Source: Corynebacterium liangguodongii
Lineage (GTDB): Bacteria; Actinomycetota; Actinomycetes; Mycobacteriales; Mycobacteriaceae
Length of the DNA: 64,000 nt
NCBI RefSeq assembly: GCF_003070865.1
Contig: NZ_CP026948.1
Coordinates: forward strand, 992,001 to 1,056,000
Direction: 5' to 3'
A program made the translations under genes and the position numbers. Every line of letters begins with the position of its first letter. Position 1 is the stretch's first letter. The notes below the pieces were generated by a model. It did not search any database and had not been told where the DNA came from. It worked only from the letters and a program-made list of their open reading frames with translations. Of the stretch, positions 1-64,000 are shown piece after piece.

Positions 1-318
<318 letters not shown>

Positions 319-352
319 TTACCGTGGGGCACGCTTAAATTCAGCGAACCAG

Positions 353-399
353 CCCCGCGCGCTCGATGCATCATCCGTCGAGCGCGCGGGGCCTTTTCC
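353..399 (+). terminator. Rho-independent terminator after ilvC
   Basis: A 14-bp perfect GC-rich stem (353-366 with 378-391) and an 11-base loop are followed by a short T-rich run. It lies 35 bases after the ilvC stop codon and points the same way. Confidence 0.85.
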
Positions 400-457
400 T
401 GCCTGGACGCTCCCACAAACCCCGCCTTGCACGCGGGGGCCGGGGCCCTGCGGCATG

Positions 458-493
458 AAAAACCCCGCCTCGCCGTAAGCGGCGGGGGCGGGG
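458..493 (-). terminator. Terminator of the membrane-protein gene on the minus strand
   Basis: A GC-rich hairpin (463-474 with 481-493, one bulge) is followed on the minus strand by a run of five T (458-462). It sits 20 bases past the stop codon of the gene at 513-1067. With the ilvC terminator it makes a convergent terminator pair. Confidence 0.75.
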
Positions 494-512
494 TAGGGGG
501 GGCGTGCGCGGA

Positions 513-1067
513 CTAGTTGGTCGGCACAGCGTTCTGAACGGCGTCGCCGACCTTGTTGGCGGCCTCGCCAGCACCCTCGGTCGCGCCCTGGACGGCGTCG
601 CCGGCCTTGTTGGCGGCCTCGCCGGCGCGCTCGGTTGCACCCTGGACGGCGTCGCCAGCACCCTCGGTTGCGCTCTGTGCCGCGCCCTCGGCACCGCCCT
701 GGGCGCCCTCGGTCTCGGTCACGTCGACGGTCTCGGTGGCCACAATGGAGGTCGAGGTCTCACCCGTGGTGCCCTCGTTGTCCTTGTTGCCGGCGAAGAT
801 CGAGTAGAGCAGCCAGCCGATGAGCAGCAGCGCGAGCAGGCCCAGCAGCCACTTCCACCAGCCGCCGCCCTGGTTCTCGGCCACGGCGGTCGAACCAGCG
901 GTCGTCGTCGGGGTGCCGGTGGCCTTCGTGGTGTCGACGGTGGGCCCTGCGTTGGTGGCGGGGACCTTCGCGTCGTCGCGGACGCCCTCGACTCGGTGGC
1001 TAACCTCTTCGTTGTTGAGGTTGTTGAGCTTGTTCAGGTCCTTGGGATCATGGTTGTTGTTCGTCAT
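513..1067 (-). CDS. Single-pass membrane protein with C-terminal amphipathic repeats
   Basis: 184 residues, family not recognised. The start chosen is the ATG at 1067 because AAAGGA lies 8 bases upstream; an open frame extends further but lacks a better start. Residues 1-75 are polar and Asn/Thr-rich. A hydrophobic segment WWKWLLGLLALLLIGWLLY at about 77-95 is the only membrane span. The exterior or C-terminal part consists of near-identical units of the type GDAVQGATEGAGEAANK repeated about three times, rich in Ala, Gly, Glu and Lys, resembling the 11-residue periodic repeats of LEA-like or YtxH-like stress proteins. No signal peptide cleavage site is apparent. It is a lone gene between ilvC and the DUF262 gene. 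A role in envelope stress or desiccation is only an inference from repeat character. Confidence 0.8.
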   Translation of the reverse strand: MTNNNHDPKDLNKLNNLNNEEVSHRVEGVRDDAKVPATNAGPTVDTTKATGTPTTTAGSTAVAENQGGGWWKWLLGLLALLLIGWLLYSIFAGNKDNEGTTGETSTSIVATETVDVTETEGAQGGAEGAAQSATEGAGDAVQGATERAGEAANKAGDAVQGATEGAGEAANKVGDAVQNAVPTN

Positions 1068-1378
1068 TGTGTCGATCCTTTCGCTTAAGAGGTCTAATGC
1101 GTAGGGCACCCACGCGGTCGCGCGGCGCTCACGCGCTCCCGGCTGGTTAGCCGGAGGCGTACATCCACGTTAACAAAAAATGACTAAACCATGCGCTTAC
1201 GTTTGTATAACGATGTCCTAATCGTGAAAAACAGGCAGCTCAAGAGGGGTGACGGGGGATTGGCCGCTCGGCGTCATCGGTCAGGAGGAGGGGGGAATCG
1301 GGGACGCGCCGGTCGCCTGTACCGCGGGCGCGCCGCTGTGTCGCGCGCGATACCGGCGGATTCCTTAGAGTATGGGGC
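1068..1378. promoter_or_regulatory. Divergent intergenic region with leaderless-type -10 for the DUF262 gene
   Basis: 311 bases without a credible gene. The segment near 1170-1225 is AT-rich compared with its surroundings and is the likely promoter zone for the minus-strand membrane protein. At the right end TAGAGT (1366-1371) stands exactly 7 bases before the ATG at 1379, and no Shine-Dalgarno sequence is present, so the DUF262 mRNA probably begins at its start codon. Confidence 0.55.
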
Positions 1379-3160
1379 ATGGGCTTTACCACGCCGAGCT
1401 ACTCGCTGACTGACCTGTTCTCCCGCGCGGGCCGCGGCGAGCTGCAGCTGCCTGACTTCCAGCACGACGTCGTCTTCGACGTCGACCGCGTGCGCTCGCT
1501 GGTCACTACGGTGCTGCGCGGCTACCCCGTCGGCGCCTTCCTCGCCCTCGATACCCGCAACGTCGCGCCCCGGTTCGCGTCGCGGCCCATCAACGGGGTC
1601 GCGGGCTCGCTCGCGGAGCCCGGGCTGTTGCTTCTCGACGGCCAGCAGCGCCTCACCGCCCTCTACCAGGCCTTCGGGGGTGACGGCACCGGCGACGGGG
1701 GAGTGGAGACGTTCGACCTGATGGGCCGCCGCATTGTGCGGCGCTTCTTCGTCGATATCCGCCGCGCCGTCTCTGCCGACCCGATGCCCGTCGAGGCGGT
1801 CTTCGCCGTCGACGAGAAGGGGGCGGTGCGCTCCCACTTCGGCCCGGAAATCCCCGGCGGGATCGCGGGCACGGACGACATGATTGCCCACGGCGTCATT
1901 CCTGTCTCGCTGTTGCTCCACGCCCGCGGCAGCGAGTTGCTCTTTGACATCGCGGCGGCAACAGCAAACCCCGAGGTGCGCGGCGCAGCGGCGGCTTTCC
2001 ACGCCCGGGTGGCCAGCCAGCTGAACGCCTATTCCATCCCGGTCATGCGCATCGAGCGCGACACGCCGCTGACCGGGATCGGCCAGATCTTCGCGCACGT
2101 GAACTCGGCGGGCGTCAAGATGGATGTCTTCGATCTGCTCACGGCCGCCTTTACCCTGGAGGACCCGGAGTTTTCTCTCCCGGCGCACTGGCAGGGCGTG
2201 GAGCGGCAGCTGCGCAGCCACCCGGCCCTCGAGGGGATCGGGCGCATTGAGTTCTTGCGTGCGGTATCGCTGTTCGTCACCGCCGGGCAAGGGACGGCGA
2301 GCGGGCACCGCGGGGACATCTTGAGCCTTACCGTGGCCGATTACGTGGCCGCCGCCGACGAGGTGGTCGAAGGCTTCGCCGCTGCGGCGCGGTTCCTCTC
2401 CGAGCGTTTCATGTTCCACGCCAACCAGGTGCCCTACACCGCGCAGATCGTCTCCCTGGCGGTCGTGCTCGCGCGCCTCGGTGGGCAGCAGGGCGCGAGT
2501 GAGGGCGGCGGGGTCGACGGGGAGTCGCAAAGCGCGCGCGATCGGCTCAACCGGTGGTTTTGGTCGGGCGTGTTCGGCGAGCTCTACGGAGCGCACTCGC
2601 CGATGATTCGGGCCGCGAGCGACGTCGACGAGGTCACCCCGTGGGTGCGGGGCGAGACAGATCAGCTCCCGCGCACCGTGGCGGACGCGCGGTGTGAGCG
2701 CCAGCGCATTGCCACGGCGGGGCCCGAATCGGGGGTCTACCGCGCCCTCGGTGCACTCCTCATGGCGCGCGGCGCCCGGGATTGGCGCACCGGTATGCCC
2801 TTTACCAGCGACACCATTGCGGAGCTCGAGCCCTCGCTGGAGCTGGTTTTCCCGCCGGAGGTGTGCCGCGCTCAAGGGGTCGACCCGGCGCTGTTGCGCT
2901 CGGCGGTGGGCCGCACCCCGATGGGCATTCGCACGCGTCTCATCATCGAATCGACCGAGCCGCGGCGCTACCTGCCGAGGCTGCAGTCCAAGAGCCTGCT
3001 TGACGACGCCGAGTTTGACGCCGTGATCCGCGGCCACGACATCGCACCGGAGCACCTCCTGGCCTCCGACGCGGCGGCGTTTTTCGCGGACCGCCTCGAC
3101 CGGCTCGTCGCGCTGGTGGAGCACGCGATGGGCACACGCGTGGCCGCTGACGAGGCGTGA
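1379..3160 (+). CDS. DUF262 (GmrSD N-terminal-like) domain protein
   Basis: 593 residues. The N-terminal third carries the DUF262 / ParB-nuclease-like signature: a segment with QLPDFQHDVVFDVDRVRSLV near residues 22-41, a GYPVGAFL motif, and LLLLDGQQRLTALYQAF near 82-98. This DGQQR motif is the family's NTP-binding or nucleotide-hydrolysing core, seen in the modification-dependent restriction enzyme GmrSD and many stand-alone proteins. I see no DUF1524 HNH nuclease motif in the C-terminal half, so a complete GmrSD restriction enzyme is not supported. The start is the ATG with a TANNNT box 7 bases upstream. The stop overlaps the start of the following lipoprotein gene, suggesting cotranscription. 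The function is unknown; nucleic-acid or nucleotide metabolism is a family-based guess. Confidence 0.75.
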   Translation: MGFTTPSYSLTDLFSRAGRGELQLPDFQHDVVFDVDRVRSLVTTVLRGYPVGAFLALDTRNVAPRFASRPINGVAGSLAEPGLLLLDGQQRLTALYQAFGGDGTGDGGVETFDLMGRRIVRRFFVDIRRAVSADPMPVEAVFAVDEKGAVRSHFGPEIPGGIAGTDDMIAHGVIPVSLLLHARGSELLFDIAAATANPEVRGAAAAFHARVASQLNAYSIPVMRIERDTPLTGIGQIFAHVNSAGVKMDVFDLLTAAFTLEDPEFSLPAHWQGVERQLRSHPALEGIGRIEFLRAVSLFVTAGQGTASGHRGDILSLTVADYVAAADEVVEGFAAAARFLSERFMFHANQVPYTAQIVSLAVVLARLGGQQGASEGGGVDGESQSARDRLNRWFWSGVFGELYGAHSPMIRAASDVDEVTPWVRGETDQLPRTVADARCERQRIATAGPESGVYRALGALLMARGARDWRTGMPFTSDTIAELEPSLELVFPPEVCRAQGVDPALLRSAVGRTPMGIRTRLIIESTEPRRYLPRLQSKSLLDDAEFDAVIRGHDIAPEHLLASDAAAFFADRLDRLVALVEHAMGTRVAADEA

Positions 3161-4029
3161 CGGCGCGCATGACGTGGGGCATGTGGCGCGGGGTCATCGC
3201 GCTGGCAGCCGCAGCCGCGCTGGCCTCCTGCTCGGTCAACCCGCTCGCCGGGCCCGCCTCGCCGCTTGATAGCGCGCGGGCGCGCAACCAGTCGCGGCAC
3301 GTCTCCGAGCGCTTCGAGGACCACCCGGTCGTGATTGATGACCCGTCCGGGGTGGAGACCTCAAGGCTGTTTTTCTCCGCCTCGGAGACGGTGGTGGTCA
3401 CCGACGGCACGGTGGAGGCGCAGCTGCGCGGGGCCTCAGTCGCGGTAACGGCGCACGCCCCCATGATCTCCTATAGCCCGCAGCGGCACGTCGAGGTCAT
3501 CCGCGAAATCGAGCGGCTCAAGGCGCACACCGTGCTTACGGTCGGCCAGGTCGCGCTCGCCCCGACCACCGGCGCGCTGCGCCTCCAGCGCGACCCCGGC
3601 GGGCTGGAGGCCCTGCATACGATGACGAGCCTGCGCTTCGACATCCGAGACGTCCCCGGCTCGGGTGACCCGGGCGCCGCCGTGAGCGCGGTGGCCGGCC
3701 TGCCGGGGGACCCGCCGACGTGGCTGCGTACACCGGACGCCCCGGCGATCATGCCTGGGGCAGCGGCACGCCCCTTCCCGTTGCAGTCGCGCAGGGATGC
3801 GGATATGGCCCCCGTGGTCGTCGCCACGCGCGAGAGCTCGCTTGCGTCCGTGACCAACGCACGCAGCTTCGGGGCCTCCGTCGAGGTGTTAGACGAGCCT
3901 GATCCGCGCCGCTCGGATGGCGCGCTCTACGCCATGGCCGGGCTTGCCGATGGCGCGCTCATCGCCCTGGGGCCGCAGTTTGGTTCCGCCGCGGAGCTCA
4001 CGCGCAACATCATGCAGGCGGAAGAATAA
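3157..4029 (+). CDS. Lipoprotein with a cell-wall-binding-repeat-2-like domain
   Basis: 290 residues from a GTG that overlaps the previous stop codon; an ATG at 3169 is an equally possible start. A short positive N-terminus, a hydrophobic helix and the lipobox LASC near residue 24 make it an exported lipid-anchored protein. The mature part contains a pattern like the cell-wall-binding repeat 2 fold: SRLFFSASETVVVTDG, then an alanine-rich helix, then APMISY, and later EVLDEPDPRRSDGALYAM followed by DGALIALGPQFG. The same landmarks recur in the larger lipoprotein at 9483-10955 (SRRLFGSSEAVVVAS, EVLDAPDPRSS, DTIALGAQWG), so the two are paralogues. This one lacks the C-terminal barrel-like domain of the larger protein. 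The role is unknown; an envelope location is well supported. Confidence 0.75.
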   Translation: MTARMTWGMWRGVIALAAAAALASCSVNPLAGPASPLDSARARNQSRHVSERFEDHPVVIDDPSGVETSRLFFSASETVVVTDGTVEAQLRGASVAVTAHAPMISYSPQRHVEVIREIERLKAHTVLTVGQVALAPTTGALRLQRDPGGLEALHTMTSLRFDIRDVPGSGDPGAAVSAVAGLPGDPPTWLRTPDAPAIMPGAAARPFPLQSRRDADMAPVVVATRESSLASVTNARSFGASVEVLDEPDPRRSDGALYAMAGLADGALIALGPQFGSAAELTRNIMQAEE

Positions 4030-4146
4030 TATTAATACCGCGGTGTATCGCCCCGCGCGCCGGAGCGGGTAGGATGGGCGGAAATCCGGCCACCCGGGCT
4101 TAGACATACACATCGCATTCACTGCATACCCTAGGAGACCCCACCC

Positions 4147-5730
4147 GTGACTAAACCAGTCGTGCTCATCGCAGACAAGCTCGCACCCTCCACCGTAGAC
4201 GCCCTCGGCGACGCCGTGGAGGTTCGCTGGGTCGACGGCCCGAACCGCACCGAGCTCCTCGCGGCCGTCCCCGAGGCCGACGCGCTGCTCGTCCGCTCCG
4301 CCACCACGGTCGACCGCGAGGTCATCGAGGCCGCGCCGAAGCTGCGCATCATCGGCCGCGCCGGTGTGGGGCTCGACAACGTCGACATCGACGCCGCCAC
4401 GGAGCGCGGCGTCATGGTGGCCAACGCCCCGACCTCGAACATCCACTCCGCCTGCGAGCACGCCATCGCGCTGCTGCTCGCCACCGCGCGCCAGATCCCC
4501 GCGGCGGATAAGACCCTGCGCGACGCCGAGTGGAAGCGCTCGGCCTTTAAGGGCGTCGAGGTCTTTGGCAAGACCGTCGGCATCGTTGGCTTCGGCCACA
4601 TCGGCCAGCTCTTCGCGCAGCGCCTCAAAGCGTTCGAGACCACGATTATCGCCTACGACCCCTACGCCAACCCGGCACGCGCCGCCCAGCTCGGCGTCGA
4701 GCTCGTTGAGCTCGAGGAGCTCATGGCAAAGTCCGACTTCGTCACCATCCACCTGCCGAAGACCAAGGAGACCGCGGGGATGTTCAACGCGGACCTGCTG
4801 GCCAAGGCGAAGGAGGGCCAGATCATCATCAACGCCGCCCGCGGCGGGCTCGTCGACGAGCAGGCGCTCCACGACGCCATCCTCGCCGGCCGCATCCGCG
4901 GAGCCGGGTTCGACGTCTACGCCTCCGAGCCGTGTACGGACTCCCCGCTTTTCGCGCTCGACCAGGTCGTGGTCACCCCCCACCTGGGCGCCTCGACGAT
5001 CGAGGCCCAGGATCGCGCCGGCACGGACGTGGCCGATTCCGTGCTCAAGGCTCTGCGCGGCGAGTTCGTCGCGGACGCCGTGAACATCACAGGCGGGCGG
5101 GTAGGGGAGGAGGTTGCCGCCTGGCTCGATCTCGCGCGCAAGCTTGGCCTACTTGCGGGCAAGCTTCTCGACGCCGCCCCGGCCTCCCTGCGCGTCACCG
5201 CGCGCGGCGAGCTCTCGACCGAAGACGTTGACACCCTCGGGCTCTCCGCGGTGCGCGGACTGTTCTCCGGCATCATTTCCGAGCCCGTCACCTTCGTCAA
5301 CGCGCCGTCGATCGCCGCGTCCCGCGGCGTGGAATACACCGTAGATACACACAGCGAGGCACGCAGCCACCGCAGCGCCTTGGAGGTCCAGGTCGTCTCC
5401 GCCACGGGCGAGACCTCCACCGTCACCGGCGCGCTCACCGGCCTGGAGCGGGTGGAGAAGATCGTCAACATCAACGGCCGCGGCCTTGACATGCGCGCGG
5501 AGGGGCGCAACCTGTTCCTGCGCTACACCGACGCGCCGGGTGCGCTGGGCAAGGTCGGCAGCCAGCTTGGTAACGCCGGGATCAACATCGAGGCAGCCGC
5601 GATGACGCAGACGTCGAAGGGCGACGGGGCAGTGCTCATCCTGCGCGTCGAGCGCGAGGTGGGCGAGGAGCTCGAGGCCGCGATCGCCGAGTCGATCGGT
5701 GCCTCCTCGATCCAGATCGACCTGAGCTAG
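4147..5730 (+). CDS. serA: D-3-phosphoglycerate dehydrogenase
   Basis: 527 residues, the length of the long bacterial type with three C-terminal modules. It oxidises 3-phosphoglycerate to 3-phosphohydroxypyruvate with NAD+, the first step of serine synthesis. Visible motifs are the NAD-binding VGIVGFGHIGQLF near 144-156, the catalytic region with INAARGGLVDEQAL, and the HLGAST histidine region. After the catalytic domain comes an intervening domain (about 320-450), then an ACT domain at about 455-527 beginning DMRAEGRNLFLRYTDAPGALG, the usual serine-sensing module. The GTG start is supported by AGGAG 9 bases upstream. TAGGAT at 4070-4075 is a plausible -10. The gene ends with its own terminator. 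Confidence 0.96.
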   Translation: MTKPVVLIADKLAPSTVDALGDAVEVRWVDGPNRTELLAAVPEADALLVRSATTVDREVIEAAPKLRIIGRAGVGLDNVDIDAATERGVMVANAPTSNIHSACEHAIALLLATARQIPAADKTLRDAEWKRSAFKGVEVFGKTVGIVGFGHIGQLFAQRLKAFETTIIAYDPYANPARAAQLGVELVELEELMAKSDFVTIHLPKTKETAGMFNADLLAKAKEGQIIINAARGGLVDEQALHDAILAGRIRGAGFDVYASEPCTDSPLFALDQVVVTPHLGASTIEAQDRAGTDVADSVLKALRGEFVADAVNITGGRVGEEVAAWLDLARKLGLLAGKLLDAAPASLRVTARGELSTEDVDTLGLSAVRGLFSGIISEPVTFVNAPSIAASRGVEYTVDTHSEARSHRSALEVQVVSATGETSTVTGALTGLERVEKIVNINGRGLDMRAEGRNLFLRYTDAPGALGKVGSQLGNAGINIEAAAMTQTSKGDGAVLILRVEREVGEELEAAIAESIGASSIQIDLS

Positions 5731-5766
5731 GAGCGCCCGCGGCGGCATAGGAGGCCGCAGTGCAGG

Positions 5767-5795
5767 AAATCCGGGGGTAATTCCCCGGATTTTTT
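5767..5795 (+). terminator. Terminator after serA
   Basis: A 10-bp perfect stem (5767-5776 with 5783-5792), a 6-base loop and a run of T residues, about 35 bases after the serA stop. Confidence 0.9.
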
Positions 5796-5893
5796 GCGAT
5801 TTCGCCCAATGTTCGCTCATTTTATGAGACCATGTGTCCCGCGGTATAAGACGCTATGAGACTGAGACGCAGCGTCACGCGGAAAGGAACATG

Positions 5894-8185
5894 ATGAGCA
5901 CGACGGTCAGCGGCCGGGGCCCACGCGCCCGCGAGGGAGAGGACCGGTTAGAGAAATCAATCACCCCGGACGGGCAAGAACACATCGTGGGGATCACGCC
6001 CGCCCGCGCCATCGGGACGGCCGAGCGCATCGGCATCGGGTGCGCGGCGGTACTCGCCGCCCTGGGGTGGGCGGCGATCGCGCTCGGGCGCCACGAGGAG
6101 ATCAACGCCGTGTGGCTCGTCTGCGCCGCGGTGGGCTCCTACGTAATCGGGTTCACCCTCTACGCCAGGCTTATCGAATACAAGGTGGTCAAGCCCCGCA
6201 GCACCCGCGCCACCCCGGCGGAGTACGTTGACGACGGGGCCGATTTTGTGCCCACGGACCGCCGCGTGCTCTTTGGGCACCACTTCGCCGCCATCGCCGG
6301 CGCCGGGCCCCTCGTTGGACCCGTGATGGCGGCGCAGATGGGCTACCTCCCCGGCACGCTGTGGATCATCCTCGGGGTGATCTTCGCCGGCGCGGTCCAG
6401 GACTACCTCGTGTTGTGGATCTCGACACGCCGCCGCGGCCGCTCGCTGGGCCAGATGATTACCGACGAGGTCGGCCGCGTCGGCGGCGCCGCGGGCATTA
6501 TCGCCACGATGACGATCATGGTGATCCTCATCGCGGTGCTCGGCCTCGTCGTGGTGGGCGCGATGGCCGAATCGCCCTGGAGCGTGTTCTCGCTGGCGAT
6601 GACGATCCCAATTGCCGTGTTTATGGGGTGCTATTCGCGGTTTGTGCGCCCCGGTCGGGTGGTCGAGGTCTCCGCGATCGGCGTGGTGCTGCTGCTTGCA
6701 GCGATCATCGGGGGCGGCTTCGTTGCCGATACCGCGTGGGGTGCCCAGGCTTTCACCCTGTCGAAGACGACCCTGGCCGTCGCGCTCGTGGTCTACGGTA
6801 TCGTCGCCGCGGTCCTGCCGGTCTGGCTCCTGCTCGCTCCGCGTGACTACCTCTCGACGTTTATGAAGATCGGCGTCGTCGTGCTGCTTGCCGTGGCGAT
6901 CCTCTTCGTCCGCCCGACGGTGCAGATGCCGGCCGTGACCAGCTTCGCGCTGGAGGGCAACGGCCCAGTCTTCGCCGGTTCGCTCTTCCCGTTCCTCTTT
7001 ATCACGATTGCCTGCGGGGCGCTCTCGGGCTTTCACGCGTTGATCTCCTCCGGGACGACGCCGAAGCTGATCGAGAAAGAGTCGCACATGCGCGCCATCG
7101 GCTACGGCTCGATGCTGATGGAATCCTTCGTCGCCGTCATGGCGATGATCACGGCGGTCATCATCGACCGGCACATGTATTTTGCGATCAACGCTCCGGC
7201 GGGGCTGACAAAGGGGACGGAGGAAGGCGCTGCCCAGTTCGTCGCCACGCTGGGCCTGCCCGGGGATCCCGTCACCGCAGGCGAGCTCGCCGAGACCGCG
7301 AGCGCGATTGGGGAGCCGACCATCGTCTCGCGTACCGGCGGCGCGCCGACGTTTTCCCTGGGCATGTCGGAGATCATGACAGACGTGTTTGGCAACCCGG
7401 CGCTGCAGGCGTTTTGGTACCACTTCGCGTTGATGTTCGAGGCCCTGTTCATCCTCACGACCGTCGACGCCGGTACCCGCGTCGCCCGGTTTATGATGTC
7501 GGATTCCCTGGGCCACATCCCCGGCCTCGGGCGGTTCAAGGATCCATCGTGGAGGCTCGGCTCGTGGATCTCCACCCTGATCGTCTGCGCAGCGTGGGGC
7601 CTCATCCTCGTCATGGGCGTGACGGACCCACTGGGCGGAATCAACGTGCTCTTCCCGCTCTTCGGCATTGCCAACCAGCTCCTCGCCGCCATTGCTTTGA
7701 CGCTGGTGACCGTCGTGGTGGTGAAGAAGGGGCTCTACGCCTGGGTGTGGGTGCCCGCGGTGCCGCTCGTATTCGACCTCGTGGTCACCCTGACGGCGAG
7801 CTGGCAGAAAATCTTCCATTCCGACCCGGCGATCGGCTACTTTGCCCAAAACGCCCGCTTCCGCCAGGCCCGCGAGCAGGGGTTGAGCGAGTTCGGCAGC
7901 GCGAAGAGCCCCGAGGCGATTGACGCGGTGATCCGCAACACCTACATCCAAGGTGGCCTCTCGATCCTCTTCGCGGTCCTCGTCATCGCGGTGGTGGTAG
8001 CCTCCATTGTCACCATCGTCAAGGCGGTGCGGGCGCGCCGGGTGGGCCGGCCGCTGGCGTTGAGCGAGGAGCCCGATCGCCCCTCGACGTGGTTCATCCC
8101 GCGCGGCATGGTGGCCAGCGCGGAGGAGCGCGAACTCGCGCGCGTGCTCGGCGGGGCGCGCGCGGGAGCGAAGGGAGAATCCTAG
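5894..8185 (+). CDS. cstA: CstA family carbon-starvation / pyruvate transporter
   Basis: 763 residues from the second of two adjacent ATG codons, chosen because GGAAAGGA ends 5 bases upstream; the first ATG at 5891 is too close to it. It is a polytopic inner-membrane protein of the CstA family, with about 16 or more hydrophobic segments. Recognisable family stretches are FGHHFAAIAGAGPLVGPVMA near 130-150, the GALSGFHALISSGTTPK region, and TTVDAGTRVARFM further on. CstA-type proteins import pyruvate (and in some bacteria peptides) during carbon limitation. The tiny YbdD gene follows after one base, a pairing conserved for this family. A TATAAG element near 5845 could be the promoter -10. The C-terminal 60 residues are charged and cytoplasmic. 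Confidence 0.93.
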   Translation: MSTTVSGRGPRAREGEDRLEKSITPDGQEHIVGITPARAIGTAERIGIGCAAVLAALGWAAIALGRHEEINAVWLVCAAVGSYVIGFTLYARLIEYKVVKPRSTRATPAEYVDDGADFVPTDRRVLFGHHFAAIAGAGPLVGPVMAAQMGYLPGTLWIILGVIFAGAVQDYLVLWISTRRRGRSLGQMITDEVGRVGGAAGIIATMTIMVILIAVLGLVVVGAMAESPWSVFSLAMTIPIAVFMGCYSRFVRPGRVVEVSAIGVVLLLAAIIGGGFVADTAWGAQAFTLSKTTLAVALVVYGIVAAVLPVWLLLAPRDYLSTFMKIGVVVLLAVAILFVRPTVQMPAVTSFALEGNGPVFAGSLFPFLFITIACGALSGFHALISSGTTPKLIEKESHMRAIGYGSMLMESFVAVMAMITAVIIDRHMYFAINAPAGLTKGTEEGAAQFVATLGLPGDPVTAGELAETASAIGEPTIVSRTGGAPTFSLGMSEIMTDVFGNPALQAFWYHFALMFEALFILTTVDAGTRVARFMMSDSLGHIPGLGRFKDPSWRLGSWISTLIVCAAWGLILVMGVTDPLGGINVLFPLFGIANQLLAAIALTLVTVVVVKKGLYAWVWVPAVPLVFDLVVTLTASWQKIFHSDPAIGYFAQNARFRQAREQGLSEFGSAKSPEAIDAVIRNTYIQGGLSILFAVLVIAVVVASIVTIVKAVRARRVGRPLALSEEPDRPSTWFIPRGMVASAEERELARVLGGARAGAKGES

Positions 8186-8186
8186 G

Positions 8187-8372
8187 GTGGCGGCGGCGTG
8201 GTGGAAGGCCGCGGGCTGGTACCTCAAGGAGCTCATGGGGGATAACGACTACCGCAGGTATTGTGAGCACCTTAGGCGGCAGCACCCGGGGGTCTCGCCG
8301 ATCAGCGAGAGAGAATACTGGAAGGCGAGGTGGGCGCGGGAGGGCGCCAGCCCGCAGGGCCGCTGCTGCTAG
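8187..8372 (+). CDS. YbdD/YjiX family small protein, CstA partner
   Basis: 61 residues from a GTG one base after the cstA stop. The sequence has the family pattern: an N-terminal WWKAAGWYLKELMGDNDYRR, a central HPGVSPISEREYWKARW and a Cys-containing tail (RCC). These short cytoplasmic proteins nearly always accompany CstA or BtsT transporters and are thought to be needed for transporter function. It is translated from the cstA mRNA. The spacing and the motif match leave little doubt about the family, but its biochemical role is not defined. Confidence 0.88.
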   Translation: MAAAWWKAAGWYLKELMGDNDYRRYCEHLRRQHPGVSPISEREYWKARWAREGASPQGRCC

Positions 8373-8423
8373 GGCTGCTAGGCTGGTCGTGATCGTCCAC
8401 AATGTGAGAGAGGAATTCCAAAA

Positions 8424-9440
8424 ATGAAGATTGCGGTCATCGCAGGCGACGGCATCGGAACCGAGGTCATGGCCGAGGGGCTCAAGGTCTTGCGCGCGGT
8501 GCGTGGCGACGTCGAAACGACCGACTACGACCTCGGTGCGCGCCGCTACCTGCGCAACGGTGAGCTTTTGACAGACGCGGACTTGGAGAGCCTGCGCAGC
8601 CACGACGCCATCTTGCTCGGAGCTGTGGGCGACCCGCAGCGCGTCCCGGCGGGCGTGCTCGAGCGGGGCCTGCTCCTGCCGCTGCGCTTCAACCTCGACC
8701 ACTTTGTCAACCTGCGCCCCTCCCGGCTCTACCCGACGGCAGTGAGCCCGCTGGCCAACCCCGGTGAGATCGACTTCGTCGTCGTCCGGGAGGGCACGGA
8801 GAGCCTCTACGCCGGAAACGGCGGCGTGCTGCGCGCGGGCACCCCGCACGAGGTGGCCTGCGAGGTCTCCCAGAACACGCGCTTCGGGGTGGAGCGCGTC
8901 GTGCGCTACGCCTTCGAGCTGGCGATGACGCGCCGCAAGCACCTCACCCTCGTTCACAAGACAAACGTGTTGGTCAACGCCGGTGGGCTGTGGCAGAAGA
9001 CCGTCGACGCCGTCGGCGCCGAATACCCCGAGGTCACCGTCGATTACAACCACATCGACGCGACGACGATCTACATGGTCACCGACCCGTCGCGCTACGA
9101 CGTCATCGTCACCGACAACCTCTTCGGCGATATCATCACCGACCTCGCCGGCGCCGTGACCGGTGGTGTGGGCCAGGCCTGCTCGGGCAACATCGATGCT
9201 TCGCGCACCAACCCGTCGATGTTCGAGCCCGTCCACGGCTCCGCGCCCGATATCGCGGGACGTGGCATCGCGGACCCGACGGCTATGATCCTCTCCGTCG
9301 CGATGATGCTGCGCTGGCTCGGCGACGAGGCGGCCGCGCAGCGCATCGAGGACGCCGTGGCCGCGGACGTGTCGGCGCGCCCGGCCGGGCCCGTGGTGAC
9401 ATCGGAGGTTGGTGACAGGATCGCCAGCGCGTGCGCGTAG
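8424..9440 (+). CDS. leuB: 3-isopropylmalate dehydrogenase
   Basis: 338 residues. It catalyses the NAD-dependent oxidative decarboxylation of 3-isopropylmalate in leucine synthesis. Family marks are the N-terminal [20 protein letters not shown], an arginine-bearing substrate loop near LRPSRLYP, and the metal and nucleotide signature containing [20 protein letters not shown] near residues 229-248, followed by [12 protein letters not shown]. The start is the ATG preceded by AGAGGAA. TAGGCT at about 8380 is a possible -10 element. The other leucine genes leuC and leuD, with the IclR-type regulator, are at 30835-33611, so the pathway is split as in other corynebacteria; joint control by that regulator is an inference. 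Confidence 0.95.
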
Positions 9441-9482
9441 GGTAGTTTAGCGACCCAGAGAACCGACACACGAAAGTCGCAT

Positions 9483-10955
9483 ATGAGCACCTCAACGCCC
9501 CCCGTCAGGATTGCCGCCGGAGCGCTTTGCGCAGCGCTCGCCCTCACCCTCCCCGCGTGTGCCCAGCAGGAGGAGGGGGCGGGGGAGCCGGTCCGGCTGG
9601 AAACAAACGGGCCCGAGGTGATCTCGGACGCCGACGGCAGCGGCGTCGAGGTATCCAGGCGGCTTTTCGGCTCCTCGGAGGCGGTGGTGGTGGCGTCGCC
9701 AAGCAGGCAAGACCAGCTCCGCGCGGCCGCGATCGCTTCCTCGCTCGGTGCGCCCATGCTCGTGCGTAGCGACGCCACGGCGCAGGCCGTCGATGCCGAA
9801 ATCGCGCGCCTCGGCGCCGAGCGCGTCGTGGAGGTGCCCGGCGACGACGAGGCTGTGGCGAAGACGGAACCGGTTGCCTCCCCATCGCCAGAGGGCGACG
9901 TTGCGGCCGTGGCCGTCCTCGCGCCTGCCCGCCCCGTCGAGCTCGTGCTGCCCCCGATGCTGGCCACGGCGCAGACCTCCCTTGCCGCCGCAGCCACGGC
10001 GCGCTCCGCCGGCGCGGAGGTAGAGGTGCTCGATGCGCCGGACCCTCGCTCGAGCGCCCAGTCCATGCGCACAGTCTCCGAACAAGACACCATCGCGCTC
10101 GGCGCGCAGTGGGGCGGCGCGCAGCGCTACAGCACCCTCGTAGACCTGGCGGATAACGGAGAGCTGCCCGGCGGCGGCGGCCTCGTCTTCCCCGGACGGC
10201 GCATGGTCGCGCTGTACGGCCACCCGTTTGCCCCCGAGCTCGGGATGATGGGGGAGCAGGACCCGCAGGCAGCGGCGCAGACGGCAAAGGACTACGCCCA
10301 GCGCTACCAGCAGCTCGAGGAGCAGCCGGTCATCCCGGCCTTCGAGATCATCGTCACCGTCGCCTCGAATTCCCCCGGCGACGACGGCGACTACTCCAAC
10401 GAAGCGCCGGTAGAGGCGGTGGTGCCGTGGATTGACGCGATCACGGCCGCGGGCGGTTACGCCGTGCTCGACCTCCAGCCCGGCCAGGGCGACTTCCTCG
10501 CGCAGGCCAAACTCTACGAGGAGCTGCTCAAGCGCCCCAACGTCGGCCTTGCCCTCGACGCCGAGTGGAAGCTCAACCCCGGCGAGCAGCCGCTGTCCCG
10601 GGTCGGTTCCGCCAGGGCCGAAGAGATAAACGTCGTCGCCGACTGGCTCGCGGAGCTCACTCGGGCGAACAACCTGCCGCAAAAGGCGTTCGTGCTCCAC
10701 CAATTCCAGGTGGGAATGTTCCCGGACCGCGAGAACATCAGGACCGATCACCCCGAGTTGTCCTACGTCCTGCACGCCGACGGGCACGGCAGTGCCGAGC
10801 AGAAGTTCGACACCTGGAATGTCCTGCGCGAGGGGCTTAGCCCCTCCTTCTTCATGGCGTGGAAGAACTTTATCGACGAAGACCAGCCCACGTTTACCCC
10901 GGAGCGCACCTACACCGAGGTGCAGCCGCGGCCCTGGTTCGTGAGCTACCAATAG
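9483..10955 (+). CDS. Large cell-wall-binding-repeat-like lipoprotein with C-terminal barrel-like domain
   Basis: 490 residues. An N-terminal hydrophobic stretch ends in a lipobox (TLPAC near residue 22), so it is exported and lipid-anchored. Residues 50-210 resemble the cell wall-binding repeat 2 fold: SRRLFGSSEAVVVAS, a long Ala-rich helix, GAPMLVRSD, ERVVEVPGDD, then EVLDAPDPRSS and DTIALGAQWG. Residues about 215-490 form a separate domain beginning FPGRRMVALYGHPFAPELG and containing PAFEIIVTVAS, YAVLDLQPGQGDF and VGLALDAEWKL, with acidic residues at strand ends as in TIM-barrel glycosidases. I cannot name the family or its active site. A paralogue of the first domain lies at 3157-4029. 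TAGTTT near 9442 may be the -10. The context gives no operon partner. Confidence 0.75.
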   Translation: MSTSTPPVRIAAGALCAALALTLPACAQQEEGAGEPVRLETNGPEVISDADGSGVEVSRRLFGSSEAVVVASPSRQDQLRAAAIASSLGAPMLVRSDATAQAVDAEIARLGAERVVEVPGDDEAVAKTEPVASPSPEGDVAAVAVLAPARPVELVLPPMLATAQTSLAAAATARSAGAEVEVLDAPDPRSSAQSMRTVSEQDTIALGAQWGGAQRYSTLVDLADNGELPGGGGLVFPGRRMVALYGHPFAPELGMMGEQDPQAAAQTAKDYAQRYQQLEEQPVIPAFEIIVTVASNSPGDDGDYSNEAPVEAVVPWIDAITAAGGYAVLDLQPGQGDFLAQAKLYEELLKRPNVGLALDAEWKLNPGEQPLSRVGSARAEEINVVADWLAELTRANNLPQKAFVLHQFQVGMFPDRENIRTDHPELSYVLHADGHGSAEQKFDTWNVLREGLSPSFFMAWKNFIDEDQPTFTPERTYTEVQPRPWFVSYQ

Positions 10956-11017
10956 CCCCGGCCGGCCCCGGGGACCGGCTCCTCCGACGGGGGAGTGCTT
11001 CGGGTAATCTCGCAGGC

Positions 11018-11809
11018 ATGCGTTTTGGACGAATTGCAACCCCCGAGGGAATGGCCTTCGCGGTGATCGACGACGAGGCAACGACCGCGAAGGCGATTGC
11101 CGGGACCCCCTTTACCCCACCCGAATACACAGGCAAGGAGTGGCCGCTTGCCGACGTCAGGCTCCTCGCCCCGATGCTGCCGTCCAAGATCGTGGCCATC
11201 GGCCGCAACTACGCCGACCACGTCGCCGAGGTGTTCAAGCAGTCCGCCGAGCACCTTCCCCCGACACTCTTCCTCAAACCCCCGACAGCGGTGATCGGCC
11301 CCGAGGCCGCGATCAAGATCCCGGAGTTTGCCACCAAGGTCGAGTTCGAAGGCGAGCTGGCGATGGTGATTGGCAGGCCGTGCAAGAACGTCAAGGCTGC
11401 GGACTGGAAGTCCGTCGTGTGCGGCGTGACCATCGTCAACGACGTCTCCTCGCGCGACCTGCAGTTCGCCGACGGGCAGTGGGCCCGGGCAAAGGGCATT
11501 GACACGTTCTGCCCGCTCGGCCCGTGGATCGAGACCGACTTAGAGAAGTTCGACTTCGGGCACACCCCGATCAAGGCTCACCTCACCCACGACGGGAAGA
11601 CCGAGACGAAGCAGGATTCGAACTCCGATCAGATGATCATGGACCTCGGTGAGATCATCGAGTTCATCACCGCCTCCTTCACCCTCCTGCCGGGCGATGT
11701 GATCTGCACCGGCTCTCCGGCGGGCACCGCAGAGATGGTGCCGGGGGACCGCATCGAGGTGGAAATCCCGGGCATTGGCACGCTGGCCAACCCCGTGGAG
11801 CGCGCTTAG
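11018..11809 (+). CDS. Fumarylacetoacetate hydrolase (FAH) family protein
   Basis: 263 residues. The FAH fold is shown by KIVAIGRNYADHVAE near residues 56-70, LFLKPPTAVIGP, the metal-binding EFEGELAMVIGRPCKNV near 107-123, GVTIVNDVSSRDLQ, and a C-terminal GDVICTGSPAGTAEM. Members hydrolyse or decarboxylate C-C bonds in acylpyruvates and oxaloacetate-like compounds; the C-terminal domain-only length fits the YcgM/acylpyruvase or oxaloacetate decarboxylase group, but the substrate is not readable from sequence. The start ATG follows TAATCT (11005-11010) by exactly 7 bases with no ribosome binding site, so the message is probably leaderless. A longer open frame upstream overlaps the lipoprotein gene and is not used. 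Confidence 0.9.
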   Translation: MRFGRIATPEGMAFAVIDDEATTAKAIAGTPFTPPEYTGKEWPLADVRLLAPMLPSKIVAIGRNYADHVAEVFKQSAEHLPPTLFLKPPTAVIGPEAAIKIPEFATKVEFEGELAMVIGRPCKNVKAADWKSVVCGVTIVNDVSSRDLQFADGQWARAKGIDTFCPLGPWIETDLEKFDFGHTPIKAHLTHDGKTETKQDSNSDQMIMDLGEIIEFITASFTLLPGDVICTGSPAGTAEMVPGDRIEVEIPGIGTLANPVERA

Positions 11810-11850
11810 CTGTGATGAGTTCTTATTAGGGGAGGCTCCGCCTGGGCGAG

Positions 11851-12975
11851 CTAATCCTCGGCGAGGCCGAGCGCGCGCATGATCGTGCGCAGCTTGGCGG
11901 TCGTCTCGTCGAGCTCGTCGTGCGGGTCCGAGCCGGCCACGAGGCCGCCGCCCGCCCACGCCCGGGCGGCGGTCCCGTCGCCGTTGACCTCCGCGCACCG
12001 AATCGCCACGACGTACTCGCCGTCGCCGGCCGCGTCGGTGTGTCCCACCGCGCCCGCGTAGAAGCGGCGGTCCGTCTCTGCGGTGCAGATCAGCGCCTTG
12101 GCCGCCTCCGGCGGGGTGCCGCACACCGCAGGGGTGGGGTAGAGCGCCCGCGCGAGCTCGAGCGCGCTGGGGGCGGGATCTCGCAGCGTGCCGGTAATCG
12201 GGGTGGCCAGGTGCCACATGCCATCCGTCCGGTGCAACTCCGGGGCGCTCGGCACGCGCAGCTGCGTGCACAGTGGAGCAAGCGTTGCCGTGATGTGATC
12301 GACCACGAAGGCGTGCTCGGCTAAGTCCTTCGCGGAGGCGGCGAGGGCCTCGCCGGCGGCGCGGTCGGCGTTGGCGTCGCCAAGAATGCGCGGGGTCGAG
12401 CCGGCCAGGGGATATGAGGAGACCGCGCGCCCGCGGCGGCTGACCAAGACCTCGGGGGAGGAGCCGACGAGCATGTGGCCGCGAAAACCCGCCGGGGTGA
12501 GGTCCGCAATGAAGCCGTCGCCGGTCGGGGAGTGGTCGATGAGCCGGGCTGCGACAAGGCGTGGGTCGACGGCGGGATCGAAGGCTATATCCACAGCGCG
12601 GGCGAGGACGACCTTCTCCAGCGCGGAGCCCTGGATTGTTGAGACGGCCGCCTCTATGCGCCTGAGGTGTTCTCCAGGGGCGGGGTCAAATCCCTCGATG
12701 CGAGCGGAGAGCCTCGAGCCCGGGCCGGTGCGGTAATAGGTGTGCGGGTTGAGAGGGCCGGGCTCGCGGATGATGGATTCGGGCACCGTCAGCGCGCAGT
12801 CGGCGTCTTGATCGAAGGGCAGGGCGCCGACGATCATCTCGGCTCGCCCTTCGCGCAGCGCCGCGGCGGCCTCCGCGGCGTCGCTATACCCCGTCCGCGC
12901 CCCCTGGGTACGCACGGAGCCGGAGCTGCGGGAGAGCAGGAAATCGGGCGCGGTTTCGGGACGAGCGGAAAGCAT
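11851..12975 (-). CDS. Isochorismate synthase (chorismate-binding family)
   Basis: 374 residues. The chorismate-utilising enzyme fold is clear: EKVVLARAVDIAFD, FIADLTPAGFRGHMLVGSSPEVLVSRRG, the AGSTPR motif, HAFVVDHITATLAPLC, the TPAVCGTPPEAA segment and a final RAWAGGGLVAGSDPHDELDET. These match isochorismate synthases of the EntC/DhbC/MenF type rather than anthranilate synthase: no glutaminase partner and no anthranilate-type motifs are seen. Isochorismate feeds menaquinone or catecholate siderophore synthesis; with no siderophore genes adjacent, menaquinone (menF role) is more likely, but this is inference. The start is the ATG at 12975, which has TAGACT 8 bases upstream on the minus strand. 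It is divergent from gltX. Confidence 0.85.
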   Translation of the reverse strand: MLSARPETAPDFLLSRSSGSVRTQGARTGYSDAAEAAAALREGRAEMIVGALPFDQDADCALTVPESIIREPGPLNPHTYYRTGPGSRLSARIEGFDPAPGEHLRRIEAAVSTIQGSALEKVVLARAVDIAFDPAVDPRLVAARLIDHSPTGDGFIADLTPAGFRGHMLVGSSPEVLVSRRGRAVSSYPLAGSTPRILGDANADRAAGEALAASAKDLAEHAFVVDHITATLAPLCTQLRVPSAPELHRTDGMWHLATPITGTLRDPAPSALELARALYPTPAVCGTPPEAAKALICTAETDRRFYAGAVGHTDAAGDGEYVVAIRCAEVNGDGTAARAWAGGGLVAGSDPHDELDETTAKLRTIMRALGLAED

Positions 12976-13047
12976 GTTTGGAAAGTCTACTGCGAGACCC
13001 CACGGCGAGGGTGAGGGGGCGGGAGAGGGAGCGCTACGATTGGGCGC
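12976..13047. promoter_or_regulatory. Divergent pair of leaderless-type promoters for the isochorismate synthase gene and gltX
   Basis: In 72 bases two -10 elements face outward: TAGACT on the minus strand (12984-12989), 8 bases from the isochorismate synthase ATG, and TACGAT on the plus strand (13035-13040), 7 bases from the gltX ATG. Neither gene has a Shine-Dalgarno sequence. Confidence 0.65.
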
Positions 13048-14547
13048 ATGACTGACACCCCCCAGACGACCGAGATGCGCGTCCGCTTCTGCCCTTCGCC
13101 CACCGGCACACCCCACGTGGGCCTGGTGCGAACCGCCCTGTTCAACTGGGCGCAGGCGCGCCACAGTGGCGGCACGCTCGTCTTCCGCATCGAGGACACG
13201 GACGCGAAGCGCGATTCAGAGGAGTCCTACCGCGCGATCATTGACGCGCTCACCTGGCTCGGCCTCGACTGGGATGAGGGTGTAGAGAAGGGAGGCCCGC
13301 ACGAGCCCTACCGCCAGTCGCAGCGCATGGACATCTACGCGGACGTGTTGCGCAAGCTTATCGACGCAGGGGAGGTCTACCCCGCCTACTCCACGGCCGA
13401 GGAGGTCGCCGCGCGCCACCGCGCCGCCGGGCGCGACCCGCAGCTCGGCTACGACAACTTCGATCGCGACTTAACCGAAGAGCAGATCGCCGCGTACAAG
13501 GCGGAAGGCCGCGAACCGGTGTGGCGCCTGCGCATGCCCGAGAAGGATTGGACCTGGGTGGACCTGGTGCGCGGCGAGGTGACCTTCAAGGCGGCCACCC
13601 AGCCCGACTACGTCGTCGCGCGCTCCAACGGCGCGCCCCTCTACACCCTGGTCAACCCGCTCGATGATGCCTTGATGGGCATCACCCACGTCCTGCGCGG
13701 CGAAGACCTGCTCTCCTCCACCCCTCGCCAGCTTGCGCTCTACGAGGCCCTCATCCGCCTCGGCATCGTGGAGCGGGCCCCCCAGTTCGGTCACCTGCCT
13801 TACGTGATGGGGGAGGGCAACAAGAAACTGTCCAAGCGCGACCCGGAATCCAACCTGTTCAACCACCGCGACAACGGCATCATCCCCGAGGGCATGCTCA
13901 ACTACCTCGCGCTGCTCGGCTGGTCGCTCTCCGCGGATAAGGACATCTTTAGCGTCGAGGAGATGGTGGAGGCCTTTGATGTCTCCGACGTGCTGGGCAA
14001 CCCCGCGCGCTTTGACCAGAAGAAGCTCGAGGCGATTAACGCCGACCATATTCGTCTGCTTGCCCCGGAGGATTTTGCTTCCCGCCTGCGCGCCTACCTC
14101 ACCGAGCACACGGACTTCCCCGCCGATTACCCGGCCGAGAAGTTCGCCGTCGCGGCCGACCTTGTGCAGACCCGCATCAAGGTCCTCTCGGACGCCTACG
14201 GCCTGCTGAAGTTCCTCGTCACCGCCGACGACGACCTCGTGCTCGACGAGAAGTCCGCGAAGAAGAACCTCAAGGACGACGCGGTGGAACCCCTGGATGC
14301 TGGTATCGCGGCGCTAGAGCCCATTGAGGACTTCTCCACCGCCACCATCGAAAGCGCGCTCAACGCCGCGCTCATCGACGACCTCGGCCTCAAGCCCCGT
14401 AAGGCGTTTGGCGCCCTGCGCGTGGCGGTCACCGGTGCCGCCGTGTCCCCGCCGCTGTTCGAATCGATGGAGCTCTTGGGTAAGGAATCGACCCTGGCCC
14501 GCCTGCGCGCGGCCCGCGCCGTCACCCCGTTTGAGGCTGTGCAGTAG
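13048..14547 (+). CDS. gltX: Glutamyl-tRNA synthetase
   Basis: 499 residues, normal for class I GluRS. It charges tRNA-Glu (and possibly tRNA-Gln in organisms using the amidotransferase route). The HIGH-like signature is in [20 protein letters not shown] near residues 12-31. The KMSKS-like motif is KKLSKRD, with [21 protein letters not shown] after it. The anticodon-binding C-terminal region follows. The ATG is preceded by TACGAT at a 7-base spacing, indicating a leaderless mRNA. Two tRNA-Glu genes identical in sequence and one tRNA-Gln lie just downstream, a sensible neighbourhood for this enzyme. Confidence 0.96.
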
Positions 14548-14586
14548 CCTCTAGCTGGCGATTTGTCCCTCGCGGGGCGGGCTGGT

Positions 14587-14592
14587 TATAGT
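14587..14592 (+). promoter_or_regulatory. Probable -10 element of the tRNA-Gln/tRNA-Glu unit
   Basis: TATAGT, about 50 bases before tRNA-Gln in an otherwise GC-rich gap. No clear -35 is seen at the standard distance. Confidence 0.45.
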
Positions 14593-14641
14593 AATCAACG
14601 TTGTTCAGAGCGGGCGGTGAGCGCCGGTTCTGGAAAACGAT

Positions 14642-14713
14642 TGGCCTATGGTGTAATTGGCAACACAACGGTTTCTGGTACCGTCATTCTTGGTTCGAGT
14701 CCAGGTAGGCCAG
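14642..14713 (+). tRNA. tRNA-Gln (anticodon CTG)
   Basis: A complete cloverleaf of 72 bases. The acceptor stem TGGCCTA pairs with TAGGCCA, the anticodon stem ACGGT/ACCGT encloses the loop TTCTGGT with anticodon CTG, and the T-loop is TTCGAGT. The 3' CCA is not encoded. It is followed by tRNA-Glu, probably in the same transcript. Confidence 0.93.
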
Positions 14714-14739
14714 CAGCGGAGTTCCTCCGCTAGCTCTAT

Positions 14740-14812
14740 GCCCCGTTCGTCTAGCGGCCTAGGACGTCGCCCTCTCACGGCGGTAACACGGGTTCAAATC
14801 CCGTACGGGGTA
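14740..14812 (+). tRNA. tRNA-Glu (anticodon CTC), copy 1
   Basis: A 73-base cloverleaf. The acceptor arm GCCCCGT pairs with ACGGGGT (first pair G-T), the anticodon loop contains CTC, and the T-arm has the TTCAAAT loop. The CCA end is not encoded. The entire gene is repeated without visible difference at 16592-16664. A hairpin terminator follows. Confidence 0.93.
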
Positions 14813-14821
14813 CAAGGATAG

Positions 14822-14853
14822 CTCCCAGCCTGATCCATCGGGCTGGGAGTTTT
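14822..14853 (+). terminator. Terminator after tRNA-Glu copy 1
   Basis: Stem CTCCCAGCC (14822-14830) with GGCTGGGAG (14841-14849), a 10-base loop and four T residues. Confidence 0.88.
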
Positions 14854-14895
14854 CTATTGGCAGTATTCGGGTAAGAAACATTAAGGTTGGCTCTC

Positions 14896-15309
14896 GTGTT
14901 GCGCACCATGCTCAAGTCCAAGATCCATCGGGCGACCGTCACCCAGGCGGACCTGCACTACGTCGGTTCGTGCACCATCGACGCCGACCTCATGGAGGCC
15001 GCGGACATCTACGAGGGTGAGCAGGTCGATATCGTCGATATCAACAACGGCAACCGGCTGACCACCTACGCCATTACGGGCGAGCGCGGCACGGGGGTCA
15101 TTGGAATAAACGGTGCCGCGGCACGGCTTATCAGCCCGGGCGACCTCGTCATCATCATCGGTTACGCGCAGTATTCCGAGGACGAACTCGCCGCCTACAG
15201 CCCGCGGGTGATCTTCGTCGACTCCGATAACCGGCAGATCGAGGCGGGAGAAGACCCCGCCCATGCGCCCGCGGGCTCGGGGTTGCTCAACCCGCGCCAC
15301 CCCGAGTAG
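14896..15309 (+). CDS. panD: Aspartate 1-decarboxylase proenzyme
   Basis: 137 residues from the GTG at 14896, chosen because AAGG lies 9 bases upstream and because it places the self-cleaved Gly24-Ser25 pair (in YVGSCT) at the canonical position. PanD makes beta-alanine from aspartate for pantothenate and coenzyme A, using a pyruvoyl group formed at Ser25. Other conserved features are [19 protein letters not shown] at the N-terminus (Lys9 and His11), the [12 protein letters not shown] loop with Tyr58-like and the NGAAARL segment. The C-terminal 20 residues are a variable extension. The coenzyme A gene coaD is elsewhere in the window at 43615. Confidence 0.94.
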
Positions 15310-15323
15310 GAGCAGCGAGGAGG

Positions 15324-16517
15324 ATGGCTACGAAACCAGCGAACGGCAGCGCACTCGAGGTATTTGCCGTCTTCCTTCAATTGGGCCTCACCTCGTTCGG
15401 CGGGCCGACCGCGCACCTGGGGTTCTTCCGAGACGAATTCGTCGGCCGCCGCAAGTGGTTCAGCGAGAAGTCGTATGCGGACCTCGTGGCGCTATGTCAA
15501 TTCCTCCCCGGCCCCGCCTCGAGCCAGGTGGGCATGGCAGTCGGGCTCCAGCGTGCAGGCTTTGCGGGCATGTTGGCGGCGTGGGTGGCCTTTACCATGC
15601 CGTCGGCACTCGCGCTCGTGCTCTTCGCGCTCGGGCTCGCGCAGCTTGGCGACGTCTCCCAGGCCGGCTGGCTCGTCGGCCTAAAAGCCGCCGCGGTCGC
15701 CGTCGTGGCCCACGCGGTGCTCGGCATGACGCGCTCGCTGATCACGGACAAAGTCCGCGCAGGGATTGCGCTGGCCGCCTTCGTCATGGTGCTGCTGGTG
15801 CCCACTCCCTTCATCCAGGTCGGCGCGATCGCGGCGGCGATGATCGCCGGTGCGGCGCTGTGCGAGCGGGTGCCTGACGCGGGGGAGAGCTCGGGGCTGA
15901 GCGTGCGGGTACCGAAGGCGGTCGCGGGCGCATGCCTCGCCGCGTTCGTCGTCCTGCTCGCGGGTCTGCCCCTCCTCTCCCGCGCCGTCGGCGGGAACGC
16001 AGCGGGGATCTTCGATACCTTCTACCGCGCCGGGGCCCTCGTCTTCGGCGGCGGGCACGTCGTTCTCCCGCTGCTCGAGGGCGCGACGGTGCCGACGGGG
16101 ATGGTGGGCCACGACACCTTCCTCGCCGGCTACGGCGCCGCCCAGGCGGTTCCGGGGCCGCTGTTTACGTTTGCGTCCTTCCTGGGGGCGTCGGCAAGCG
16201 GCGTGCACTGGCTCGTCGGCGCTTCTGTGGCGACAGTGGCGATCTTCCTCCCGGCGGCCCTGCTCGTCCTCGGCGTGCTCCCGTTTTTCGACGAGCTGCG
16301 GCGCCGGCCGCTGGTGGCCCGGGCAATCGCCGGTGCGAACGCCGCGGTCGTGGGCATTTTGGGCGCGGCCCTCTACACCCCCGTGTTCACCTCGGGCGTG
16401 ACAGGGGCGGCCACGATGTCGCTTGCCGCCGCCGCGTTGACCGCGCTGCAGGCCTTCAAGGTTCCGGCCTGGGCCGTCGTCATCGGCGCGGCACTCATCG
16501 GGTGGGCGCTTTTATAG
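15324..16517 (+). CDS. chrA: Chromate transporter family (CHR) membrane protein
   Basis: 397 residues, about ten hydrophobic segments, a long-chain two-domain CHR protein. Both CHR repeats are visible: the N-terminal one has LGLTSFGGPTAHLGFFRDEF with DLVALCQFLPGPASSQVG, and the C-terminal one has AGALVFGGGHVVLPLLEG with GYGAAQAVPGPLFTFASFLG. These proteins export chromate, or in some cases take up sulfate; sequence alone cannot separate these. The start ATG has GAGGAGG 6 bases upstream. It follows panD by 14 bases and may be cotranscribed, although no functional link is evident. The next gene is the second tRNA-Glu with its own promoter. Confidence 0.88.
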   Translation: MATKPANGSALEVFAVFLQLGLTSFGGPTAHLGFFRDEFVGRRKWFSEKSYADLVALCQFLPGPASSQVGMAVGLQRAGFAGMLAAWVAFTMPSALALVLFALGLAQLGDVSQAGWLVGLKAAAVAVVAHAVLGMTRSLITDKVRAGIALAAFVMVLLVPTPFIQVGAIAAAMIAGAALCERVPDAGESSGLSVRVPKAVAGACLAAFVVLLAGLPLLSRAVGGNAAGIFDTFYRAGALVFGGGHVVLPLLEGATVPTGMVGHDTFLAGYGAAQAVPGPLFTFASFLGASASGVHWLVGASVATVAIFLPAALLVLGVLPFFDELRRRPLVARAIAGANAAVVGILGAALYTPVFTSGVTGAATMSLAAAALTALQAFKVPAWAVVIGAALIGWALL

Positions 16518-16533
16518 GGCATGACGTGCTGAT

Positions 16534-16563
16534 TTGTGCAGGCGGGTGGGGCTCCTCTATGTT
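16534..16563 (+). promoter_or_regulatory. Promoter of tRNA-Glu copy 2
   Basis: TTGTGC (16534-16539) and TATGTT (16558-16563) are separated by 18 bases, a good housekeeping promoter 28 bases upstream of the tRNA. Confidence 0.65.
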
Positions 16564-16591
16564 TAACAAGTCGCAAACACCAAGCGAACGC

Positions 16592-16664
16592 GCCCCGTTC
16601 GTCTAGCGGCCTAGGACGTCGCCCTCTCACGGCGGTAACACGGGTTCAAATCCCGTACGGGGTA
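16592..16664 (+). tRNA. tRNA-Glu (anticodon CTC), copy 2
   Basis: The 73 bases are identical to the gene at 14740-14812. The flanks differ, so only the tRNA itself is duplicated. It has an independent promoter and an independent terminator. Confidence 0.93.
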
Positions 16665-16668
16665 CAGT

Positions 16669-16706
16669 AAATCCCCCCCACCTCGCTACTGAGGTGGGGG
16701 GATTTA
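16669..16706 (+). terminator. Terminator after tRNA-Glu copy 2
   Basis: A long stem of about 15 bp (16669-16684 with 16691-16706, one unpaired C) and a 6-base loop. It ends in ATTTAT rather than a long T run. Confidence 0.8.
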
Positions 16707-16782
16707 TCGTAGCGAGCGTCGTTCTCTGCGTATGGTAGGACTGTGGGGGGTTGCTCCACCAAACCACACGAAAGGATTGTTC

Positions 16783-17667
16783 ATGACTCGCATTTCTCAC
16801 GTCAGCGTGATTGGTTCCGGGGTACTCGGGGCTCAGATCGCGTTTGTTATTGCTCACGCGGGGTTCAAGGTGACTGCCTGGGATCTGAACGACGACGCCG
16901 TGGAGGCTGCCAAGAAGCGCTTCGACATCATTGGCAAACGGATGATCGAAGAGCTCGACTACGCGACGGAAGAATCGATCTCGATTGGGCACGAAAACCT
17001 TACTTTAACCACCGACTTGGACTCGGCCGCGAAGTCAGCTGACCTGATTATTGAGGCCGTGCCGGAGAAACTCGAGTTGAAGCGCTCAACGTGGGAGAAG
17101 CTCGGCGCATCCGCATCCGAGAATACGATATTTTGCACGAACACGTCCTCGCTTCTCGGCAGCGAGATCGCCGATGCCTCCGGTGCACCGGAGCGATTCC
17201 TCAACACCCACTTCGCCAACCGCGTCTGGGTAAAGAACATTGTAGAGATCATGCCTAATCCCGAGACCGACCTGAAGTATCGCGATATCGTCGAGGAGTT
17301 TGCGCGCGAAGCGAACCTCGAGCCGGTAGTTATGAAAAAGGAGCAACGTGCGTACCTTCTCAACACTATGATGGTGCCGTTCCTACAGGCTGCCCAGTAC
17401 CTCTACGTCAACGATGTGGCCGACATTGAGCAGATTGACAAGGATTGGAAGATCGCCATGTCAACCGATCAAGGGCCTTTCGAGATCATGGATATGATCG
17501 GGTTGCGTTCGATCGTCAACGTCGCAGAAGGCTCGAAAGACGAGCAGCCGGAGTGGAAGAAGGAATTCACAGCTCGGGCCAAGAGGATGATTGAAGAAGG
17601 CCGCTCGGGTGCAGGCGATGGTGAAGGGTTCTACAAATACGACAGTAACGGCAACATCGTGCGCTAA
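16783..17667 (+). CDS. 3-hydroxyacyl-CoA dehydrogenase family protein
   Basis: 294 residues from the ATG with AAAGGA about 7 bases upstream. The N-terminal NAD-binding fold has SVIGSGVLGAQIAFVIAHAG near residues 8-27, with the acidic residue of AWDLN ending the second strand, followed by ADLIIEAVPEKLELK and NTSSL. The C-terminal helical domain contains NRVWVKNIVEIMPN and a short GEGFYKYD ending, as in 3-hydroxybutyryl-CoA dehydrogenases. The catalytic His is seen in FLNTHFANRV. The usual role is NAD-dependent oxidation of 3-hydroxyacyl-CoA. The gene uses clearly more A/T at third positions than its neighbours and sits right after a duplicated tRNA gene, so acquisition by transfer is possible. 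It is convergent with, and overlaps by 4 bases, the next gene. Confidence 0.85.
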   Translation: MTRISHVSVIGSGVLGAQIAFVIAHAGFKVTAWDLNDDAVEAAKKRFDIIGKRMIEELDYATEESISIGHENLTLTTDLDSAAKSADLIIEAVPEKLELKRSTWEKLGASASENTIFCTNTSSLLGSEIADASGAPERFLNTHFANRVWVKNIVEIMPNPETDLKYRDIVEEFAREANLEPVVMKKEQRAYLLNTMMVPFLQAAQYLYVNDVADIEQIDKDWKIAMSTDQGPFEIMDMIGLRSIVNVAEGSKDEQPEWKKEFTARAKRMIEEGRSGAGDGEGFYKYDSNGNIVR

Positions 17668-18083
17668 CTCTTTTTCGGCCCAAGCTCTGCCTCCAAAACA
17701 TCCTGGGCCACCTTCATCGCCGAGAGCGCAGCGGGTGCCCCGCAGTACCCGCTGGCGTGGATGATCGCCTCCGTGACCTCTTCGCGTGTCAGGCCGTTAG
17801 CAAGCGCCCCGCGGACGTGACCGCGCAGCTCCTCGGTGGCGCGCAGGGCGACGAGCATGCCGATGTTGAGCAGGCTGCGGTCGCGGCGGCTGAGCCCCTC
17901 GCGGGTCCACACGGAACCCCACACGGTGGCGGTGATGTGGTGTTGCAGTTCCTCGCCGTCGGACCCTGCGGCCTTGGCAAGCGCGGTATCGACGAAGTTG
18001 TCGCCCATCACGGCACGTCGCACCGCCATGCCGGCCGCAAAGCGCTCATCTTTGCTGGCGGTGGTGGCATCGTTGTCAGTCAT
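17664..18083 (-). CDS. Carboxymuconolactone decarboxylase family protein
   Basis: 139 residues. The pattern matches the PcaC/AhpD-like family: a GMAVRRAVMGDNFVD N-terminal segment, WGSVWTREGLSRRDRSLLNIGMLVAL, and EEVTEAIIHASGYCGAPAALSAM. This is close to 4-carboxymuconolactone decarboxylase, although a single Cys is present rather than the CxxC of peroxidase-type AhpD. No other protocatechuate genes are near, so the assignment to that pathway is not secure. The ATG has TAGACT 6 bases upstream on the minus strand (18090-18095), a leaderless layout. Confidence 0.82.
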   Translation of the reverse strand: MTDNDATTASKDERFAAGMAVRRAVMGDNFVDTALAKAAGSDGEELQHHITATVWGSVWTREGLSRRDRSLLNIGMLVALRATEELRGHVRGALANGLTREEVTEAIIHASGYCGAPAALSAMKVAQDVLEAELGPKKS

Positions 18084-18119
18084 GGGCCCAGTCTAGGCCC
18101 GCGCCCGCGGCGCGTGCGG

Positions 18120-19472
18120 CTAACGCGAGGACAGCGACGATCGGGTCGACGAAGCCGGGCTGTCCTCCGTGGCGGGGTCCTGCGGCCGTGGCATGGGGGT
18201 CGCTTCCGGCATGCGCACGTAGTCGGGCAGCGGCAGGGGGGCGTCGATAGGCTGCTTTGCCGGAACCATGTCCGCGCCAAGATCCTTGGCAAAGACGAGG
18301 CGGGTCGACTCGTAGACACGCTCGGAGTTCTCGTTGAGCTCGAAGATGCGGGCCCCGCGCAGGGTGTGCTGGTCGCGTGTGCCGTCGTGGAGCCCGTAGG
18401 GGGCGAAACCGGTGCCGGGGCAGTACCCGAGCTCCACCCCGTAGTAGTCGCCGTGGTAGCTGTTGATGTGGTCGTGGCCGCAGTAGATGCCGAGCACATC
18501 CCCGCGATCGCGCACCGCGGCGTAGATCCCGGAGTTAAACGAGCCGAAGTAGACGTCCTCGTGCTTGACGCCGTCGATACCGTGCTTATCGGCCGCGGCG
18601 TTGTGGTCGATAAGGCCGTCCTTGCCCGGCCCGCCGAACCACATATCGCGGTGCTCGTAGGTGGGGATGTGGAAGTACATCAGGCCTGGGATCTTGCGGC
18701 CGAAGCGTTCCTCGGCCGCGCGGGAGGCCTTAAGGTACCACTCGACCTGGGCGGGCCGGATGTAGTCGTAGTGAGGCAGGTCCTCCTTCGCCTTGTCCTT
18801 GAACTCCCCGGGCATGTAGTTGCCGGAGTCGAGCAGCCACACCGCGAACTGTGCGGTCCCCGGCTCGGCGGAGCCGGAGATGAGGAGCTGGGTGTCGGAG
18901 TGCCCGAACGCCCGGTCGCCCGCAGGCGGGTTGAGGTTGTGGCGGTAGGTGCGCACGAAATCGGCCATCTGCCGCTCGAAGACCCCGGTGCCGGCGTCCT
19001 CGACGGAATCTTCGTCGTGGTTGCCAAACGTGATCGCCCAGGGGATGTCGCGGGATTCCATGGGCATGACCACGTTGTTGATGGCCTGGTAGACCTGCTC
19101 TGGGTTCTGCGGGCCGCTGGTGATGACGTCGCCGTTGATAAGCGCGAGACCGGGGCGCTCGGCATCGAGTACGCGCCCCATGAACTCGATGGTGCGGTAG
19201 TCGGTGAGGTGGTCGTCCTGGGTGTCGTTGAACTGGACGATGGTGAAGCGGCCGTCGGGCCCGAAGCGCAGCGGAATCTCGGCGTGCGCATCCTCTACCC
19301 CGAGCCCAGTCTGCGCGGAGGCCTCTGGCGCGCCGAGGCGGGAGGCGGCGGCGCCTGCGGCGAGCGCCGTGCCGCCGAGGAGCAGGGAGCGCCGGGAGAT
19401 CGAGTGGCGGCGGGGCTGGGTGTGGTCGTTTGTGGCGGCTGCGGGATTGTTGGGCATGCGGAGCGGAGTCAT
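18120..19472 (-). CDS. Tat-exported calcineurin-like metallophosphoesterase
   Basis: 450 residues. The N-terminus carries a twin-arginine signal (SRRSLLLGG followed by an Ala-rich stretch), so it is exported folded. The mature part has the metallophosphoesterase motif set: TIVQFNDTQD (metal Asp), LALINGDVI, ITFGNHDE, YFHIPTYE and IYCGHDHINSYHGDYYG. This resembles purple-acid-phosphatase-like or Icc-type phosphoesterases. The C-terminal 40 residues are Pro/Ser-rich. The ATG at 19472 is used; a second ATG at 19457 would remove five residues and keep the signal. Upstream lies TAGGAT (19519-19524, minus strand) and a series of 11-bp-spaced repeats like a PHO box, which fits induction at low phosphate. 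Confidence 0.87.
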   Translation of the reverse strand: MTPLRMPNNPAAATNDHTQPRRHSISRRSLLLGGTALAAGAAASRLGAPEASAQTGLGVEDAHAEIPLRFGPDGRFTIVQFNDTQDDHLTDYRTIEFMGRVLDAERPGLALINGDVITSGPQNPEQVYQAINNVVMPMESRDIPWAITFGNHDEDSVEDAGTGVFERQMADFVRTYRHNLNPPAGDRAFGHSDTQLLISGSAEPGTAQFAVWLLDSGNYMPGEFKDKAKEDLPHYDYIRPAQVEWYLKASRAAEERFGRKIPGLMYFHIPTYEHRDMWFGGPGKDGLIDHNAAADKHGIDGVKHEDVYFGSFNSGIYAAVRDRGDVLGIYCGHDHINSYHGDYYGVELGYCPGTGFAPYGLHDGTRDQHTLRGARIFELNENSERVYESTRLVFAKDLGADMVPAKQPIDAPLPLPDYVRMPEATPMPRPQDPATEDSPASSTRSSLSSR

Positions 19473-19533
19473 TTTCTGGCGAAGGGTGAGGCGGATTGGG
19501 GGTAGCTGGACGAGCGAAATCCTAGGCGGTCGC

Positions 19534-19587
19534 TGTAAACGGTCGCTTAAGGTGGAATAAACGGCGAGTGAACGGTGGACGGTGAAC
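19534..19587 (-). promoter_or_regulatory. PHO-box-like direct repeats upstream of the phosphatase gene
   Basis: On the plus strand the heptamers TGTAAAC (19534), GCTTAAG (19545), AATAAAC (19556) and AGTGAAC (19567) are spaced exactly 11 bases apart, with GGTGAAC at 19581 after 14 bases. Read on the minus strand they resemble GTTCACC-type units, the direct-repeat form bound by actinobacterial PhoP/PhoR response regulators. They lie just upstream of the TAGGAT -10 of the phosphatase gene. Confidence 0.6.
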
Positions 19588-19722
19588 GCTGTGAGGGGTG
19601 ATTGTCGAAAAATTATTCGTGAAATGGCTCACGTTGGGCGGTGGGGAGTGTATCGTATCGGCAGCGATAGTTAGTTCGCGCGAGGGAAATAGCGCTAGCA
19701 ATAGGCAAAGGGAGGATGTCTC

Positions 19723-20292
19723 ATGGGACACCTGAGGAAGGGGCGCTTTGCCGCCGTGCTAGGGGCGGGCTTGCTCATGATGGGGGCAGAGACCGCGGTG
19801 ATGGCGCAAACGGGCCTGACTGCAAACATCGCGCTATCGAACGTGATCTTTACCCAGACGGTTGGTTCGATTAAGGGGCAAGAGTTCGATCTCTTCGTTG
19901 ATGCTGAGCCCATGCAGAACGGAAACCTAGGGGTCTCACGCCTCCACATCAGCGAAGCGATGATTGCAGATCTGTGTATGTCCGCTCCCATCGACCTTCC
20001 AGGAATCGGTCCGAAGAAGTTCCAGATGCTCGTGCCGGGGGAGTCGACCACCGCAAGCAACCTGGTCATTGGCGCCAAAGACCTGGCAGGTGAGATGACG
20101 ATGATCAACCCGCACATCGGTATCGACGCCCAACAACTCAGCGACAAAGCACTGCCTGGCGCTTTCGGGCTCAACGCCGAAAAATTAGAGGCAATCAACC
20201 AGACCATCCACGCCTCTTCGATTTCTGCGGACAGTCTAACTGCGCGGGGCGGCGTTATTACGGTTGAGGATGTCGACAATGCACAGTGCTAG
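19723..20292 (+). CDS. DUF6230 family secreted protein
   Basis: 189 residues. The N-terminus is positive then hydrophobic (GRFAAVLGAGLLMMGAETAVMA), a signal peptide or membrane anchor. The rest is a beta-rich domain with no charge clusters: LTANIALSNVIFTQTVG, FDLFVDAEPMQ and repeated ASNL/ADSL segments. The order with the next gene matches the actinobacterial pair DUF6230-DUF6114. A strong ribosome binding site (GGGAGG) lies 7 bases upstream of the ATG. The stop lies within the coding region of the next gene. The function is undescribed as far as I know; a role at the cell surface is inferred from the signal. Confidence 0.7.
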   Translation: MGHLRKGRFAAVLGAGLLMMGAETAVMAQTGLTANIALSNVIFTQTVGSIKGQEFDLFVDAEPMQNGNLGVSRLHISEAMIADLCMSAPIDLPGIGPKKFQMLVPGESTTASNLVIGAKDLAGEMTMINPHIGIDAQQLSDKALPGAFGLNAEKLEAINQTIHASSISADSLTARGGVITVEDVDNAQC

Positions 20293-20683
20293 TAGATTTC
20301 GCCGCTGGGCTTCCCACCGTCCTTTTGTCGCGGGTTTGCTCATGGTCATCTCCGGCCTGGTTGTCCTGACCCCGGCCTACCTCTCCTTCGAAATGTCCAA
20401 CATCCAGGTCCACCTGTCGACGATGTCCGGGGTCTCTACGCTGCTTATTGGTGCGCTGCTTCTGTGTTGCGGGGCGATGGTGTGGTTTCAAAGCGAGGGC
20501 CGGCTCCTGGCCGGCATTGCGGCAATGATTCTCGCTGTCGTGGCTATCCCGACGTCGAACTTCGGTGGATTTTTCGTCGGCTCACTGTGCGCCTTGATCG
20601 GCGGTGCGCTGTCGTTGGCGTGGGCGCCCGGGCCGCGGCCGGACGGGAACAAGAGGGCACGCCGGGACGGGGAGGAATCTTGA
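20279..20683 (+). CDS. DUF6114 family membrane protein
   Basis: 134 residues with four hydrophobic segments (about 17-37, 47-65, 74-88 and 92-112) and a basic C-terminal tail. It overlaps the DUF6230 gene by 14 bases. The start is the ATG with GAGGA 7 bases upstream; an ATG at 20270 is an alternative. The small four-helix architecture and its place after DUF6230 match DUF6114 proteins. Its own stop overlaps the next start by TTGA. The function is unknown; translational coupling implies that the three products act together in the membrane. Confidence 0.68.
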   Translation: MHSASRFRRWASHRPFVAGLLMVISGLVVLTPAYLSFEMSNIQVHLSTMSGVSTLLIGALLLCCGAMVWFQSEGRLLAGIAAMILAVVAIPTSNFGGFFVGSLCALIGGALSLAWAPGPRPDGNKRARRDGEES

Positions 20684-21390
20684 TTCGTCGGGGCGGGCTC
20701 GCAGCGCTAGCTGGTATCGTGGCGGTCGGTATTCTTGCGCCCGCGTCGACGTCCGCGCTTATGCCGCGGGAATCCCCGCTCGAGCAGCTCATGTCTGTTC
20801 CTGCACTTCCCGCACCCCCCGTTCCACTCGGAACACCCGCGCCTCCCGGACAGCTCACGCTCCCGCCCATCGCTGGGCTCGACTTTGCCCCTCCAGAGCC
20901 GATTGCGGGTATGGGCACGCCTTCGGGGACGACGTATACCGTGCAGGCGGACTCCACCGCACTCACGGGTGGCGTCAAGCTCTCCTACGTCAACATCGAG
21001 ACAGCTCAGGGGCCACGCTCCGCGATCCGGATCGACGCCGACAAGGTGGTTCTGGACAACCTTCGGGTGCGCTTTCCCAGCAGCGTTGCCGGCGTCCCAG
21101 ACGAGTGGCAGCGCTCGGGACCCGGAGTGAAGACGACTCTGAGCGGCCACTTCCACATCATCGTCAAAGAAATGACGGTGACCCCGCAGATCGCCGGGGT
21201 AGCGCTGCCGGCGCCGATCACCATTGACGCGGACATGGCTACCGAGGACATCGCGAACAGGCTCAAGCAAGTTGGAGCCGGCATGCCCGACGCGATATCA
21301 GAGCACGTGGTGATGCTCAACGGTCAGATGGAGGCGTACTACATTTCCGCGGATCGGTTCACGGGGGAGGCCCTCACCATCGGCCAGTAA
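20680..21390 (+). CDS. Secreted protein, third gene of the DUF6230/DUF6114 operon
   Basis: 236 residues from a TTG that overlaps the previous stop codon (TTGA), preceded closely by GGAGGA. A signal peptide spans about 1-28 (LAGIVAVGILAPASTSA). A Pro-rich linker follows (residues 30-75), then a domain of about 150 residues with TYTVQADSTALTGGVKLSYVNIET, several short strands and VKEMTVTPQIAGVALPAPITID. Its beta-rich pattern and the theme of short repeated strands resemble the DUF6230 protein two genes upstream, so the two may be distant relatives. No catalytic motif is visible. The same transcript probably ends here, since the next gene has its own promoter. Confidence 0.65.
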   Translation: MIRRGGLAALAGIVAVGILAPASTSALMPRESPLEQLMSVPALPAPPVPLGTPAPPGQLTLPPIAGLDFAPPEPIAGMGTPSGTTYTVQADSTALTGGVKLSYVNIETAQGPRSAIRIDADKVVLDNLRVRFPSSVAGVPDEWQRSGPGVKTTLSGHFHIIVKEMTVTPQIAGVALPAPITIDADMATEDIANRLKQVGAGMPDAISEHVVMLNGQMEAYYISADRFTGEALTIGQ

Positions 21391-21411
21391 GCCGGACGAA
21401 GCGATTACGCA

Positions 21412-21417
21412 TAAGAT
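21412..21417 (+). promoter_or_regulatory. -10 element of the PLP-enzyme operon
   Basis: TAAGAT followed by 7 bases and the ATG at 21425, without a Shine-Dalgarno sequence: a leaderless-type promoter that separates this operon from the DUF6230 operon. Confidence 0.6.
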
Positions 21418-21424
21418 TGTTGTT

Positions 21425-22366
21425 ATGCTCAGCGATCCACGACCGGACCTTCTCGCCGCGGTCGGCCACACACCGCTCGTCGAACTCGCCGTCTCGCCCC
21501 GCGCCCGGGCGTGGGCTAAGCTCGAATCCTTCAACCCCTCGGGCAGCGCCAAAGACCGCACGGCCCGGGCGATGGTACGTGACGCCTACGAGAAGGGGAT
21601 CCTCGGGCCTGGCACGATTGTCGTCGAATCCAGCTCCGGCAACCTCGGGGTGGCGCTGGCGAGGGAGGCCTTGATCGGGGGGTGGAGCTTCCACTGTGTT
21701 GTCGATACGCGCACAAACGCCCAGACGCTGGCACACATGCGCGCGCTCGGCGCGATACTCCACGAGGTCACCGCCCCCGACCCGGAGACCGGAGACTGGC
21801 TCGTGGCGCGCCGGGCCGCGGTGGACGAGCTCGTCGCCGAGCTCGGGGCCATAACCCTCGACCAATACTCCAACCGGGCGGCGATTACGGCGCATAGCGA
21901 GGGCACGATGTGCGAGATTATCGACGCCCTCGGGCACGCTCCGGACTTCATCGTCGCGGCGGTGAGCACGACGGGGACTATCGGCGGGTGCGCGCACTTC
22001 GTGCGCAGCCACGGCCTGCCCACCACGGTGGTCGCGATCGATGCTGAAGGCTCCGTGCTCTTCGGCGGCACCCGCGGGAGCCGGATCCTGCCCGGCTACG
22101 GCGCCGGTGTGGTCACCGAACTCTCCACCCACGTCGAGCCCGACAGCGTGATCCGCGTGAGCGCGGGCGATGCCGTGCGCGCCGCCCGTACCATGGCGCG
22201 CGCCTCGGGGTTTTTACCGGGGGCCTCCGGCGGGGCGGTTGCCCATGGCGTCGATACGCTTGCTGCGCGGCACCCCGGCGCGGAGATCGCCGCGATCTTT
22301 CACGATGACGGCCGCGCCTACCTGGACACGGTCTACAACGACGAATGGGTGGAGGCGAACCTGTAG
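21425..22366 (+). CDS. Cysteine synthase-fold PLP enzyme (SbnA-like)
   Basis: 313 residues of fold type II. The PLP lysine is Lys43 in FNPSGSAKDRTA, and the phosphate-binding loops are ESSSGNLGVALA near residue 68 and TTGTIGG near 184. The substrate loop SSSGN differs from the TSGNTG of ordinary cysteine synthases and is shared, as I recall, with 2,3-diaminopropionate-pathway enzymes such as SbnA and with rhizobial Y4xP-type proteins. The C-terminal PGASGGAVAHG matches the family's PLP-ring contact region (SxGA variant). The next gene begins directly after this stop codon, so the two products belong to one pathway. Replacement of the beta-substituent of an activated serine by an amino nucleophile is the likely reaction; the substrate is not known. 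Confidence 0.78.
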   Translation: MLSDPRPDLLAAVGHTPLVELAVSPRARAWAKLESFNPSGSAKDRTARAMVRDAYEKGILGPGTIVVESSSGNLGVALAREALIGGWSFHCVVDTRTNAQTLAHMRALGAILHEVTAPDPETGDWLVARRAAVDELVAELGAITLDQYSNRAAITAHSEGTMCEIIDALGHAPDFIVAAVSTTGTIGGCAHFVRSHGLPTTVVAIDAEGSVLFGGTRGSRILPGYGAGVVTELSTHVEPDSVIRVSAGDAVRAARTMARASGFLPGASGGAVAHGVDTLAARHPGAEIAAIFHDDGRAYLDTVYNDEWVEANL

Positions 22367-25075
22367 ATGAAAGTTGCCATTATCGGGGCAGGCCCGCGCG
22401 GGCTGTGGGCGTGCGAAGAGCTCATGGGCACAGCGCGCGAGCGCGGCGCATCAATCGAGCTCACCGTTTTCGACACCGCCCCGCGCGGCGCCACGAGCGC
22501 CACCGGCGCGTTCCAGCCCGACCTTCCCGCCCAGTGGCTGCTCAACGTGCCCGCCAGCGCTATTGCCACCCGCCTCGGCAGTTTCGATCAGTGGCGCACG
22601 CCGGGCGGGGATTTCCCGTCGCGCGCGCAGGTTGGGGAGTTCATCGCCGCCTCGTGGCGCGCGGCCCTCTCTCGTGTGCCGCGCGGGTGCGCGCTCGATT
22701 TTCGCCAGCACAGGGTCGAGCGCATCGTGCCGGCGGGCGGTGGGTTGAGGGTCGACGGCACGCTTTTCGACGAAGTGATGATCTGCACCGGCCACGAGAC
22801 CGCCACCCCGGTTCCCGGCGCCATCGCCGCCTACCCGCACACCAACCTCGATGCCCTGGGTCCCTCAGACGTGGTGCTCGTCCGCGGCGCGGCGCTGTCG
22901 TTCATGGACGTGGTGCGCTACTCGGGCGCCAAGACGTTCTTCCCTGTTTCCCGCAGCGGAAGGTTTATGGAGGTCAAGGCCTATCCCGAGGACGGGCCGG
23001 TCGCCACCGCCGCGCTCGAGCGCGCCGGGGCCGAGATTGCCCGAAGCGCCGACCTCGTCGCATTCACCCGCGCCCTCGCCGAGGCCGCGGACGCCGTGCT
23101 CGAGGCAGTCGGCGGGAGCGGGGAGACCCGCCCCGTCATCGAAGGCACCGACTTTAGCGGTGACGCCGTCGCCGAGCTGCGCGCCTCGCTGGCCGGCGCG
23201 CAGGGCCTGCGCCCGTGGACCCCCGCCCAGGCGGTGGGCTACGTGTTTCGCGAGCTCTACCCTCGCGTCATCGAGCGCGCATCCTTTGGCGGGCGAGCCA
23301 GCCTGGGAGGGGAGCGTTTCGACGCGCTCACGCACACCCTCGAGCGCGTCGCCTTCGGCCCTCCCGCGGTAACCGCTCGGGACCTCGTCGCCGCGATCGA
23401 TTCCGGCCGCGTGCGCACCGATGTGCTCGGGCGCGGCGCGGAAGACATCGGTGCGCTCGCCCGCGAGGTCGGAGCCAGCGCTGTCGTCGATTCGGTCACC
23501 GCGCCCCCGGGGGTTCACCCGGATTCGCTCGTCGGCCGCCTCGTCTCAGATGGGCTCGCGCGCACCGAGGCCGGTGCCCTCATCGTCGAGCGCGACGGCA
23601 CCGTCTCCGGGCAGAAGCACCTCGCCGCCGCGGGAAGGATGTGCGAGGGATGGATCCTCGGCCACGACACGCTGCGCCGGGGCCCCGATGATGTCATCCC
23701 TGCCTGGGCGCGGCGCGTCTCCGCGGCGGCGGCCCCGAGCGGGGTGCACGGCATCCCGCCTCTGACCGCGCGCACCGAGGCGTGGGCGGATGGCCTCCTC
23801 GCCGATGCGCAGGCGTGCCACAACCTCATCGAGGACCATTCCAGCCCGGTCAACGTCCTCAACCCGGAGCCGATGGAGCGCAACATCACCCAGCTCGTCG
23901 ACGCCGCGCGCGGCCACGGCGTCGAGCTCAAGGTGTTCTTCGCCCGCAAGGCCAACAAGGCCTTAGCCTTCGTCGATGCGGCGCGCGATGCGGGGCACGG
24001 GGTGGACGTGGCCAGCGTCGGCGAGCTCACCCAGGTGCTCGGCCGGGGAGTGAAGGGCAGCGATACCATCGTCACCGCCGCGGTGAAGACCGACGGGTTG
24101 CTGCGCCTGGCCATTGCACACGGCGCCGTCATCTCGGCCGATAGCCGCGACGAGCTCGACCGCATCGCAGCCATCGCCGAGGAACTGGGGGAGCTCGCCC
24201 TCGTCGCACCGCGCCTCGCACCCGACCCTGAGGTGATGCCGCCGACCCGCTTCGGCGAGCGCCGTGAGGCGTGGGCCGAGCACATCGGCGCACCCGGGAG
24301 GTGGGTGCGCATCGTCGGGGTGCACGCGCATCTCCACGGCTACGCGGCACGGGACCGCAGACACGCGCTGCGCGAATGCATGGAGCTTGTGGACGCGCTT
24401 GCGCGGAAAGGCCACGCGCTAGAGTTCATCGACATCGGCGGCGGGGTGCCCATGAGCTACATCGACAGCGCCGCGCAGTGGGAGGGCTACCGCGATGCGA
24501 TCGACGCCCAGCGCGCCGGATACGCCGAGCCCTTTACGTGGAAGGCCGACCCGCTGACCAACACCTACCCCTACCACCAGCGCCCCACCCGGGGGCGGTG
24601 GCTCGACGAGGTCCTCGCAGGCGATATCGCCGCGGGCCTGCGGCGGCGCGGGCTGCGGCTCCACCTCGAGCCGGGCCGCTCGCTTCTCGACGGCTGCGGG
24701 CTCATCCTCGCCGCCGTTGCCTTCGTGAAGCAGCGTAGCGACGGCCTGCCCCTCGTCGGCCTGCACATGAACCGCACCCAGTGCCGTACCACCTCGGATG
24801 ACTATCTCGTCGACCCGATCCTGGTCAAGCGCACCGACCCCAGCGAGGAGATCGAAGCCTTCCTCGTGGGGGCCTACTGCATCGAAGACGAGGTGATCCT
24901 GCGCCGCCGCGTGCGCTTCCCCGCGGGAGTGAGCGCAGGGGACATCATCGCCATCCCGAACACCGCCGGCTACTTCATGCACATCCTCGAATCCGCCTCG
25001 CACCAGATCCCGCTCGCGAAAAACGTCGTGTGGCCGGGCGGTGCCCTCGACCCGATCGACGCGCCCGGCGCCTAG
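22367..25075 (+). CDS. Fusion of FAD/NAD(P)-binding domain and fold-type III PLP decarboxylase
   Basis: 902 residues in one open frame. Residues 1 to about 470 are an FAD/NAD(P)-binding domain (KVAIIGAGPRGLWACEEL at the N-terminus, then a DEVMICTGHETATPVPG segment). Residues about 485-902 are a group IV decarboxylase of the LysA/ornithine decarboxylase fold: VFFARKANKALAF with the PLP lysine near 528, EFIDIGGGVPM, HLEPGRSLLDG near 766-776, and a C-terminal AYCIEDEVILRRRV and IPNTAGYFMHILES with the Cys/Tyr dimer residues. The ATG touches the preceding stop. The decarboxylase half resembles proteins labelled Y4yA-like. The FAD half resembles amino-acid-modifying flavoproteins; no thioredoxin motif is seen. 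The stop overlaps that of cydC on the other strand by 4 bases. The function is unknown. Confidence 0.8.
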   Translation: MKVAIIGAGPRGLWACEELMGTARERGASIELTVFDTAPRGATSATGAFQPDLPAQWLLNVPASAIATRLGSFDQWRTPGGDFPSRAQVGEFIAASWRAALSRVPRGCALDFRQHRVERIVPAGGGLRVDGTLFDEVMICTGHETATPVPGAIAAYPHTNLDALGPSDVVLVRGAALSFMDVVRYSGAKTFFPVSRSGRFMEVKAYPEDGPVATAALERAGAEIARSADLVAFTRALAEAADAVLEAVGGSGETRPVIEGTDFSGDAVAELRASLAGAQGLRPWTPAQAVGYVFRELYPRVIERASFGGRASLGGERFDALTHTLERVAFGPPAVTARDLVAAIDSGRVRTDVLGRGAEDIGALAREVGASAVVDSVTAPPGVHPDSLVGRLVSDGLARTEAGALIVERDGTVSGQKHLAAAGRMCEGWILGHDTLRRGPDDVIPAWARRVSAAAAPSGVHGIPPLTARTEAWADGLLADAQACHNLIEDHSSPVNVLNPEPMERNITQLVDAARGHGVELKVFFARKANKALAFVDAARDAGHGVDVASVGELTQVLGRGVKGSDTIVTAAVKTDGLLRLAIAHGAVISADSRDELDRIAAIAEELGELALVAPRLAPDPEVMPPTRFGERREAWAEHIGAPGRWVRIVGVHAHLHGYAARDRRHALRECMELVDALARKGHALEFIDIGGGVPMSYIDSAAQWEGYRDAIDAQRAGYAEPFTWKADPLTNTYPYHQRPTRGRWLDEVLAGDIAAGLRRRGLRLHLEPGRSLLDGCGLILAAVAFVKQRSDGLPLVGLHMNRTQCRTTSDDYLVDPILVKRTDPSEEIEAFLVGAYCIEDEVILRRRVRFPAGVSAGDIIAIPNTAGYFMHILESASHQIPLAKNVVWPGGALDPIDAPGA

Positions 25076-26577
25076 GGCTCGCCCACGTGCGCCGCCACGA
25101 TCACGCTGCGGTGCGCCTTCGCGCCGGGCAGGGGAGCGGTGAGCAGCATGCGCAGGATCTTCCCGGCGTCGTCGGGGGTGAGGTGGGCGGTGGGTTCGTC
25201 GATAAGCAACACGTCGGCCTCGCTACACAACGCGCGCGCGACGAGCAGCTTCCTGCGCTGCCCGGCCGAGAGCGAATCAGCCCCGGCGGCGAGGTGGAAG
25301 TCGAGCGGGAAGGGAAAGCCCACCGCCTTCAGCGCCGCGTTGGCGACGTCGTCTTCGAGCATGGGCGAGCACACGCGCAGGTTCTCCCGGACGGAGGTGG
25401 CAAACACCCAGGCATCCTCGGCGAAAAACCGGGTGTTAGGGGCAGCGGTGCACGAGCCGGCGGCGGGGGCGCGAAGGCCCGCGAGCGTCTCGAGCAAGGT
25501 GGTCTTGCCGCACCCGGACGGCCCGCGAATCACGAGCCTCTCCCCCGGGGCGAGTGAGAAGTTCCACTCCACATCCCCGTGGTCGCAGCGCAGGCCGCGG
25601 GCCGAGACGGTGGCAGAGGGAGCCGGCGCGCCCGCCGGGCGCGGGGCGGAACCCAGCAGGGCGCGAAGCCGGTGCGCGCTGCGCACGGCGTCGCTTTCGT
25701 GCTGCGCGGCCGCGGCGAGCGGCGCGTGGGATTCGAACGCCGCGAGCGGCACCATGACGAGCATGCCCAGCCACGTGGGATCCCCGTTGTAGGTCCACGC
25801 ACCGACGGCCGCGACGCCGACGGCCGCCGCCGATACCGCCCAGGTCTGCAGGGCTTCGGCGGCCACCGAGGAGCGCTGCGCTTCAAGGGCCGCGCGGGTG
25901 GCCGCGGCGGAGGAGCGCGAGGCGCGGGCGATGAGCGCGGGCGCCACGCCGGCGGCGGCGTATTCCACCCTGTGCCCCAGCACCTGGTCGATGTCGACGG
26001 TGAGCTGGCTGGCTGCCTCGACGCTCGCCTCGCGCCGGTAGGAGCGCAGCGCGAGGCGCGGCACCGCGAATCCGGTCACGGCCAGCGCCGCGGCGAGGAC
26101 GGCCGCGGACAGCGGGCTCAAGATCGCGGTGATGCCCACCGCGATGACGGAGACGACCCAGGCCACGGCGCGCGGGATGAGGCTGCGCACGAGGTAGTCG
26201 GTGACGCGCTCGGTCTCCTCCACGAGGTAGACGTGCCCGCGCCCGCGCGGGAGGCTGGCACCTGCGGCGAGGGCGTCGTAGACGAGAACGCGCAGATTAC
26301 TCAGCGCGCGCAGGGCAATGCGGTGGGTAAGCAGCCTGTCGAGGTAGCGGAACACCGCGCGCGAGATCCCGAGCGCGCGCACGGCGGTGATCGCCACCGA
26401 CGAGGTGAGCACCGGCGGCATCTGCCAGGCCCGCGTGATCAGCCAGCCCGACAACACCGTGAGCGTAAGCGCCGCGATCAGGGTGACAGAGGCCGCCGCC
26501 ACCGCCGCAGCCACGGAGGAGGCCTTCACCTCGGCCGCGCGCAGCAGGGAGGCGATGGCACCAGGGAGAATCCTCAT
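25072..26577 (-). CDS. cydC: Thiol exporter ABC subunit CydC
   Basis: 501 residues. An N-terminal half with about six membrane segments is followed by a nucleotide-binding domain: Walker A GPSGCGKTTLLETL, signature LSAGQRRKLLVARAL and Walker B VLLIDEPTAHL. It is the second half-transporter of the pair whose ATPase and membrane domains, with CydD, export glutathione or cysteine (or, in recent work, import heme) and are needed to assemble cytochrome bd. The start ATG at 26577 overlaps the cydD stop. It ends the cydABDC operon, tail to tail with the FAD/PLP fusion gene. Confidence 0.9.
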   Translation of the reverse strand: MRILPGAIASLLRAAEVKASSVAAAVAAASVTLIAALTLTVLSGWLITRAWQMPPVLTSSVAITAVRALGISRAVFRYLDRLLTHRIALRALSNLRVLVYDALAAGASLPRGRGHVYLVEETERVTDYLVRSLIPRAVAWVVSVIAVGITAILSPLSAAVLAAALAVTGFAVPRLALRSYRREASVEAASQLTVDIDQVLGHRVEYAAAGVAPALIARASRSSAAATRAALEAQRSSVAAEALQTWAVSAAAVGVAAVGAWTYNGDPTWLGMLVMVPLAAFESHAPLAAAAQHESDAVRSAHRLRALLGSAPRPAGAPAPSATVSARGLRCDHGDVEWNFSLAPGERLVIRGPSGCGKTTLLETLAGLRAPAAGSCTAAPNTRFFAEDAWVFATSVRENLRVCSPMLEDDVANAALKAVGFPFPLDFHLAAGADSLSAGQRRKLLVARALCSEADVLLIDEPTAHLTPDDAGKILRMLLTAPLPGAKAHRSVIVAAHVGEP

Positions 26578-28118
26578 AGCTCCACCACCTGCTCGGCCGC
26601 GGCGGCGAGGCGGGCGTCGTGGCTGGCCACGAGCACGGTCTTGCCTAGGTTCGCCTGCGCCCGCAGGGCGGCGAGGACATCGCCGGCGAGCTCGGGGTTG
26701 AGGTGCGCGGTGGGCTCGTCGAGCAGGAGGATCGGGGCGCTTTTGGCAAGCGCTCTCGCCAGCCCAATGCGCTGCAGCTCGCCGGCGGAGACCCCGCGAG
26801 CGCTGGGGTCGATGCGCCGCTCCATGCCGACGCCCGGCACGAGAGGGACGGATTCGCCCGCGGCGGCGCCGAAGAGCTGCAGGTTCTCCCGCACCGTGCC
26901 CGGGACGGTCGCGGGGCGCGCGGAGAGGTAGGACACCTCCCCGCCGAGGGCGATCGAGCCCGTCACCGCATCGTCGGGCAGGGCGCCGAGGATGGCGTAG
27001 AGTGTCGTCGTTTTCCCCGTTCCGTTGGCCCCGCGCAGCACCGTGATCTCGCCCGGGCGCGCGCGGAAGGACAGCCCGGCGGGAAGCCGCCCGTCCCGCC
27101 CGCTCACGCTGAGCTCGCGCACCTCCACGCCCGGTGATCCGGCGCGCAGGTAGGAACCGGTGGTTGCGGCGGGGGCGTCGATAAGCGTGAGCACCCGATC
27201 GATCGCCTCGAGCCCGTCGGCGGCCGCGTGGTAGCGCGTGCCCACGGATCTCACGGGGTTAAAGACCTCCGGGACGATGATGAGCACGACGAGCGCAGGC
27301 AGCAGAGCGACCTCGCCGTAGACGAGGCGCAGCCCGATGCTCACCGCGACCAGCGCGACGGAGAGGGTGGCGAGGAACTCCAAGGCGAAAGACGACAAAA
27401 AGGCCAGGCGCAGCACGCCCATCGTCGCGGTCTCGTGGCGCCGGCCCGCCGCGCGAATCACCTCACCCGGGCGCCGCGTCGCGCCGAGGGCACGCAGGGT
27501 GGGCGCGCCCTGTAGAAGGTCGCCGACCTGCTGGCCCAGGCCCGCTGTGACGCGCAGGCGCTTACTGGTGCGCTGCGCGGTCAGGGTGCCAATGAGCGCC
27601 ATGAAGGCCGGGATGAGCGGCAGCGTCGCCAGCGCGAAGAACCCGGAGGTGCGGTCGAAGAAAAATACCGTGGCCAGGGCGATCGGGGTGGTGATGGCGA
27701 CGGAGACGAGGGAGGGGAGGAAATCCGTGATGTAGGGCCGGAAGTCCTCCATTCCGCGCGTGAGCACGTGCCGCCACAGCGCGTGGTCTCGCTCGACGGC
27801 CCGTGGGTCCTGGCGCGCCAGCGCGGCAAGGGCTTGGCTGCGCAGCGTATCGACGCTCCACCCCGCCGCCCGGAGCGAGCCCCGCCGCGCCGCTGCCGCC
27901 GCCGCACCGTGGGCGAGGGCAACGGCCACGAGGCCGACAAGGACGGCCCCGATGCGCTCGGTGCGGCCCTCGATAGCAGCCGCCGCGGTCGTGCCGAGGA
28001 GCACCCCGCGAGCGATCACGAGGATGGTCGTGGTCGCCTGCGCCACCCCCGCGCGCACGATGAAGCGGCGCACGGGGGGAGCGAGGCGGAGCAGGCGGGG
28101 ATCGATCGGGGAGGCCAC
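26574..28118 (-). CDS. cydD: Thiol exporter ABC subunit CydD
   Basis: 514 residues with about six N-terminal membrane helices, then an ATPase domain: Walker A RGANGTGKTTTLYAI, signature VSAGELQRIGLARAL and Walker B ILLLDEPTAHLNPEL. It pairs with CydC. Gene order A-B-D-C is that of other actinobacteria. It starts 4 bases after cydB and its stop overlaps the cydC ATG by 4 bases, so the two halves are translationally coupled. Confidence 0.9.
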   Translation of the reverse strand: MASPIDPRLLRLAPPVRRFIVRAGVAQATTTILVIARGVLLGTTAAAAIEGRTERIGAVLVGLVAVALAHGAAAAAARRGSLRAAGWSVDTLRSQALAALARQDPRAVERDHALWRHVLTRGMEDFRPYITDFLPSLVSVAITTPIALATVFFFDRTSGFFALATLPLIPAFMALIGTLTAQRTSKRLRVTAGLGQQVGDLLQGAPTLRALGATRRPGEVIRAAGRRHETATMGVLRLAFLSSFALEFLATLSVALVAVSIGLRLVYGEVALLPALVVLIIVPEVFNPVRSVGTRYHAAADGLEAIDRVLTLIDAPAATTGSYLRAGSPGVEVRELSVSGRDGRLPAGLSFRARPGEITVLRGANGTGKTTTLYAILGALPDDAVTGSIALGGEVSYLSARPATVPGTVRENLQLFGAAAGESVPLVPGVGMERRIDPSARGVSAGELQRIGLARALAKSAPILLLDEPTAHLNPELAGDVLAALRAQANLGKTVLVASHDARLAAAAEQVVEL

Positions 28119-28122
28119 GTGC

Positions 28123-29127
28123 TTAGACCGCGACCCTCTTCCGGAACGACCAGTACGACCAGGCCTGGGCGATGATGACCGCGGGCAGCACGATGATTCC
28201 TGCCCAGCTCATGACCTTCAGCGTGTACGCGCTCGACGCCGCGGTGTAGATGTCCCAACCCGCGAACTCGCTCGTCGAGGGCACGACGAACGGGAAGAGA
28301 GAGCCGAAGAGCAACACGCTCACGGCGGCGATGGAGGCGGCGGTGGCGAAAAACGCGGCGCCGTCGCGCCCGGCGATAGCCGCCCACAGTGCGAGGGCGA
28401 GCGCGGCGATGGCTGCGGCAACGGCCCACAACGTCCACCCGTGGCCGGCGACGATGTGGATCCAGACGACAAACACGGCGGCGGCGATTGCCGCGGGGGC
28501 CGCGAGGTAGCGCAGCGCCAGCGTGCGCACTCGTCCGCGCAGCGGCTCCTCCGCCTTAAAAGCGACGAAGAGGGCCCCGTGGAGCATGAAGACGAGGACG
28601 AAGGCGAGCGCGCCGACGATGCCCAGCGGGTTAAACAGCCCGAGGAAGCCGTCTGCGAAGGAGTTGATGCGGCCTTGTTCGTCGAGCGGCATCCCGACGA
28701 CGAGGTTCGTCATGGCCAGCCCCCACAAAAAGGCGGGCAGGTACGAGCCGAAGGCGGTGCCCGCGTCGCAACGCTTGCGCCAAGCCACGGTCTTGCCCTT
28801 GGAGCGCCACTCGAGGCAGACCCCGCGCACGATGAGACCGACGAGGATGAGCACGAGCACGAAGAAGAACCCGGAGAACATCGTCGCGTACCACTCCGGG
28901 AACGCCGCGAAAATCGCTGCGCCGGCGGTGACGAGCCACACCTCGTTGCCGTCCCAGAGCGGGCCGATGGTGCCTACCTGGGCGGTGCGCAGCTTATCGT
29001 TCTCCTCCTCGCTCTTCCCGCCAAGGAAGGGCAGGAGCATTCCGACCCCGAAGTCGAAGCCCTCGAGCACGAAGTAGCCGAGGAAGAGGAAGGCGATGCC
29101 GAGAAACCAAAAGGTATTGAGGTCCAT
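28123..29127 (-). CDS. cydB: Cytochrome bd oxidase subunit II
   Basis: 334 residues with eight or more hydrophobic segments. The N-terminus NTFWFLGIAFLFLGYFVLEGFDFGVGMLLPFLG is the CydB family hallmark. GPLWDGNEVWLVTAGAAIFAAFPEWYAT follows near residues 54-81. It is the second subunit of the quinol-oxidising, high-affinity terminal oxidase in the plasma membrane. The start ATG overlaps the cydA stop by one base. Confidence 0.96.
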   Translation of the reverse strand: MDLNTFWFLGIAFLFLGYFVLEGFDFGVGMLLPFLGGKSEEENDKLRTAQVGTIGPLWDGNEVWLVTAGAAIFAAFPEWYATMFSGFFFVLVLILVGLIVRGVCLEWRSKGKTVAWRKRCDAGTAFGSYLPAFLWGLAMTNLVVGMPLDEQGRINSFADGFLGLFNPLGIVGALAFVLVFMLHGALFVAFKAEEPLRGRVRTLALRYLAAPAAIAAAVFVVWIHIVAGHGWTLWAVAAAIAALALALWAAIAGRDGAAFFATAASIAAVSVLLFGSLFPFVVPSTSEFAGWDIYTAASSAYTLKVMSWAGIIVLPAVIIAQAWSYWSFRKRVAV

Positions 29128-30686
29128 TAGTTGTCCTTCCCGTGGGGCGTGGGCGCGTCAGGCGATGACGCGTGGGCGTGGGCGGGTCCGAAGGTGAGCG
29201 GTTCGAGCTCGTCGCTGTCCTGCGGCGCGGAGTGGGCATCGCCGTGGGCGTCCTCGAGCGCGATGCCGGGCTGGTCGAGCCCGTAGCGGGCGTAGCGACG
29301 CATCAGGTGAAACCAGACGATGGCGAGCGCGCCGTAGAGGAGCGTGAAGATGGACATGCTCACCAGCACCTGCCAGGGCTGGTGGTGGGACACGCCGAAG
29401 TCGACGAGGAGGTTGATGGAGTCCTCACCGTTCGGGGCTGGGGCGCCCTGGAACGCCGGGTTCGGGTGGACCACCCAGGGCTGGCGGCCCATCTCGGTGA
29501 AGACCCACCCGGAGAAGTTGGATAGCCACGGCGCCGGGAGGGCGGCGAGGCAGGCCAGCTCGATCCACCGCTGCGAGGGCACCCGCCGGCGGCGCGTCAT
29601 CCACAGCGCGATGATGGCCATGATGACGGGCACCACCATGAACCCGATCATGAGGCGGAACGACCAGTAGGTGACGAAGAGGTTTGGGATGTAGTCACCC
29701 GGGCCGTAGAGCTGCTGGTAGTACTCGTTGAGGTCCATCGCACCCTGAAGCGTGACGCCGGAGAATTCGCCCTTGGCGAGGAACGACAAGACGTAGGGGA
29801 CGTCGATCAAGTGCACCGCGGTCTCGCAGTTGTTCATCGTCGAGACCGACAGGACGGAAAATGCCGGGTCGGTCTCGGTGCGGCACAGCGCCTCCGCGGA
29901 AGCCATTTTCATCGGCTGCTGGATGAACATGAGCTTGGCCAGCGCGTCGCCGGTGAGGGTCACCCCGGCGGTGGCAACGAGGATCACCCAGGCCCCGAAA
30001 CGGGTGCAGGTGCGCCAGGTGCGTGTGGCGATATCCACGTTGCCGCGGCGCCTCTCGCGTACCATCCACCAGCCGGAAATCCCGCACACGAAGGTGCCGG
30101 CGAGCATCCAGGATGCGAAGACGGCGTGGGGGAAGGCCTGCAGCGCGGTGCTGTTGGTCAGCAGCGCCCACAAGTCGGTGAGCTCGGCGCGGCGGGTCTC
30201 GGGGTTAAACCGGGCGCCCACGGGGTGCTGCATAAACGAGTTGGCGACGATGATGAAGTAGGCGGAGACGTTCACCGCGACGGCGACGGTCCAGATCGAG
30301 GCGAGGTGGGCCCAGCGCGGGATGCGGCCCCACCCGAAGATCCACACGCCGAGGAAGACCGATTCGAAGAAGAAGGCGGCGAGGCCCTCGAAGGCGAGCG
30401 GGGCGCCGAAGACATCGCCGACGAAGCTGGCGTATTCGGACCAGTTCATGCCGAATTGGAACTCTTGAACCAGCCCGGTGACGATACCCATGGCGAAGTT
30501 GATGAGGAAGAGGTTGCCAAAGAAGCGGGTCGCTCGGTACCACTGGCTGCGCCCGCTGACCTGCCAGACCGTCTGCATGATGGCCACGATGGGGGCAAGG
30601 CCGATGGTGAGCGGGACGAAGATGTAGTGGTAGACGGTGGTGATACCGAACTGCCACCGTGAGAGGTCGACCAGGTCTAGCTCCAT
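29127..30686 (-). CDS. cydA: Cytochrome bd oxidase subunit I
   Basis: 519 residues. The heme-binding subunit with family markers: LVDLSRWQFGITTVYHYIFVPLTIGL at the N-terminus (with His at the high-spin heme site), the GLVQEFQFGMNWSEYASFVGDVFGAPLAFEG segment, and GRQPWVVHP near 390. It oxidises menaquinol and reduces oxygen to water under low oxygen. A ribosome binding site (AGGAG) is 9 bases upstream of the ATG. Upstream lie a TATTAT -10 candidate and two palindromes (30735-30767), the likely control site for the whole operon. Confidence 0.96.
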   Translation of the reverse strand: MELDLVDLSRWQFGITTVYHYIFVPLTIGLAPIVAIMQTVWQVSGRSQWYRATRFFGNLFLINFAMGIVTGLVQEFQFGMNWSEYASFVGDVFGAPLAFEGLAAFFFESVFLGVWIFGWGRIPRWAHLASIWTVAVAVNVSAYFIIVANSFMQHPVGARFNPETRRAELTDLWALLTNSTALQAFPHAVFASWMLAGTFVCGISGWWMVRERRRGNVDIATRTWRTCTRFGAWVILVATAGVTLTGDALAKLMFIQQPMKMASAEALCRTETDPAFSVLSVSTMNNCETAVHLIDVPYVLSFLAKGEFSGVTLQGAMDLNEYYQQLYGPGDYIPNLFVTYWSFRLMIGFMVVPVIMAIIALWMTRRRRVPSQRWIELACLAALPAPWLSNFSGWVFTEMGRQPWVVHPNPAFQGAPAPNGEDSINLLVDFGVSHHQPWQVLVSMSIFTLLYGALAIVWFHLMRRYARYGLDQPGIALEDAHGDAHSAPQDSDELEPLTFGPAHAHASSPDAPTPHGKDN

Positions 30687-30734
30687 GGTGCGGGGCTCCT
30701 AGCTTGTCAGGGACGGGCGTAATAATAGGAAGAA

Positions 30735-30767
30735 CTGTACGTGTTAATAAGTACAGCTATGTCATAG
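30735..30767 (-). promoter_or_regulatory. Candidate operator of cydABDC
   Basis: Two palindromes lie next to each other: CTGTAC and GTACAG separated by 10 AT-rich bases (30735-30756), then CTATG-T-CATAG (30757-30767). They lie 49-81 bases from the cydA start codon, beside the TATTAT -10 candidate near 30720. No known regulator motif was assigned. Confidence 0.5.
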
Positions 30768-30834
30768 TAGTCGGCCGCGGGGGCTGTAAAGTTCCCGCAC
30801 GCCGCTGCGACGCCGCACAGCGGCGCCCGGGGCG

Positions 30835-31524
30835 CTATAGCGCGGCGCTGACCTTGGTGGCGGCGTCGATAAGTGTTTTTCCCCACTTCGCCCCGGGGCT
30901 GGGCGCGAACCTCTCCGTCGGGCCGGAGATGGAGAGCACCGCCACGAGGATGCCTTGGGCGTCGAAGACCGGCGAGGAGACGCTCGCGAGGCCTACCTCG
31001 CGCTCGGCGACGGACTCGGCGAGGCGCTCCGCGCGGGCGAGGTCGAGCTCGGCGGGGGTAAACGGGTGGTCGCGCACTGTGTCGAAGGCCGCGAACACGC
31101 GCGCGGCGGAACCCGCCGTGAGGGGGAGCTGCGATCCCACCGGCACGGTGTAGGTCAGCCCGCTCGGCGGCTCTTCCGCGGCGATGCACGTGCGGGTCGC
31201 GCCGGTCAGGACGTAGAGCTGCACCGATTCCCCGGTCGAGGCGACCAGCTCGCGCATGATCGGCTCTGCCGCGGAGATGAGGCGTGGGGAGGCCTTGGCG
31301 GAAAAACCCGCTAGCGCGGGCCCGATCGTCCATTCGCCCGCCGGGGTGCGGGTGAGCACCCGGTGGACCTCAAGCGCGGAGGCGATGCGGTGGGTCGTGG
31401 CGCGGGGCAGGCCGGTATCCTCACTGAGCGTGGCAAGGGTCTTGTCGCCCGTGGCCACGGACTGGATAATCGTAATGGCGCGGTCAAGGACTTTGATCCC
31501 GGAGTCTTCGCTATACTGTCTCAC
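30835..31524 (-). CDS. ltbR: IclR family regulator, LtbR-type (leucine biosynthesis)
   Basis: 229 residues from the GTG at 31524. This start is preferred because TAGAAT (31532-31537) stands exactly 7 bases upstream, a leaderless layout; a longer frame begins at ATG 31548 without a ribosome site. Residues about 8-70 are a winged helix (KVLDRAITIIQSVATG, DTGLPRATTHRIASALE), and the rest is an IclR effector domain (IAAEEPPSGLTYTVPVG, SSPVFDAQGILVAVLSISG). It is divergent from leuCD, as is LtbR in corynebacteria, where it represses leuB, leuCD and tryptophan genes. The name is inferred from synteny. Confidence 0.85.
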   Translation of the reverse strand: MRQYSEDSGIKVLDRAITIIQSVATGDKTLATLSEDTGLPRATTHRIASALEVHRVLTRTPAGEWTIGPALAGFSAKASPRLISAAEPIMRELVASTGESVQLYVLTGATRTCIAAEEPPSGLTYTVPVGSQLPLTAGSAARVFAAFDTVRDHPFTPAELDLARAERLAESVAEREVGLASVSSPVFDAQGILVAVLSISGPTERFAPSPGAKWGKTLIDAATKVSAAL

Positions 31525-31531
31525 AACACGG

Positions 31532-31580
31532 ATTCTATCATCCCGCATAATGGGAATGTGGGGGCTTGAGTGAGAGGAGG
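31532..31580. promoter_or_regulatory. ltbR/leuCD divergent promoter region
   Basis: The minus-strand TAGAAT (31532-31537) serves ltbR. CATAAT (31546-31551) is the probable plus-strand -10 for leuC, and AGAGGAGG (31574-31580 or so) is its ribosome binding site, 6 bases before the ATG. The overlap of the two promoters would allow autoregulated repression; no LtbR operator could be defined by eye. Confidence 0.55.
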
Positions 31581-31586
31581 AAAGCA

Positions 31587-33011
31587 ATGGGCGATACGCC
31601 TATGACGCTCGCGGAAAAGGTCTGGCGAGACCACGTCGTGACCAAGGGGGAGGGTGGGGACCCCGACCTGATCTACATCGACTTCCAGCTCCTCCACGAG
31701 GTCACCAGCCCGCAGGCCTTCGACGGTCTGCGCATGTCGGGGCGCACCATTCGCCACCCCGAACAGCACCTGGCTACCGAGGACCACAACGTTCCCACCC
31801 TCGGCATCCACACCGGAAACCTGCTCGAAATCGTCGAGCCGACCTCGCGCACCCAGGTCGAGACCCTGCGGCGCAACTGCGAGGAGTTCGGGGTCAAGCT
31901 GCACCCCATGGGCGACGTCAAGCAGGGTATCGTCCACACCGTCGGCCCGCAGCTCGGCATCACCCAGCCCGGCATGACCATCGTCTGCGGCGATTCGCAC
32001 ACCTCCACCCACGGCGCCTTCGGCTCCATCGCGATGGGCATCGGCACCTCCGAAGTCGAGCACGTCATGGCCACCCAGACGCTTTCTCTCAAGCCGTTTA
32101 AGACGATGGCCATCGAGGTCTCCGGCGAGCTCGCCGAGGGCGTGACGGCGAAGGACCTCATCTTGGCCATCATCGCCAAGATCGGCACGAATGGCGGCCA
32201 GGGCCACATCATCGAATACCGCGGCGAGGCCGTGCGGAAGCTCTCCATGGAAGCGCGCATGACCATGTGCAACATGTCCATCGAGGCCGGCGCCCGCGCA
32301 GGCATGGTCGCCCCCGACGAGAAGACCTTCGACTACGTCAAAGGCCGCGAGTACGCGCCCAAGGGTGCCGACTGGGACGCCGCCGTCGAATACTGGAAGA
32401 CGCTGCCGACGGACGAGGGCGCGAGCTTCGACACCGTCGTGGAGATCGACGGCTCCGCGCTGACTCCCTTTGTCACCTGGGGCACCAACCCGGGCCAGGG
32501 CCTGCCGCTGTCCGAGTCCGTGCCGGACCCGGAGGATTTCACGGACGAGACCTCCAAGCGCGCTGCCGAGAAGGCGCTCAGGTACATGGACTTGACCCCG
32601 GGCACACCGCTGCGCGAGATCAGGATCGACACCGTCTTCCTCGGCTCCTGCACCAACGCCCGGATCGAGGACCTGCGCGCCGCCGCGGAGGTGATTAAGG
32701 GCCGCCGCATCGCCGAAGGCACCCGCATGATGGTCGTGCCGTCCTCGGCGATGGTCAAGCAGCAGGCCGAGGAGGAGGGCCTCGATGCCATCTTCACCGA
32801 GTTCGGTGCCGAGTGGCGCACCGCTGGCTGCTCAATGTGCCTTGGTATGAACCCCGACCAGCTCGCGCCCGGGGAGCGCTCGGCCTCGACGTCGAACCGC
32901 AATTTCGAGGGCCGCCAGGGCCCCGGCGGGCGCACCCACCTCGTCTCCCCGCTCGTCGCCGCCGCCACAGCCGTCGCCGGCCACCTTGCCAGCCCCGCCG
33001 ACCTGAAGTAA
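31587..33011 (+). CDS. leuC: 3-isopropylmalate dehydratase large subunit
   Basis: 474 residues. An aconitase-family [4Fe-4S] enzyme that isomerises 2-isopropylmalate to 3-isopropylmalate with LeuD. The cluster ligands are visible in [14 protein letters not shown] and in the closely spaced [17 protein letters not shown] pair. Other landmarks are [20 protein letters not shown] near residue 132, TEDHNVPT and [10 protein letters not shown]. The ATG at 31587 follows a strong AGGAGG. The upstream in-frame start at 31566 lies before this site and is not used. leuD follows after 12 bases. Confidence 0.97.
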
Positions 33012-33023
33012 GGAACACAGACA

Positions 33024-33611
33024 ATGGAGAAGTTTTCCACCCACACCGGCGTCGGGGTCCCGCTGACCCGCTCGAACGTCGATACCGACCAGATCATCCC
33101 CGCCCGCTACCTCAAGCGGGTGACGCGCACGGGGTTTGAAGACGGGCTGTTTTCCAACTGGCGGAGCAACGAGCCCGACTTCGTGCTCAACCAGGAGCCG
33201 TATAAGAACGGCTCGGTCCTCTTCGCCGGTCCGGATTTCGGCACCGGGTCTTCCCGCGAGCACGCCGTGTGGGCGCTGGGCGATTACGGCTTCCGCGCCG
33301 TGTTCTCCCCGCGCTTCGCCGACATCTTCCGCGGCAACGCGGGCAAGGCGGGCCTGCTCGCGGGCATCATGAGCGAGGCCGACATCGAGCTCATCTGGAA
33401 GCAGCTCGAGCAAAACCCCGGCATGGAGGTCACCGTGAGCCTTGTCGATCGCACGGTCACGGCGGGGGAGAACACCTACACCTTCGACATCGACGACTAC
33501 ACGCGCTGGCGGCTCATGGAGGGCCTCGACGACATCGGGCTCACGCTTCGCGACGCCTCCGCGATCGACGCCTACGAAGCCACGCGCCCGGCCTTCAAGC
33601 CGAGCGTGTAG
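33024..33611 (+). CDS. leuD: 3-isopropylmalate dehydratase small subunit
   Basis: 195 residues, typical of LeuD. It supplies the mobile substrate-recognition domain: [15 protein letters not shown] near residues 19-33, [22 protein letters not shown] and [11 protein letters not shown]. It is cotranscribed with leuC. It ends 22 bases from the convergent Nudix gene. Confidence 0.96.
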
Positions 33612-33633
33612 CCGCAGACCTTTCTCGCTGCGG

Positions 33634-34632
33634 CTAGCGCACCGGCAGGGCGGAGGGCATGTAGTCCGCCCCGGTGAGGTCCTCCCCGCTGAAGGAGAGG
33701 ACCCACACGCCGCCCTTTTTCACGTTGATGGGGGCGTCGATAGGCAGCCTGCCCGAATCCGAGAGCCAGGCGATCATGTCGGGCATGACCTGCCCCTGGG
33801 CGCAGATCACGCTCACCCCGCCGAGGCGCACCACGTCCATAAACGCCTCCTTGCAGGAGACCTGGTTATCCACCCAGGCGGCATCGCCGAAGCGGGGGTC
33901 GACGGTGACGTCGAGCCCGAGCTCGTCGGCAAGCGGGGCGACGGTCGTGTGGCAACGGTCCGGCTCGGCGGAGTAGATCCGCTGCGGGGCGAACGGCGCG
34001 AGCTCAGGCACGAGCATCTCCGATTGCCGCCGCCCCTTCTTATCGAGCGGACGGAGGTTATCGTCGCCGCTCCACTTCTCCCGCTCGTGGGCGCGGGCGT
34101 GGCGCACGTAGAGGATCCGCGCGGTCGCGGGGAGGCGGAAGCGCTTGAGCGCCTTATCCAACACCTCGCGGTCGAGATCGTAGGTCAACAGCTCGCGCGC
34201 GGCAGCGATGGTGAGCCAGCGGATCGCATCGACCTCGTCGTTGGCAACGAACTCGCCGCCTACCACCTCGCCCGTCCAGTAGTAGACGACCTTGGTGGTG
34301 TTCTTCACCGGGTAGATCGTCTTTCCCAGAAGCTTGCCCAGGCGCACATCGAACCCGGTTTCTTCCTTGATCTCGCGTACAGCGGCGGCCACCAACGACT
34401 CGCCGGGGTCGACCTTGCCCTTGGCCAGGGACCAGTCGTCGTAGCGCGGCCGGTGGATGCAGGCGACCTCGATCGCCTCGACATTTTCGAGGTCCCCGCG
34501 CCACAGCACCGCCCCCGCCGCCAGCGTGGTCTTGTCGAACTCGCGCTCTGGGTGGCGGGGGATCTCTTGGTGGCGCCCGGTCAAAAACTTCTCGCCGTTC
34601 TCGTCCTTATCGGTCTCGTGCAACTTCGCCAT
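33634..34632 (-). CDS. Nudix hydrolase-histidine phosphatase two-domain protein (MutT1-like)
   Basis: 332 residues from the ATG at 34632. Residues about 35-165 form a Nudix domain whose box contains [22 protein letters not shown]. Residues about 170-332 form a histidine phosphatase domain starting [15 protein letters not shown], where the RH motif is retained. This arrangement is that of mycobacterial MutT1, which converts 8-oxo-dGTP and 8-oxo-GTP to the diphosphate and monophosphate and cleaves dinucleoside polyphosphates. The open frame extends upstream without a good start. It is convergent with leuD and divergent from gpsA. Confidence 0.88.
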
Positions 34633-34771
34633 GCCAACATTGTTGCCTAAGGTGGCCCCGATGGCGAACTTGGCGCGGCACGGGCTCGCCGATGTTTTCG
34701 CCCCACTACTGTTGGGTGGCGGCGCACGGAAGAAGGGGCCGAGGAGTGTTTCGAGAAGGAGAGGGGAGCAA

Positions 34772-35770
34772 ATGGTAGGCGTAGCGGTGATGGGTGCGGG
34801 CTCGTGGGGCACGGCCCTGGCTAAGGTGTTCGCGGACGCGGGTAACACGGTCGCCCTCTGGGCGCGCCGCGGCGAGCTCGCGGAGGCGATCAACGCCGGC
34901 CACGAAAACGCCGACTACCTACCTGGCATCGAGCTGCCCGCGGCGATTCACGCTACCGACGACCCGCAGGCAGCGCTCGAGGGCGCAGACATCGTCGTCT
35001 TCGCCGTCCCCAGCCAGACCATGCGCGCGAACCTCACCGCGTGGGCGCCGCTTTTGCCCGCGGATGCGACGCTGGTGTCCATCTCTAAGGGCATCGAGCA
35101 GGGCACACACCTGCGGATGAGCCAGATCATCGCGGCTATCACGGGCGCGAACGAGGAGCGCATCGCAGTGCTCACCGGCCCAAACCTCGCCCGCGAGGTC
35201 GCCGAGGAGCAGCCCACGGCCACCGTCATCGCCTGTACGAACCTCAACCGCGCCAAGCTCGTGCAGGCGGCCTGCGCGACGCTGTATATGCGCCCCTACA
35301 CCAACACCGACGTCATCGGCGCCGAGTTCGGCGGCGCCTGCAAGAACGTCATTGCGCTCGCAAGTGGCATGGCCGTGGGCCTGGAGCTGGGGAGCAACAC
35401 TCAGGCCACCTTGATCACCAGGGGGCTCGCGGAGATCACGCGCCTGGGCGTCGAGCTCGGCGCCGACCCGCGCACCTTCTCCGGGCTCGCCGGGATGGGT
35501 GACCTGGTGGCCACGTGCACCTCACCGCTGTCGCGCAACCGCACCTTCGGCGCCGCCTTGAGCAAGGGCGCTAGCGTCGATGAGGCGCGTCGGCAGACCA
35601 AGGGGCAGGTCGCCGAGGGGGTCATCTCCTCCCAGTCGATCCATCAGCTGGCCCAGGAGGCGGGCGTGGATATGCCGATCACCGCCGCCGTCCACGCCGT
35701 CTGCCACGAAGGCGCGGTGGTCAAAGACGCCATCGTCGCGTTGATGGGTCGCTCCAAGAAATCCGAATAG
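34772..35770 (+). CDS. gpsA: Glycerol-3-phosphate dehydrogenase [NAD(P)+]
   Basis: 332 residues. The N-terminal fold has [21 protein letters not shown], and the catalytic region includes [19 protein letters not shown] with the reactive lysine (residues about 190-208) and [20 protein letters not shown]. The enzyme makes sn-glycerol 3-phosphate from dihydroxyacetone phosphate for phospholipids. The ATG is preceded by AGGAGAGGGGAG, so the earlier in-frame starts are not used. ddl follows after 20 bases. Confidence 0.95.
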
Positions 35771-35790
35771 GGCGCTGTAGTGTCCAAGGG

Positions 35791-36846
35791 GTGATTCGCG
35801 TAGCAGTAATTTACGGTGGACGCTCCACCGAGCACTCCATTTCCTGCATCTCGGCGGGGGCGATTATGGCAGAGCTGCCCTCGGACACCTTCGAGGTCTA
35901 CCCCGTCGGCATCACGCGAGAAGGCGCCTGGGTGGAAGGGCAGCTCGACCCGGTCCGCGGGGAGACGCTGCCCGTCGTCGGCCCCGGCCGCGAGATCGCG
36001 TTGTCGCTCAACCCCGACCGCCGCGGCCAGTTCAACGACGTCGAGACCGGCGAGCACCTCGCCACCGTCGACGTCGCCTTCCCCGTCCTGCACGGCAAGT
36101 ACGGCGAGGACGGCACGATCCAGGGCTTCTTCGAGCTCTCCGGCCTGCCGTTCGTCGGACCCGGGGTGCTCGCCTCGGCGTGTGGGATGGATAAGGAATA
36201 CACAAAGAAGCTGGTCAAGGCGGCGGGGATCGACGTGGCCGACGAGGTGGTGCTGCGCCGCGGAGAGGAGCTCACCGACGCGGACAAGGACCGCCTCGGT
36301 CTGCCCGTCTTCGTCAAACCCGCCGAGGGTGGATCCTCCATCGGCGTGTCCAAGGTCGAGGATTGGGCGCTGCTGCCGGAGGCGCTTGAGCTCGCCTTCG
36401 CCTCGGACGACAAGGTCATCGTCGAAGCCGAGCTCGTCGGGGACGAGGTCGAGGTCGGCGTCATCGAGCACCCCGACGGCCGAGTTCAGGCCTCGGTGCC
36501 CGCGAAGCTCAACGGCACCTCGGAGGCGGAGGAGGGCTTCTACGGCTTCGAGGCGAAATACCTCGACGAGGGCGTCACGGCGACCATCCCGGCGCCTTAC
36601 GACGACGCGACGATCGCCGAGGTCCAGAACCTGGCGGTGAGGGCGTTCCGTGCGCTCGGCTGCCGCGGGCTGACCCGGGTGGATTTCTTCCTCACCTCCC
36701 GCGGCCCGGTGCTCAACGAGGTCAACACCATGCCCGGCTTCACCTCGATTTCGATGTACCCCCAGATGTTCCAAGCCAGCGGTCTGAGCTACCCGGAGCT
36801 AGTGTCAATCCTGGTCAGGACCGCTCAGGCACGGTCTCCTCGATAG
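35791..36846 (+). CDS. ddl: D-alanine--D-alanine ligase
   Basis: 351 residues from a GTG. The ATP-grasp enzyme ligates two D-alanines for peptidoglycan. Landmarks are VAVIYGGRSTEHSISCISAG at the N-terminus, PVLHGKYGEDGTIQGFFEL, VKPAEGGSSIGVSKV, and LNEVNTMPGFTSISMYPQMF near the end. A TANNNT-like TAGTGT is 7 bases upstream, and AAGGG could also serve as a weak ribosome site. The 3' end overlaps the oppositely oriented DUF3515 gene by 32 bases. Confidence 0.95.
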   Translation: MIRVAVIYGGRSTEHSISCISAGAIMAELPSDTFEVYPVGITREGAWVEGQLDPVRGETLPVVGPGREIALSLNPDRRGQFNDVETGEHLATVDVAFPVLHGKYGEDGTIQGFFELSGLPFVGPGVLASACGMDKEYTKKLVKAAGIDVADEVVLRRGEELTDADKDRLGLPVFVKPAEGGSSIGVSKVEDWALLPEALELAFASDDKVIVEAELVGDEVEVGVIEHPDGRVQASVPAKLNGTSEAEEGFYGFEAKYLDEGVTATIPAPYDDATIAEVQNLAVRAFRALGCRGLTRVDFFLTSRGPVLNEVNTMPGFTSISMYPQMFQASGLSYPELVSILVRTAQARSPR

Positions 36847-37753
36847 CCTCGGTCAGCTCGGTGACCACGGCGTTGCCCTCCTCGCCGGGCAGGTAGGCCG
36901 CCACGACTGCCTCCCGGCCGAGAGCGAACCACGTCGAGGAACCGCCGCCGGCGCTCAGCGTCTCGTCGACAAACCACGGCACGGAGTTGATTTGGTAGAG
37001 CTGCGCGCCGGGGGCGTAGTTCTCCGGGTGGGCCACGCCGCAGCGCACGACGATGGGCTCTTTGCCGGGGGCCTGCCACGCCGCCGTGAGCCGCTCGGGC
37101 ACATCGATGCGCTCGTAGGTCTCCGCGAGGCGGGCGGGGAGGGTCTCGATGAGCGCGCGACACGCCTCTCCGTCCGCCTCAGGCGCGGCGGCCAGCTGGC
37201 TTAGCGGCGCGGGTGCAGGGGAGGGATCAGCGGCGGGCAGGCTATCCGCCAGCACGCCAGCTCTCGGGTCTATCCGCGCAGCGTCCCGGTCAACCGTCAC
37301 GGCGACGGCCGGGGCGCGGTCGGTGGTGTAGAAGGTGGTGAGAGTGGAGCCGGGCACGGGGTCGTCGATACGCATCCAGCTCGCGCCCCCGACCATCTCG
37401 ATGGGGGTGTATGCGGTGTATTGCAGCGGCATGTCGACCCCGCAGCGCAGGGTGACGCGTTCGCGTGTCGACGCCTGCCACGCCGCCGCCCCGGCGGGTG
37501 CCGGTTCGGCGAGCTCAGCGCGGGTCAACCCGGCTAACCGCTTGGGCATCGCGGCGATGAACTGCGCGCATTCCGGCGAGTCGGCCTGCGGCGAAGGCAG
37601 CTGCGGCATGGACACTGGCTGGAGCGCAACGCGGTTGAAGTAGACTTTGGCACCGGCGAGCACGCCCACCACGAGCGCGAGCGCGAGGACCAAGCTGATT
37701 GCGATGAACGGTTTCGCGATCGGGCTAGCCTGGAGCTTGTTGCTTTGGCTCAT
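36815..37753 (-). CDS. DUF3515 protein with a tandemly duplicated domain
   Basis: 312 residues from the ATG at 37753 (AGGA about 10 bases upstream). A membrane anchor spans about residues 16-36 (PFIAISLVLALALVVGVLAG). Two homologous domains follow, at about 55-180 and 190-312. Each has a helix with PKRLAGLTR or PARLAETYE, then AAWQA, a Cys in LRCGV or VRCGV, a tryptophan strand, and a final acidic helix. Single-domain DUF3515 proteins are the form I know in actinobacteria, so this is an internal duplication. The function is unknown. Neighbours make cell wall and thiamine cofactors, which does not define a role. Confidence 0.82.
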   Translation of the reverse strand: MSQSNKLQASPIAKPFIAISLVLALALVVGVLAGAKVYFNRVALQPVSMPQLPSPQADSPECAQFIAAMPKRLAGLTRAELAEPAPAGAAAWQASTRERVTLRCGVDMPLQYTAYTPIEMVGGASWMRIDDPVPGSTLTTFYTTDRAPAVAVTVDRDAARIDPRAGVLADSLPAADPSPAPAPLSQLAAAPEADGEACRALIETLPARLAETYERIDVPERLTAAWQAPGKEPIVVRCGVAHPENYAPGAQLYQINSVPWFVDETLSAGGGSSTWFALGREAVVAAYLPGEEGNAVVTELTEAIEETVPERS

Positions 37754-37788
37754 AAGCGTCACATCCTATCGAAAGGCCCACCTCACCG

Positions 37789-38754
37789 TTGATTCGCACA
37801 GGCTTTAGCGCTGCCGGGCCCACCCTTGCAGAGGTGGGCGAATACGAGGTCATCCGCGCGATTAGGCAAGCCGCGCCCTCGGCGCTCAACGGCGACGACG
37901 CCGCGGTCTTTACCCCTTCCGTGCCGAACTCGCGGGTCGTGGCCACCACGGACATGCTCGTGGAGGGGCGCCACTTCACCCCTGAGTTCACCACGCCTTT
38001 TGACCTCGGGCGCAAGGCCGTGGTGCAGAACTTCGCCGATGTCGAGGCGATGGGGGCGCGCCCGATCGCGGCGGTGCTCGCCCTCTCCGCGCCGGGCTCG
38101 ACGCCGCTGGAGGTGGTGCGCGAGCTCGCCGCCGGGATCCAATCGAAGGTCGGCGAATACTCCTGCGAGCTCGTCGGCGGCGACGTGACCAGCGGAGAGC
38201 AGCTCGTGCTGTCGCTCAGCGCGATCGGCTCGCTCGGCGGCAGTCTGCCGCCGCTGCGCCTTGCGGGAGCGCGTGCCGGCCAGCGCGTCGTGGCGCACGG
38301 CAACATCGGCTACTCCGCCGCCGGCCTGGCGCTGCTGCAATCCGGCGCGCAGATCCCCACAGCTCTCTACCCGCTGGTCCACGCCTACCAGTGCCCCCAG
38401 CTCACCCCCGGCCGCGGGCTCATCGCGCGCGCCGCCGGGGCGACCGCGATGACGGACAACTCAGATGGCCTCGTGCGAGACGTCTCCGCGCTGGCGTCGC
38501 AGTCGAACGTGCTCATCGACCTCTACTCCGCAGCATTGGCCCCGGACGAGCTCCTCTGCGCAGCGGGCGAGCTGCTCGGTGAGGACCCGTGGGCGTGGGT
38601 GCTCACGGGCGGGGAGGATCACACGCTTGTGGGCACGACCGAGGGCGATGCGCCGGTCGGCTTCCGCACGATAGGCAGCGTGCGCAAGGGATCTGGCGTG
38701 CTTGTCGACGCCTTAGAGCCCGCCTACACGGACGGTTGGGAGAGCTTCTTATGA
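37789..38754 (+). CDS. thiL: Thiamine-monophosphate kinase
   Basis: 321 residues from a TTG (the most likely start; the ribosome site is weak). ThiL phosphorylates thiamine monophosphate to thiamine pyrophosphate using ATP. Conserved marks are NGDDAAVF near residues 34-41, [11 protein letters not shown] with the metal-binding Asp, [22 protein letters not shown], and a C-terminal [14 protein letters not shown]. The stop overlaps the ung start by four bases (ATGA), so the two are coupled. Confidence 0.93.
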
Positions 38755-39395
38755 CGCTTCCTGTCCACGAGTCTTGGCAGTCCCCGCTCGCACCCGTAGA
38801 GGAGCGCATCCACGCGATGGGGCAGTTTTTGCGCGCGGAAGGTGCCTACCTGCCGCGCGGCAACGACATCCTGCGCGCGTTTGCCGACCCTTTCGACGCA
38901 GTCCGCGTGCTTATCGTCGGCCAGGATCCCTACCCGAGCCCCGGGCACCCGATGGGACTGGCGTTTTCCACCCAGCCCGGCGTCGCCGCGCCGCGCTCCC
39001 TGGTCAACATCTACCGAGAGCTCGAGGCTGATCTCGGCATCCCGCCGCGCGCAGACGGCGACTTGAGCAGCTGGGCAGGCCAAGGGATCATGCTGCTCAA
39101 CAGGGTCCTCACCGTGCGCCCGGGCAAACCCGCCTCGCACCGTGGCAAGGGATGGGAGGCGGTGACCGAGGAGGCGATCCGCGCGCTGGCGCGGCGCGAT
39201 CTGCCCCTCGTGGCCATCCTGTGGGGGCGCGACGCGCAGGGCGCGGCGGCCTTTTTGGGCGATATCCCCCGCATCGAATCGCCCCACCCTTCGCCGCTGT
39301 CGGCCAACCGTGGGTTTTTCGGCTCGAGGCCCTTCTCGCGCGCCAACGAGCTGCTCGAGGCGCAGGGGGTCAGCGGTGTCGACTGGTCGTTGTAG
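38751..39395 (+). CDS. ung: Uracil-DNA glycosylase
   Basis: 214 residues. Family 1 UDG motifs are [20 protein letters not shown] near residues 52-71 (the catalytic GQDPY), LLNRVLTVR, and the DNA-intercalation motif [13 protein letters not shown] near 176-188. It removes uracil from DNA. The ATG overlaps the thiL stop. The start is fixed by this overlap. Confidence 0.96.
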
Positions 39396-39406
39396 ACTGT
39401 GTGTCC

Positions 39407-40915
39407 ATGGCTAACCCACCCGCGTTCGACGGCCCCCGCCTGCTGTCTTGGGCACAACGCTCGGCCGCCGAGCTCGAGCGCCGCAGGGTGGAGATCAACC
39501 AGCTCAACGTCTTCCCTGTGCCCGATTCGGATACCGGTTCCAACATGGCCCATACCATGGCGGCGGCGGTGCGGCAGGCCGCCGAGCTCGCCCCCGGTGC
39601 CAGCGCCGCCGAGGTGGCGGAGGCACTGGCCGTAGGCAGCATGCGCGGCGCCCGCGGAAACTCGGGCGTGGTGCTCTCCCAGGTCATCCGGGGGGTAGCG
39701 CAGTCGGTGGGTGAGGCACCCCTCGGCGGCGAGGCGGTGGCCGAGGCGCTGACAAGCGCGGTGGATTTCGTCGACCGCGCGATCGCGGAGCCCGTCGAGG
39801 GCACGGTGGTCACCGTCTTGCGCGCCGCGGCGGAAGCGGCCGGTGCCGCGCGCTCCTTGGGCCTCGAGGCGGTCGCAGCCGCGGCGAGCGATGCCGCGCG
39901 CGAGGCGCTCGCCCGCACCCCCTCCCAGCTGCCGGCACTGCGCGAGGCCGGGGTGGTCGATGCCGGGGGGACCGGACTTGCCATCCTGCTCGAGCAGCTC
40001 GTCAACGAGATCGCCGGGCGCGGCGGCGCGGTACCGGTCCCCCTACCAGATGAGGATGGCCAGCCCGCGCCCTACCTCGAGGTCATGTTTTTCTTCGACG
40101 GGCACTTAGATGCGCTCGAGGCGACGCTGCGCGAGCTTGGCGGCGATAGCATCGCGGTGGCCCGGGCGAGCGAGACCAGCGGCAGGGTGCACGTCCACTC
40201 GCGCCGGGCCGGTGCCGTCATCGAGGCCGCCTTCGCGGCCGGACAGGTCAGCGGCCTGCGTCTCGAGGTGTTGCCCGATGATGACCCGGCAGCAGGGGCG
40301 GGGGAGGCCGCGCCCCGGCGGATCATCGTCGCGCTGGCGCCGCCCGGATCGGTCGCCGAGATCTTCCGCGAGGCCGGAGCGCTTGCGGTGGACGCCGGGG
40401 AGGACCCGGCCGGGGCTGTGCTGGAGGCGATCGCGGGGTCCCGGGCGCGGGAGGTCATCGTCTTGCCCAACGGCCTGATGGGGGCCGAGGAGATCGCGGA
40501 GGTGGAAAGGCGCGCCGGCGTCGAGCCCGGGGCGCTCAGCGTCGCCCCGACGGTGCGTTTGGTCAACGGCATCGCGGCCTTGTCTGTCTACGAGCCCGAG
40601 CAGCCGCTCGCCAGCGCCGCCTACACCATGGCGGAGGCGGCTGGGGCGATGCGCACGGCCGTGGTCCAGCGCACCAACGGCGGCATTTCCGTGGCCACGG
40701 CGGCGGGCGTGAGCGTCGAGGGCGGGTCGGCGGCCGAGGTGATCGCGCTCGCGTGCGAGCGCCTCCTCGGCCAGGGCGGTGAGCTCGTCTCCATCCTCTT
40801 CGACCCGGATCAGGTCGCCGCGGCGGAGATCGCCGCGCTCGGCCAGCCGGCGGCGGAGCTGCGTGCCCACCCGGCTGATGGGCTCGGAGTGATCGCGGAG
40901 ATCGGGGTGGAGTAG
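39407..40915 (+). CDS. DAK2 domain protein (FakA/YloV-like)
   Basis: 502 residues. The N-terminal DhaL-like kinase domain has VFPVPDSDTGSNMAHTM near residues 34-50, whose Asp residues bind Mg-ADP, then MRGARGNSGVVLSQVIRG. The C-terminal half is a DegV-like or FakA middle and C-terminal region. In Firmicutes FakA phosphorylates fatty acids bound to FakB; no fakB is next to this gene. TAGACT (39393-39398) is 8 bases from the ATG, giving a leaderless layout. recG begins 4 bases after the stop, so these two may form a unit. Confidence 0.82.
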   Translation: MANPPAFDGPRLLSWAQRSAAELERRRVEINQLNVFPVPDSDTGSNMAHTMAAAVRQAAELAPGASAAEVAEALAVGSMRGARGNSGVVLSQVIRGVAQSVGEAPLGGEAVAEALTSAVDFVDRAIAEPVEGTVVTVLRAAAEAAGAARSLGLEAVAAAASDAAREALARTPSQLPALREAGVVDAGGTGLAILLEQLVNEIAGRGGAVPVPLPDEDGQPAPYLEVMFFFDGHLDALEATLRELGGDSIAVARASETSGRVHVHSRRAGAVIEAAFAAGQVSGLRLEVLPDDDPAAGAGEAAPRRIIVALAPPGSVAEIFREAGALAVDAGEDPAGAVLEAIAGSRAREVIVLPNGLMGAEEIAEVERRAGVEPGALSVAPTVRLVNGIAALSVYEPEQPLASAAYTMAEAAGAMRTAVVQRTNGGISVATAAGVSVEGGSAAEVIALACERLLGQGGELVSILFDPDQVAAAEIAALGQPAAELRAHPADGLGVIAEIGVE

Positions 40916-40919
40916 GCAG

Positions 40920-43022
40920 GTGCTAGGTAACGTCGACACGCGCCCGCTCAACCTCGTCGTACCGCTCAAGCAGGCCCGTGCGCTCCACCGACACCTCGGC
41001 ATGGAAACCTGCGGGGACCTGCTGCGCCATTACCCGCGCAAGTACCTGCACTACGGCTCGGGCGGTGCGCTCGAGGGCACCAGCGAAGGCGATACCATCA
41101 GCGTGATTGGCGATATCGTCTCCGCCAGGTCGAACCCCAAGGCGGCGAAGCCGATGCACATTATCACCGTCTTCGACGGAACGGCCACGATCGAGGCGAC
41201 GTTTTTCGGTTCGCGGTACGCCGCTGGCGTGCTTACCGAGGGCCGGCGGGTCATGCTTACCGGAAAGCTCGGCTACTACCGCGGGGCGCCGCAGCTCAAG
41301 CACCCCGACTTCGTGCTTCTCGACGGCTCCGCGGAGGCCACCGGCGCGCTGCGCCAGCTCGCTCACTTCGGAAAGATCGACGACATCCTCGCCGGGCGCG
41401 AATGGCTGCCCATGTACCCAGCGACGTCGAAGGTGAGCACGTGGACGATCATGGGGGCGGTCCACGCCGTGCTCTCGACCCTGCCGCGCATTGAAGAGCC
41501 GCTCGGCGCGACCCCGATCGGGTTCTGCTCCCTCGACCTGGCCATCCGCGGCGTCCACGCGCCGCCGCCCGAGGGGCCCGGCCGGGCGCTGGCGAGGCTG
41601 AAGTACGAAGAGGCCAGCGGGGTCGCGCTTGTTATGGCCGTGCGCCGTGCCGAGCAGGCCCAGCGCGTGACCACGGCGCTGCCGCACGTGCGCGGCGGCG
41701 ACATGGACACGCTGCTCAACCGCCTGCCCTACACGCTCACTGACGGGCAGAGTCTCGTGCTCGGGGAGATTAGCGCGGACCTCTCGCGCCCGCGGCCGAT
41801 GAGCCGCCTGCTCCAGGGCGAGGTCGGTTCCGGAAAAACCATCGTGAGCCTTGTGGCGATGCTCCAGGCCATCGATAACGGCGCCCAGTGCGCGCTGCTC
41901 GCGCCCACCGAGGTGCTCGTCGCCCAGCACGCGCGCTCGCTCCAGGAGACGACGATGCGGGCGGGCCTTCCCACCCGCATCGTGGCGCTGACGGGTTCGA
42001 TGTCAGCGGGGCGTCGCCAGGAAGCGCTGCTCTCCATCGTCTCGGGCGAGGCGGATATCGTCGTGGGCACCCACGCCCTGCTGCAAGAGGCCGTGGAGTT
42101 TTTCCGCCTCGGCCTCGTCATCGTCGATGAGCAGCACCGCTTCGGCGTGGAACAGAGGGATGCCCTGCGCGCGAAGTCCCCGGATGCCCCGCCGCACATG
42201 CTGGTGATGACGGCGACGCCGATCCCGCGCACCATGGCGATCACGGTCTTTGGCGATCTGGAAATCTCCACCCTCAAGGAGCTGCCGGGCGGACGCAAGC
42301 CAATCCAGTCCTCGCTGGTGCCCGAGTTCAAGCCGCGGTGGGTGGCGCGGGCGTGGGAGAAGATCCGCGAGGAAGCCGCGGCGGGGCGCCAGGCCTACAT
42401 TGTTTGCCCGCGTATCGACGGCCCCGGCGGGGTGACCGAGACCGCAGAGGCGCTGGCGGACACCGAGTTTGAGGACCTAAGCGTCGGGGTGCTCCACGGC
42501 CGCCTCCCGGCGGAGGAGAAGGACGCCGTCATGGCAGACTTCTCCGCCGGCGGGATCGACGTGCTCGTCTCCACCACAGTCATCGAGGTGGGGGTGGATG
42601 TGCCCAACGCGACCGTGATGATGGTGCGCGAATCGGAGCACTTCGGGGTGAGCCAGCTCCACCAGCTGCGCGGTCGCGTCGGCCGCGGCGGCAACGCCTC
42701 GTTGTGCCTGTTTCACACGCGCGCAGAGCCGGGCACGCCGGCCTTCGAGCGCGTCAGCCAGGTCGCGGCGACGTCCGACGGCTTCGAGCTCGCCGAGCTC
42801 GACCTCAAGGCCCGCCAGGAAGGCGACATTTTGGGCGCGGCGCAATCCGGCAACAGGCGCACCCTGCGGCTGATCAACCTGGTTGCGGACTACGACATCG
42901 TGCGCCGCGCCTACGACGACGCCGAGGAGTTCGTGGCCCGCTTCCCCGCGCAGGCGGCTGATGCGGCGCGGGAGCTCGTCACGACGGTGCCGGAGGAGTG
43001 GGAATACCTGGATAAAACCTGA
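40920..43022 (+). CDS. recG: ATP-dependent DNA helicase RecG
   Basis: 700 residues from a GTG. The N-terminal wedge/OB region is followed by superfamily 2 helicase motifs: Walker A GEVGSGKTIVSLVAMLQ near residue 300, motif II VIVDEQHRFGVEQRDALRAK, motif III TATPIPRTMA and motif VI QLRGRVGRGG. RecG remodels stalled replication forks and Holliday junctions. rsmD follows after 20 bases but has its own leaderless-type -10. Confidence 0.94.
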   Translation: MLGNVDTRPLNLVVPLKQARALHRHLGMETCGDLLRHYPRKYLHYGSGGALEGTSEGDTISVIGDIVSARSNPKAAKPMHIITVFDGTATIEATFFGSRYAAGVLTEGRRVMLTGKLGYYRGAPQLKHPDFVLLDGSAEATGALRQLAHFGKIDDILAGREWLPMYPATSKVSTWTIMGAVHAVLSTLPRIEEPLGATPIGFCSLDLAIRGVHAPPPEGPGRALARLKYEEASGVALVMAVRRAEQAQRVTTALPHVRGGDMDTLLNRLPYTLTDGQSLVLGEISADLSRPRPMSRLLQGEVGSGKTIVSLVAMLQAIDNGAQCALLAPTEVLVAQHARSLQETTMRAGLPTRIVALTGSMSAGRRQEALLSIVSGEADIVVGTHALLQEAVEFFRLGLVIVDEQHRFGVEQRDALRAKSPDAPPHMLVMTATPIPRTMAITVFGDLEISTLKELPGGRKPIQSSLVPEFKPRWVARAWEKIREEAAAGRQAYIVCPRIDGPGGVTETAEALADTEFEDLSVGVLHGRLPAEEKDAVMADFSAGGIDVLVSTTVIEVGVDVPNATVMMVRESEHFGVSQLHQLRGRVGRGGNASLCLFHTRAEPGTPAFERVSQVAATSDGFELAELDLKARQEGDILGAAQSGNRRTLRLINLVADYDIVRRAYDDAEEFVARFPAQAADAARELVTTVPEEWEYLDKT

Positions 43023-43042
43023 GACCGGTTAATGTGGTGTGC

Positions 43043-43618
43043 ATGAATCGCATCATTTCCGGCGAGGCGCGGGGGCGCAGGATCAAGGTTCCGCCCGAGG
43101 GCACCCGCCCGACCTCCGACCGCGCCCGCGAGGGCCTGTTTTCCTCCCTGCAGGTGCGCTTCGGGTTCCTCGACCAGACGGTGCTCGACCTGTTCGCCGG
43201 CTCGGGTGCGCTGGGGCTGGAGGCGGCCTCACGGGGCGCCGCTGAGGTCGTCTGCGTGGAAAACGACCCGCTCGCCGTCGAGGTGATCAGGTTTAACGCC
43301 GGCGTCGTCGGCCACCCGAACGTCCGGGTGGAGCCGGTGAAGGTCTCCACCTACCTCGCGCGCGCCCCGCGCGAGCACTTCTCGATGGTGCTGGCCGATC
43401 CCCCCTACGCGCTGGCGGACGAATCCGTCGCCGAGATGCTCGTCGCGCTTGAGCCCGCGCTTGTCGACGACGCCGTCGTCGTCGTCGAGCGCCACCGGGA
43501 GAGCCCGGAGACCGCGTGGCCGGAGTCCTTCACGCCGACGACGCAGAAGCTAAAGAAGCGCCTCTACGGCATCGCCCGCATGGACATGGCCGTCTACTCG
43601 AAAGGAAAAAACGCATGA
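43043..43618 (+). CDS. rsmD: 16S rRNA (guanine966-N2)-methyltransferase
   Basis: 191 residues. RsmD family: MNRIISGEARGRRIKVPPEG with RPTSDRAREGLFSSL at the N-terminus, the SAM-binding LDLFAGSGALGLEAASRGA near residues 48-66, and the catalytic motif LADPPYAL. It methylates G966 of 16S rRNA. TAATGT (43030-43035) stands 7 bases before the ATG. The stop overlaps coaD by four bases. Confidence 0.93.
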   Translation: MNRIISGEARGRRIKVPPEGTRPTSDRAREGLFSSLQVRFGFLDQTVLDLFAGSGALGLEAASRGAAEVVCVENDPLAVEVIRFNAGVVGHPNVRVEPVKVSTYLARAPREHFSMVLADPPYALADESVAEMLVALEPALVDDAVVVVERHRESPETAWPESFTPTTQKLKKRLYGIARMDMAVYSKGKNA

Positions 43619-44091
43619 CAACCGCAGTCTGCCCCGGCTCCTTCGACCCGGTGACCAACGGCCACGTCGACATTTTCACGCGCGCCGCGCGCCACTTCGA
43701 CGAGGTCGTGGTCCTCGTTACCGGCAACCCCACGAAGTCCTCCGGTCTCTTCAGCGTCGAGGAGCGGGTCGCCCTCATCGAGCGCGTGCTTGCCGGCGCC
43801 CCCAACATCCGCGTCGATTTCTGGGGCGGCCTTCTCGTGGACTACACATCGAAGCACAACATCACCGCCCTGGTCAAGGGCCTGCGCTCCTCGCTCGACT
43901 ACGAATACGAGCTGCCGATGGCGCAGATGAACCGCAGGCTCTCCGGCGTGGACACCTACTTCCTGCTCACGGACGAGAAGTACGGCTTTACCTCCTCCTC
44001 GCTGTGCAAGGAGGTGGCCAAGTACGGCGGTGACGTCACCGGGCTCGTGCCCGATATCGTGGTGGAGGCGATGAAGGCGAAGTTCCGCTGA
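43615..44091 (+). CDS. coaD: Phosphopantetheine adenylyltransferase
   Basis: 158 residues. The nucleotidyltransferase signature is visible in VCPGSFDPVTNGHVDIF (the TxGH motif as TNGH), with GLRSSLDYEYELPMAQMNR and TDEKYGFTSSSLCKEVAKYGG later. It makes dephospho-CoA from 4'-phosphopantetheine. The ATG overlaps the rsmD stop and follows AAAGGA. panD, an earlier gene of the coenzyme A pathway, is at 14896. Confidence 0.95.
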   Translation: MTTAVCPGSFDPVTNGHVDIFTRAARHFDEVVVLVTGNPTKSSGLFSVEERVALIERVLAGAPNIRVDFWGGLLVDYTSKHNITALVKGLRSSLDYEYELPMAQMNRRLSGVDTYFLLTDEKYGFTSSSLCKEVAKYGGDVTGLVPDIVVEAMKAKFR

Positions 44092-44122
44092 CGGCGTCCC
44101 CGGCGGCAGCCCGCCGTCCTTT
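44091..44122 (+). terminator. Weak terminator after coaD
   Basis: ACGGCG (44091-44096) pairs with CGCCGT (44112-44117), followed by CCTTTC. The inner bases can pair further. The T run is short. Confidence 0.45.
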
Positions 44123-44188
44123 CGTGCAATACTCGCTGCTGAAGCCTCGGTTGTGGAGCAACGAGGCGACGCAGAGCCCCTCCTTGTC

Positions 44189-44953
<765 letters not shown>

Positions 44954-44959
44954 GGGTAT

Positions 44960-45883
44960 CTAGCGTCCCTTCGTCTCGGTGGCGTCGATGACGCGCACGT
45001 TATGGGGGATGGTGCCCTCGGCGTCGGCAAGCGAGGCGAGCTGGCGCGCCGTGAGCTGGCGGGTGGCGCCGCGGTCGAAGCGCTTCTCCAGGAAGTGCTG
45101 GCCCACCATGAGCACGGAGGTGATGGCGAGGTACCAGGTCGCAGCAACGAGCAGCATCGGCACGGGCTCGAAGAGGGCCGCGGCGATGTCCATCGAGCGG
45201 CCGTAGAGCTCGAGGGAGTAGGGCACGGCGACGACGAGTGACGACGTCTTGAGCAACGAGATGAACTCGTTGCCCGTCGGCGGGATGATGATGCGCATCG
45301 CCTGCGGCAGCACGGTGCGCCGCATGGTCTGCGCCCAGCTCATGCCCAGCGCCTTGGAGGCCTCGACCTGGCCCTCGGGGACGGAGGAGACCCCGGAGCG
45401 CACGATTTCGGCCATATACGCGGCCTCGTTGAGGGCGAGGCCGAGCACGGCGAGGGCGAACGCAGAGGAGGTCAGCGGCTCGAGTGGGACCTGGGTGAAC
45501 CCGAGGTTGATCGTGTCGTAGATGGAGCCCAACAACCCCCAGAAGATGAGCTGGACGTAGACCGGGGTGCCGCGGAAGACCCACAGGTAGACCCAGGAGG
45601 TGGCGCGGAAGATCGGGTTGGGTGACATGCGCATCACGGCGAGCGCGACCCCGCCGATCACGCCGGCGAGCATCGCCAGGATCGTGATCACGAGTGTGTG
45701 GCCGGCGGCGGTGACGATGCGGGTGTCGAAGAGGTAGCGGAAGTAGGTGGGCCAGCCGTAGGCCTCGTTGCGGGCCGCACCGATGGCGAACCACACGGCG
45801 AGGGCGAGGAGGATGGCCGCGAGGATCCAGCGGCCGGGGTGGCGCAACGGCTTGGCGTTGATGCGCTCGGGGCGTGTGCTCAT
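44960..45883 (-). CDS. Amino-acid ABC transporter permease
   Basis: 307 residues with five or six membrane spans and the family's cytoplasmic EAA loop, here EASKALGMSWAQTMRRTVLPQAMR near residues 175-200. The conserved segment MAEIVRSGVSSVPEGQ precedes it. It is the single membrane subunit, presumably working as a homodimer with the neighbouring ATPase. The C-terminal 50 residues form a polar tail not usual for short HisQ/HisM-type permeases. It overlaps the binding-protein gene by four bases. Confidence 0.92.
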   Translation of the reverse strand: MSTRPERINAKPLRHPGRWILAAILLALAVWFAIGAARNEAYGWPTYFRYLFDTRIVTAAGHTLVITILAMLAGVIGGVALAVMRMSPNPIFRATSWVYLWVFRGTPVYVQLIFWGLLGSIYDTINLGFTQVPLEPLTSSAFALAVLGLALNEAAYMAEIVRSGVSSVPEGQVEASKALGMSWAQTMRRTVLPQAMRIIIPPTGNEFISLLKTSSLVVAVPYSLELYGRSMDIAAALFEPVPMLLVAATWYLAITSVLMVGQHFLEKRFDRGATRQLTARQLASLADAEGTIPHNVRVIDATETKGR

Positions 45884-46791
45884 GGCTGTCCTTCCAGGGG
45901 TTGCTCGTTGATGAGTGCCTGATCGAGCAGGCCGCTATCGATGTTCCACTGCCGCAGGATGCGGGCGTAGTCGCCGGTATCGATGAGGTGCTGCAAGGCG
46001 GCGGCCATGGCGGGGGCGAGCGGGGAGTCCTTCGGCACTGCGATGCCGTAGGGGGCCGCGTCAAACATTTCGCCGACGAGCTCGAGGTCACCGCGGGAGC
46101 GCTCCACCGCCCACGCCGTGACGGGGGAATCGGCGCTTAACGCATCTGCCCGTCCGGTGAGCGCAGCGAGAGCGGCGTTATCCGAGGTGTCGAAGGACAG
46201 CACCGTGATCGGGTCTTCTCCGCGCGCGAGGCAGTCGTCGCTCTTCGGCCGCACGTCGTCGGTCTCAGAGACGGTGGTGCGCTGCACCGCCACGGTGAGC
46301 CCGCACGGGTTGGCCGGGTCGACGTCCGAGCCGGGCTGCTGGGCCCACTGGATCCCGGCGTAGAGGAAGTCAACGAAGTCGTAGCTCTGCCTGCGCTCCT
46401 CGTTGTCGGTAAAGCCCGACATGCCCGCATCGAGGCTGCCTGCCTGCACGGCGGGCAGGATCAAGGAGAAGTCCATCTCCTGCGGGTCGAAATCGAGGCC
46501 CATGACGGCGGCGAGAGCTCTGCCGAGGTCGAGCTCCACGCCGATGAGGGTGCCCTGGGAATCCTTGAACTCGAAGGGCGCGAACGGCGGGTTGGTGCCC
46601 ACGGAGAGTGTTCCATCGGCGGCGACGGGGGCGGGCACGAGCGCGGCGATCTCGGGAACCTCGGCCGGCACGATCGGCTCCCATCCCTCGGGGTTGCCGC
46701 CCTCAGTGTTGGTCACGCACGCAGCAGACAAACTCGCGCTCGCGATGGCCAGGGCGGCGGCACCGCGGCGCGTGAGTGCGCGGCGCGTCAT
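45880..46791 (-). CDS. Solute-binding lipoprotein of the amino-acid ABC transporter
   Basis: 303 residues from the ATG at 46791, which overlaps the upstream stop by ATGA; the open frame runs much farther upstream but has no start nearer. A signal peptide ending in the lipobox LSAAC near residue 24 anchors it on the outside of the membrane. The rest is a family 3 solute-binding fold: LSVGTNPPFAPFEFKDSQGTLIGVELDLGRALA, AGSLDAGMSGFTDNEERRQ, and the hinge part with VLSFDTSDNAALAALTGRADALS. It captures polar amino acids for the permease and ATPase downstream. Confidence 0.92.
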   Translation of the reverse strand: MTRRALTRRGAAALAIASASLSAACVTNTEGGNPEGWEPIVPAEVPEIAALVPAPVAADGTLSVGTNPPFAPFEFKDSQGTLIGVELDLGRALAAVMGLDFDPQEMDFSLILPAVQAGSLDAGMSGFTDNEERRQSYDFVDFLYAGIQWAQQPGSDVDPANPCGLTVAVQRTTVSETDDVRPKSDDCLARGEDPITVLSFDTSDNAALAALTGRADALSADSPVTAWAVERSRGDLELVGEMFDAAPYGIAVPKDSPLAPAMAAALQHLIDTGDYARILRQWNIDSGLLDQALINEQPLEGQP

Positions 46792-47231
46792 CGCAGTGTG
46801 CGGATGCCGCGCATGACCAGCTCGGCGAGCTGGCCGAAGATGATCGTGGCGAGCCCGACGATGATCCACGAGGTGGTGAGTTGGCTGGAGCCCTGCGCGC
46901 TCATTTCGACGTCGCCGGAGAACAACTTCGACGACGCGTTGATCTCTCGGCTGGCCATATCGACCGGGTGGAGGGTGTCCGGCAGAGAGGACCCGGCCAC
47001 CCACGCGTCGAGCACGGGGGTGTCGTTGTCGGAAGAGGCGAGCGCCTTGCCCATCCAGGTGGAGGACTGGACGGTCTCGCGCGCGTCCCGCGCGCCGTCG
47101 CTTTCGGAGGAGAGGTTGACGTAGGCGTCGGTACCGAAGCCTTCGACCGAGCTCTTTTCTTCCTGCGCTCCAGCGGTGGCGGGGGCGAGGAGGGTGGCCG
47201 CCGTCACGGCCGCAATGAATCGTTTGCGCAT
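46788..47231 (-). CDS. Small exported membrane protein leading the amino-acid ABC operon
   Basis: 147 residues from the ATG at 47231. A signal peptide (AAVTAATLLAPATAGA) is followed by a polar domain of about 90 residues with many Ser, Asp and Glu, and a C-terminal membrane segment SWIIVGLATIIFGQLAELVM ending in a basic tail. The topology is thus an extracytoplasmic domain tethered at the C-terminus. The gene overlaps the binding-protein start by four bases, so it is produced with the importer and may assist it or have an independent envelope role. No family recognised. Confidence 0.7.
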   Translation of the reverse strand: MRKRFIAAVTAATLLAPATAGAQEEKSSVEGFGTDAYVNLSSESDGARDARETVQSSTWMGKALASSDNDTPVLDAWVAGSSLPDTLHPVDMASREINASSKLFSGDVEMSAQGSSQLTTSWIIVGLATIIFGQLAELVMRGIRTLR

Positions 47232-47292
47232 AGCAGCATAATAGCCACCAGGGTATGGGTTCGCCCAATTATGCGCCCCGCGGGCTCCCGCG

Positions 47293-47979
47293 CTACGACG
47301 CTTGGGCCACGATGACCCAGATTGCAACGAAGTGCAGGATCGCGGCCACGATGGTGAGCGTGTGAAAGTGCTCGTGGTAGCCGTAGACGCGCGCCCGCCG
47401 TCCGGGCCACTTGAACCCGTAGAGGATCGCCCCGATGGTGTAGGCCAGGCCGCCAAGGAAGAGCAGCCAGATCACGCCCGGATCGACCTCGTCTCGTAGT
47501 ACGGGCAAGAGCGGAACGATGAGCCAGCCGAGGGTGATATAGACAACCACGTCGAGCCAGCGCGGGTGGTTGATCCACACCAGGTTGAGGATGGCGCTGC
47601 CGATTCCTCCCGCCCATGCGGCGATGAGCATCCACGTCGAGTACGGGGAGGGGATGAGAAGGACGCACATGGGCGTGTAGGTTGCGGCGATAAAAATGGC
47701 AATGGTGGCGTGGTCAGCGCGGCGCCACCACTGCACGGTCTCGTGGGTCTTCCACGGCCAGCGGTGGTAGAGCCCGGAGATGGCGAAAAGCTGGAACAGG
47801 CCCGCGCAGTAGATGCTCACGCTTGCTGCCCCGGCCGTGGGAAGGGTCATCCACGCATACGTCATCAGCACCGCCGAAGCGATCGCTGAGATAAATGCGG
47901 CGACGAGGTGGGCCCAGCCGCGCGTGATCGGGCGATGGCCGCGGTCCGCCATCGTGTAGGTCCGCTCGATAGTGCTCAC
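47293..47979 (-). CDS. Hemolysin III family (PAQR) membrane protein
   Basis: 228 residues with seven hydrophobic segments, start GTG at 47979. Family landmarks are GLYHRWPWKTHETVQWWRRADHATIAIFIAATYTPMC with conserved His and Asp, and GYHEHFHTLTIVAAILHFVAIW near the end, where the HxxxH-type residues sit in the last helix. In bacteria these proteins are linked to membrane energetics or long-chain lipid homeostasis; hemolysis is not implied. TAGCAT (47987-47992, minus strand) is 7 bases upstream of the GTG, a leaderless layout. Confidence 0.87.
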   Translation of the reverse strand: MSTIERTYTMADRGHRPITRGWAHLVAAFISAIASAVLMTYAWMTLPTAGAASVSIYCAGLFQLFAISGLYHRWPWKTHETVQWWRRADHATIAIFIAATYTPMCVLLIPSPYSTWMLIAAWAGGIGSAILNLVWINHPRWLDVVVYITLGWLIVPLLPVLRDEVDPGVIWLLFLGGLAYTIGAILYGFKWPGRRARVYGYHEHFHTLTIVAAILHFVAIWVIVAQAS

Positions 47980-48084
47980 CTTACCAATGCTACGCCTGCG
48001 TAGGTTGTTCCGTGCATGGGAAAGACCGTGGGGTAGAGGCGGATTTCCTGGGTGCGGGGCGCTGCGCTAAGCTTGTTGTGTTGC

Positions 48085-48158
48085 GCCCCAGTAGCCCAAT
48101 TGGCAGAGGCAACGGATTCAAAACCCGTCCAGTGTGAGTTCGAGTCTCACCTGGGGCA
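48085..48158 (+). tRNA. tRNA-Leu-like (anticodon CAA) with short variable loop
   Basis: A 74-base cloverleaf. The acceptor arm GCCCCAG/CTGGGGC is perfect, the D-arm is short, the anticodon loop is TTCAAAA giving CAA, and the T-arm GTGAG/CTCAC has the loop TTCGAGT. The variable region is only 5 bases, whereas tRNA-Leu normally has a long arm. The anticodon stem has one A-C pair next to the loop. Leucine is assigned on the anticodon alone. The CCA end is not encoded. The decayed region that follows starts at this gene. Confidence 0.85.
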
Positions 48159-48243
48159 CAAAATAGCTGGTCAGGAAGTCTTCGGCAATGCTGCGGCACC
48201 CGCTCGGCGCCCGTTTGATTTCACCACTGCGCAAAAGTCCAGG

Positions 48244-48405
48244 TCAGCGCGAGATGAAAGAGTGCCCGGATCGACGCTGCGACCGGGGCGGTGTAAAACG
48301 GGTTGACGACACTGCGGGGGTGGTCTCGGGGTGAGTCACCGCAGTGGAGCCGTCGAGCTCGGCGGCGACCTGGGCGGGGGGATCACGGGGGCTAGGCGTT
48401 GTCAT
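48244..48405 (-). pseudogene. Remnant of a small protein gene (53-codon frame)
   Basis: An open frame from ATG 48405 overlaps the end of the frame at 48392-48607 in the ATGA-like manner of an operon. The sequence is Pro/Thr-rich (SPRDPPAQVAAELDGSTAV) and has no recognised family. It may be the truncated second gene of an old element. Confidence 0.3.
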
Positions 48406-48607
48406 TGCGCGCCTCCTCCGCGGCGTCGGCGAGGGCTGCCACCGCGGCGGGTGACGCGGCGAGGGCCATGAGCGTGGCCGTGGCCAGCTGTCCCGGCCGC
48501 AAGCCCAGGCGCAGAGCGGTGGCATGCCACACGGCGCGGGTCTCGCGGGGCAGGGTGAGCGTGGCTAGGTGGGCATCTGGGTGGAATCCGTATTTTGCGC
48601 CATGTCC
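48392..48607 (-). pseudogene. Start-less remnant of a protein gene
   Basis: 71 sense codons with coding-like composition and no ATG, GTG or TTG in the first part of the frame; a TAG lies directly upstream. It reads KYGFHPDAHLATLTLPRETR and continues as an Ala-rich helical region ending EEARNDNA. It seems to be the 3' end of a gene whose 5' part has been lost. The family is not recognised. It is followed by the overlapping frame at 48244-48405, which looks like a co-transcribed partner. Confidence 0.4.
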
Positions 48608-48796
48608 CTATTATCCGTAGAACGTGTAGTTGAGTGCAAGGGTGATGTGCCCATTAAATCCCCGGCGCACAGCGTGGGCGGGGGCTGTGGCGTCGAACTG
48701 GTGTGTGTAGTACGCGGAGGCTAGCGCGGAGCCGTAAACTACGTTTACAGTCAAGGTATGAAACTGGACACCAAGACCAAGACCGCCGCAGCGGGA

Positions 48797-49212
48797 GGTG
48801 GTGACACCCGACACCACCCTGGTCACGCTGCAATTCGGGGGTAATCCACACGTGATCTGGCCGGTGGCGCCCGCGTGTGTGCCCGCGGCACTGGGCGCGC
48901 CCGCGCAGCTGTGCGAGGCCGCGGTGGCGGGAGTGGACACCGCGGCGACCACTGCGCAGTTGCGCGCGATCGTCGCCGATGTGAAGGCACGGGCACCGCA
49001 GGCGAAGGTGTTGTTGGTCGGTTATCTCCTGCTGGCCCCGCGCGGTGGCGTGGCCTGCCCTGCGCTAGGCCTGGGCGATGGCCGGGCAGCCGCGGCGGAG
49101 GGGGCGGAGTTCGTCGCCCCGCCAGACGATGGCCAGAGCGCGTGTGCGCCAGTGGCGACGCGAAGGGTCTCGGCGCTCGGCACGGTGACGGGGGATGAGG
49201 CGGTGGTGCAGG
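48797..49212 (+). pseudogene. SGNH/GDSL esterase remnant
   Basis: A frame with VTPDTTLVTLQFGGN, IVADVKARAPQAKVLLVGY and PALGLGD, then AEFVAPP and SACAP, VTGDEAVV. These are in the order found in secreted corynebacterial SGNH hydrolases (block with GGN, then the helical region, then the C-terminal blocks). The N-terminal half with the catalytic serine block is missing, and the terminal HPT...H block is lost where the frame drifts into other sequence after 49212. The gene is therefore dead. In life it would have been a lipid esterase outside the cell. Confidence 0.6.
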
Positions 49213-49403
49213 AGGGGGTTGGCTGCCGTGCGAAGTGTAAAAGTGGTCTCCTGCGACAACACCGTGAGGGCTTACGGTGTGTAGCTCGCCTCCTACTTGT
49301 GCTTCGAGGCCCAGATGAAATTAGCGAAAGGGTGACGTTGGCAGCTTGTGCCCTGCAAACCTGGGCAAGAACTGCTAGAGTTCTGACCTGAGTGCTCTAG
49401 CGC

Positions 49404-49559
49404 TCACTTGTGTTTATTCGATAGAGCGATGGCTTGTATGATAACCATCGTGATCAGGGTGATTATGGCCACGATGCCCGCGGCTTTTGCATGTCCGGAA
49501 AAAGAGAGTACGGCGATTGCAGCGAACAAAACCATCGCGAGCATCCGAGCCTTATTCAT
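49404..49559 (-). CDS. Small membrane protein of 51 residues
   Basis: From the ATG at 49559, with AAAGG 9 bases upstream. Two hydrophobic stretches are visible: MLAMVLFAAIAVLSFSGHA (about 6-24) and AGIVAIITLITMVIIQAIAL (about 27-46), with a basic tail NKHK. The gene is divergent from the secreted-protein gene at 49586-50159 with only 26 bases between the starts. Its A/T content is higher than the core genes. It is too short for family assignment. An immunity or partner role toward the secreted protein is only a guess from the arrangement. Confidence 0.5.
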   Translation of the reverse strand: MNKARMLAMVLFAAIAVLSFSGHAKAAGIVAIITLITMVIIQAIALSNKHK

Positions 49560-49585
49560 TCTGGGAGCCTTTCAAGGAGATCTGC

Positions 49586-50159
49586 ATGTTTACCCGTAAT
49601 ACCCCGTAATACTAGGAGCCGCTGGGCGACGATTGCAACGTCCGTAATGCTGAGCATATCCGTCACAATGGGAGCGGCTCCCGCCGCCATGAGCGCACCT
49701 GTTCCGTCGTCTCCGGGAGCGCTTCAGCAAAAAGAACTCGACCCGGAAATGGAAAAAGCCTTCGTCTTCATCGAATCGATTCCGGACGAGGTATTGAAAG
49801 ATGACGAAGTCTATCAACAGTGGCTTCAGGAGAACATCCCCGCGGAGTGGACGACGTCCTTACGAGTGAATTGGCTCGAATGTGGGACTGCTGTCGGTGC
49901 CGCGCTGATCGGGAGTCTTCCCCCAGCTAAAATCTTGAAATTGAAAGAGACTTTCAAAGCGGCCGGTGGAGCCGTTAAGTTCTTCCAAAAGTTCAAGTCT
50001 GCGTTCGATGATGCACGTAAATCTGGACTGTCTTATGCAGACGCAGTAGGTGTGGCGGCGAGGGTTTCTGGTGGGCAAGCTTGGCCAGAGGTCCAGCAAG
50101 CTCTGTTGGATTTCTTTGCGGTCGGCGCGGTAGCCGCTGCTTGCGGAATCGGCGGGTAA
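49586..50159 (+). pseudogene. Secreted protein gene broken by a 10-bp tandem duplication
   Basis: ATG 49586 has an ideal AAGGAG 7 bases upstream. With one copy of the 10-bp unit at 49593-49612 the frame would read MFTRNTRSRWATIATSVML and run on to the stop at 50159, giving a protein of 187 residues with a signal peptide cut near SVTMGAAPAAMSA. With the two copies present the frame stops after 7 codons. The remainder (an internal ATG at 49648 is possible) is a well-preserved mature protein: acidic N-terminus, then NWLECGTAVGAALIG and a C-terminal ALLDFFAVGAVAAACGIG. Two cysteines could bond. The family is not recognised. A terminator follows. Confidence 0.6.
49593..49612 (+). repeat. 10-bp perfect tandem duplication
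   Basis: CCCGTAATAC occurs twice in direct succession (49593-49602 and 49603-49612), just inside the start of the secreted-protein gene. The extra unit shifts the frame by one. Confidence 0.95.
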
Positions 50160-50343
50160 CTAAAGAGAGGCAGCTGCACAAAAAGGCGATGGGTCTCGAT
50201 TGTGCTCGAGATATCATCAGTGCTACCCCCGGTAATTTTGGTACCCGCCAGGGGCTTAGCTCTTTTGTAATGGCGTCAACACGGTCAGTTGCGTACAGCT
50301 AACAGATACGATTTGACGCTGCTCGGGATGCAGACTGAGGGAA

Positions 50344-50380
50344 GAACCCCGCCCAGATAAGACACCGTGGGCGGGGTTCT
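50344..50380 (+). terminator. Terminator after the secreted-protein gene
   Basis: A perfect 12-bp stem (50344-50355 with 50368-50379) and a 12-base loop, ending in TCTCC. The T run is short, but the hairpin is strong. Confidence 0.65.
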
Positions 50381-50478
50381 CCATGCGCATGCGATTACCC
50401 GAACGACGCTAGTCAAACGCTTGCAAGGTCATTGCGGTCAAACAGTGGAGTCGATCTGGGCACTGCGGTGCACAATCA

Positions 50479-50816
50479 TCAGACTTCGGATGGGGTGAAG
50501 TGGGCCAGGATCAAGGTTAAGGCCGGGGTATATGCGGCGATGTAGCTATAGCGTGGCGGTGCCTGACCGCCTTTGCGCTCGAGTGGTTCGAGTTCATTCT
50601 CGAGTTTTTGCTCCGGTAGAGCGGACATGTGCTTTGGCCCAGAGTCCAGGTGCGCGTGCGCATCAGTAGTCGGCGTGCGAAAATCCTGCGGGAGTTGCTC
50701 GCAGGTGGGGACGCGGGCAGGGTCTCGACGGCGTCCGCGCAGGTGACGGCCCAAGCGAAGAATTGGGCGGTATCACGGAAATGCCAGCGGGGCCAGTGTG
50801 CGGGAAACTCTCGCAC
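50479..50816 (-). pseudogene. Possible gene remnant with a frameshift
   Basis: Two minus-strand frames look coding in different parts: from 50816 a stretch FPAHWPRWHFRDTAQFFAWA rich in aromatic residues, and further on, in another frame, LPEQKLENELEPLERKGG ending HFTPSEV. A frameshift joining them is the simplest reading. No family is recognised, and chance open frames are possible at this GC. Confidence 0.22.
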
Positions 50817-51272
50817 CCGCCAGCGCCCGACGCCACCGCTGGATTAGGTGGGGCGGCGGCTCCAGTGCGACGCAAACCCAGCTGCCGGCGGGGCCCGCGT
50901 GATTTCTGCGCCAAGGACTGGCCAAACAACTACAACGCCCCCGCATCGCAACGGAGGTGTTCACGGAGCGCGTCACAACACCCGCACACGGTAACAACGC
51001 CCCCGCATCGCAACGGAGGTGTTGTTGCGTCGACGTATGCTCACGCGCAAGCAAGGACAAATCCGCACGTCGAATCCCGTGGCCGTTCGCCTCGCCCCCG
51101 CTCGCCGCGCCGACCGCCCGGGCCGCCATCGGGATGTGGTCATACGATTGCGTGACTTTTCGGGGTGCCGGCGCCACCGGGTCGCTACCGTCTGTTATCC
51201 TGCACGGAACATTAGTCACTTCCTGTCGCCCAAAACTCACTCAGCAAGACGGCGGCCGGCTGCACGTAACGA
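50817..51272. other. Non-coding or decayed stretch with a two-copy repeat
   Basis: No gene I can support. Frames on both strands are short and Arg/Pro-rich, as expected by chance. The stretch holds the 30-bp direct repeat described separately. Confidence 0.5.
50932..51023. repeat. 30-bp direct repeat, two copies with a 32-bp spacer
   Basis: The copies at 50932-50961 and 50994-51023 are identical. The unit starts ACAACGCCCCCG and ends ACGGAGGTGTT, and its inner part can pair (CCTCCG with CGGGGG on the complement) to form a small hairpin. Length and spacing resemble a CRISPR array reduced to two repeats, but no third copy and no cas gene is present in the window. Confidence 0.6.
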
Positions 51273-51887
51273 ATGGAGTCCCTCATTTTCCACGGTGTCC
51301 GCAAGCGCAGGGCCATTGCTTCACTCTGCGCAGCACTGGTGCTCGCGGTCGCGCCCGCCTCCCCAGCGCACGCAGGGGGAGTCGAGGACGCGTTCAACCA
51401 GATGAGCAGCTCGATCGTGACAGGTCTGAAGATGTCACCGCTCGGCCTCGCCGCCGCGCACGCTGCGCTGCTCGACCCCCACGTGCCCATTATCGTCCTT
51501 GGCGCTCGCCTTGATCCTGGCTGCTCCGCCCCGGCTGTCCTCGACGACAGGCTCGCCACCGCCACTGTCCTCGCTCACCTACACCCGGCAAACCCGGTCG
51601 TGGTCACGGGCGGGTATACGCAGCCGGGCTGCCAGGCGGAAGGGGAGTACATGCGCGACAAGCTCGTCTCCAGCTGGGTCAACCCCAGCCGCATCATCGT
51701 TGATACGACCGCCGGTTCGACCGTGGGCAACGCGCAGGCCACGGCGCGCTACGCCGGCAGCGTCGCTGGAATCGCTCAGGCAGGCGTGCTGGTGACCTCG
51801 CCGAACCACGCGCCGCGGGCAATGGACACCTTCGCGGACGTGGAGAAATCCGCGTTGTGGCTGGTTGTTCCCTCGACGGTGAATTAG
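51273..51887 (+). CDS. Exported DUF218 (YdcF/SanA-like) domain protein
   Basis: 204 residues. A signal peptide (about 12-36) ends ASPAHAGG. The DUF218 fold is seen in PIIVLGARLDPGCSAPAVLDDRLATA, VVVTGGYTQPGC, EGEYMRDKLVSSWVNPSRIIVDTTAGSTVGNAQATARYAG and VLVTSPNHAPRAM. In SanA and ElyC members this domain acts in envelope or peptidoglycan maintenance. Here it is fully exported rather than membrane-anchored at the C-terminus. The start is the ATG at 51273; no good ribosome site is seen. It is the only intact recognisable protein in the decayed region. A typical fold, without a known substrate. Confidence 0.78.
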   Translation: MESLIFHGVRKRRAIASLCAALVLAVAPASPAHAGGVEDAFNQMSSSIVTGLKMSPLGLAAAHAALLDPHVPIIVLGARLDPGCSAPAVLDDRLATATVLAHLHPANPVVVTGGYTQPGCQAEGEYMRDKLVSSWVNPSRIIVDTTAGSTVGNAQATARYAGSVAGIAQAGVLVTSPNHAPRAMDTFADVEKSALWLVVPSTVN

Positions 51888-51902
51888 GTGCCGCCAAGCG
51901 GG

Positions 51903-52213
51903 CTAGGCGCGGGCAGAATTGAGCCGCTTGCTCGCCCAGCCGAGGACGATGGGCAGGAGCGAGGTGGGAACCCGACCTGATCGCCGAGGAAGGCGGTGAT
52001 GAGGAGAGAATCGCCTGGTAAGAAGGGGAAGAGATCGCGCGACTCGACGAAGACGATGACCCCGAGTCCGAGATCCGCATTGTTGCCTACCACGACATCG
52101 TTGGTGACCCGATCCAAAGCTGCGTCGAGCTCGGCGGCCTGTCCGTGGAAGGCAGGCAAGCGCTCAAGGACTATGTAGCAGGGCTTAACGACGTCGGGCG
52201 GAGCGTCGCCCAA
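51903..52213 (-). pseudogene. DedA family membrane protein remnant
   Basis: The minus strand reads LGLGVIVFVESRDLFPFLPGDSLLITAF, which closely matches the family signature (acidic Glu, then FLPGDSLL) of DedA/SNARE-associated proteins. The next part is broken: after GDQVG the frame changes, and LLPIVLGWASKR with the stop at 51903-51905 is in another frame, resembling the DedA C-terminus. Most of the middle of the protein (about 100 residues) is deleted. DedA proteins are flippase-like membrane proteins; this copy is dead. Confidence 0.6.
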
Positions 52214-52364
52214 GCGGCCAACACCGTGTTTGTGGAGCAGCCGGCTGGCAGCCAGGGCATGTGCGCCGATCCTGCCGTGAGGGAGTCGAGCCCGCTGGGA
52301 ATTCTCAGCGGCGGGTCTGGCCGATGCGGTCTTATCCTCCCTGTAAGCCGGTAAAGAATCCCGC
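52214..52364. other. Intergenic remainder before moaA
   Basis: No gene can be supported here. It contains the upstream side of the DedA remnant and the 3' flank of moaA. Confidence 0.4.
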
Positions 52365-53465
52365 CTAACCTCCGATCTCGCTCATCGAACGCTCCGGCGG
52401 GACATAGCCGGGGGTATTGAGCGTGACTGTGTCGGAGCCGTAGGCCCGCGGCTTCGCCCACATCGCGCCGGCCCAGATCTCGGCGATCTCCTCGTCGCTG
52501 GCGCCCGCGCGCATGGGGCCGAGTAGGTCGGTCTCCTCGTTCGAAAACAGGCAGCTACGCACGTGACCGTCGGCGGTGAGCCGGGTGCGCGAGCAGGCGG
52601 CGCAAAAAGACTCTGTGACCGAGGCAATGATGCCGACCTGGCCGAGTACATCAGATCCGCCGAGGTGGCGCACGTCCCACAGCTGGGCCGGGGCTGATCC
52701 GCGCGGCTCGGGGTGGGGTGTGAGATCGTAGCTCTCACGGAGCCGACCGCGGATCTCGCGGGCGCTCACGAGGTTGGCGCGTGCCCAGAGGCGGTCGGCG
52801 TCGAGCGGCATCTGTTCGATGAAGCGCAGCTGCAGGCCGCGGCCCAGGCACCACGCCAGCAACTCGGCTTCTTGAGTGTCGTTCAGCCCGCGCATCATGA
52901 CGGCGTTGACCTTGATCGGGTGAAGTCCGGCGCGGCGCGCGGCGTCTATGCCGTCGATGACTGCCTCGAGTCGGTCCCTGCGGGTCATCGCGCGGAAGGT
53001 CTCGCGCCGCACCGTATCCAGGCTCACGTTGATGCGGGTCAAGCCGGCGTTAACGAGGGCGTCGATACGCTTGTCCAGCCCTATTGCGTTCGTCGTCAGC
53101 GAAATGGGTACCGCCGGGTGGGCGCTTCGCACCCCGGCGATGATGTCTTCTAAGTCCTTGCGCACGAGCGGTTCGCCGCCGGTGAAGCGGATATCCTTGA
53201 CCCCGAAGATGCGCACGCCGATATCGGCGATGCGCACCGCCTCGGACGCCGACATGAGGTGCTCTTTGGGGAGCCACGTCATTCCCTCGGCCGGCATGCA
53301 ATAGGTGCAGCGCAGGTTGCATTTGTCGATGAGCGAGATGCGCAGATCGTCGGCGATCCGCCCGAAGCGATCCGCGAGCTCGCGCGTTCCACTCACGATC
53401 TCCCCCGCCTCCTCTACACATTTGACAGACCCGGTACAGACCCGGTTCGGCTCTAAGCGCCCCAT
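52365..53465 (-). CDS. moaA: GTP 3',8-cyclase (MoaA)
   Basis: 366 residues from the ATG at 53465, with AGGA 5 bases upstream. Radical SAM enzyme of molybdenum cofactor synthesis: the first [4Fe-4S] cluster is bound by CNLRCTYCMPAEGM near residues 50-63, and the second, C-terminal, cluster by CAACSRTRLTADGHVRSC near 289-306. FTGGEPLVRKDLEDII and RINVSLDTV are the expected SAM and substrate contacts. The product is 3',8-cyclo-GTP for MoaC, which is at 59256. It is divergent from modA. Confidence 0.95.
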   Translation of the reverse strand: MGRLEPNRVCTGSVKCVEEAGEIVSGTRELADRFGRIADDLRISLIDKCNLRCTYCMPAEGMTWLPKEHLMSASEAVRIADIGVRIFGVKDIRFTGGEPLVRKDLEDIIAGVRSAHPAVPISLTTNAIGLDKRIDALVNAGLTRINVSLDTVRRETFRAMTRRDRLEAVIDGIDAARRAGLHPIKVNAVMMRGLNDTQEAELLAWCLGRGLQLRFIEQMPLDADRLWARANLVSAREIRGRLRESYDLTPHPEPRGSAPAQLWDVRHLGGSDVLGQVGIIASVTESFCAACSRTRLTADGHVRSCLFSNEETDLLGPMRAGASDEEIAEIWAGAMWAKPRAYGSDTVTLNTPGYVPPERSMSEIGG

Positions 53466-53569
53466 GGTAGTCCTATCCGGCTGATAGGTGATTATGGAGG
53501 GCGTCCGGTGCGGCGGCCATACGCCACGCTGCACCGGAGAGGGAGCCAGCTGCTAGCCTTAATCCCACC

Positions 53570-54331
53570 ATGACAGCCACCGCATCGCGCCTTGCCGCCC
53601 TCGCGCTCGCCGGCGTGGTGGGTCTGGTTTTCCTTATCGGCTGCTCGGCACCTGCGGGAAGGAACGAGGTTTCGGTCTTCGCGGCGGCCTCGCTGCGCCC
53701 CGCGGGCGTGGATCTCGCCCGCGCTTTCGCCCAGGAGCACGCCGGAGCCTCGGTCTCGTGGAACTACGCAGGCTCATCCGACCTTGAGCGTCACATCGCA
53801 CAGGGCGCGCCCGCGGACGTCTTCATCAGCGCTGACGAAGACACAATGGAGCGCGCCCTCGCTGGAGAAGACTTCGCCGGGTCCCAGCCCAGGGTTATCG
53901 CGAGCAACACACTTGTCCTCGCGCTGGCGAAGGACAACCCTGCGGGGATCCGCTCCCTGGCCGACCTCGGGGGCGCGCGCGTAGCCGTGTGCGCCCCCGA
54001 GGTTCCCTGCGGCAAGATCGCGGCTGAGGTGCTCGCGCGTCACGGAATCGAACTCGCGCATCCCACCGAGGAACCAGATGTCGCCGCGGCCGCCACAAAG
54101 GTGGCCACCGGCGGCGTCGACGCCGCCTTTATTTACTCCACCGATGCGGCGGCGCAGGCCGACAAAGGCGTCACCACCATAGGGATCGGCGACGTTGAGC
54201 CCAACGCCTACCCGCTCGCGCTGACGCGCCGCGGGCGGGACAAGGAGGCCGCGGCCCACTTCGCAGACTGGATGTCTGGGCCCACGGCGCAGCGCATCCT
54301 GAGGGAGCACGGGTTTGCGCAGGCTCTCTAG
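53570..54331 (+). CDS. modA: Molybdate-binding lipoprotein
   Basis: 253 residues. The signal ends with the lipobox LIGC near residue 25. The ModA fold begins with EVSVFAAASLRPAGVDLARAFAQEH, then NYAGSSDLERHIAQGAPADVFISADEDTMERA, and VAVCAPEVPCGKIAAEVL later; these supply the oxyanion-binding Ser/Thr set. It delivers molybdate or tungstate to the permease ModB, whose gene overlaps its 3' end by 17 bases. Confidence 0.93.
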   Translation: MTATASRLAALALAGVVGLVFLIGCSAPAGRNEVSVFAAASLRPAGVDLARAFAQEHAGASVSWNYAGSSDLERHIAQGAPADVFISADEDTMERALAGEDFAGSQPRVIASNTLVLALAKDNPAGIRSLADLGGARVAVCAPEVPCGKIAAEVLARHGIELAHPTEEPDVAAAATKVATGGVDAAFIYSTDAAAQADKGVTTIGIGDVEPNAYPLALTRRGRDKEAAAHFADWMSGPTAQRILREHGFAQAL

Positions 54332-55148
54332 ATCGGCGCGCAACCTCGCCGCCCCGCGAGCACTGCTGCCGCTCGTCGGGCTCGGGGTCGCCTTTGTGGC
54401 GGGCCCGCTTATCGCGCTGCTCGCCGCGATTCCTTGGGCGCGGGTGCCGGAGCTCGTGGCCACGCGGGAGGCCCAATCCGCTTTCGCGCTTACCCTCCTC
54501 ACTGCGAGCGCATCCACCGCGGCGTGCGCCACGATCGGCGTACCCATGGCGCTGTGGATGCGGCGCTGGTTGGAGATCGGCCGACCAACGCTCGTCGGGC
54601 TCGCACAGGTGCTTATCTACGCCCCCTTAGTCCTCTCCCCGGTTGTCTCGGGCCTCGCACTGACCTTCGTGTGGGGGCGGCGCGGAGTGCTGGGAGAGTG
54701 GCTCGATGCCGCCGGCATCCCTCTCGCCTACACGCCGTGGGGAGTCATCGTCGTGCAGGTGTTCGTCTCGCTTCCCTTCTTCGTCGCCACCGCCGTTACC
54801 GCCCTGCGCGCCATTCCCCGCAGCCTCGAGGAGGCCGCCGCGACCGAGGGCGCAACGAGGGCGCAAACGCTGCGCCACATCGTGTTGCCGCTCGCCGCCC
54901 CCGGCGTGGGCACGGGCGCGGTGATTAGTTTCGCCCGCGCGGTGAGCGAGTTCGGGGCGACAATCACGTTTGCGGGAAACGTCGAGGGCCAATCGCGCAC
55001 AATCCCGCTACTTATCTCCTTGGGGCTTAGCTCGGGGGACATGGACCAGGCACTCGGTGCGTGCATCCTCCTGCTCGGGGTCTACGGCATTGCCCTTGGG
55101 ATGCTCGCTGCGGCCCGCATGCTCCCGCGCGGGGGCATGCGGGGGTAG
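54315..55148 (+). CDS. modB: Molybdate ABC transporter permease
   Basis: 277 residues from a TTG within the end of modA. Five to six membrane segments. The EAA loop contains SLEEAAATEGATRAQTLRHIVLPLAAPGVGTG near 170-200, and GRRGVLGEWLDAAGIPLAYTPWGVI is the ModB hallmark. No modC ATPase follows; the next gene is moeA. Confidence 0.9.
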   Translation: MRRLSRSARNLAAPRALLPLVGLGVAFVAGPLIALLAAIPWARVPELVATREAQSAFALTLLTASASTAACATIGVPMALWMRRWLEIGRPTLVGLAQVLIYAPLVLSPVVSGLALTFVWGRRGVLGEWLDAAGIPLAYTPWGVIVVQVFVSLPFFVATAVTALRAIPRSLEEAAATEGATRAQTLRHIVLPLAAPGVGTGAVISFARAVSEFGATITFAGNVEGQSRTIPLLISLGLSSGDMDQALGACILLLGVYGIALGMLAAARMLPRGGMRG

Positions 55149-55158
55149 GAAAGAAGCC

Positions 55159-56355
55159 ATGAACGATCCCGTCCGCAGCCCGGAAGACCACGCCCGCGCC
55201 GCCGCCGCGATGATCCCGCCCATCCCCGTGGAGCAGGTGCCCGCGGCAGGGGCGATCGGGCGCCGCCTCGCCCGAGATGTCCCGGCACCGGGCCCGCTTC
55301 CCGCGTTCGATAATTCGCAGATGGATGGCTACGCCCTCGGCAAGGAACACCTCGGCGGGGGAGCGTTCCCCCTCGGCCCGGTCATCGCCGCGGGCGCAGA
55401 TCCCGCTGCGCTCTACCCCGAGGGTCTCTCCGGAGCCATCGCGCCGATTATGACCGGCGCGGCGCTGCCTCGCGGTGCGGCCGCCGTCGTGCCGGTCGAG
55501 GCGTGCGAGCCGGGGTACTTTGACGACGGCGCGACCGCCGCGATCGTGCCGGCAGCACCCCGCGGGCAGTTTATCCGCCGCCGCGGCAGCGACATCGGAC
55601 CCGGTGACCTGCTTTTTCCTAAAGGCCACCGGGTTAACGCGCGCACCGTGGGAGCGGCGGCGCTCGCAGGGATCGAGCACCTGCCGGTGCGCCGCCAGGC
55701 GCGGGTGCTCCTGTGCACCGGGGGAGAGGAGATCGGGGGCGCCGGCCCGGCTCAGATCCCGGACGCGAACGCTCCCATGCTGCGCGCCCTGTGCGCCCGG
55801 CACGGCATCGACGTTGCCGGTCACATCAGCACTGCCGACGACCCGGCGCGGCTAGGCCGAGCGCTCGTCAGCGCTGTGGCGGACCTCGCCCCCGACGTGG
55901 TGGTGACGAGCGGCGGGATTAGCCACGGCAGGTTCGAGGTCGTGCGCCAGGTGCTCGAGCCGCTGGGGGGCTGGTTCGGCCACGTCGCCCAGCAGCCCGG
56001 CGGCCCGCAGGGGCTCGCCGAGCTGCCGACCGAAGCAGGATCCACCCCCGTGATCTGCCTGCCGGGCAACCCGGTCTCGACGATGGTGAGCTTCAGGCTT
56101 TTCGTTGCGCCCCTGCTCGGCGAGGCGGAGGAGGCCTTCGAGGCCGTCGCGGGAGAGGATCTGGTGGGGATCGCCGGGCGGGAGAACTTCGTGCGAGGGG
56201 TCGTCGAGAAGCGAGAAGGAAGGCTCGTCGCAACCGCTACGGGCGGGCGCGGCTCGCACCTCCTCGCGCAGGCGGTTGACGCTAACGCCCTGCTGCGCGT
56301 GCCCGCTGGGCGCACCGTCAAGGCGGGCGATACGGTGAAGGCGTATTCCCTCTAG
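55159..56355 (+). CDS. moeA: Molybdopterin molybdotransferase
   Basis: 398 residues. The MoeA family features are DNSQMDGYAL near residues 49-58, IMTGAALPRGAAAVVPVE, VVTSGGISHGRFEVVRQ and VICLPGNPVSTMVSFRLF. MoeA ligates molybdate to adenylylated molybdopterin. The ATG at 55159 has GGAAAG 4-10 bases upstream. A second MoeA module is fused to MobA at 57135-58922. With modAB upstream, this gene is placed at the point where imported molybdate is used. Confidence 0.93.
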   Translation: MNDPVRSPEDHARAAAAMIPPIPVEQVPAAGAIGRRLARDVPAPGPLPAFDNSQMDGYALGKEHLGGGAFPLGPVIAAGADPAALYPEGLSGAIAPIMTGAALPRGAAAVVPVEACEPGYFDDGATAAIVPAAPRGQFIRRRGSDIGPGDLLFPKGHRVNARTVGAAALAGIEHLPVRRQARVLLCTGGEEIGGAGPAQIPDANAPMLRALCARHGIDVAGHISTADDPARLGRALVSAVADLAPDVVVTSGGISHGRFEVVRQVLEPLGGWFGHVAQQPGGPQGLAELPTEAGSTPVICLPGNPVSTMVSFRLFVAPLLGEAEEAFEAVAGEDLVGIAGRENFVRGVVEKREGRLVATATGGRGSHLLAQAVDANALLRVPAGRTVKAGDTVKAYSL

Positions 56356-56372
56356 CGCTATGATGCGTGGGC

Positions 56373-57035
56373 ATGGACCTGACCCACAGCCCGAGCCACA
56401 GCCAGACCTACGAGCAGATCGCCTACGACAAATGGGTCCGCCGCCGCCAGGGCTCGGAGGCGATCAACCTGCCCGAAAGGGATGGCCCCTTCGAGTTCGA
56501 CCCCGCGCACCTGAGCCTCATCCGGCGCGCGGATTTCTTTTTCCTCGCCACGGTGACGGGCTCGGGCTGGCCCTACGTGCAGCACCGCGGGGGCCCGAAG
56601 GGCTTTGTCAAGCAACTCGGCCCCACGACCCTGGGGTGGCTCGAGTTCGTGGGAAACCACCAGTACGTCACCACGGGCAACATCGATCGAGACGGGCGGG
56701 TGGCGATGTTCTTCGTCGATTTTCCCACGAGGATGCGCCTGAAGGTCTTTGGCCGCGCGAGGGTCGTGGAGCTCGACGAGGACCCGCAGCTCATCGAGCG
56801 GCTGCGCGATGGTGGTGAGACCCGAATAAACTCCCTGGCCACCCACGCATTCGTCGTCGATGTCACCGCCACGGATAAGAACTGCACCAAGCGCATCAAG
56901 CCGCGCTGGGACGCAGAACAGGTCAACGAGCGCATTGACCTCTACCGCGCTGACATCCGCGCGCTCAAAGAGCGAGTCGCGCAGCTCGAGGAGGAGCTGG
57001 GGAGCATGCGTACCGACGACGGGAGAAACGCATGA
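56373..57035 (+). CDS. Pyridoxamine 5'-phosphate oxidase-like flavoprotein
   Basis: 220 residues. The pattern RADFFFLATVTGSGWPYVQHRGGPKGFVKQ and the later IDRDGRVAMFFVDFPTRMRLKVFGRARVVE belongs to the split-barrel flavin-binding family of PNPOx-like proteins. A C-terminal helical tail with heptads (ALKERVAQLEEELGSM) suggests a coiled coil. It probably binds FMN or F420; the substrate is unknown. TATGAT is 8 bases before the ATG, so the mRNA is probably leaderless. It sits among molybdenum-cofactor genes, but no functional link is certain. Confidence 0.8.
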   Translation: MDLTHSPSHSQTYEQIAYDKWVRRRQGSEAINLPERDGPFEFDPAHLSLIRRADFFFLATVTGSGWPYVQHRGGPKGFVKQLGPTTLGWLEFVGNHQYVTTGNIDRDGRVAMFFVDFPTRMRLKVFGRARVVELDEDPQLIERLRDGGETRINSLATHAFVVDVTATDKNCTKRIKPRWDAEQVNERIDLYRADIRALKERVAQLEEELGSMRTDDGRNA

Positions 57036-57128
57036 GCATACCAATACGCCGGTTGGCCTACCTGGGTGACCGTGGCGCTGGGGATTGCGCTCCTCGCGGC
57101 TGTCTTTGCGCCGCGGGAAGAAAAGTAG
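57032..57128 (+). pseudogene. Short membrane-protein gene with a one-base frameshift
   Basis: An ATG overlaps the previous stop (ATGA). The ATG frame reads MSIPIRRLAYL and drifts out. One frame over, the region reads WPTWVTVALGIALLAAVF APREEK, a clear transmembrane segment with a charged tail, up to a TAG at 57126-57128. The total of 97 bases is 32 codons plus one base, so one inserted base (in the GGTTGG at about 57051-57056) would explain both. If the base is real, the gene is inactive; it could also be a sequence error. No family is assigned. Confidence 0.5.
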
Positions 57129-57134
57129 GCGGCG

Positions 57135-58922
57135 CTAGAGGGGCAGGTAGCAAACCGGCGCGTGACGCGCTGCGCCGCCTTCGCCCACCACGAGGAGAGC
57201 GTCGGCCGCCGCGTACCCGCTGAGCATGTGCGAGCGCGTCTTGGTCAGCACGAACGCCTCGTCGGTCGAGCGATTCAGCCACGCCGGAATCAGCCTCACG
57301 CGCCGCTTCGTCATCGGTTCGATGTCCTCCCCGGCCCGGCAGGTCTCGGCGGCGGGGAACTCGCGGCCGGAAGCGACCGCGATGGCGGGCGAGACGAACG
57401 AATGCAGCGCGACGTGGGCGGCCAGCGGGTTGCCGGGCGCGCCGACGAAGAGCTGCGGGCGCCCATCGCCGCGGTCGCGCGCGGCCACGAGGGTTGGGTG
57501 GCCCGGTGCGCAGCGCACGGATTCTGCGAGGATGTGATCCGCCCGCTCGGTGATCGCTCGGCGCGCAAAGTCTTGCCCGCTGTGCCCCGTCCCGCCGGTG
57601 ACCACGACGATGTCGGCCGTCGCCCGCTCGAGCCAGGCGGAGAGGTCTAAGGGGTCGTCTGCAAGCCGATCGAGCCGCCCCACCTTCGCACCCAGGGCCT
57701 CGATGAGGGCGGGGAACGAGCGTGAAAACGCGTCGCGCACCTCGCCGGGCGCGGGCACGCCCGCGGTGATCACCTCGTTGCCGGTGAGCGCCACATCCAC
57801 CGACACGCGCGGGTACGCGCTTATGCGGTCGACCGCGCAGGCATCGAGCAGAGCCGCGTGGCGCGGGCCAAGGCGGGTGCCCGCGCGCAACAGCACCTCG
57901 CCGCGCCGCAGCTCCTCGCCCGCGCGGCGGATATCCGCGCCGGGGGCCGGGTCCGCGTCCGCCACGACACAATGCGAGCCCGAGCTCGAGTCCACGCGGC
58001 ATCGCTCCGAGCGCACGATGGCCGTGGCACCCCTCGGCAGCAGAGAGCCGGTCAAGATGGGCAGCGCCTCGCCAGGGCGCAGTTCGCCGCCGGCGCGGTG
58101 GACATTGCGGCCCTGCGCGCCTGCCTGGGGATGGGCGAGGAGGCGCCACGGGCTCGGGCCGGCTATGGCGAAGCCGTCCATTGCTGAGGAATCGTAGTGG
58201 GGAACGTCGGTGGGTGCCACGACGTCCTCGGCGAGCACGGTCCCGATAAGCGGTGCGGAAGCGACCGGCTCGCCGATCATGCTCGCCGCCGCCGCGGCCA
58301 CCCTGTCGCGGGCGGACACCCAGGTTGCCGGGCCGTCTGGGAGGCCGATGCGCCGCGCCGAGGCGTCTTCCCACGTGTCCGCGTCGGCGGCGTCCACCTC
58401 GACGCGGTAGGTCTCTAAAGGCGCGAGCGCCCGGCGCACGGAGCCCCCGGTGACGTCGGCATCGGTGAAGGCCTCCCGCGCCGCCGCGAAATCCAGCAGG
58501 CTCGCAAGAGGCTGGTCCACGCCGTCGTGGCTGCCCACCCACGCCTGCGCGCCCGGGTGGCGGCGGGCCGCGGCGAGCAGCGCGTTGACCGCGCCTGCGG
58601 GGGCGATGAGGTCGGCGGCGAGCACGAGCACCCGGGTGGGGGAGAAGCTCTCGAGGTAGCGGATGCCTGCGGCGATCGCCGCGGCCGGGCCGGAGAAGGG
58701 AGGGTCTTCGCGCACTCGTGCCACGTGCGCGGGAAGATCGATCGGGGGGCCGACAACGACGATGCGCTCGGCAGCATCGGCGGCGGCGATGGAGGCGTCG
58801 ACAAGCCGCGGTTGCCCCGGCAACCCTCCATGCTGGAGAAGCGGCTTCGGCGGCGCTGAGGTGGGCGCGGTCTCGCTCATGCGCTGCGAGCGCCCGCCGG
58901 CGACGATGATGGCGGCGAGCAC
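57135..58922 (-). CDS. MobA-MoeA fusion protein
   Basis: 595 residues. Residues 1 to about 190 are a MobA-type nucleotidyltransferase: IIVAGGRSQRM, SDxxxP-like KPLL, and LVLAADLIAP with GPAAAIAAGI, matching molybdenum cofactor guanylyltransferase. Residues from about 205 to the end are a complete MoeA domain: VPHYDSSAMDGFAI, ILTGSLLPRGATAIV, IVVVTGGTGHSGQDF and FVGAPGNPLAAHVAL. The fusion would transfer Mo to molybdopterin and GMP in consecutive steps. It is divergent from moaC with moaD between, and it begins two bases after the moaD stop. A second MoeA at 55159 is separate. Confidence 0.88.
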   Translation of the reverse strand: MLAAIIVAGGRSQRMSETAPTSAPPKPLLQHGGLPGQPRLVDASIAAADAAERIVVVGPPIDLPAHVARVREDPPFSGPAAAIAAGIRYLESFSPTRVLVLAADLIAPAGAVNALLAAARRHPGAQAWVGSHDGVDQPLASLLDFAAAREAFTDADVTGGSVRRALAPLETYRVEVDAADADTWEDASARRIGLPDGPATWVSARDRVAAAAASMIGEPVASAPLIGTVLAEDVVAPTDVPHYDSSAMDGFAIAGPSPWRLLAHPQAGAQGRNVHRAGGELRPGEALPILTGSLLPRGATAIVRSERCRVDSSSGSHCVVADADPAPGADIRRAGEELRRGEVLLRAGTRLGPRHAALLDACAVDRISAYPRVSVDVALTGNEVITAGVPAPGEVRDAFSRSFPALIEALGAKVGRLDRLADDPLDLSAWLERATADIVVVTGGTGHSGQDFARRAITERADHILAESVRCAPGHPTLVAARDRGDGRPQLFVGAPGNPLAAHVALHSFVSPAIAVASGREFPAAETCRAGEDIEPMTKRRVRLIPAWLNRSTDEAFVLTKTRSHMLSGYAAADALLVVGEGGAARHAPVCYLPL

Positions 58923-58923
58923 G

Positions 58924-59181
58924 CTAGCCCCCCGCGAACGGCGGGAGCACGTCGAGGCGATCGCCCGGCCCTAGCTGCGCATCAAGGTCCACGCGCGCGC
59001 CGTTGAGCAGAAAGCTGCAGCGCTCGAAGACCTGCGCGAGCGTCATCCCGCCAGCGGTGCGATCGGTGTATGTGGTGCCCAGCGCAGCGACGAGCCCGCC
59101 CAAGCTCCCGGCGTAGTCCACCTGCTCCGAGGATTGGCCGCGGGCGGCGCGCGCGGCGGCGAAGTACCTGATGGTGAGCAT
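58924..59181 (-). CDS. moaD: Molybdopterin synthase small subunit MoaD
   Basis: 85 residues of the ubiquitin-like fold, ending in the essential Gly-Gly (PPFAGG). The segments FAAARAARG and GARVDLDAQLGPGDRLDVLPP are typical. The activated C-terminus carries sulfur to precursor Z. TAATCT (59089-59094 minus strand, reading 59089-59094 as AGATTA) is 7 bases upstream of the ATG. The mobA-moeA gene follows directly and is probably co-transcribed. Confidence 0.9.
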   Translation of the reverse strand: MLTIRYFAAARAARGQSSEQVDYAGSLGGLVAALGTTYTDRTAGGMTLAQVFERCSFLLNGARVDLDAQLGPGDRLDVLPPFAGG

Positions 59182-59255
59182 ACGCCCCAGATTATACGTC
59201 CGGCCCCGAGGTGTAGCGTGGTGGGTGTTTGTGCACGAGACGAGCGGAGGGAAAG

Positions 59256-59741
59256 ATGGAGCCTAGGGCCACGCTAAGCCACGTGCGGGAGGACGGGTCC
59301 GCCCACATGGTCGACGTCACCGGCAAGGCCGAGACCTCGCGGGCTGCCACCGCGACCGCCACTGTACGCACGCGGCCGGAGGTGGTGGAGATGATCTTTC
59401 GCGCGGACCTGCCCAAGGGCGATGCCCTGCCCGTCGCGCGCGTCGCGGGCATCATGGCAGCGAAGAAGACCCCGGAGCTGGTTCCCCTGTGCCACCCGCT
59501 GCCGCTTGGTGCGATCACGGTGGACTTCACCCGCCATGACTCCGCCGTGGGCATCACCGCAACCGTGAAAACGCGCGGGGTGACCGGTGTGGAGATGGAG
59601 GCGCTCACCGCCGCAACCACGGCAGCGCTTACCGTCTACGACATGATCAAGGCGGTGGACAAGCACGCCGAGATCACGGACGTGAAGGTGGTGGAGAAAT
59701 CCGGCGGGAAATCCGGCGATTGGTCCCTGCGGGAGGGGTAG
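59256..59741 (+). CDS. moaC: Cyclic pyranopterin monophosphate synthase
   Basis: 161 residues from the ATG at 59256 with GGAGGGAAAG upstream. MoaC turns 3',8-cyclo-GTP from MoaA into cyclic pyranopterin monophosphate. Landmarks are HMVDVTGKAETSR near residues 17-29, the ARVAGIMAAKKTPELVPLCHPL core and TGVEMEALTAATTAALTVYDMIKAVDK, with the conserved lysines and His. The gene overlaps nothing; MoaB-MoaE follows after 2 bases. Confidence 0.94.
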   Translation: MEPRATLSHVREDGSAHMVDVTGKAETSRAATATATVRTRPEVVEMIFRADLPKGDALPVARVAGIMAAKKTPELVPLCHPLPLGAITVDFTRHDSAVGITATVKTRGVTGVEMEALTAATTAALTVYDMIKAVDKHAEITDVKVVEKSGGKSGDWSLREG

Positions 59742-59743
59742 CA

Positions 59744-60691
59744 ATGAGCCAGACGAGAGATGCGCTCGTGGTCGTCGCCTCGACGAGGGCCGCGGCCGGC
59801 GCACTGGAAGACACCTCCGGTGCGCTCGCCGTCGAATGGCTGCGCGGGCGAGGATTCGCCTGCCCGGAGCCGGTCATTGTGGCAGACGCGGACATTCCCG
59901 GATACCTCGACGGCCTCTTTCGGGCGCCCGCATCGCTTCCCGACGTCCTGCTCACGTCAGGAGGAACCGGATTAACCCCGGATGACAACACGGTGGAGGC
60001 CATTACACCCCACCTGGATAAAGAGCTCCCCGGCCTTGTCGCCGAGTTTTTCCGCCGCGGCGCGCACAACGTCCCCACCGCAGTCCTCTCGGGCGCGGTG
60101 GCGGGGGTCGCGGGGCGCACCTTCGTCATGGCGCTGCCGGGCTCGCGCGGGGGAGTATCCGACGGCCTGGCCGTGCTCGAGCCCGTGATCGACCACATCG
60201 TCGACCAGGTGCGCGGACGCCGAGCGGGCCACCCGCCGGCCGACCCCGGCTACGTCGCCGAGCAGACGGGAAAGGTGATCCACACCGCGATCACCGAGGC
60301 TCCGCTGGAAGACCTCGTGGCGCAGGCGCGGCGGGAGACCTCGACGCGGGCCATGGGGGCGCTCGTGTCCTTCGACGGCGTAGTTCGAGACCACGACGGC
60401 GGCCAGGGCGTATTGGGGCTGACGTACAGCGCGCACCCGGACGCGCCCCGGGTGTTGGCCGAGGTGGTTGGCGGGGTCGTCACCGAGCACCCGGCCGTGC
60501 GAGCGTGGGTTGCGCACCGCGTCGGGGAGCTCGCCATCGGCGAGATCGCGTTCCTCGTCGTCACCGCGGCGGCACACCGCGGGCCCGCGTTTGCTGCGGC
60601 AGAGGAGATCGCCGACCGGGTCAAGGCGGAGGTGCCGATCTGGAAGGAGCAGGTGATGGCGGACGGAACGACGCAGTGGGTGGGGCTGTAA
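59744..60691 (+). CDS. MoaB-MoaE fusion protein
   Basis: 315 residues. Residues 1 to about 160 are a MoaB/MogA domain (LLTSGGTGLTPDDNTVEAI near residue 68 and MALPGSRGGVSDGL), which adenylylates molybdopterin. Residues about 175-315 are MoaE, the large molybdopterin synthase subunit: STRAMGALVSFDGVVRDHD, then RVGELAIGEIAFLVVTAAAHRGPAF and KAEVPIWKEQVMADG with the active-site Lys and His. Synthase and adenylyltransferase activities are thereby joined. The ATG has GGGAGGGG upstream, and MoaC lies 2 bases before. Confidence 0.9.
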   Translation: MSQTRDALVVVASTRAAAGALEDTSGALAVEWLRGRGFACPEPVIVADADIPGYLDGLFRAPASLPDVLLTSGGTGLTPDDNTVEAITPHLDKELPGLVAEFFRRGAHNVPTAVLSGAVAGVAGRTFVMALPGSRGGVSDGLAVLEPVIDHIVDQVRGRRAGHPPADPGYVAEQTGKVIHTAITEAPLEDLVAQARRETSTRAMGALVSFDGVVRDHDGGQGVLGLTYSAHPDAPRVLAEVVGGVVTEHPAVRAWVAHRVGELAIGEIAFLVVTAAAHRGPAFAAAEEIADRVKAEVPIWKEQVMADGTTQWVGL

Positions 60692-60694
60692 GCC

Positions 60695-61729
60695 ATGGAC
60701 GCGCAGTGGATTGCCCGTTACCGTCGGCAGATCACGCTGCAGGGCTTCGGCCAGCGCGCGCAGGAGCGCCTCGGTCGGGCCCACGTCGTCGTGGTCGGCG
60801 CCGGCGGTCTCGGCGCCCCGGCGCTGCTCTACCTCGCCGGTGCCGGGGTGGGCAGGTTGACAATCGTGGACGCAGATTCCGTCGAGCTGTCTAACCTCCA
60901 CCGACAGGTCATCCACACCGAGGGTGGGATTGGCACCCCGAAGGCGTCCTCCGCCGCCGCGGAGGTCCGCCGGCGCAACTCCGCCATCGAGGTGCGCGCG
61001 ATCGCCCGTGATGTCACAGCGGACAACGCCGCCGAGCTGATCGGGGGAGCAGACCTCGTGCTCGACGGGACCGATAACTTCGCCGCACGCTACGCCATCT
61101 CGCGGGCGTGCGCGCGGGAGGGTATCCCCCACGTGTGGGCCTCTATCCTGGGGTTCGACGCTCAGGTCTCCGTGTACTGGGCCGGGCACGGGCCCTGCTA
61201 CGAGGACATCTTTCCCACCCCGCCGCCTCCCGGCGCGGTGCCGAGCTGCGCCGACAACGGGGTGCTCGGCCCAGTCGTCGGCGTCGTGGGCACGACGATG
61301 GCGCTCGAGGCGGTCAAGGTGCTCGCCGGCGTCGGGCAGCCGCTCATCGGGCGCATCGGCTACTTCGATGGCCTGCGCGGCGAGTGGGAATACATCGAGC
61401 TCGAGGGCAGCTCACCCGCCGCGCGCGAGGACAATACGGCCGCAGAGTCTACGGGCAGCTCGCTTATCGACGTCCGAGAGCCCGAGGAATACCGCACCTT
61501 CCATCTCCCCGGAGCGAGAAACGTGCCGCTGAGCCTCTTGCGCGCAGCGGTCCCCCCGGACCTCATCGAAGAGATCAACCGGGAAGGCTCCGCCACCGTC
61601 TACTGCACGGCCGGGGTTCGCTCCGCTGAGGCCATCGGGCTCCTCGAGGGCGCTGGGGCGAGGGGGCTTGCCCAGCTCGAAGGCGGGCTTAACGCCTGGC
61701 TGGATGCTCAGGAGAGCACGCCGGAGTAG
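60695..61729 (+). CDS. MoeB/ThiF-type adenylyltransferase with a C-terminal rhodanese domain
   Basis: 344 residues. Residues 1 to about 240 are an E1-like adenylyltransferase: RYRRQITLQGFGQ, VVVVGAGGLGAPALLYLAGAGVG near 30-52, VELSNLHRQVIHTE and DNFAARYAIS. The C-terminal 100 residues are a rhodanese domain: SLIDVREPEEYRTFHLPGARNVPL, with the active-site Cys in VYCTAGVRSAEA. It is the MoeZ arrangement, which activates MoaD and supplies sulfur. Its 3' end overlaps fdhD on the other strand by 22 bases. Confidence 0.92.
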   Translation: MDAQWIARYRRQITLQGFGQRAQERLGRAHVVVVGAGGLGAPALLYLAGAGVGRLTIVDADSVELSNLHRQVIHTEGGIGTPKASSAAAEVRRRNSAIEVRAIARDVTADNAAELIGGADLVLDGTDNFAARYAISRACAREGIPHVWASILGFDAQVSVYWAGHGPCYEDIFPTPPPPGAVPSCADNGVLGPVVGVVGTTMALEAVKVLAGVGQPLIGRIGYFDGLRGEWEYIELEGSSPAAREDNTAAESTGSSLIDVREPEEYRTFHLPGARNVPLSLLRAAVPPDLIEEINREGSATVYCTAGVRSAEAIGLLEGAGARGLAQLEGGLNAWLDAQESTPE

Positions 61730-62532
61730 AGGTTGAAGCGATCGGGGCGGGTGAACCCGGCGAGGAAGAGCCCGGCCTCTCGCGCCGTCTCCACCGCCAG
61801 CGAGGTCGCCGCAGAGACGGCGACGAGTCCGGAGAATCCGGCGAGCACGGCCTTTTGCACGAGCTCGAAGCTCGCCCGCGAGCTCATCGCCAGGTACATG
61901 CCGGTAGCCGGCACGAGGTCTTCCATGAGCATCCAGCCGATGACCTTGTCGGCGGCGTTGTGCCGGCCCACGTCCTCGCGCACCGCCACGACCTCCCCGT
62001 GCGCGGTGACCGCGGCTGCTGCGTGGATGCCCCCGGTGCGGCGAAACGCCCGCTGGCCCTCCTTGAGCTTCTCGGGCAGTGAGACGACGAAGTCCGGAGT
62101 GGGCGCGACCGGGGCGAGGGGGTAGCGTGCGGTGCGCGTGACGTCATCGATGGATGTGGTGCCGCACACCCCGCACGCCGACGTGGTGGTCAGCGCGCGC
62201 ACCGGCAGGCGCCCGGCGGCGGGGCGGGACAGCGCGACATCGACGGTGTTGTAGGTGTTGCTTCCCCCAGGTCCCGTCGCGCCTGCGCAGTAGCGCAGGG
62301 TCGAGAGGTCCTCGCGAGTCGTGATGACTCCTTCGGCATGGAGCAGGCCGTGGACGAGCTCGAAGTCGTGGCCGGGGGTGCGCATTGTCGTGGAGAAGTC
62401 CTCGCCGTCGACGCGGATCTGCAGCGGCTCTTCCACCGCGAGCGTATCGGCGCGTGTGTCTGCCTCCGGGTGGTCCTGTCCGAGGTAGCGGACCTTGGTC
62501 ACCCGGAGGTTGCGCGTGAGTCGCCGCGCCAT
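61708..62532 (-). CDS. fdhD: Formate dehydrogenase sulfurtransferase FdhD
   Basis: 274 residues. FdhD sulfurates the Mo cofactor before insertion into the dehydrogenase. The family signature CGVCG (in TTSACGVCGTTSIDDV) holds the sulfur-transferring cysteines. Other marks are NTYNTVDVALSRP and VREDVGRHNAADKVIGWML. The gene begins 3 bases after the end of the dehydrogenase gene on the same strand, so they form one operon. Confidence 0.93.
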   Translation of the reverse strand: MARRLTRNLRVTKVRYLGQDHPEADTRADTLAVEEPLQIRVDGEDFSTTMRTPGHDFELVHGLLHAEGVITTREDLSTLRYCAGATGPGGSNTYNTVDVALSRPAAGRLPVRALTTTSACGVCGTTSIDDVTRTARYPLAPVAPTPDFVVSLPEKLKEGQRAFRRTGGIHAAAAVTAHGEVVAVREDVGRHNAADKVIGWMLMEDLVPATGMYLAMSSRASFELVQKAVLAGFSGLVAVSAATSLAVETAREAGLFLAGFTRPDRFNLYSGVLS

Positions 62533-62535
62533 GTG

Positions 62536-64000
62536 CTACTTCTCCGCCCGCGCGAACGCCGGCATGTCCTCGGCCCGCTTGCCGGTGGGCTCGAGCCGGA
62601 TGATTGTGGACTTCGATACAGGGGTGTTCGAGCCCTTTGCCGTGTGGTCGAGCGCGATGAGCTGGTTGGCTTCGGGGAAGTAGGTGCTCACGCAGCCGCG
62701 TGCGTGGTCGTAGGCGATGACGCGGAAGCTCGGCGCGCGGCGTGTCTCTCCCTGGTACTCCGCGACGAGGTCGACGATGTCGCCGTCGGCCAGCCCGATG
62801 TCGTCGAGGTCTTTCTGGTTGACAAAGACGACGCGCCGCCCGTCGTGGATCCCGCGGTAGCGGTCGTTGAGCCCGTAGATCGTGGAGTTGTATTGGTCGT
62901 GGGAACGCACGGTGTTCATCATGAATTCGCCGGGGGCGAGTTCGATTCCCGCGGTCTCGTTGACGGTAAGGTGCGCCCTGCCGTCGTCGGTGGTAAACCG
63001 CCGCTCGCGGGGGCCGTTGGGAAGGTAGAACCCGCCGGGGATCTCGATGCGCTCGTTGTAGAAGTCGAAGCCGTCGATGGTGGCTTCGATGTGGTCCCGG
63101 ATCACTGCGTAATCGTCGATCATCGGCTGCCAGAAGTCGTCGCCGAAGGTCTCGCGGCCGATCGAGCAGATGATGTCGACCTCGCTGCGCAGATCGAGGT
63201 CCTTGTTCGCGGTGCGGTGGCCCTCGGAGGCGTGGACCTTGCCCACGGAGTCTTCCACGGTGATCTTTTGGGGGCCAGATTTCTGCATATCGACGTCCGT
63301 GCGCGCCCGCACCGGCAGAATGAGGGACTTCTCACCCGGCCAGGCGTGGGACCCGTTGGGCTTGGTCGACAGGTGCACGGTGAGCTTGTTGGAGGCCATC
63401 GCGTTTTCCACCACCCCCGTATCGGAGGCGACGCGCACGAGGTTGCCGCCGAGCGAGATGAAGAACTTGGTCTTGCCCGCGCGCATGGCCTGGAGCGCGG
63501 CGACGGTGTCGAAGCCGTGCTCGCTCGGGACGGGGAATCCGAAGCGCGACTCGAGAGCGCGCAGGAAGTGATCCGGCATCTTCTCCCAGATGCCGACGGT
63601 GCGGTTGCCCTGCACGTTGGAGTGGCCGCGCAGCGGGCCGGTGCCTGCACCGGGCTTGCCAATATTGCCGGTGAGAAGCAGGGTGTTGACCATCTCTTGG
63701 ATGGTGGCCACCGCGTTTTCGTGCTGGGTCACCCCGAGCGTCCAGGTGATGAGCACAGACTTCGCCGCGACGATCTCATCGACCACCGCATCGATCTCGG
63801 CGGCGGAGATGCCGCTGAAGTGCTGCAGAGAGGCGTCGTCAAGCGAGAGGAGGTGCTCTTTGAGCGCGTCGAACCCGGTGGTGTATTCCGCGATGAACTC
63901 CTTGTCAATCGCGTCGCGCTCAACGAGCCTCTTGTTGATGGCCTGGAACAGCGCGCGGTCGCCGTCGAGGCGCACCTGCAGGTAGCGGTCGGCCAGCTTG
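62536..64000 (-). CDS. fdhF: Molybdopterin oxidoreductase of the formate dehydrogenase alpha type (5' end outside the window)
   Basis: 488 C-terminal residues are visible and remain open to base 64000. The sequence matches the FdhF/FdhA-like (YdeP-like) class of molybdopterin oxidoreductases: SVLITWTLGVTQHENAVATIQEMVNTLLLTGNIGKPGAGTGPLRGHSNVQG is the characteristic block. The C-terminal region with FMMNTVRSHDQYNSTIYG is the second molybdopterin-guanine-dinucleotide-binding domain. The catalytic Cys or Sec and the Fe-S site lie upstream of the window. Its co-factor needs explain the neighbouring biosynthesis genes. It is expected to oxidise formate, but a CbbBc or YdeP-like use is possible. 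Confidence 0.88.
   Translation of the reverse strand, partial: KLADRYLQVRLDGDRALFQAINKRLVERDAIDKEFIAEYTTGFDALKEHLLSLDDASLQHFSGISAAEIDAVVDEIVAAKSVLITWTLGVTQHENAVATIQEMVNTLLLTGNIGKPGAGTGPLRGHSNVQGNRTVGIWEKMPDHFLRALESRFGFPVPSEHGFDTVAALQAMRAGKTKFFISLGGNLVRVASDTGVVENAMASNKLTVHLSTKPNGSHAWPGEKSLILPVRARTDVDMQKSGPQKITVEDSVGKVHASEGHRTANKDLDLRSEVDIICSIGRETFGDDFWQPMIDDYAVIRDHIEATIDGFDFYNERIEIPGGFYLPNGPRERRFTTDDGRAHLTVNETAGIELAPGEFMMNTVRSHDQYNSTIYGLNDRYRGIHDGRRVVFVNQKDLDDIGLADGDIVDLVAEYQGETRRAPSFRVIAYDHARGCVSTYFPEANQLIALDHTAKGSNTPVSKSTIIRLEPTGKRAEDMPAFARAEK

Follow-up and report, generated by a model that had tools for sequence, protein, structure and literature searches.

A three-enzyme cassette in two adjoining genes of Corynebacterium liangguodongii, with predicted O-phosphoserine-based chemistry

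The window analyzed here comprises 64,000 nucleotides of Corynebacterium liangguodongii (NZ_CP026948.1, positions 992,001 to 1,056,000), and within it two adjoining genes encode three enzymes. An initial annotation had described an SbnA-like gene followed without a gap by a 902-residue fusion of a flavoenzyme to a PLP decarboxylase, and an ORF check found both reading frames in place: gene A occupies 21425-22366 (313 aa) and gene B 22367-25075 (902 aa), the TAG stop of gene A leading directly into the ATG of gene B with zero intergenic nucleotides. In gene B, PF13454 covers aa 4-143 and PF02784 aa 519-720. The features, in window positions, are the following.

21412..21417, + strand: -10-like box TAAGAT of a leaderless promoter, 7 nt 5' of the gene A ATG (from the sequence; recurs at related loci)
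21425..22366, + strand: gene A, SbnA-type PLP beta-replacement enzyme, use of O-phosphoserine predicted (PF00291, TIGR03945, residue alignment)
22367..23731, + strand: gene B N-terminal half (aa 1-455), flavin monooxygenase, relative of aspartate N-hydroxylase CreE/FzmM (homology)
23762..25075, + strand: gene B C-terminal half (about aa 466-902), fold-type III PLP decarboxylase of the Y4yA type (domain match, fold, alignment)

The gene A product is a PALP enzyme (PF00291, E = 1.6e-48) with its PLP lysine at position 43 and the atypical SSSGN loop, as annotated, from residue 69. Its best NCBIfam model was SbnA (TIGR03945) at 299.2 bits, under the equivalog cut-off of 349.95, and among cassette relatives two pass this cut-off (L049, 374.8; L063, 358.0) and one fails it (L022, 338.5). 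Arg129, Tyr148 and Ser181 correspond to Arg132, Tyr152 and Ser185 of SbnA, to which the accessible part of PMC12414870 assigns roles with O-phosphoserine. These residues were present in 61, 60 and 59 of 61 loci, respectively, whereas a CysK-like paralogue (L078) has Val, Phe and Gly in their place. The proposed kinship with SbnA is supported, and the enzyme is predicted from its conserved residues to use O-phosphoserine.

The N-terminal half of gene B had been annotated as an FAD/NAD(P)-binding domain; it is indeed a flavoenzyme, but rather than a generic oxidoreductase it is a relative of the L-aspartate N-hydroxylase CreE/FzmM (8cp2; E = 2.9e-55, with profile positions 2-483 aligned to chain positions 4-567). 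Its Asn60 matches the catalytic Asn62 of CreE/FzmM and is kept in 40/40 sequences. Homology over the whole length and the catalytic Asn are therefore shared with the aspartate N-hydroxylases, but the aspartate entry chamber is not. This chamber consists in CreE/FzmM of Arg13, Arg276, Asn413, Arg416 and Arg577, the last of which lies outside the reach of the alignment. Asn413 is replaced by Pro in 31 and Arg416 by Val or Ile in 36 of the 40 flavin-half sequences, Arg412 of the sulfate site is Tyr in 39, Arg13 is retained in 29 and Lys in 10, and Arg276 was not conserved when the alignment was read by eye. Five basic residues of the flavin half (Arg86, Arg196, Lys204, Arg295 and Arg424) were invariant or near-invariant in the 40-sequence alignment. 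Since the catalytic Asn is kept while Asn413 and Arg416 are lost, the flavin half is probably an NADPH/O2 monooxygenase acting on an anionic amine other than aspartate; because Asn413, Arg416 and Arg412 are all substituted, we infer oxygenation at nitrogen from the group to which the enzyme belongs. UniRef names across the wider flavin-half family also include the urate hydroxylase HpyO.

The C-terminal half has Lys528, EPGR at 768-771 and Cys838, and alignment of 18 decarboxylase halves showed the Lys, the EPGR Arg and Cys838 in 18/18 and the EPGR Glu in 17/18, in agreement with the intact Lys and EPGR motif described initially. A fold search with the fused model (VIA-align 2), which bears on this half alone, listed matches that are decarboxylases. 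PLP lysine, EPGR motif, active-site Cys and fold thus place the protein among the fold-type III PLP decarboxylases, and it is of the kind annotated as Y4yA family, as had been suggested. It scored 115.4 bits against the diaminopimelate decarboxylase LysA (TIGR01048), below the equivalog cut-off of 297.9. Database names for the cassette proteins are generic, for example, diaminopimelate decarboxylase.

Among 60 loci from three phyla, 57 kept the cassette genes adjacent; plasmid records add a fourth phylum, and the order SbnA, flavoenzyme, decarboxylase is maintained in all four. Carriers include Planctomycetota, Verrucomicrobiota, Sulfitobacter and, among the Corynebacterium species covered, almost one in two. 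Gene A was found in 109 of 242 Corynebacterium genomes, always accompanied by gene B and side by side with it in 107; in six further genomes of the genus, only the flavin half was found, gene A giving no hit at the chosen threshold. On plasmids of Rhodovulum and Pseudosulfitobacter, a relative of the flavoenzyme occurs with neither an SbnA-like nor a Y4yA gene adjoining. The fusion is less widespread than the adjacency: outside Corynebacterium and Rothia, the flavin and decarboxylase halves were separate genes at the loci seen, and some Corynebacterium also carry them unfused. Of the conserved fusion and adjacency that were to be checked, adjacency held and fusion did not; the two halves were joined later, around Corynebacterium. 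Free variation of neighbors had been named as an argument against a joint system, and it applies to the outer neighbors, which change from locus to locus, but not to the three enzymes. The largest shared neighbor cluster besides the cassette genes came from 16 of 65 sources, and inspection by eye of some loci, based on crude ORF calls (L010 and L039 were mis-called), revealed no consistent partner gene. No exporter or regulator thus backs a secreted product. Three enzyme types traveling together in four phyla point to a small molecule as the product.

The leaderless start proposed for gene A was supported at related loci: of 45 loci, 42 had a TANNNT box 5 to 8 nt ahead of an in-frame start (4.0 expected from shuffles), and 5 had a Shine-Dalgarno-like motif. 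These loci were chosen from Corynebacterium, Rothia, one Mycobacteriaceae assembly and the window itself, and they are not independent, since the set includes near-identical species. An inverted repeat, GCATAA...TTATGC, spanning the gene A start was considered as a regulator site, but by eye its -10 part is repeated in relatives and its second arm is not, and we therefore regard it as a chance occurrence.

We then compared the cassette with its closest known systems. Staphyloferrin B synthesis in Staphylococcus aureus uses SbnA-SbnB-SbnH, whereas in this genome no match to PF02423, the SbnB family, was obtained at E <= 0.001 (C. glutamicum was positive as a control), so that the SbnB-family partner of the SbnA/SbnB diaminopropionate pathway is missing. 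The cassette differs further in having a flavin monooxygenase in between, in the lack of an adjoining NIS synthetase, and in a decarboxylase profile that ranks diaminopimelate decarboxylases above SbnH. As for the nitrosuccinate pathway, the flavin half resembles CreE/FzmM over its whole length and shares the catalytic Asn, but two aspartate-site residues, Asn413 and Arg416, are changed, and the flavin half is fused or adjacent to a decarboxylase, whereas CreE goes with a CreD-type lyase (PMC11705231, in the part available). In Sinorhizobium fredii, y4xP, described as a cysteine synthase gene, lies near y4yA, and its role is called enigmatic in the accessible text of PMC3973906; by that description the pair is comparable, but it belongs to a locus for type III secretion that also contains y4xM, y4xN, y4xO and y4yB. 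A Sulfitobacter pontiacus plasmid carries the same genes in identical order (sbnA, FAD/NAD(P)-binding, Y4yA) as three separate genes, unlike the Corynebacterium fusion, and the record names no pathway; there, the decarboxylase gene is called "Y4yA family PLP-dependent enzyme." No description of the SbnA/flavoenzyme/decarboxylase trio was found in the open-access literature searched, in line with the initial view of an undescribed system.

We tentatively favor, as the best explanation, a self-sufficient pathway of three steps that would make a small diamine-type molecule, N-oxygenated and decarboxylated; its product, the sequence of the final two steps and the function are inferred. Judging from its conserved residues, the SbnA-type enzyme would remove phosphate from O-phosphoserine and couple the carbon to the amine of an amino acid, which homology suggests to be L-glutamate; ACEGA or a near analogue would result. 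The flavin half, in the place that SbnB holds in diaminopropionate pathways, would then oxygenate the amine nitrogen of this anionic intermediate with NADPH and O2, and the Y4yA-type decarboxylase would strip the carboxyl adjoining the serine-derived primary amine; for both, the class follows from homology and the substrate is presumptive. Such a product would need no NRPS, NIS synthetase or dedicated exporter beside the genes, and the Corynebacterium fusion might pass an unstable N-oxygenated intermediate between sites.

Two other readings appear very unlikely. That it feeds a precursor to a siderophore built elsewhere by an NIS synthetase is the less probable, although this genome does encode such an enzyme. 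The annotated absence of an NIS synthetase holds next to the pair, where no IucA/IucC synthetase and hence no NIS siderophore cluster was found, but not for the genome, whose two PF04183 matches form one NIS locus about 650 kb away, encoding a two-domain protein accompanied by siderophore transport genes. Against a feeder role, this operon is similar to the C. diphtheriae ciu cluster, for whose siderophore lysine is used (PMC3326035, accessible part). Co-occurrence over the 242 Corynebacterium genomes gave no support to a feeder role: genes A and B were together in 11 of 34 NIS genomes versus 98 of 208 others (odds ratio, 0.54; p = 0.14), the counts with gene B as the sole marker were 11/34 versus 109/208 (odds ratio, 0.43; p = 0.041), and an NIS siderophore synthetase is absent from 98 of the 109 cassette genomes. 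Ordinary amino acid metabolism, with a cysteine synthase-like enzyme merely beside a lysA-like decarboxylase, would suit the generic database names, but it fits poorly with an order kept across phyla, a gene A never found without gene B in 109 genomes, the fusion of two of the three enzymes, the low lysA score, and the presence of O-phosphoserine residues missing from the CysK-like paralogue.

It is unlikely, though less so, that the flavin half only substitutes for SbnB by cleaving ACEGA oxidatively to L-diaminopropionate and 2-oxoglutarate, with decarboxylation to ethylenediamine and no N-O bond left. SbnA and SbnB relatives are consistently adjacent or fused (PMC3179956, in the part available), the flavoenzyme sits in that position here, this genome has no PF02423 protein, and a Mycobacterium avium plasmid variant has one in the flavoenzyme's stead. 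However, of the relatives with a solved structure, the nearest is an N-hydroxylase, neither an oxidase nor a dehydrogenase, and the catalytic Asn is invariant. PF02423 occurs in 170 of the 242 genomes, without depletion alongside gene B (90/120 with versus 80/122 without; p = 0.12), which leaves no more than the weak observation that the protein is missing from 30 of the 109 cassette genomes. Rather improbable is an order with the decarboxylase first, the flavoenzyme then hydroxylating a diamine to an N-hydroxydiamine, as described for desferrioxamine in the accessible part of PMC7347517: the five conserved basic residues would fit a carboxylate substrate better, although they may bind cofactors, and neither a common partner gene family nor, in 98 of 109 cassette genomes, an NIS synthetase is at hand.

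The favored three-step route also has points against it. Its glutamate partner has homology to SbnA as its one source, with gene A below the model cut-off; the aspartate-site residues of the flavin half are replaced, and HpyO names occur in its wider family; no gene family besides the cassette recurs in more than 16 of 65 sources, so that no exporter or regulator backs a secreted product; 79 of the 109 cassette genomes hold a PF02423 protein elsewhere; and six Corynebacterium genomes have the flavin half without gene A. More tentatively still, we propose that the cassette may represent an SbnB-free branch of phosphoserine-derived chemistry, in which an SbnA-type adduct would be N-oxygenated by a CreE-group enzyme and decarboxylated, three enzymes alone yielding a metal-binding or bioactive small molecule. 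If true, this would be a second way of processing SbnA-type adducts, and the aspartate N-hydroxylase group would gain a new substrate. The gene set is defined and would be testable with two purified proteins. A compact three-enzyme route would then exist in 109 of 242 genomes of Corynebacterium, a genus with many human-associated species, and would make a molecule that we found named nowhere in the literature searched.

Both open reading frames of the gene pair described in the initial annotation were found at the coordinates it assigned, and gene B starts on the base directly after the TAG stop codon of gene A.

21412-21417, -10-like box ahead of gene A
21425-22366, gene A, 313 aa, PALP enzyme, stop codon TAG
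22367-25075, gene B, 902 aa, PF13454 followed by PF02784

Gene B had a single match in the 2.36-Mb one-contig genome, and the nearest named relatives came from Corynebacterium. Of 45 chosen loci, 42 have a -10-like box at leaderless distance ahead of gene A, where shuffling of the upstream stretches predicts 4.0, and 5 have a Shine-Dalgarno-like motif. Upstream of the pair lie a gene for a DUF6230 protein (19723-20292) and, between it and gene A, an ORF that matches no Pfam family (20464-21390); L051 is the one other locus with a relative of this ORF.

The closest solved relative of gene A was SbnA of Staphylococcus aureus (5d84, E = 7.8e-53), compared with 5.3e-41 for the next kind of structure, O-acetylserine sulfhydrylase. 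SbnA converts O-phosphoserine and glutamate to the adduct ACEGA, and its Arg132, Tyr152 and Ser185 are named as the basis of selective O-phosphoserine binding (excerpt of PMC12414870). In pairwise alignment these residues correspond to Arg129, Tyr148 and Ser181 of the window protein, positions kept in 61, 60 and 59, respectively, of the 61 loci having gene A (window included); the exceptions were L042 and the Mycobacterium avium plasmid pMAH135 (L064), whose SbnA-like protein has Gly at the Ser185 position. The window genome encodes three PF00291 proteins besides gene A, and the one aligned by tblastn (L078, 35%) carries Val, Phe and Gly at the O-phosphoserine positions and would appear to be CysK-like. 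Since the window protein scored below the cut-off of the SbnA model (299.2 bits), yet cassette members of Pelagicoccus and Sulfitobacter passed it, the product of gene A is best described as a divergent enzyme of the SbnA type.

A profile built from 31 flavin halves and homologues and searched against the PDB placed 8cp2, the L-aspartate N-hydroxylase of Streptomyces sp. V2, far above all other entries (E = 2.9e-55), the second being a flavin-containing monooxygenase (1.7e-5). An AlphaFold2 model of the fused protein (mean pLDDT, 92.0; pTM, 0.90) likewise retrieved 8cp2 with Foldseek (8.2e-21), amid decarboxylases. The 8cp2 enzyme binds FAD and NADPH, with Asn62 above the flavin; its aspartate ligands are Arg13, Arg276, Asn413, Arg416 and Arg577, and its sulfate ligands Arg266, Arg409, Arg412, Asn413 and Arg416 (excerpt of PMC10404684). 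We mapped these residues through one HMMER profile alignment of low identity and counted them in an alignment of 40 sequences, 14 of which came from protein searches and are known without gene context. Asn62 corresponds to Asn60 (Asn in 40/40), Arg266 to Lys204 (40/40), Arg409 to Arg295 (Arg in 38, Lys in 2) and Arg13 to Arg11 (Arg in 29, Lys in 10, a gap in 1), whereas the Arg412 position holds Tyr in 39, the Asn413 position Pro in 31 and the Arg416 position Val or Ile in 36. The catalytic core of 8cp2 is thus retained and its aspartate site is not, so that the flavin half would by descent work like an N-hydroxylase, but "aspartate N-hydroxylase" would be the wrong name for it.

In Corynebacterium, gene A was present in 109 of 242 genomes (E = 4.3e-85 or better; next genome, 7.5e-52), and all 109 had gene B, which was matched in 120 genomes (E = 1e-30 or better, partial or broken matches included). 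The two genes lay on the same strand, in the right order and within 3.5 kb in 107 of the 109, the exceptions being G027, where they are apart, and G204, where they are on different contigs. Among the 11 genomes with gene B and without gene A, six (G002, G033, G092, G095, G154 and G187) had the flavin half alone, gene A being absent at the threshold used; the other five were G081, G083, G125, G194 and G202. Further partial gene B matches lay about 10 to 15 kb from the first in G099, G053, G092, G033 and G236; for two of these, G092 and G033, the first match spans the flavin half only.

Exact-pattern seeds taken from gene B were run against one genome from each of 84,980 species, a search that will miss distant relatives, and found 60 loci, in Corynebacterium, Rothia, Propioniciclava, two more actinobacterial assemblies, Planctomycetota and Verrucomicrobiota. 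Gene A lay upstream in 57 of them, the others being L021 (contig edge), L057 (a remnant) and L060, where the flavin half stands alone (787-2214) and, again, no gene A passes the threshold. This locus and the six flavin-half-only Corynebacterium genomes are perhaps decaying copies or cases of independent use of the flavoenzyme. Where both were present, gene A and the flavin gene were at most 194 bp apart, except in L002, where a 1.6-kb stretch (6360-8000) with an antisense ORF, which may resemble RtcB, lies between them. Plasmids of Sulfitobacter and Tsukamurella bear the same trio, the flavin gene of the latter being annotated in part as hypothetical; these plasmid records and the seed-scan loci constitute the coverage beyond Actinomycetota. 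When two candidates were scored in each of 396 Actinomycetota genomes (window genome included), G567 and G576 gave clear flavin-half entries besides the window genome among the matches listed. The outer neighbors of the cassette differ between loci.

In a midpoint-rooted tree of 61 decarboxylase halves (29 fused, 32 split), in which pMAH135 forms a very long branch, the fused/split label required two changes; a single origin of the fused form may also be compatible with this tree. Since every row outside the Corynebacterium/Rothia group is split, the fusion is probably the derived state. Rothia was placed among the Corynebacterium rows and probably acquired the fusion.

An IucA/IucC protein occurred in 34 of the 242 Corynebacterium genomes, 11 of which, including the window genome, also have the cassette (P = 0.14 for cassette versus synthetase across the 242). 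The synthetase locus of the window genome (L082, G000:C1:1662000-1681500) encodes a two-domain IucA/IucC protein of 1,131 aa, a substrate-binding protein, two permeases, an ATPase and an MFS-like transporter, with a YdcZ-type exporter nearby, and looks like a siderophore operon. Because its gene content resembles ciuA-G of Corynebacterium diphtheriae, whose product uses lysine as the diamine (excerpt of PMC3326035), this operon can be explained without the cassette.

Sequence and model comparisons assign the cassette three enzyme classes in a fixed order, with their catalytic residues. Gene A would join O-phosphoserine, very likely the first substrate, to glutamate, a plausible partner; the flavin half could plausibly N-oxygenate the resulting adduct, and the decarboxylase half would then remove the carboxyl of the serine-derived carbon, the expected site because a PLP decarboxylase needs a primary amine there. 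Gene order and conserved basic residues hint that the flavin step comes before decarboxylation. SbnA and SbnB relatives are consistently adjacent or fused (excerpt of PMC3179956), whereas in the cassette the flavoenzyme occupies the place of SbnB. On pMAH135, genes for an SbnA-like protein, a PF02423 (SbnB family) protein, a Y4yA-type decarboxylase and a MATE exporter stand in a row (L064, 5259-10750). Because the flavoenzyme stands in the place of the PF02423 gene of this plasmid, which has no flavoenzyme, we think, by analogy, that further processing of the SbnA adduct falls to the flavoenzyme. The proposed chemistry has precedents in decarboxylase and N-hydroxylase pairs that make N-hydroxydiamines for siderophores (excerpt of PMC7347517) and in alanosine, where diaminopropionate meets nitrogen oxidation (excerpt of PMC11705231); the trio itself was not found described in the open-access literature searched. 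Taken together, the comparisons argue that the cassette encodes a conserved three-enzyme pathway, a predicted variant of SbnA-type chemistry.
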